Position numbers and translations under genes: made by a program
Notes under the pieces: generated by a model
Told to the model about the DNA's origin: nothing
Seen by the model: only the letters and a program-made list of their open reading frames with translations
The model's database searches: none
Source: Candidatus Hydrogenedens sp.
GTDB lineage: Bacteria; Hydrogenedentota; Hydrogenedentia; Hydrogenedentales; Hydrogenedentaceae
Reading direction: 5' to 3'
Assembly: GCA_020216745.1 (NCBI GenBank)
Contig: JAIWNQ010000092.1
Coordinates: 1 to 13,717 of the forward strand
Length of the DNA stretch: 13,717 nt
Shown: one piece after another, positions 1-13,717 of the stretch
How the letters are laid out: each line of letters begins with the position of its first letter
How positions within the stretch are numbered: position 1 is the first letter of the stretch

Positions 1-784
1 ATGTCCAATGGAAGCCAACCGTGCTTTCCTTTATTTCAGTTGGTTGAAGAGGACCTATTTCAAGTGCTTTTTTTATCACGGTGGAGAAGTCTCCGTCATT
101 AAGACGAGGGGCACCTGGAACACCTGTGCAATGAAGTGTAAATAATCGGTCAAGATAGGTATTATGACTTGCAGGAATAAGCACACAGTTTGTAGTGACA
201 ACTATGGGACCGCCGAATCTTTCAAATTCTTTCCGTTGAAGTTGCCATGCACCGCCGTAATGACCAGCAAAATGGGGGTATTCCCGTAATTTTGGATACA
301 TGTGGGCTGGTAACATTTCACCATGAGTATATACTTTAATTCCAGTGCCCTTTGTTTGTTCCAATAATTGTTTCAAATCTAATAAGTCGTGTCCTGTGAT
401 CAAAATTCCAGGACCTTCCTGGATACCTTCTTTTACTTTTGTTGGTGATGGTGTGCCGAAAGTTTCGACATGGGCATCATTGAGAAGTTGCATTGTTTTT
501 AAGTTCATTTGCCCACATTCAAGAACTAATTCAAGAAGGTGTTGCATATCGAAATTAACGTTGGTCATTGTTGCAAATAGAGCCCTTTCGATAAATTCTT
601 CAATTTCAGGGTCTGTTTTACCTAAGCGACGTGCATGATGCTTATATGCGGACATTCCTTTTAAGCCATACAGTAAAGTTTTTTGTAAGGATTCCATATC
701 AGCATCCTTACCACAGACACCTTTTACAGTACAACCAGTACCGTTGAAGGTTTGTTCACATTGGTCGCAAAACATGTTAGACAT
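1..784 (-). CDS. hcp: Hybrid-cluster protein (Hcp), short class III-like form, 3' end cut by window
   Basis: Hcp is a cytoplasmic Fe-S protein that reduces nitric oxide or hydroxylamine and is linked to nitrosative and oxidative stress. The visible 261 codons start at ATG 784-782, with AGGAG eight bases upstream. Residues C6, C9, C18 and C24 form the CX2CX8CX5C cubane motif of anaerobe-type Hcp. Hybrid-cluster ligands follow: H132 in ITGHDL, E156 in THGEMLP and C200 in TTNCVLIP. The spacing 132-156-200 equals the spacing of His244-Glu268-Cys312 in the Desulfovibrio protein, but everything is shifted by 112 residues. The second N-terminal helical bundle is therefore absent, as in class III Hcp of archaea and Thermotoga, which are about 430 residues long. 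The C-terminal cysteine ligands lie beyond the window. Divergent from the superoxide dismutase gene, with its own strong promoter. No frameshift seen. Confidence 0.95.
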   Translation of the reverse strand, partial: MSNMFCDQCEQTFNGTGCTVKGVCGKDADMESLQKTLLYGLKGMSAYKHHARRLGKTDPEIEEFIERALFATMTNVNFDMQHLLELVLECGQMNLKTMQLLNDAHVETFGTPSPTKVKEGIQEGPGILITGHDLLDLKQLLEQTKGTGIKVYTHGEMLPAHMYPKLREYPHFAGHYGGAWQLQRKEFERFGGPIVVTTNCVLIPASHNTYLDRLFTLHCTGVPGAPRLNDGDFSTVIKKALEIGPLQPTEIKESTVGFHWT

Positions 785-827
785 AATTTTTTCTCCTACA
801 TTTAAAGGTTAAACTTACAAACTAAAA

Positions 828-862
828 TATATATTATAGATATATTATATCTAAAATATATA
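828..862. promoter_or_regulatory. Palindromic operator candidate over the hcp -10 box
   Basis: The core TAGATATA-T-TATATCTA (837-853) is a perfect 8-1-8 inverted repeat centred on 845. After one mismatched pair (836/854) the arms continue to pair for eight more bases out to 828 and 862. It covers the -10 box and the probable start site of hcp. The odd-centred geometry resembles 7-1-7 Fur/PerR-family boxes, but the sequence does not match either consensus well. AT-richness makes some symmetry likely by chance, although 17 pairs with one mismatch is notable. The regulator is unknown. Confidence 0.55.
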
Positions 863-872
863 CAAATGTCAA
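844..872 (-). promoter_or_regulatory. hcp sigma70-type promoter, full consensus
   Basis: On the minus strand TTGACA (872-867) is followed by a 17-base spacer and TATAAT (849-844). Both hexamers match the sigma70 consensus exactly. Predicted transcription start is near 837, giving a leader of about 52 bases before the hcp ATG at 784. Such a strong promoter on a stress gene implies that it is normally held down by a repressor, which fits the overlapping palindrome. Confidence 0.85.
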
Positions 873-947
873 ATTGAGTTGGAGAAAATTATTTATAAAG
901 AGAACACCTAATTTAATAAATGAGATATAAAAATTTTTTTGGGAATA

Positions 948-976
948 TTGGCAGAGTACTTTATGTTATGTAAAAC
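948..976 (+). promoter_or_regulatory. Candidate promoter for the superoxide dismutase gene
   Basis: TTGGCA (948-953) matches the -35 consensus at five of six positions. A 17-base spacer leads to TAAAAC (971-976), which matches the -10 box at four of six. The start would be near 983, about 40 bases before the ATG at 1023. If correct, transcription begins downstream of the TTG at 941 region and rules out the longer reading frame. It is a weak match in AT-rich DNA, so moderate to low confidence. Confidence 0.35.
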
Positions 977-1022
977 GAAATTTCAAACAAGTAACTCAAA
1001 AAACAAGATAAAGGAGAAAACA

Positions 1023-1739
1023 ATGAGTACTTCACGTAGAGAATTTTTGTTAGCAAGCAGTTCAATAATAACTGCCAGTTCGATTATTGGAGCCCCAGTA
1101 TTTGCTCAGATAGGGAATGGGAGTCGAGAGCATAAACTTCCAGAATTACCGTATGCATATGATGCATTGGAGCCGTATATTGATGCGAGGACGATGGAAT
1201 TGCACCATTCAAAACATCATGCGGGGTATGTTAAGGGGCTAAATACAGCAGAAAAGGCTCTTGAGGAGGCAAGGTCAAAGAATGATTTTACATTGATTCA
1301 ACATTGGTCTAAGCAGGCAGCGTTCCATGGAGGTGGACATTTTCTTCACAGTATGTTCTGGAAGGTTATGGCTTCGCCGGGAAATGGTGGAGGTGGAAAG
1401 CCTTCTGGTGAACTTCTGGAATTGATTGAGCGTGATTTTGGTTCATATGATACCTTTCAGAATCAATTTTCTTCTGCGGCGAATGCGGTAGAAGGTGGTG
1501 GATGGGCGTTGTTACATTATCGACCTGCGGATGGACGACTTATTGTTCTTCAAGCAGAGAATCAGCATAAACTGACATCATGGGGCACATTTCCTATTTT
1601 AGGAATTGATGTTTGGGAGCATGCCTATTATTTGAAGTACCAAAATAACCGTGCTGAATATGTGAAGGCTTGGTGGAATGTTGTGAATTGGAGTCAAGTA
1701 CAAAAAAATCTTGAGGCTTTGAAAGGATTAGCATTGTAA
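1023..1739 (+). CDS. sodA: Tat-exported Fe/Mn superoxide dismutase, Mn-type residues
   Basis: Converts superoxide to oxygen and hydrogen peroxide, here outside the cytoplasm. The ATG at 1023 is chosen because AAGGAG lies just upstream and the protein then begins with a twin-arginine signal: SRREFLL at residues 4-10, a hydrophobic stretch to about 23 and probable cleavage after VFA (26-28). The frame is open further upstream to a TTG at 939, which would bury this signal. The mature enzyme shows all four metal ligands: H61 in MELHHSKHH, H109 in FLHSMFW, and D196 and H200 in DVWEHAYY. G105 and Q181 (ENQ) are at the positions typical of Mn rather than Fe enzymes, so Mn or cambialistic use is inferred. 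238 residues, normal for the family plus a signal. A strong terminator follows directly. Confidence 0.95.
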   Translation: MSTSRREFLLASSSIITASSIIGAPVFAQIGNGSREHKLPELPYAYDALEPYIDARTMELHHSKHHAGYVKGLNTAEKALEEARSKNDFTLIQHWSKQAAFHGGGHFLHSMFWKVMASPGNGGGGKPSGELLELIERDFGSYDTFQNQFSSAANAVEGGGWALLHYRPADGRLIVLQAENQHKLTSWGTFPILGIDVWEHAYYLKYQNNRAEYVKAWWNVVNWSQVQKNLEALKGLAL

Positions 1740-1756
1740 GATTGTCTGTTTGGTTG

Positions 1757-1806
1757 AAAAAACATTAAGCCCATCTTTTAGTTAAAGATGGGCTTAATAT
1801 TTTTAT
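1757..1806. terminator. Bidirectional intrinsic terminator between convergent genes
   Basis: A perfect 15-bp stem, ATTAAGCCCATCTTT (1764-1778) with its complement at 1784-1798, encloses a 5-base loop. It is flanked by an A-run on the left (1757-1762) and a T-rich tract on the right (1799-1806), so it can end transcription in both directions: sod from the left and the PHP hydrolase gene from the right. Confidence 0.93.
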
Positions 1807-1813
1807 GAGACAT

Positions 1814-3154
1814 TTAGTTTAGTTCTACAGGGTTTGTATATACCCATGGGACCCATTTGTCGTTTATTTTAAGTTGTGCTTCGACACGATATTTTCCTTT
1901 TTCTGTAGGTTGCCAGGAAAAATCTCTGCCTTCATGTTCTTGAACGGGAACACCATGCCGATAGATGATAAATTTGCAAGGTACTGGTGACGCCATTTTT
2001 AAGGTTGTGTTTGATGTTAAAGGTAATGTTTCACCAAATACCGCTTTCATGTTGTTATCCTCAGCAAAGAACACAAAACCTTTGGTGTCAACAAGCATAT
2101 CAAAGCCAACAAACACTCTACCTTCTTTTAGTGCTTCAAGGACAGATTGTTCTGACAATTCTTTTGCTAAGATATGAGTAGCAACATATCGAACCATTGT
2201 TGGGTACGGATCTAATTGAATATGGAATAATGTTTTGCCTGGTTCCAATTTTCCGAAGAGCATACGTAATAGGAGACGAGAGAAGAAATTTAATTTATAT
2301 TCGCCTATTTTGTGAGGGCTTGTGTCTTCTATATATAGAGTTCCTTGAGGAGTTATTTTTCCAACAAAACCTGTGTTTTGATGGCAATCGTTTGCTGAAA
2401 TTCCTACAATTTTCCGAGTAATGTTCATTTCATCCCACCGTTGAATCACTTCGGTAAGGGGACTAAAAATGCTTCGTAGCAATTGTTCATGATATTTGTT
2501 GAGATTTAGAATGATATCGGGTACGAGTTGATATATTAAGAATTTTTTATCAAGACTTTTGAAGTTTGTATGTATGTTGTAAATTTCCATTCCGTTTAGT
2601 TGGGGAAGATTCCATTCACGTGGTTCTTCGGAATGAGCGAAGAAAAGTAAACCTCCTTTTTCATTAATTTCTTTGGCAAGTGATTCTGGATCTTTTTTGC
2701 AGTCAAGTACAGTATCAGGAGGAAGTCCCCAGGGCATGAATCCATAATTCATTTCAAAACCAGGGATAAAGATGACGCCATCATGTTCACCTCGCCATTG
2801 CTTTGAATAATCAGCTTTGCCGTTATCACAGTGGTCAGATAAACAGATAAATTGTCGGTGTTCTTGTTTTAACGCTGATAATATTTCAGGGAATGGAACC
2901 ATACTGTCATGCGACAGTTCGGAATGGCTATGACAGACACCAGCGTAATCATTCCAACCGTCGTCATATACAGGTTGTTGATATTGTTTCCGCAATTCTT
3001 CCCATGCTTTCTTTTCACGTGGGAAATCTATAAACCTATGATGAATAGCAGTTCGAAAGAGGTATAAAAATCCAATTAAAATAAGGACTATAATGATTGA
3101 TATACTATATAAAGTCCATTTAATAGTTTTTTTGATGATAGAAGGATAGTTCAT
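1814..3154 (-). CDS. Membrane-anchored PHP-domain metal-dependent hydrolase
   Basis: PHP proteins use a di- or trinuclear metal centre to hydrolyse phosphoesters; the substrate here is unknown. 446 residues. One N-terminal membrane segment (about 14-33) follows a KK-rich start, so the catalytic part is probably outside the membrane, held as an anchored protein. The PHP motifs appear in order: H75 and H77 in CHSHSELSHDS (D83 in the usual SDG position), D107-H108 in LSDHCDN, E134 in IPGFEMN, H174 in FFAHSEEP, and D256/H258 in SANDCHQ. Residues after about 330 look like a beta-sandwich, ending in a run of VPWVYTNPVEL that recalls Ig-like tails of secreted PHP proteins. The ATG at 3154 has AAAGGAA nine bases upstream. 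Transcribed alone, divergent from the NAD block; a TATAAT at 3187-3182 may be its -10. Confidence 0.88.
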   Translation of the reverse strand: MNYPSIIKKTIKWTLYSISIIIVLILIGFLYLFRTAIHHRFIDFPREKKAWEELRKQYQQPVYDDGWNDYAGVCHSHSELSHDSMVPFPEILSALKQEHRQFICLSDHCDNGKADYSKQWRGEHDGVIFIPGFEMNYGFMPWGLPPDTVLDCKKDPESLAKEINEKGGLLFFAHSEEPREWNLPQLNGMEIYNIHTNFKSLDKKFLIYQLVPDIILNLNKYHEQLLRSIFSPLTEVIQRWDEMNITRKIVGISANDCHQNTGFVGKITPQGTLYIEDTSPHKIGEYKLNFFSRLLLRMLFGKLEPGKTLFHIQLDPYPTMVRYVATHILAKELSEQSVLEALKEGRVFVGFDMLVDTKGFVFFAEDNNMKAVFGETLPLTSNTTLKMASPVPCKFIIYRHGVPVQEHEGRDFSWQPTEKGKYRVEAQLKINDKWVPWVYTNPVELN

Positions 3155-3234
3155 TGGAAATTCCTTTGAAGGTTTATAATGATTATATAGAGGTTATTTT
3201 CCGAAGTTGTGAAATAGTATATCATAAGTGTTAA

Positions 3235-3251
3235 CCTTTTATGAAAAGGAG
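3235..3251 (+). promoter_or_regulatory. Small hairpin covering the Nudix gene ribosome-binding site
   Basis: CCTTTT (3235-3240) and AAAAGG (3244-3249) are perfect complements around the triplet ATG. The right arm is part of the Shine-Dalgarno AAGGAG (3246-3251) for the ATG at 3258. The hairpin could reduce ribosome access if it forms, but six mostly A-U pairs with a 3-base loop are weak. Confidence 0.3.
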
Positions 3252-3257
3252 ATATGT

Positions 3258-3725
3258 ATGAAACATAAAGGACATTTTATCTATGAATATCCAAGACCTG
3301 CGGTAACTGTGGACGCAGTAGTGTTTCGAAAACGAGATACGGATTGGGAAGTATTGTTGGTTAAACGTGTTAATTCTCCTTTTGAAGGTTATTGGGCGTT
3401 GCCTGGGGGTTTTGTGGATGAGGAAGAGACGTTAGAACAGGCTGTTGAGAGAGAACTTTTTGAAGAGACAGGTTTGAAAGGGGTAAAGTTGTTACAACTA
3501 AAGGCATTTAGTAATCCAAGACGAGACCCAAGAGGTAGAACGATAAGTATTGCATTTGTAGGGATACTCGGGAAAACAGATATGGCTGTGCGTCCGTCAG
3601 ATGACGCAGGTGATGTTAATTGGTTTGTATTGGATGAACTTCCAGATTTGGCGTTTGACCATGCCGAGATTATTGATTGTGCTGAAGAATGGTTACAGAA
3701 AGAGGTTCTATCTGAGAGGAAATAG
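3258..3725 (+). CDS. Nudix hydrolase, ADP-ribose pyrophosphatase-like
   Basis: Nudix enzymes cleave nucleoside diphosphates linked to another group. This one resembles ADP-ribose/NAD-related pyrophosphatases: it opens YPRPAVTVDAVVF, has the complete 23-residue Nudix box GX5EX7REUXEEXGU at residues 51-73 (REL and EET core), and later has RDPRGRTISIAF. It is 155 residues. It lacks the C-terminal winged helix of the NAD regulator NrtR, so it is an enzyme, not a regulator. The ATG at 3258 is preferred over an in-frame start 30 bases upstream because AAGGAG lies seven bases before it. First gene of a three-gene NAD block, 36 bp before pncB. The likely job is recycling ADP-ribose or cleaning nucleotide by-products of NAD turnover; the precise substrate is inferred from neighbours. 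Confidence 0.9.
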   Translation: MKHKGHFIYEYPRPAVTVDAVVFRKRDTDWEVLLVKRVNSPFEGYWALPGGFVDEEETLEQAVERELFEETGLKGVKLLQLKAFSNPRRDPRGRTISIAFVGILGKTDMAVRPSDDAGDVNWFVLDELPDLAFDHAEIIDCAEEWLQKEVLSERK

Positions 3726-3761
3726 CGATTTTGGTTTATTATTAAGTGGAAGAATAGATAT

Positions 3762-5243
3762 ATGGACACATTCGATATTGCACCGTGGTTTGAGAGAAAG
3801 AATCTTGCATTGTTAACGGATTTGTATCAATTAACAATGATGGCAGGATATTTTAAAGAAGGTCGGGGGCAAATTCCGGTGACATTTGATTACTTTTTCC
3901 GTAGTTTGCCACCTCATTCGGGTTTTGCTATTTTTACGGGTTTAGAATCGTTTTTACTATATTTAAAAAATTTGAAGTTTACGAAAGATGATATAGATTA
4001 CTTACGAAGCCTTAAATTGTTTGATGAAGATTTTTTGGCATTTTTAAAAGAGTTTAGGGTGCACTTAAAGATAACATCCGTTCCGGAGGGAACGCTTGTT
4101 TTTCCATTTGAGCCTATTGTTCAAGTAGAAGGACCGTTATTAGAAGCACAATTGGTGGAAACAGCCCTTTTGAATTTTTTGAATTATCAAACACTAATCG
4201 CGAGCAAATCTGCCCGTGTTTGTTTGTCAGCGGAGCCTGATCCAGTGATTGAGTTTGGACTGCGTAGGGCACATGGTCCTGATGGGGGTACGATTGCTTC
4301 GCGTTCTGCGTATATTGGGGGATGTGTTGCGAGTTCAAATGTAATGGCAGGGAAGATATATGGCATTCCAGTAACGGGTACTCACGCACATAGTTGGGTG
4401 ATGAGTTATCAATCAGAGTTAGAGGCATTTCGTGCTTTTGCCCGTCTCTATCCGCAAAGGTGTGTGCTATTGGTCGATACGTATGACCCGATAAAAAGTG
4501 GTATTCCTAACGCAATACAGGTGTTTAAAGAATTACGTGAACAAGGGTTCGATGTAAAGCCTGCTATTCGAATTGATTCGGGTGATTTAGCGAGGATAAG
4601 CAAGGTTGCATATAAAATGATGTTGGAAGCGGGTTTTGAAAATCCTACTATTATAGGTTCAAATGACCTTAATGAGGATTTGATAGCGGATTTAAGGAGA
4701 CAGGGGGCGAAGATTAATGTGTGGGGTGTAGGAACCCATTTAATTACTTCTTATGATTGTCCAGCATTAAATGGTGTGTATAAACTTGTGGCTGTTTTAA
4801 GGGAAGAAGCATGGGAGTCTCGGATAAAAATAACAGGGAATATTGAAAAAAGTACAGACCCTGGGAGAAAAGTTCCTGTTAGGTATTATAATGAAGATGG
4901 GTATTTACTTGGCGATGTTATGTATTTAGAAGGAGAAGATTATCCGAAGGGTGGAACAGTAGATGCACGGTCAAGACTTTTTCCACATATTGGACAGAAG
5001 ATAGAAGGAATATATTATGCTGAACCGTTATTGAAGGAGGTATTCCGAGACGGCGAGATTATTATACCGCTGGATTCTGTTCATGTTATTAGGGAGAGAG
5101 TTAGAAAGCAAATGCAAGCACTCCCTGAGGAATATAAACGACTTCGGAATCCCGAAGTATATCGAGTTCTTCTTTCTACACAATTAGGTGAATTAAAGAA
5201 TCACTTGTGGCAAAATCCTGAAGCAGGTGTTGTTTTACAATAG
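3762..5243 (+). CDS. pncB: Nicotinate phosphoribosyltransferase
   Basis: Joins nicotinate to phosphoribosyl pyrophosphate with ATP hydrolysis to give nicotinate mononucleotide, the first step of the Preiss-Handler NAD salvage route; cytoplasmic. 493 residues, the usual size of the long bacterial family. It opens with LLTDLYQLTMMAGY, the substrate-binding N-terminus. GTHAHSWVM (206-214) holds the histidine that is phosphorylated in the reaction, by family comparison H210. LLVDTYDP and RIDSGDL provide the ribose-phosphate site, and WGVGTHL follows near residue 325. The start ATG has a modest ribosome site (GTGGAAG). It sits between a Nudix gene and nadE in one direction, so all three are probably cotranscribed. 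No terminator or promoter was seen between them. No anomalies. Confidence 0.97.
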   Translation: MDTFDIAPWFERKNLALLTDLYQLTMMAGYFKEGRGQIPVTFDYFFRSLPPHSGFAIFTGLESFLLYLKNLKFTKDDIDYLRSLKLFDEDFLAFLKEFRVHLKITSVPEGTLVFPFEPIVQVEGPLLEAQLVETALLNFLNYQTLIASKSARVCLSAEPDPVIEFGLRRAHGPDGGTIASRSAYIGGCVASSNVMAGKIYGIPVTGTHAHSWVMSYQSELEAFRAFARLYPQRCVLLVDTYDPIKSGIPNAIQVFKELREQGFDVKPAIRIDSGDLARISKVAYKMMLEAGFENPTIIGSNDLNEDLIADLRRQGAKINVWGVGTHLITSYDCPALNGVYKLVAVLREEAWESRIKITGNIEKSTDPGRKVPVRYYNEDGYLLGDVMYLEGEDYPKGGTVDARSRLFPHIGQKIEGIYYAEPLLKEVFRDGEIIIPLDSVHVIRERVRKQMQALPEEYKRLRNPEVYRVLLSTQLGELKNHLWQNPEAGVVLQ

Positions 5244-5246
5244 GAG
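5241..5246 (+). promoter_or_regulatory. nadE ribosome-binding site overlapping the pncB stop codon
   Basis: TAGGAG begins with the TAG stop of pncB and lies seven bases before the nadE ATG at 5254. Ribosomes finishing pncB end on the nadE Shine-Dalgarno, which suggests translational coupling. It also decides the nadE start: an in-frame start at 5227 inside pncB has no such site. Confidence 0.8.
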
Positions 5247-5253
5247 ACCAGAT

Positions 5254-7185
5254 ATGAGATTAATTCGTGTTGCAACCGCTTCTGTATCGGTTAAAGTTGG
5301 TGATTTTAAGAGGAATGCGGATACGTTATGTGAAGTTATCGAAACTGCTAAAAAGGAAGGTGTGCATTTGCTTGTTACGCCGGAGTTGGCGGTAAGCGGG
5401 TACAGTTTGGAAGACCGTTTATTCTGGGATGAAATTGTAGTACGGAGTTGGGATGATCTGAAAAGGATTGCAGAGCATACCAGAGGGATAGGTGTTTTCG
5501 TGGGTTTGCCTGTGAAGAAGGAATCGCATTTATTTAATGCAGGTGCTTTTTTATGTGATGGTCTGATACATGGATTTGTGCTGAAGAAATATTTGCCGAC
5601 ATATCAAGTATTTTATGAGGCGAGGTATTGGTCTTCGTGGGATTCAGGAACTACAGAAATTTATGATTTGCCTGCAGGGGATTTAATTTTTGACTTACCT
5701 TTTGGAAAAGTTTCTGCTGAAATTTGTGAAGATGTATGGTCATCATATTCTCCGTCTGTGGAGCGTGCTATTCATGGTGCGGAAATTATTTGTAATTTAA
5801 GTGCATCTCCTTTTAATCCGCTGAAGAACCAATTGAGAAAGCAGTTAATACTTGCGAATGCAATGCGACTAAAAGTGATATATATTTATTCTAATTTGTT
5901 AGGCTGTGATAATAGCCGTCTTGTTTTTGATGGGGGAGGTATAATTGCTACTCCTGAGGGGCATGTGGTTGAGGGGGCTATTTTATCGAATCGGAGATGG
6001 GTTTTGACATCAACTGTTATAGATTTGGATGAAGTTACACGAGTTCGTAAAGAGAATTCAACATGGAAAATGGAATCCCTTCAATATGAGAAGCAAGGGG
6101 AGTCAAAGAAGGTTATTGTGGGATTATCTCAATATAAACCGTCTCCTTTAAAAGAATGGGTTAAGGGATTGCCGAAAAGTTTTTATGTTATAGAAAAAGC
6201 AGAAGAGGATGACAAATCAATAAGTAATAATTATTTTGAGCAATTGTATAAGGCGTTATCATTAGGATTGCGGGATTATTATGAGAAGGTAGGCATATTT
6301 GAAATGTTTTTGGTCGCTCTTTCAGGGGGTAGAGATAGTGCATTATGTTTGCTTCTTGCTGTTGAGGCGGGAAAGAATTTAAACGAAGGTAAACATCCAG
6401 AGAAGTATAGAGAGAAGGTTGCGTGTATTTATTTGCCACATAAAGAATATAGTAGCACAGCAACAAGGGAATCCGCAGAAGCGTTAGCTAAGGAATTAGA
6501 AGTGCCATTTAAGTTGGTTTCTATTCATGAGGAGGCGGAGATAGCCCTTAAAAAGGCGGAAGAAATTGTAGGTTCTGGTAAGAATATCAAACCGTTAACA
6601 CGACAAAATCTTCAAGCGCGTATTCGTGGTGCTATGATGCTTAATTGGGCTAATAATGTGAATGGGTTATTATTGGTTACATCTAATTTAAGTGAGTCGG
6701 CGGTGGGATATACCACAACAGGTGGAGATAACGAAGGAGGATTTTCTCCAATTGCAAACGTGCCAAAGACGGTTATATCTTCACTACTTGAGTATCTTGC
6801 GGAGACAAGAGGTATTAAGTCATTAGAAAAAATTCTTAAGATTCCACCGACGGCAGAATTAGCCCCAAATCAGACAGATGAGGGTGACCTTATGCCGTAT
6901 AGGGTTTTAGATGAGTTAATATATTTGTTTGCAAAGCAGAGATTCTCGCTTGTGGACTGTTGGCGGGTTATATGTATAAGATTTCCAGAATATACATCGG
7001 AACAATTGAAAAAATGGACAGAAGACTTTGCAAAGAGGTTTGTTGCAAATCAATGGAAACGTGACCAGCATCCCGTTTCATTAAAGGTGCTTGAACCTGA
7101 TTTTGACCCCAAAACAGGATTTCGTTTTCCAGTTATTCAAAGTATTGATAGTGAGATTGAAGAACTTAAAAAGGCGAAGCTCTAA
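5254..7185 (+). CDS. nadE: Glutamine-dependent NAD+ synthetase
   Basis: Amidates nicotinate adenine dinucleotide (deamido-NAD) to NAD+, using ammonia made from glutamine; the last step of NAD synthesis. 643 residues in two domains. The N-terminal nitrilase-type glutaminase (1 to about 280) shows the Glu-Lys-Cys triad: E44 in TPELAVSGY, K112 in KKYLPTY and C158 in EICEDVW. The C-terminal synthetase domain has the ATP-pyrophosphatase loop SGGRDS (357-362) and the family-typical SNLSESAVGY and GGFSPIANVPKT. An Arg replaces the usual small or aliphatic residue in SGGxDS. Start ATG 5254 follows TAGGAG that overlaps the pncB stop. NadD, which would link pncB to this enzyme, is not in the window. 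The stop codon overlaps that of the convergent glycosidase gene by 4 bp, and no terminator lies between them. Confidence 0.96.
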   Translation: MRLIRVATASVSVKVGDFKRNADTLCEVIETAKKEGVHLLVTPELAVSGYSLEDRLFWDEIVVRSWDDLKRIAEHTRGIGVFVGLPVKKESHLFNAGAFLCDGLIHGFVLKKYLPTYQVFYEARYWSSWDSGTTEIYDLPAGDLIFDLPFGKVSAEICEDVWSSYSPSVERAIHGAEIICNLSASPFNPLKNQLRKQLILANAMRLKVIYIYSNLLGCDNSRLVFDGGGIIATPEGHVVEGAILSNRRWVLTSTVIDLDEVTRVRKENSTWKMESLQYEKQGESKKVIVGLSQYKPSPLKEWVKGLPKSFYVIEKAEEDDKSISNNYFEQLYKALSLGLRDYYEKVGIFEMFLVALSGGRDSALCLLLAVEAGKNLNEGKHPEKYREKVACIYLPHKEYSSTATRESAEALAKELEVPFKLVSIHEEAEIALKKAEEIVGSGKNIKPLTRQNLQARIRGAMMLNWANNVNGLLLVTSNLSESAVGYTTTGGDNEGGFSPIANVPKTVISSLLEYLAETRGIKSLEKILKIPPTAELAPNQTDEGDLMPYRVLDELIYLFAKQRFSLVDCWRVICIRFPEYTSEQLKKWTEDFAKRFVANQWKRDQHPVSLKVLEPDFDPKTGFRFPVIQSIDSEIEELKKAKL

Positions 7186-9179
7186 TTTTTAGGTTTGAGG
7201 AACTTTACAGAGCCACCGAGTATGAATATTGGATAGCCCTTGCGTAGATTTAATGTTATAATTGCTTTTTTGTTGTATTCTGACATTGTTTCACCCATGA
7301 GATTTTGAATTTTTACAGGAGGTGAGATAATTCTGGCGGTTAAGTGTGTGTCTTCTTTTGTAGGCCAGAGGACAATGGTTTCACCTTGTTTAAATGCGAT
7401 GATGTTATTTCCAAGATTATCACAATTGTTTATTTTATTATCAGGCAGTAAATTACATATATTAGCACATGCACGTAATGCAGGTTTGGGTGCAAAGTTA
7501 TTTTTGATGATCCCGAAGTTAGATTCAAAATAAAATGGGTCATCACCATCATTTCGGAAATCATACCAGCTGATATTTTGAACGGCACCTGAAGCAATGG
7601 CTGATAGGTAAGAACGTGCCAGGAGTAATGCTTGTTCTCGTTCAGTTACACCGTTTTGCCATAGATGGCTACTCCATCCCATTTCAGTTATCCATACAGG
7701 GCGGTTTTGAACTTGATTTGCTACCCTTTTTAATTCGAATATGAATTTTTCTTCATCAAGAACTCTTCGATAAGGATGTATGGTTAGAATGTCAAACGGA
7801 GTACCAGCTTTCATACAGAAATCTATAAAATTGAAATCAATTCCTGATGTAGAAATTGCAAGGACCTGTGCTGAAGGGTCAACTCTCTTAATGGTTTCAT
7901 AACACCTTTTTACTAATTCTGGATAAAGTTCTTTGGGTCCCTGCCAGAAGAATATATTGGGTTCATTATAAATTTCCCAAAACTTAACTCTGTCCTTAAA
8001 ATGCTCTACTGTAGCTTCAGTATAGCGAACGAAATCTTCAATCCCTTTGAGAGTATAGGGTTCTGTCCAGTTTGACCAATAACAAAGAATGCCATACACA
8101 CTAATGCCATAATTTAATGCTGTATTTACAAGATTGTCATAATAATCAAATTGAAATTTTCCGGGTTCAGGTTCTATATGAGCCCACACAAAATCTTCTC
8201 TTGTCCATTTGATGCCTGCTCTGGAAGCAATTTCTGCGGATAATTCACGGCTTTTTTGGTCAGAACCGTAACGAAGTAAATATAATCCCATGCCCCATGG
8301 GGAATCTGGGGCTATTTTTCTATTAATTGGATAATCGAGATTTCTGCAGTATGTTGTATTCACATTGAAACTTTGTAAATCGTTTCTTTCAAAAATCCAG
8401 TTTATTTCGATGACATTTTTTTCGATGGGAATGTGTGCAGGTATTTTTATATTTATAGGTTGAGCATTTGGGGGTAATGTTAGGTCTTGCGAATATGAGG
8501 AGATAATATTTTGTTCCCAATCTGTTAAATGGACAGTTAATTTGCCACAAACATTTTGAGGTAGAAGATTTATAAAAGTGCATGAAGAGAAAATGCTGTC
8601 TTTGTTGTTCTCCTCATTTTTGGGAATAAGAACACATTCTTGATTAGGCGTAATTTCTGTCTCACATTTGAAATCTAATATTTGTAGATGTAATATATCG
8701 CTTGGGCATGCTGATTTTCTTATTTCTAAACTTAAGAATCTTAGGGGTAGACGTACCCTGCCGTCGTTCTCACCAGAGTGAAAATTCCATCCCTCAGGGG
8801 GAGCATTGAATTCTATTACCTGTTCGCCAAAACGTAGAGGACCTATGCTTTTTTGGAAAAACTGAAAATGTGAAGCAAAAATAAAGTTTAATTCGCTTCC
8901 AGAAGAACTTGACCACAGATGTAGTATGAATTTTTTTGGTGAACCGAACAAAGATAAAGATGGATGGTTAAAGACAGCGATGTCCGTTTTAGAGAAATCT
9001 ATTTCCCAATAAGGGTCTTTAAAGTTTGTATTTGAAAAGTAAAGAGGCGGATTGTCGGGTAAAAATTTTATGGGTTCATATTGTATTGTTTTCGATGGAG
9101 CATCTGCCAAACATATTTCACAGAGAGATAAAAATAGGAATAAGAAAAAAATAGTTATTTTTACTTTTATGCTTCTCAT
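7182..9179 (-). CDS. Secreted clan GH-A glycoside hydrolase (GH39/PslG-like)
   Basis: A probable polysaccharide-cleaving enzyme working outside the cytoplasm. 665 residues. Residues 1 to about 25 are a Sec signal (basic start, FFLFLFL core, likely cut after CLA); no proper lipobox. Residues 26-290 form an N-terminal beta-rich region I do not recognise, with a possible carbohydrate-binding role. A TIM-barrel domain runs from about 291 (SPWGMGLYLLRYG) to 600. Its acid/base glutamate is E406 in WEIYNEPN and its nucleophile is E499 in WITEMGWSS, the clan GH-A pair, with DFVWAHIEPEPGKFQFDYYD at the second strand. The barrel resembles GH39 and the biofilm glycosidase PslG most, but GH5 or another GH-A family cannot be excluded by eye. 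Ribosome site AAAGGG lies eight bases before the ATG. Divergent from the microprotein unit. Confidence 0.85.
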   Translation of the reverse strand: MRSIKVKITIFFLFLFLSLCEICLADAPSKTIQYEPIKFLPDNPPLYFSNTNFKDPYWEIDFSKTDIAVFNHPSLSLFGSPKKFILHLWSSSSGSELNFIFASHFQFFQKSIGPLRFGEQVIEFNAPPEGWNFHSGENDGRVRLPLRFLSLEIRKSACPSDILHLQILDFKCETEITPNQECVLIPKNEENNKDSIFSSCTFINLLPQNVCGKLTVHLTDWEQNIISSYSQDLTLPPNAQPINIKIPAHIPIEKNVIEINWIFERNDLQSFNVNTTYCRNLDYPINRKIAPDSPWGMGLYLLRYGSDQKSRELSAEIASRAGIKWTREDFVWAHIEPEPGKFQFDYYDNLVNTALNYGISVYGILCYWSNWTEPYTLKGIEDFVRYTEATVEHFKDRVKFWEIYNEPNIFFWQGPKELYPELVKRCYETIKRVDPSAQVLAISTSGIDFNFIDFCMKAGTPFDILTIHPYRRVLDEEKFIFELKRVANQVQNRPVWITEMGWSSHLWQNGVTEREQALLLARSYLSAIASGAVQNISWYDFRNDGDDPFYFESNFGIIKNNFAPKPALRACANICNLLPDNKINNCDNLGNNIIAFKQGETIVLWPTKEDTHLTARIISPPVKIQNLMGETMSEYNKKAIITLNLRKGYPIFILGGSVKFLKPKN

Positions 9180-9507
9180 TCTTTGACCCTTTCTTTAAGA
9201 ATATTAAAGGTTTTGATTACGCTTTGATTCTAAGGTTATTTTATGTGTATCAATTTATAAGTTTCTTTTAATAGGCATGCTATAATGCGATTAATATAAA
9301 TATAAAAGCAAAAATTTACTAATATGTTCTGCTAATTCATAAATAAACGATATTTAATTAAAAAATATACTTTAATTTAACATACTATAACAAAATATCG
9401 TATGTAAAGGCGGTGATATAGAAATTTAGGAATGCATTAAAAATATTAAATATTATGTGTAAAATAGTAAATTTTTATTTTGAATTAATTTTGTAAAAAT
9501 TTGTTAT
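9180..9507. other. AT-rich intergenic region with no supported gene
   Basis: No reading frame with a ribosome site is seen between the glycosidase start and the microprotein promoter. The stretch is very AT-rich. It contains a TGC-TATAAT extended -10 motif at 9278-9286 without a good -35 and a 9-bp inverted repeat, ACGATATTT at 9347-9355 with its complement at 9393-9401. The leftward promoter of the glycosidase should lie here, but no convincing -35/-10 pair was found. An rRNA- or tRNA-like structure was not seen. Confidence 0.5.
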
Positions 9508-9536
9508 TTGCATTTTAAGAGAGAGTGATGTATAAT
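9508..9536 (+). promoter_or_regulatory. Promoter of the microprotein unit
   Basis: TTGCAT (9508-9513), a 17-base spacer and a perfect TATAAT (9531-9536) give a sound sigma70-type promoter. Start is expected near 9543, leaving a leader of about 105 bases before the first microprotein ATG. The leader contains two inverted repeats. Together with the terminator at 9936-9970 this defines a transcript of roughly 430 bases. Confidence 0.65.
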
Positions 9537-9584
9537 TTGTAAACAATTATTGAGTTTATATAATTTTGTTAGTAAGGTATTTTT

Positions 9585-9642
9585 TAACTCCAAAGTGAGG
9601 AGTTATTTTATAAACGTATTTTCATCCGTAAATGAAAGGAGT
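9585..9642 (+). promoter_or_regulatory. Structured leader with possible Shine-Dalgarno switch
   Basis: TAACTCC (9585-9591) pairs perfectly with GGAGTTA (9599-9605) around a 7-base loop. A second inverted repeat, TTTCAT (9620-9625) with ATGAAA (9632-9637), ends directly at the Shine-Dalgarno AAAGGAG. The ACTCC of the first arm (9587-9591) could instead pair with GGAGT of the Shine-Dalgarno (9638-9642), giving two mutually exclusive folds, one of which hides the ribosome site. The repeats are seen; regulation is inferred. It matches no riboswitch I recognise. Confidence 0.4.
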
Positions 9643-9647
9643 AAAAA

Positions 9648-9758
9648 ATGATTTTGGCTGATTTAATTAATATTATAGTCGGCGTGGTGATAAAGTTTTT
9701 TGCCAGCTGGCTCACACAACAGCTTTTGTCTTTGTTTGGTGTTTCAAGTAGTTCATAA
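9648..9758 (+). CDS. Microprotein 1: 36-residue predicted amphipathic helix, function unknown
   Basis: A 36-residue ORF with a strong Shine-Dalgarno (AAAGGAG at 9635-9641, six bases before ATG). It starts MILADLINIIVGVV and ends LLSLFGVSSSS. Polar or small residues fall at positions 5, 8, 12, 16, 20, 23-25, 28 and 31, every three or four residues, so a helix would have a narrow polar stripe and a broad hydrophobic face. One Asp and one Lys give about zero net charge. There is no signal peptide, double-glycine leader or cysteine. It is cotranscribed with microprotein 2, which has a similar pattern. It could be a membrane-active peptide (phenol-soluble-modulin-like or leaderless bacteriocin), a type I-like toxin or a small membrane subunit. 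The real coding nature is supported by the ribosome site and the neighbour, not by homology. Confidence 0.7.
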   Translation: MILADLINIIVGVVIKFFASWLTQQLLSLFGVSSSS

Positions 9759-9783
9759 AAATAAATCATAGGAGGGTAAAATT

Positions 9784-9909
9784 ATGAATTTTAATTTATT
9801 ATTAAAACAAATTATTGTAACAGTTGTGGAATATTTCACAGGATTAGTTACCAAAATATTGACAGGTTTCTTTTCTGGTTTAACAGGTAAAGAACCTGAA
9901 AAAGAGTAG
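9784..9909 (+). CDS. Microprotein 2: 41-residue predicted amphipathic helix, function unknown
   Basis: A 41-residue ORF preceded by GGAGGG (9771-9776), seven bases before the ATG. It starts 25 bp after microprotein 1 stops. It begins MNFNLLLKQIIVTVVEYF and ends in a charged tail, GKEPEKE. Polar residues at 4, 8-9, 13, 16, 20, 23-24, 27, 31 and 34 again repeat every three or four positions. Four Lys and four Glu balance. It aligns with microprotein 1 over IIVxVVxxF and, with one gap, a later TxxL and F, suggesting an old duplication. No signal peptide, leader cleavage site, immunity gene or transporter is nearby, which argues against a classical bacteriocin. A strong terminator follows 26 bases after the stop. 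Function is unknown. Confidence 0.72.
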   Translation: MNFNLLLKQIIVTVVEYFTGLVTKILTGFFSGLTGKEPEKE

Positions 9910-9935
9910 TTTTTTTAAGGTAATACTATTTATAT

Positions 9936-9970
9936 GGCTTGTAGAGAAAATTCTCTACAAGCCGTTTTTT
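9936..9970 (+). terminator. Intrinsic terminator ending the microprotein unit
   Basis: A perfect 13-bp stem, GGCTTGTAGAGAA (9936-9948) with its complement at 9951-9963, is followed by G and six T (9965-9970). The inner A-T pairs probably open to give a 4- to 6-base loop. It ends two bases before the start codon of the next gene at 9972, an unusually tight placement. Confidence 0.93.
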
Positions 9971-9971
9971 A

Positions 9972-11114
9972 ATGGATATAAAAGTGAATAGAAGAACATT
10001 TTTAAAGAGTATGTCTGTGTGTTTCCCTACTTTTTTGATAGGGACAAGAAACCTGTTATTTGCGGAAAGAAGTGGGGATATAGAAAAAAAAGATTTGTTG
10101 GTATCGAATAAATCTATCTCAGGTCAATGGGGTAAATATCACGGTTTTAATTTGTTAAATTATTTTATGGTTCATGGAATGACGCCATTTAAGGAGGAAG
10201 AGTTTTTAGCAATACATAAATTGGGTTTTAACTTTGTTCGTTTGCCTATGGATTATCGTTGTTGGACAGAGGAGAATTCTCCCTATAATATTAAAGAGGA
10301 AGTATTGCAGGGGATAGATAAAGCGATAGAATTTGGTAAGAACTATGGGATTCATGTATGTTTAAATTTTCATCGGGCGCCAGGGTGGACTGTAGCAAAA
10401 CCAGAGGAAAAATTAAATTTATGGGAGGAGGAAGAGGCGTTAAATCTATGTGCTTATCACTGGCGTATTTTTGCGGAAAGGTATAAGGATATTCCCTCCA
10501 ATGAATTGAGTTTTAATCTTTTTAATGAACCAGGTAATGTGTCTGCTGAAAAACATAAAAAGGTGGTCGGTAAATTAATTGAAGAAATTCGTAAAGTAAA
10601 TGAAACTCGACCTATTCATTGTGATGGTAGGTTATGGGGAGCATTTCCTCCTGTTGAACTGGCTGATTTTGGTATTGTTGCCAATTTACATATGTACCAA
10701 CCTTTTACAATTACGCACTATAAGGCTTCTTGGGCTGGACAATGGGATGGGGTTCCAGTTCCTGATTATCCATATAAAGAAGGTGAGATTGTTTGGGATA
10801 AAGATAGATTAAGAGAGAAGATAATAAAGCCATGGAAATCTTTAGAAGAAAAAGGCATACCTATATTTGTAGGTGAATTTGGGGCATATAATAAGACACC
10901 TCATAAAGCGGTATTAAAATGGATGGAGGATTGCCTTTCTTTATTTTACGAGGCAGGATGGGGTTGGTCGTTATGGAATTTTATAGGTCCATTTGGTCCT
11001 GTTGATTCTGGAAGGGAAGATGTGCAGTATGAGGATTGGGAAGGACATAAGTTGGATAGACAAATGCTTAATTTATTACAAATAATATGTGGAAATAAGA
11101 AGAAAGTCAAGTAG
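9972..11114 (+). CDS. Tat-exported GH5-like glycoside hydrolase (cellulase family)
   Basis: Probably cleaves a beta-linked polysaccharide outside the cytoplasm. 380 residues. A twin-arginine signal, NRRTFLKS at 6-13, is followed by a hydrophobic stretch and likely cleavage near LLFA (28-31). The TIM-barrel shows GH5 landmarks in order: GFNFVRLPMDYR, LNFHRAPGW, E186 (acid/base) in LFNEPG, HMYQP near 237, E302 (nucleophile) in VGEFGAYN and GWSLWNFIGPFGPVDSGR at the end. No binding module is attached. Start is uncertain: ATG 9972 directly follows a terminator T-run and lacks a Shine-Dalgarno; a GTG at 9984 keeps the Tat motif but also has only a weak site. Expression may depend on terminator readthrough. 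The surface propeller gene follows after 53 bp. Confidence 0.88.
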   Translation: MDIKVNRRTFLKSMSVCFPTFLIGTRNLLFAERSGDIEKKDLLVSNKSISGQWGKYHGFNLLNYFMVHGMTPFKEEEFLAIHKLGFNFVRLPMDYRCWTEENSPYNIKEEVLQGIDKAIEFGKNYGIHVCLNFHRAPGWTVAKPEEKLNLWEEEEALNLCAYHWRIFAERYKDIPSNELSFNLFNEPGNVSAEKHKKVVGKLIEEIRKVNETRPIHCDGRLWGAFPPVELADFGIVANLHMYQPFTITHYKASWAGQWDGVPVPDYPYKEGEIVWDKDRLREKIIKPWKSLEEKGIPIFVGEFGAYNKTPHKAVLKWMEDCLSLFYEAGWGWSLWNFIGPFGPVDSGREDVQYEDWEGHKLDRQMLNLLQIICGNKKKVK

Positions 11115-11167
11115 TTTGAGGAGTGTTTTTAAGCGAAATAAAAATTAATATAAGAGGAAGGAAGGAG

Positions 11168-13711
11168 ATGTTTTATTTCTTATATGTTAATAGGATAATA
11201 TATCTGCCGTTCTTACTTTTTGCTCTCTTTTTTAATTTTTGTTTGTTTGCAGGTAGTGAAGAATTTTATAAAGGCAAATTAGATAGGCAATTTGATGTTT
11301 TTTTGCCTTTTTCCTTATCCCGTGCCAATGCCGAATTTAAATTTCAATGTAGAGACATAAATAATGTCAATGGTCATTTTTTCGTCAGAAAGTATTTCGG
11401 CATAAGCGAATTTGTGTTTTCTACAATGGACGGGATTCGTCAAGATTTTGTTATTTATGAAAGAATTTATGGAGAGGGACCTCTTAGGTTAAACTTGTTA
11501 ACGTTAAATCAGAAAGTAGAAACCAATTCTGGAACAGTGGCTATTCTTAATTGTAAAAATACTATGTACTCAAGGCTTTATGTCTTTGATGTGTTTGGGC
11601 GTAAACTTCCTGCTAAGTTCGTTATGAATGATGATGCTGGTATGGTGAGTATTGAAATTGAGGACAATGAAGCTTGTTATCCATTGTATGTCGACCCTAC
11701 TTACTTGGATGGAGATTGGGAATCTTTGAGTTCCAACTGGACTGATGGAGTTGTAACATCAATTGTGGCTGATACCAATGGTAACATTTATTGTGGAGGT
11801 AGTTTTACATCGATTAATAATATTCCTGCAAAGAGAGTGGCAAAATGGAATGGAACTCAATGGCAACAAATGGGGAATGGATTTGACGATGGTGCGGTAG
11901 AAAAGATGGTTTTAGGTCAGGGTGGAGTTATTTATGCAGGTGGGTCGTTTACTCGTTCTGGGACGACATACTTTAACCGTATTGCAAAGTGGACAGGTTC
12001 AAATTGGACGACTCTTGGAAATGGGTTTAACGATGTTGTTTATGCGGTTGCAGTAACGAGTGATGGTAGGTTGTTTGCAGGTGGTAAGTTTACACAATCA
12101 GGAGGGTCACCAGTTATGTATTTTAGTCGAATTGCTTTTTGGAATGGGTCAGTTTGGAGTGAGCCTTACTTTGGAGTAAGTGGAGGTAGCAACCCGAGTG
12201 TAACTGCTCTTGCTACAGATTCTAATGGGAATGTATATGTTGGAGGGGAGTTTCAAAGTGCAGGGAGCCTTTCTGTATCTAACATAGCTTATTGGGACGG
12301 GACTAATTGGCATGCAATGGGTAGTGGCGTGAATGGACCTGTAAATGCTTTAGCGGTAAGCTCAGCAGGTAAAGTTTATGCAGGTGGTAATTTTACAATT
12401 GCAGGGGGTGTAAGTGCTGGTAAAATCGCAGTCTGGGATGGTTCCATCTGGGAACCTTTAAATGGAGGTATCAACGGGATTGTATATTCAATTGTTACCC
12501 CATCAGAGGGTTCTATTTTCGTGGGTGGAGATTTTACCTTTGCAGGAGGGAGTATCCCATCTAATTCGTTGGCATGGTGGTATGACAGTGATTGGCGTAG
12601 TATAACCTCTGGAGTAAGTGGAGGTTCTCATTATATAAAAGGTTTAGCAGTTGATTCTTCTGAAAATTTATATGTGGGCGGAAATTTTTATACTGTTGGT
12701 GGAATAGAGAGTTATAAAATAGGCAAACTCAAAAAACCACCCTCATATACAATTCATTATTTTACAGGGATAGGGGGTAGTATTTCTGGAGATGAAACGC
12801 AAATTATAATGCGGGGTGATAATGGAACAGAGGTTGTAGCAGTTCCTGATTCAGGTTATATTTTTGACCATTGGTCCGATGGAGTATTAACATCCAATAG
12901 AAGTGAATTAAATGTAACGGAGAGTAGAGATTATACAGCATATTTTATTTTAATAAGTGAAGGTATAAATGAGGGAGAAGGTATAACGGAAGGGGTTTCG
13001 GAAGGGGTCATTGAAGGAGAAGGTCTTGTTGAGGGGGAAGGGTTGGTAGAAGGTTCTCAAGAAGGAATTGTTGAAGGAGAAGGTGTCGTTGAAGGTTATT
13101 TAGAAGGAATGGTGGAGGGATTTTCAGAGGGGACCATGGAAGGCACATCAGAAGGAGTGATAGAAGGGGTAATGGAAGGGATTGTCGAAGGGGAAGGTCT
13201 TATAGAAGGCTTTCAAGAAGGAGTTGATGAGGGAGAAGGGTCAATGGAAGGTTATCATGAGGGAAATACTGAGGGACAAGAAGGGAATGTTGAAGGGGAA
13301 GGTTGTAATGAAGGAGAACCTATGCTTTCCGCATGGATTGAGGAAGGGGATTATATAAACAAGGTTGTAGGGGAAGATTGTGTCTTTTCAGTTCAGGTAA
13401 AGGATGCACATGGACTTATCAATTATCAATGGTATTATTGTAAGGAGTTCAATTGTTCGTCTCCTGTAATATTCCATGATATTGCATCTCAGTCTTTAGT
13501 AATTGAACATGTAGAGGTGGAAGATTCTGGTTGGTATTGGTGTCAGGTATCCGATGATTTTTATGTCGTTGAGACACAAAAAGTTTATTTGAATGTTCAC
13601 TATGGTTTAAGTGTGAATTTGTTTCCTATCCCTTGTATACTCTTAGGGGGACTTTTGTTGGGTGTATACTTTATATCGAAAAGCCGAAAACAGGATTTAA
13701 AAAGGGATTGA
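11168..13711 (+). CDS. Large secreted beta-propeller / xxEG-repeat / Ig-like protein with C-terminal membrane tail
   Basis: An 847-residue surface or envelope protein of unknown role, perhaps binding or adhesion. ATG 11168 is chosen because GAGGAAG lies seven bases upstream; a GTG at 11123 in frame has none. Residues 1 to about 27 form a signal peptide. Residues 30-180 are a beta-rich lead-in ending YPLYVDPT, common before bacterial propellers. Seven repeats of about 45-50 residues (195 to about 522) share IYxGGxFTxxG ... IAxWxGxxW. The strand WESL before blade 1 can close blade 7, which lacks it. Residues about 529-594 are an InlB-B-like repeat (GYIFDHWSDGV). Residues 597-718 are an acidic xxEG repeat. 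An Ig-like domain follows (YQWYYC ... DSGWYWC, about 719-810). The end has a membrane segment (CILLGGLLLGVYF) and a basic tail (KSRKQDLKR), as in sorting signals. Confidence 0.87.
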   Translation: MFYFLYVNRIIYLPFLLFALFFNFCLFAGSEEFYKGKLDRQFDVFLPFSLSRANAEFKFQCRDINNVNGHFFVRKYFGISEFVFSTMDGIRQDFVIYERIYGEGPLRLNLLTLNQKVETNSGTVAILNCKNTMYSRLYVFDVFGRKLPAKFVMNDDAGMVSIEIEDNEACYPLYVDPTYLDGDWESLSSNWTDGVVTSIVADTNGNIYCGGSFTSINNIPAKRVAKWNGTQWQQMGNGFDDGAVEKMVLGQGGVIYAGGSFTRSGTTYFNRIAKWTGSNWTTLGNGFNDVVYAVAVTSDGRLFAGGKFTQSGGSPVMYFSRIAFWNGSVWSEPYFGVSGGSNPSVTALATDSNGNVYVGGEFQSAGSLSVSNIAYWDGTNWHAMGSGVNGPVNALAVSSAGKVYAGGNFTIAGGVSAGKIAVWDGSIWEPLNGGINGIVYSIVTPSEGSIFVGGDFTFAGGSIPSNSLAWWYDSDWRSITSGVSGGSHYIKGLAVDSSENLYVGGNFYTVGGIESYKIGKLKKPPSYTIHYFTGIGGSISGDETQIIMRGDNGTEVVAVPDSGYIFDHWSDGVLTSNRSELNVTESRDYTAYFILISEGINEGEGITEGVSEGVIEGEGLVEGEGLVEGSQEGIVEGEGVVEGYLEGMVEGFSEGTMEGTSEGVIEGVMEGIVEGEGLIEGFQEGVDEGEGSMEGYHEGNTEGQEGNVEGEGCNEGEPMLSAWIEEGDYINKVVGEDCVFSVQVKDAHGLINYQWYYCKEFNCSSPVIFHDIASQSLVIEHVEVEDSGWYWCQVSDDFYVVETQKVYLNVHYGLSVNLFPIPCILLGGLLLGVYFISKSRKQDLKRD
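12956..13321 (+). repeat. Degenerate xxEG tetrapeptide repeat inside the propeller protein
   Basis: 122 codons hold about 34 Glu-Gly dipeptides in a 4-residue period with the form xxEG, sometimes doubled to EGEG. The sense strand is very purine-rich (GAAGGA, GAAGGG). The variable pairs are often hydrophobic (VI, LV, IV, MV, FS). Synonymous codons vary, so it is an old repeat kept at protein level rather than a recent slippage product. The segment is strongly acidic and probably acts as a spacer or cation-binding stalk between the InlB-like domain and the Ig-like domain. Confidence 0.9.
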
Positions 13712-13717
13712 CAAAAC

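Follow-up and report, generated by a model that had tools for sequence, protein, structure and literature searches.

Do the two short open reading frames (ORFs) at 9648..9909 of the window, by which we mean the whole analysed stretch of 13,717 nucleotides from Candidatus Hydrogenedens sp. (genome 86% complete), represent genes, and if so, to which families do their products belong and what could they do? A preliminary description, made from the sequence of the window, had proposed a tandem pair of unannotated amphipathic microproteins, possibly membrane-active, in a transcription unit of their own. The locus comprises the following features:

7182..9179, minus strand: divergent glycoside-hydrolase-like protein, best Pfam match Glyco_hydro_42; a neighbour at genus level only
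9507..9536, plus strand: likely sigma-70 type promoter, TTTGCA-18-TATAAT (promoter scan; alignment of the -10 element in the genus)
9585..9605, plus strand: 5' leader hairpin, TAACTCC-loop-GGAGTTA, in three of four genus genomes and absent from G028
9635..9641, plus strand: Shine-Dalgarno site of ORF A, AAAGGAG
9648..9758, plus strand: ORF A, encoding microprotein A (36 aa), predicted single amphipathic helix at residues 2-31
9771..9776, plus strand: Shine-Dalgarno site of ORF B, GGAGGG
9784..9909, plus strand: ORF B, encoding microprotein B (41 aa), predicted single amphipathic helix at residues 3-34 and polar tail GKEP
9934..9970, plus strand: intrinsic terminator, 14-pair stem (9934-9965) followed by a T run
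9972..11114, plus strand: glycoside hydrolase of family GH5 (Pfam); a neighbour at genus level only

Inspection of the locus bore out the two ORFs with good Shine-Dalgarno sites, which are normally spaced in both cases, and a gap of 25 bases between ORF A and ORF B. Their bracketing by a promoter and a terminator was upheld for the terminator, with its 14-pair stem and 2 terminator-like sites in 9300-10300 compared with 0.2 in shuffled sequences. Promoter-like sites numbered 10 versus 6.6 (sd 2.2) in shuffles and the promoter alone is weak evidence, although its TATAAT (9531-9536) is conserved in three of the four genus genomes when these are aligned. G029 and G030 also have a terminator hairpin at this position, but its stem differs in sequence. 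A strict scan for perfect stems detected a terminator after B in 14 of 24 pairs and none in the other 10, including G028; some of these 10 pairs perhaps have bulged stems. The 5' arm of the leader hairpin, TAACTCC, is complementary to the GGAG of the ORF A Shine-Dalgarno site and could act as a translational switch in the three genus genomes that have it. Single-sequence folds compared by eye revealed no 5' leader structure common to the genera.

The preliminary description had named frameshifts or a lack of purifying selection in relatives as arguments against the ORFs being genes. This comparison was carried out and favours genes, with an intact reading frame and visible selection. The A+B pair is intact and in unchanged order in all four genus genomes, and the relatives share 64-69% identical aa with the window's A and 57-63% with its B. 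Differences at codon positions 1, 2 and 3 amounted to 49/17/108 for A and 55/22/107 for B (six comparisons summed, four genomes). In 18 of 20 comparisons, amino-acid changes were as few as observed in at most 3% of random placements (at most 2% in 17 of them and 2.9% in the 18th), whereas B of G005a/G006 (0.157) and A of G004a/G005b (0.47) showed no clear selection; the control places the same number of changes randomly, a simple procedure that takes no account of repeated hits, and paralogues may be among the pairs compared. Judged by this conservation, A and B are genes that are kept by purifying selection. The leader and terminator hairpins might instead suggest chance ORFs within a non-coding RNA or a leader, but frame, Shine-Dalgarno sites and amino acids are conserved in 21 genomes alongside third-position change, and Rfam returned no match at gathering score for the window or for 19 related loci. 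At E-values up to 5, 11 Rfam matches appeared in 9300-10100, all far below their gathering scores. A known structured RNA was rejected on these grounds, and chance ORFs, contradicted by the conserved frame, the selection and the codon pattern, retain a negligible probability.

Window B weakly matched small ORFs of other genera; one of these, used as the next query, led to tandem pairs throughout family f3. Two merged profiles, one for A and one for B and each of 22 sequences, revealed 25 tandem A+B pairs in all 21 genomes of the families f1 (4 genomes) and f3 (17 genomes). Within these families no E-value exceeded 3.7e-9 for A or 2.2e-11 for B; such low values are partly built in, because most of these sequences sit in the profiles. 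An untrained test with profiles built only from G004-G006, G011, G012 and G015-G017 (genera g4, g6, g8 and g9) recovered adjacent A and B ORFs in G008, G009, G010, G018 and G020, with E-values of 7e-5 to 2e-3 for A and 4e-4 to 0.013 for B. The search with merged profiles covered 386 genomes, at most 68 of them within the phylum. The best matches in the remaining 47 phylum genomes had E-values of 0.001 for A (G034) and 0.0225 for B (G021), and pairs of similar look were found by eye in both of these genomes. For at least 318 genomes outside the phylum, the best E-value per genome was 0.005 for A and 0.0017 for B and is therefore at chance level. Shine-Dalgarno sites were seen by eye in all 24 pairs inspected, namely 23 of the 25 (all except G004:C343 and G010:C1) and the by-eye pair of G021. 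Pairs of the new A+B family consist of adjacent ORFs, each matching its own profile and each preceded by a Shine-Dalgarno site; some f1 and f3 genomes carrying them are only 82% complete.

A protein set of 5.8 billion sequences contained 8 clusters matching a genus-level B profile (the window's own included) and 25 clusters matching a wider profile. No cluster carried a Pfam domain, and in the two cases where an organism was named it was Hydrogenedentes. The word 'unannotated' in the preliminary description holds only in part: a relative of B is already public as a 'hypothetical protein'. A phage or plasmid origin of B was considered and rejected: there was no match in IMG/VR with two profiles, none in a phage collection queried with one f3 B and none in a plasmid collection queried with window B.

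Profile comparisons with hhalign assigned the two peptides to separate families. Genus-level against intermediate profiles gave probabilities of 94.8% for A-A and 81.2% for B-B, and f3 against intermediate profiles gave 95.4% and 92.5% respectively; three of these alignments ran in register from residue 1 and the fourth from residue 4/5. Matches between A and B profiles, in contrast, were weak (A-B 2.0%, B-A 15.9%). On this sequence evidence A and B are two distinct, co-inherited families. The shared IIVxVVxxF noted in the preliminary description can be read directly in both window peptides (A residues 9-17, B residues 10-18); it is not a family feature, because A- and B-profiles barely match, and a common origin of A and B deduced from this motif was rejected on the same cross-profile values, although an f3 A profile does detect window B with an E-value of 0.0036.

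Library searches likewise agree with the proposal of an undescribed small-peptide family, in the form of two microprotein genes without a family in the libraries searched. Pfam assigned no family to the two window ORFs at E 0.01, and its best match among the 22 A and 22 B members was Vma12 (E 0.035, in 2 of 22 A members). In NCBIfam the best match was a sub-threshold one to the Fst family (NF033608), followed by YobI (E 0.024, in 2 members). Ten representatives gave no match in PADLOC and only three unnamed matches in PHROGs (E 0.085-0.098). Among solved structures there was no match for A and one chance-level match for B (E 0.3). Taken together, the results from Rfam, Pfam, PADLOC, PHROGs and NCBIfam point to a new family that probably works by a known principle, namely that of short amphipathic helices in a membrane; the new parts are the four-residue (tetrad) pattern described below and the fixed two-gene unit.

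AlphaFold2 predicted one helix per peptide (A residues 2-31, mean pLDDT 85; B residues 3-34, mean pLDDT 83) in single-chain models with an input of 4 sequences for A and 9 for B, and AlphaFold is prone to render peptides of this kind as helices. Both window peptides have a net charge of 0, as described before, whereas relatives range from -5 to 0 and most members are acidic; neutrality is therefore special to the window. Overall hydrophobicity is high, with GRAVY values of 0.3 to 1.6.

An ideal straight amphipathic helix has a period of 100 degrees per residue. The hydrophobic period of the 46 peptides from 23 pairs lay between 90.5 and 95.5 degrees in every case (mean 93.5, sd 1.2), and four hydrophobicity scales applied to one sequence from each of 8 genera gave means of 92.6 to 94.5. 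Polar residues are spaced four apart with z-values of 7.8 for A and 6.5 for B; polar or small residues pair strongly at separations of 4, 8 and 12 and are depleted at 2, 6 and 10. The pattern is a four-residue polar/apolar repeat, two polar and two apolar, and not a heptad. Simulated 100-degree helices returned 100 degrees with an sd of 1 to 4 depending on noise, and a reading of 96.5 or lower occurred in 0.2 to 6% of cases. As a control, 23-37% of the periodic apolar windows in ordinary proteins of the same stretches peaked at 90-96.5 degrees; a single peptide therefore proves little and it is the consistency that counts, while the 46 peptides are not 46 independent cases, because the sequences are related. 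The single-helix models and the periodicity support the amphipathic helices of the preliminary description, and its suggestion of membrane activity may well be correct. Neither the fixation of the pair in two families nor the four-residue period could be seen from the window alone.

The reading that we favour, tentatively and as a possible rather than a probable one, is that A and B are translated together and are partners in a helical assembly embedded in the membrane, which would have a core function in f1 and f3. One short mRNA would carry A and B, and with a ribosome site of its own for each, both peptides would be made together. Each would form one helix of about 30 residues, in which polar and small residues at every fourth position would wind as a right-handed polar stripe about the helix. 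A and B would then insert into the membrane and oligomerise with their polar and small stripes facing each other, in a right-handed A-B packing with the apolar faces toward the lipid. The working form may be a small channel, a scaffold or a membrane-shaping element. Its role would be a core cellular one and not that of a mobile toxin, as universal presence and purifying selection suggest.

In glycophorin A, an example of glycine-zipper or tetrad membrane helices, the helix is one membrane segment of a larger protein, whereas A and B each amount to little more than a helix and come paired. The likeness lies in small or weakly polar residues at every fourth position, a repeat that in glycophorin A gives right-handed packing of membrane helices according to the available portion of the source (PMC3347579). 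The accessible part of another source states that small residues four apart have often been used as a predictor of dimers without support (PMC8307134). Counting against the membrane assembly are the half-polar pattern, which a soluble right-handed bundle or a helix on a lipid surface could also have, the lack of a constant partner gene and the two unclear selection comparisons.

The period was also measured in 13 other microproteins of the phylum, which were chosen because the searches had turned them up: 11 of them had their peak within 90-96.5 degrees, and the other two were G001, with 97, and G034-1, with 85.5. Microproteins away from A+B pairs (L104:1501-1614 and 1842-1967, L105, L106, L088, L093, L186 and L165) often display a cleaner two-polar/two-apolar repeat and may belong to the same superfamily as A and B. 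G034 encodes two similar microproteins about 300 bases apart (L187, turned, 9656-9796 and 10092-10226), each with a similar leader, with GCGCTCTGGAGGCGCG. A broader and rather unlikely proposal is a superfamily of tetrad-repeat microproteins in Hydrogenedentota, with A+B as its universal core in two families, that would build right-handed helical pores or nanotubes wholly from peptides of about 40 residues. The literature searched on small proteins and peptides of Hydrogenedentes and Hydrogenedentota held, in the portions available, nothing on such microproteins or such an architecture.

The same repeat also bears on a different reading, in which the peptides stay within the cell and either cover a surface of lipid or polymer or assemble as a soluble right-handed filament or shell. 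With two polar and two apolar residues per tetrad, about half of the surface of the helix is polar or small; acidic members are in the majority, and the pattern recurs, in part more cleanly, in the other microproteins of the phylum. The high hydrophobicity speaks against a coat or filament, as does the lack of a meaningful match among solved structures, and we consider it improbable.

The preliminary description had also placed the pair next to cell-surface and polysaccharide genes, a link that proved not to be general. In the window the pair lies between the divergent glycoside-hydrolase-like gene and the GH5 gene. Glycoside-hydrolase neighbours are constant only in this genus, where the pair lies just upstream of a GH5-like gene in four of four genomes (the Pfam assignment to GH5 was made on the window's copy only). 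Ten neighbours elsewhere were identified by Pfam as an ammonium transporter, a PII protein, three GH106, a GH38, a DUF2961 protein, an alginate-export porin, a peptidase M28 and one protein without a family. A constant partner gene was sought across the loci among ORFs inspected by eye and these ten neighbours, and none emerged. The pairs at L171, L173, L078, L181 and L183 (g4, g5) adjoin ammonium transporter or PII genes (one each by Pfam, the others by eye), which hints at a connection with nitrogen in these lineages. At 11123-13711 the window encodes a large surface-type protein with beta-propeller repeats, InlB-like and Ig-like domains and a long Glu- and Gly-rich region of low complexity.

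For the GH5 gene, the listed ATG start at 9972 is probably wrong; an alignment of relatives favours a GTG at 9984, which leads to an N-terminus that appears twin-arginine-like by eye, and the enzyme is probably secreted. There is no plus-strand promoter match between 9910 and 9984. GH5 is perhaps transcribed by read-through, because no promoter match follows the terminator.

Such a neighbour could be the client, in the window's genus, of exported amphipathic peptides that act outside the cell in the manner of phenol-soluble modulins (PSMs) or LspU, with the Tat-type GH5 downstream. The helices are short and, by eye, without a signal peptide, as in PSMs, and the probably secreted GH5-like gene lies directly downstream in all four genus genomes. 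Outside the genus, however, the next gene is often other than a secreted hydrolase or lies on the opposite strand, and no peptide exporter was recognised by eye among neighbouring ORFs of at least about 80-90 aa. Beta-class PSMs are encoded by tandem genes and are about 40 aa long, amphipathic and acidic to neutral, all of which applies to A and B; the latter differ by their four-residue period, their presence in every genome of two families and the lack of an exporter recognised nearby. Models of the PSM/delta-lysin family in Pfam and NCBIfam matched none of the 22 A and 22 B members at E-values up to 1. Leaderless and two-peptide bacteriocins have a patchy, strain-level distribution, whereas the A+B pair occurs in 21 of 21 f1 and f3 genomes. 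Immunity or peptide transport genes were not recognised among ORFs of at least about 80-90 aa inspected by eye and the ten neighbours analysed by Pfam, a survey in which a small immunity gene could be missed.

Closer in its gene context is the Staphylococcus pair LspU/LspD, two amphipathic peptides of 21 aa encoded in the mRNA of the lipase SAL1, of which LspU keeps lipases in the cell fraction, as reported in the available part of the source (PMC12607899). The likeness consists of two short, conserved amphipathic peptides that annotation had overlooked and that are encoded near a secreted hydrolase; in contrast, LspU and LspD flank the lipase (PMC12607899), while A and B have 30-43 aa, are arranged in tandem and are linked to a hydrolase in one genus only. 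Expression of the window's GH5 by read-through would resemble the lipase operon as that text describes it (PMC12607899), but the resemblance is not general. We regard an exported function of A and B as unlikely.

Size and the single amphipathic helix also recall TisB (29 aa), as far as the accessible text on this peptide goes (PMC11449926), and would agree with type I toxin-like peptides, similar to TisB or Fst, that under stress depolarise the membrane of the cell that makes them and are controlled by leader RNA structure. Both TisB and the pair display a polar stripe on an apolar background in a short helix. However, the residues D5, K12, Q19 and K26 of TisB are seven apart, with D22 out of that register, and TisB is one peptide with an RNA antitoxin (the available portion of PMC11449926), whereas A and B are a pair whose polar residues repeat every four positions. 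Residues 9-22 of window A match the NCBIfam model of Fst (NF033608) with 23.1 bits, which is below the 26-bit cutoff, covers 14 residues only and recurs in 2 of 22 A members, the other 20 having no match. A leader hairpin is present in three of four genus genomes, but inspection by eye revealed no leader element that the genera share. No antisense RNA antitoxin was identified: promoter-like sites near the pair are about at chance level and Rfam matches are only sub-threshold (E up to 5). Type I toxin loci are patchy, unlike a pair of two conserved ORFs in 21 of 21 genomes. We regard a toxin of this type as quite improbable. The PSM-like, LspU-like and TisB/Fst-like readings all fit less well than the membrane assembly.

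Proteins under 50 residues are mostly omitted from annotation, and to our knowledge there are few examples of such proteins that are fixed in entire families of an uncultured phylum. The A+B two-gene unit is a good candidate for a lineage-specific function that is essential or nearly so, because it occurs in every sampled f1 and f3 genome, even those that are 82% complete, belongs to no known family, has no constant neighbour and, for B, was not found in the viral, phage and plasmid collections. Its four-residue helix pattern provides a direct structural prediction, namely right-handed packing. If the other microproteins with the tetrad pattern belong with A and B, they would represent a new class of membrane assemblies built from peptides.
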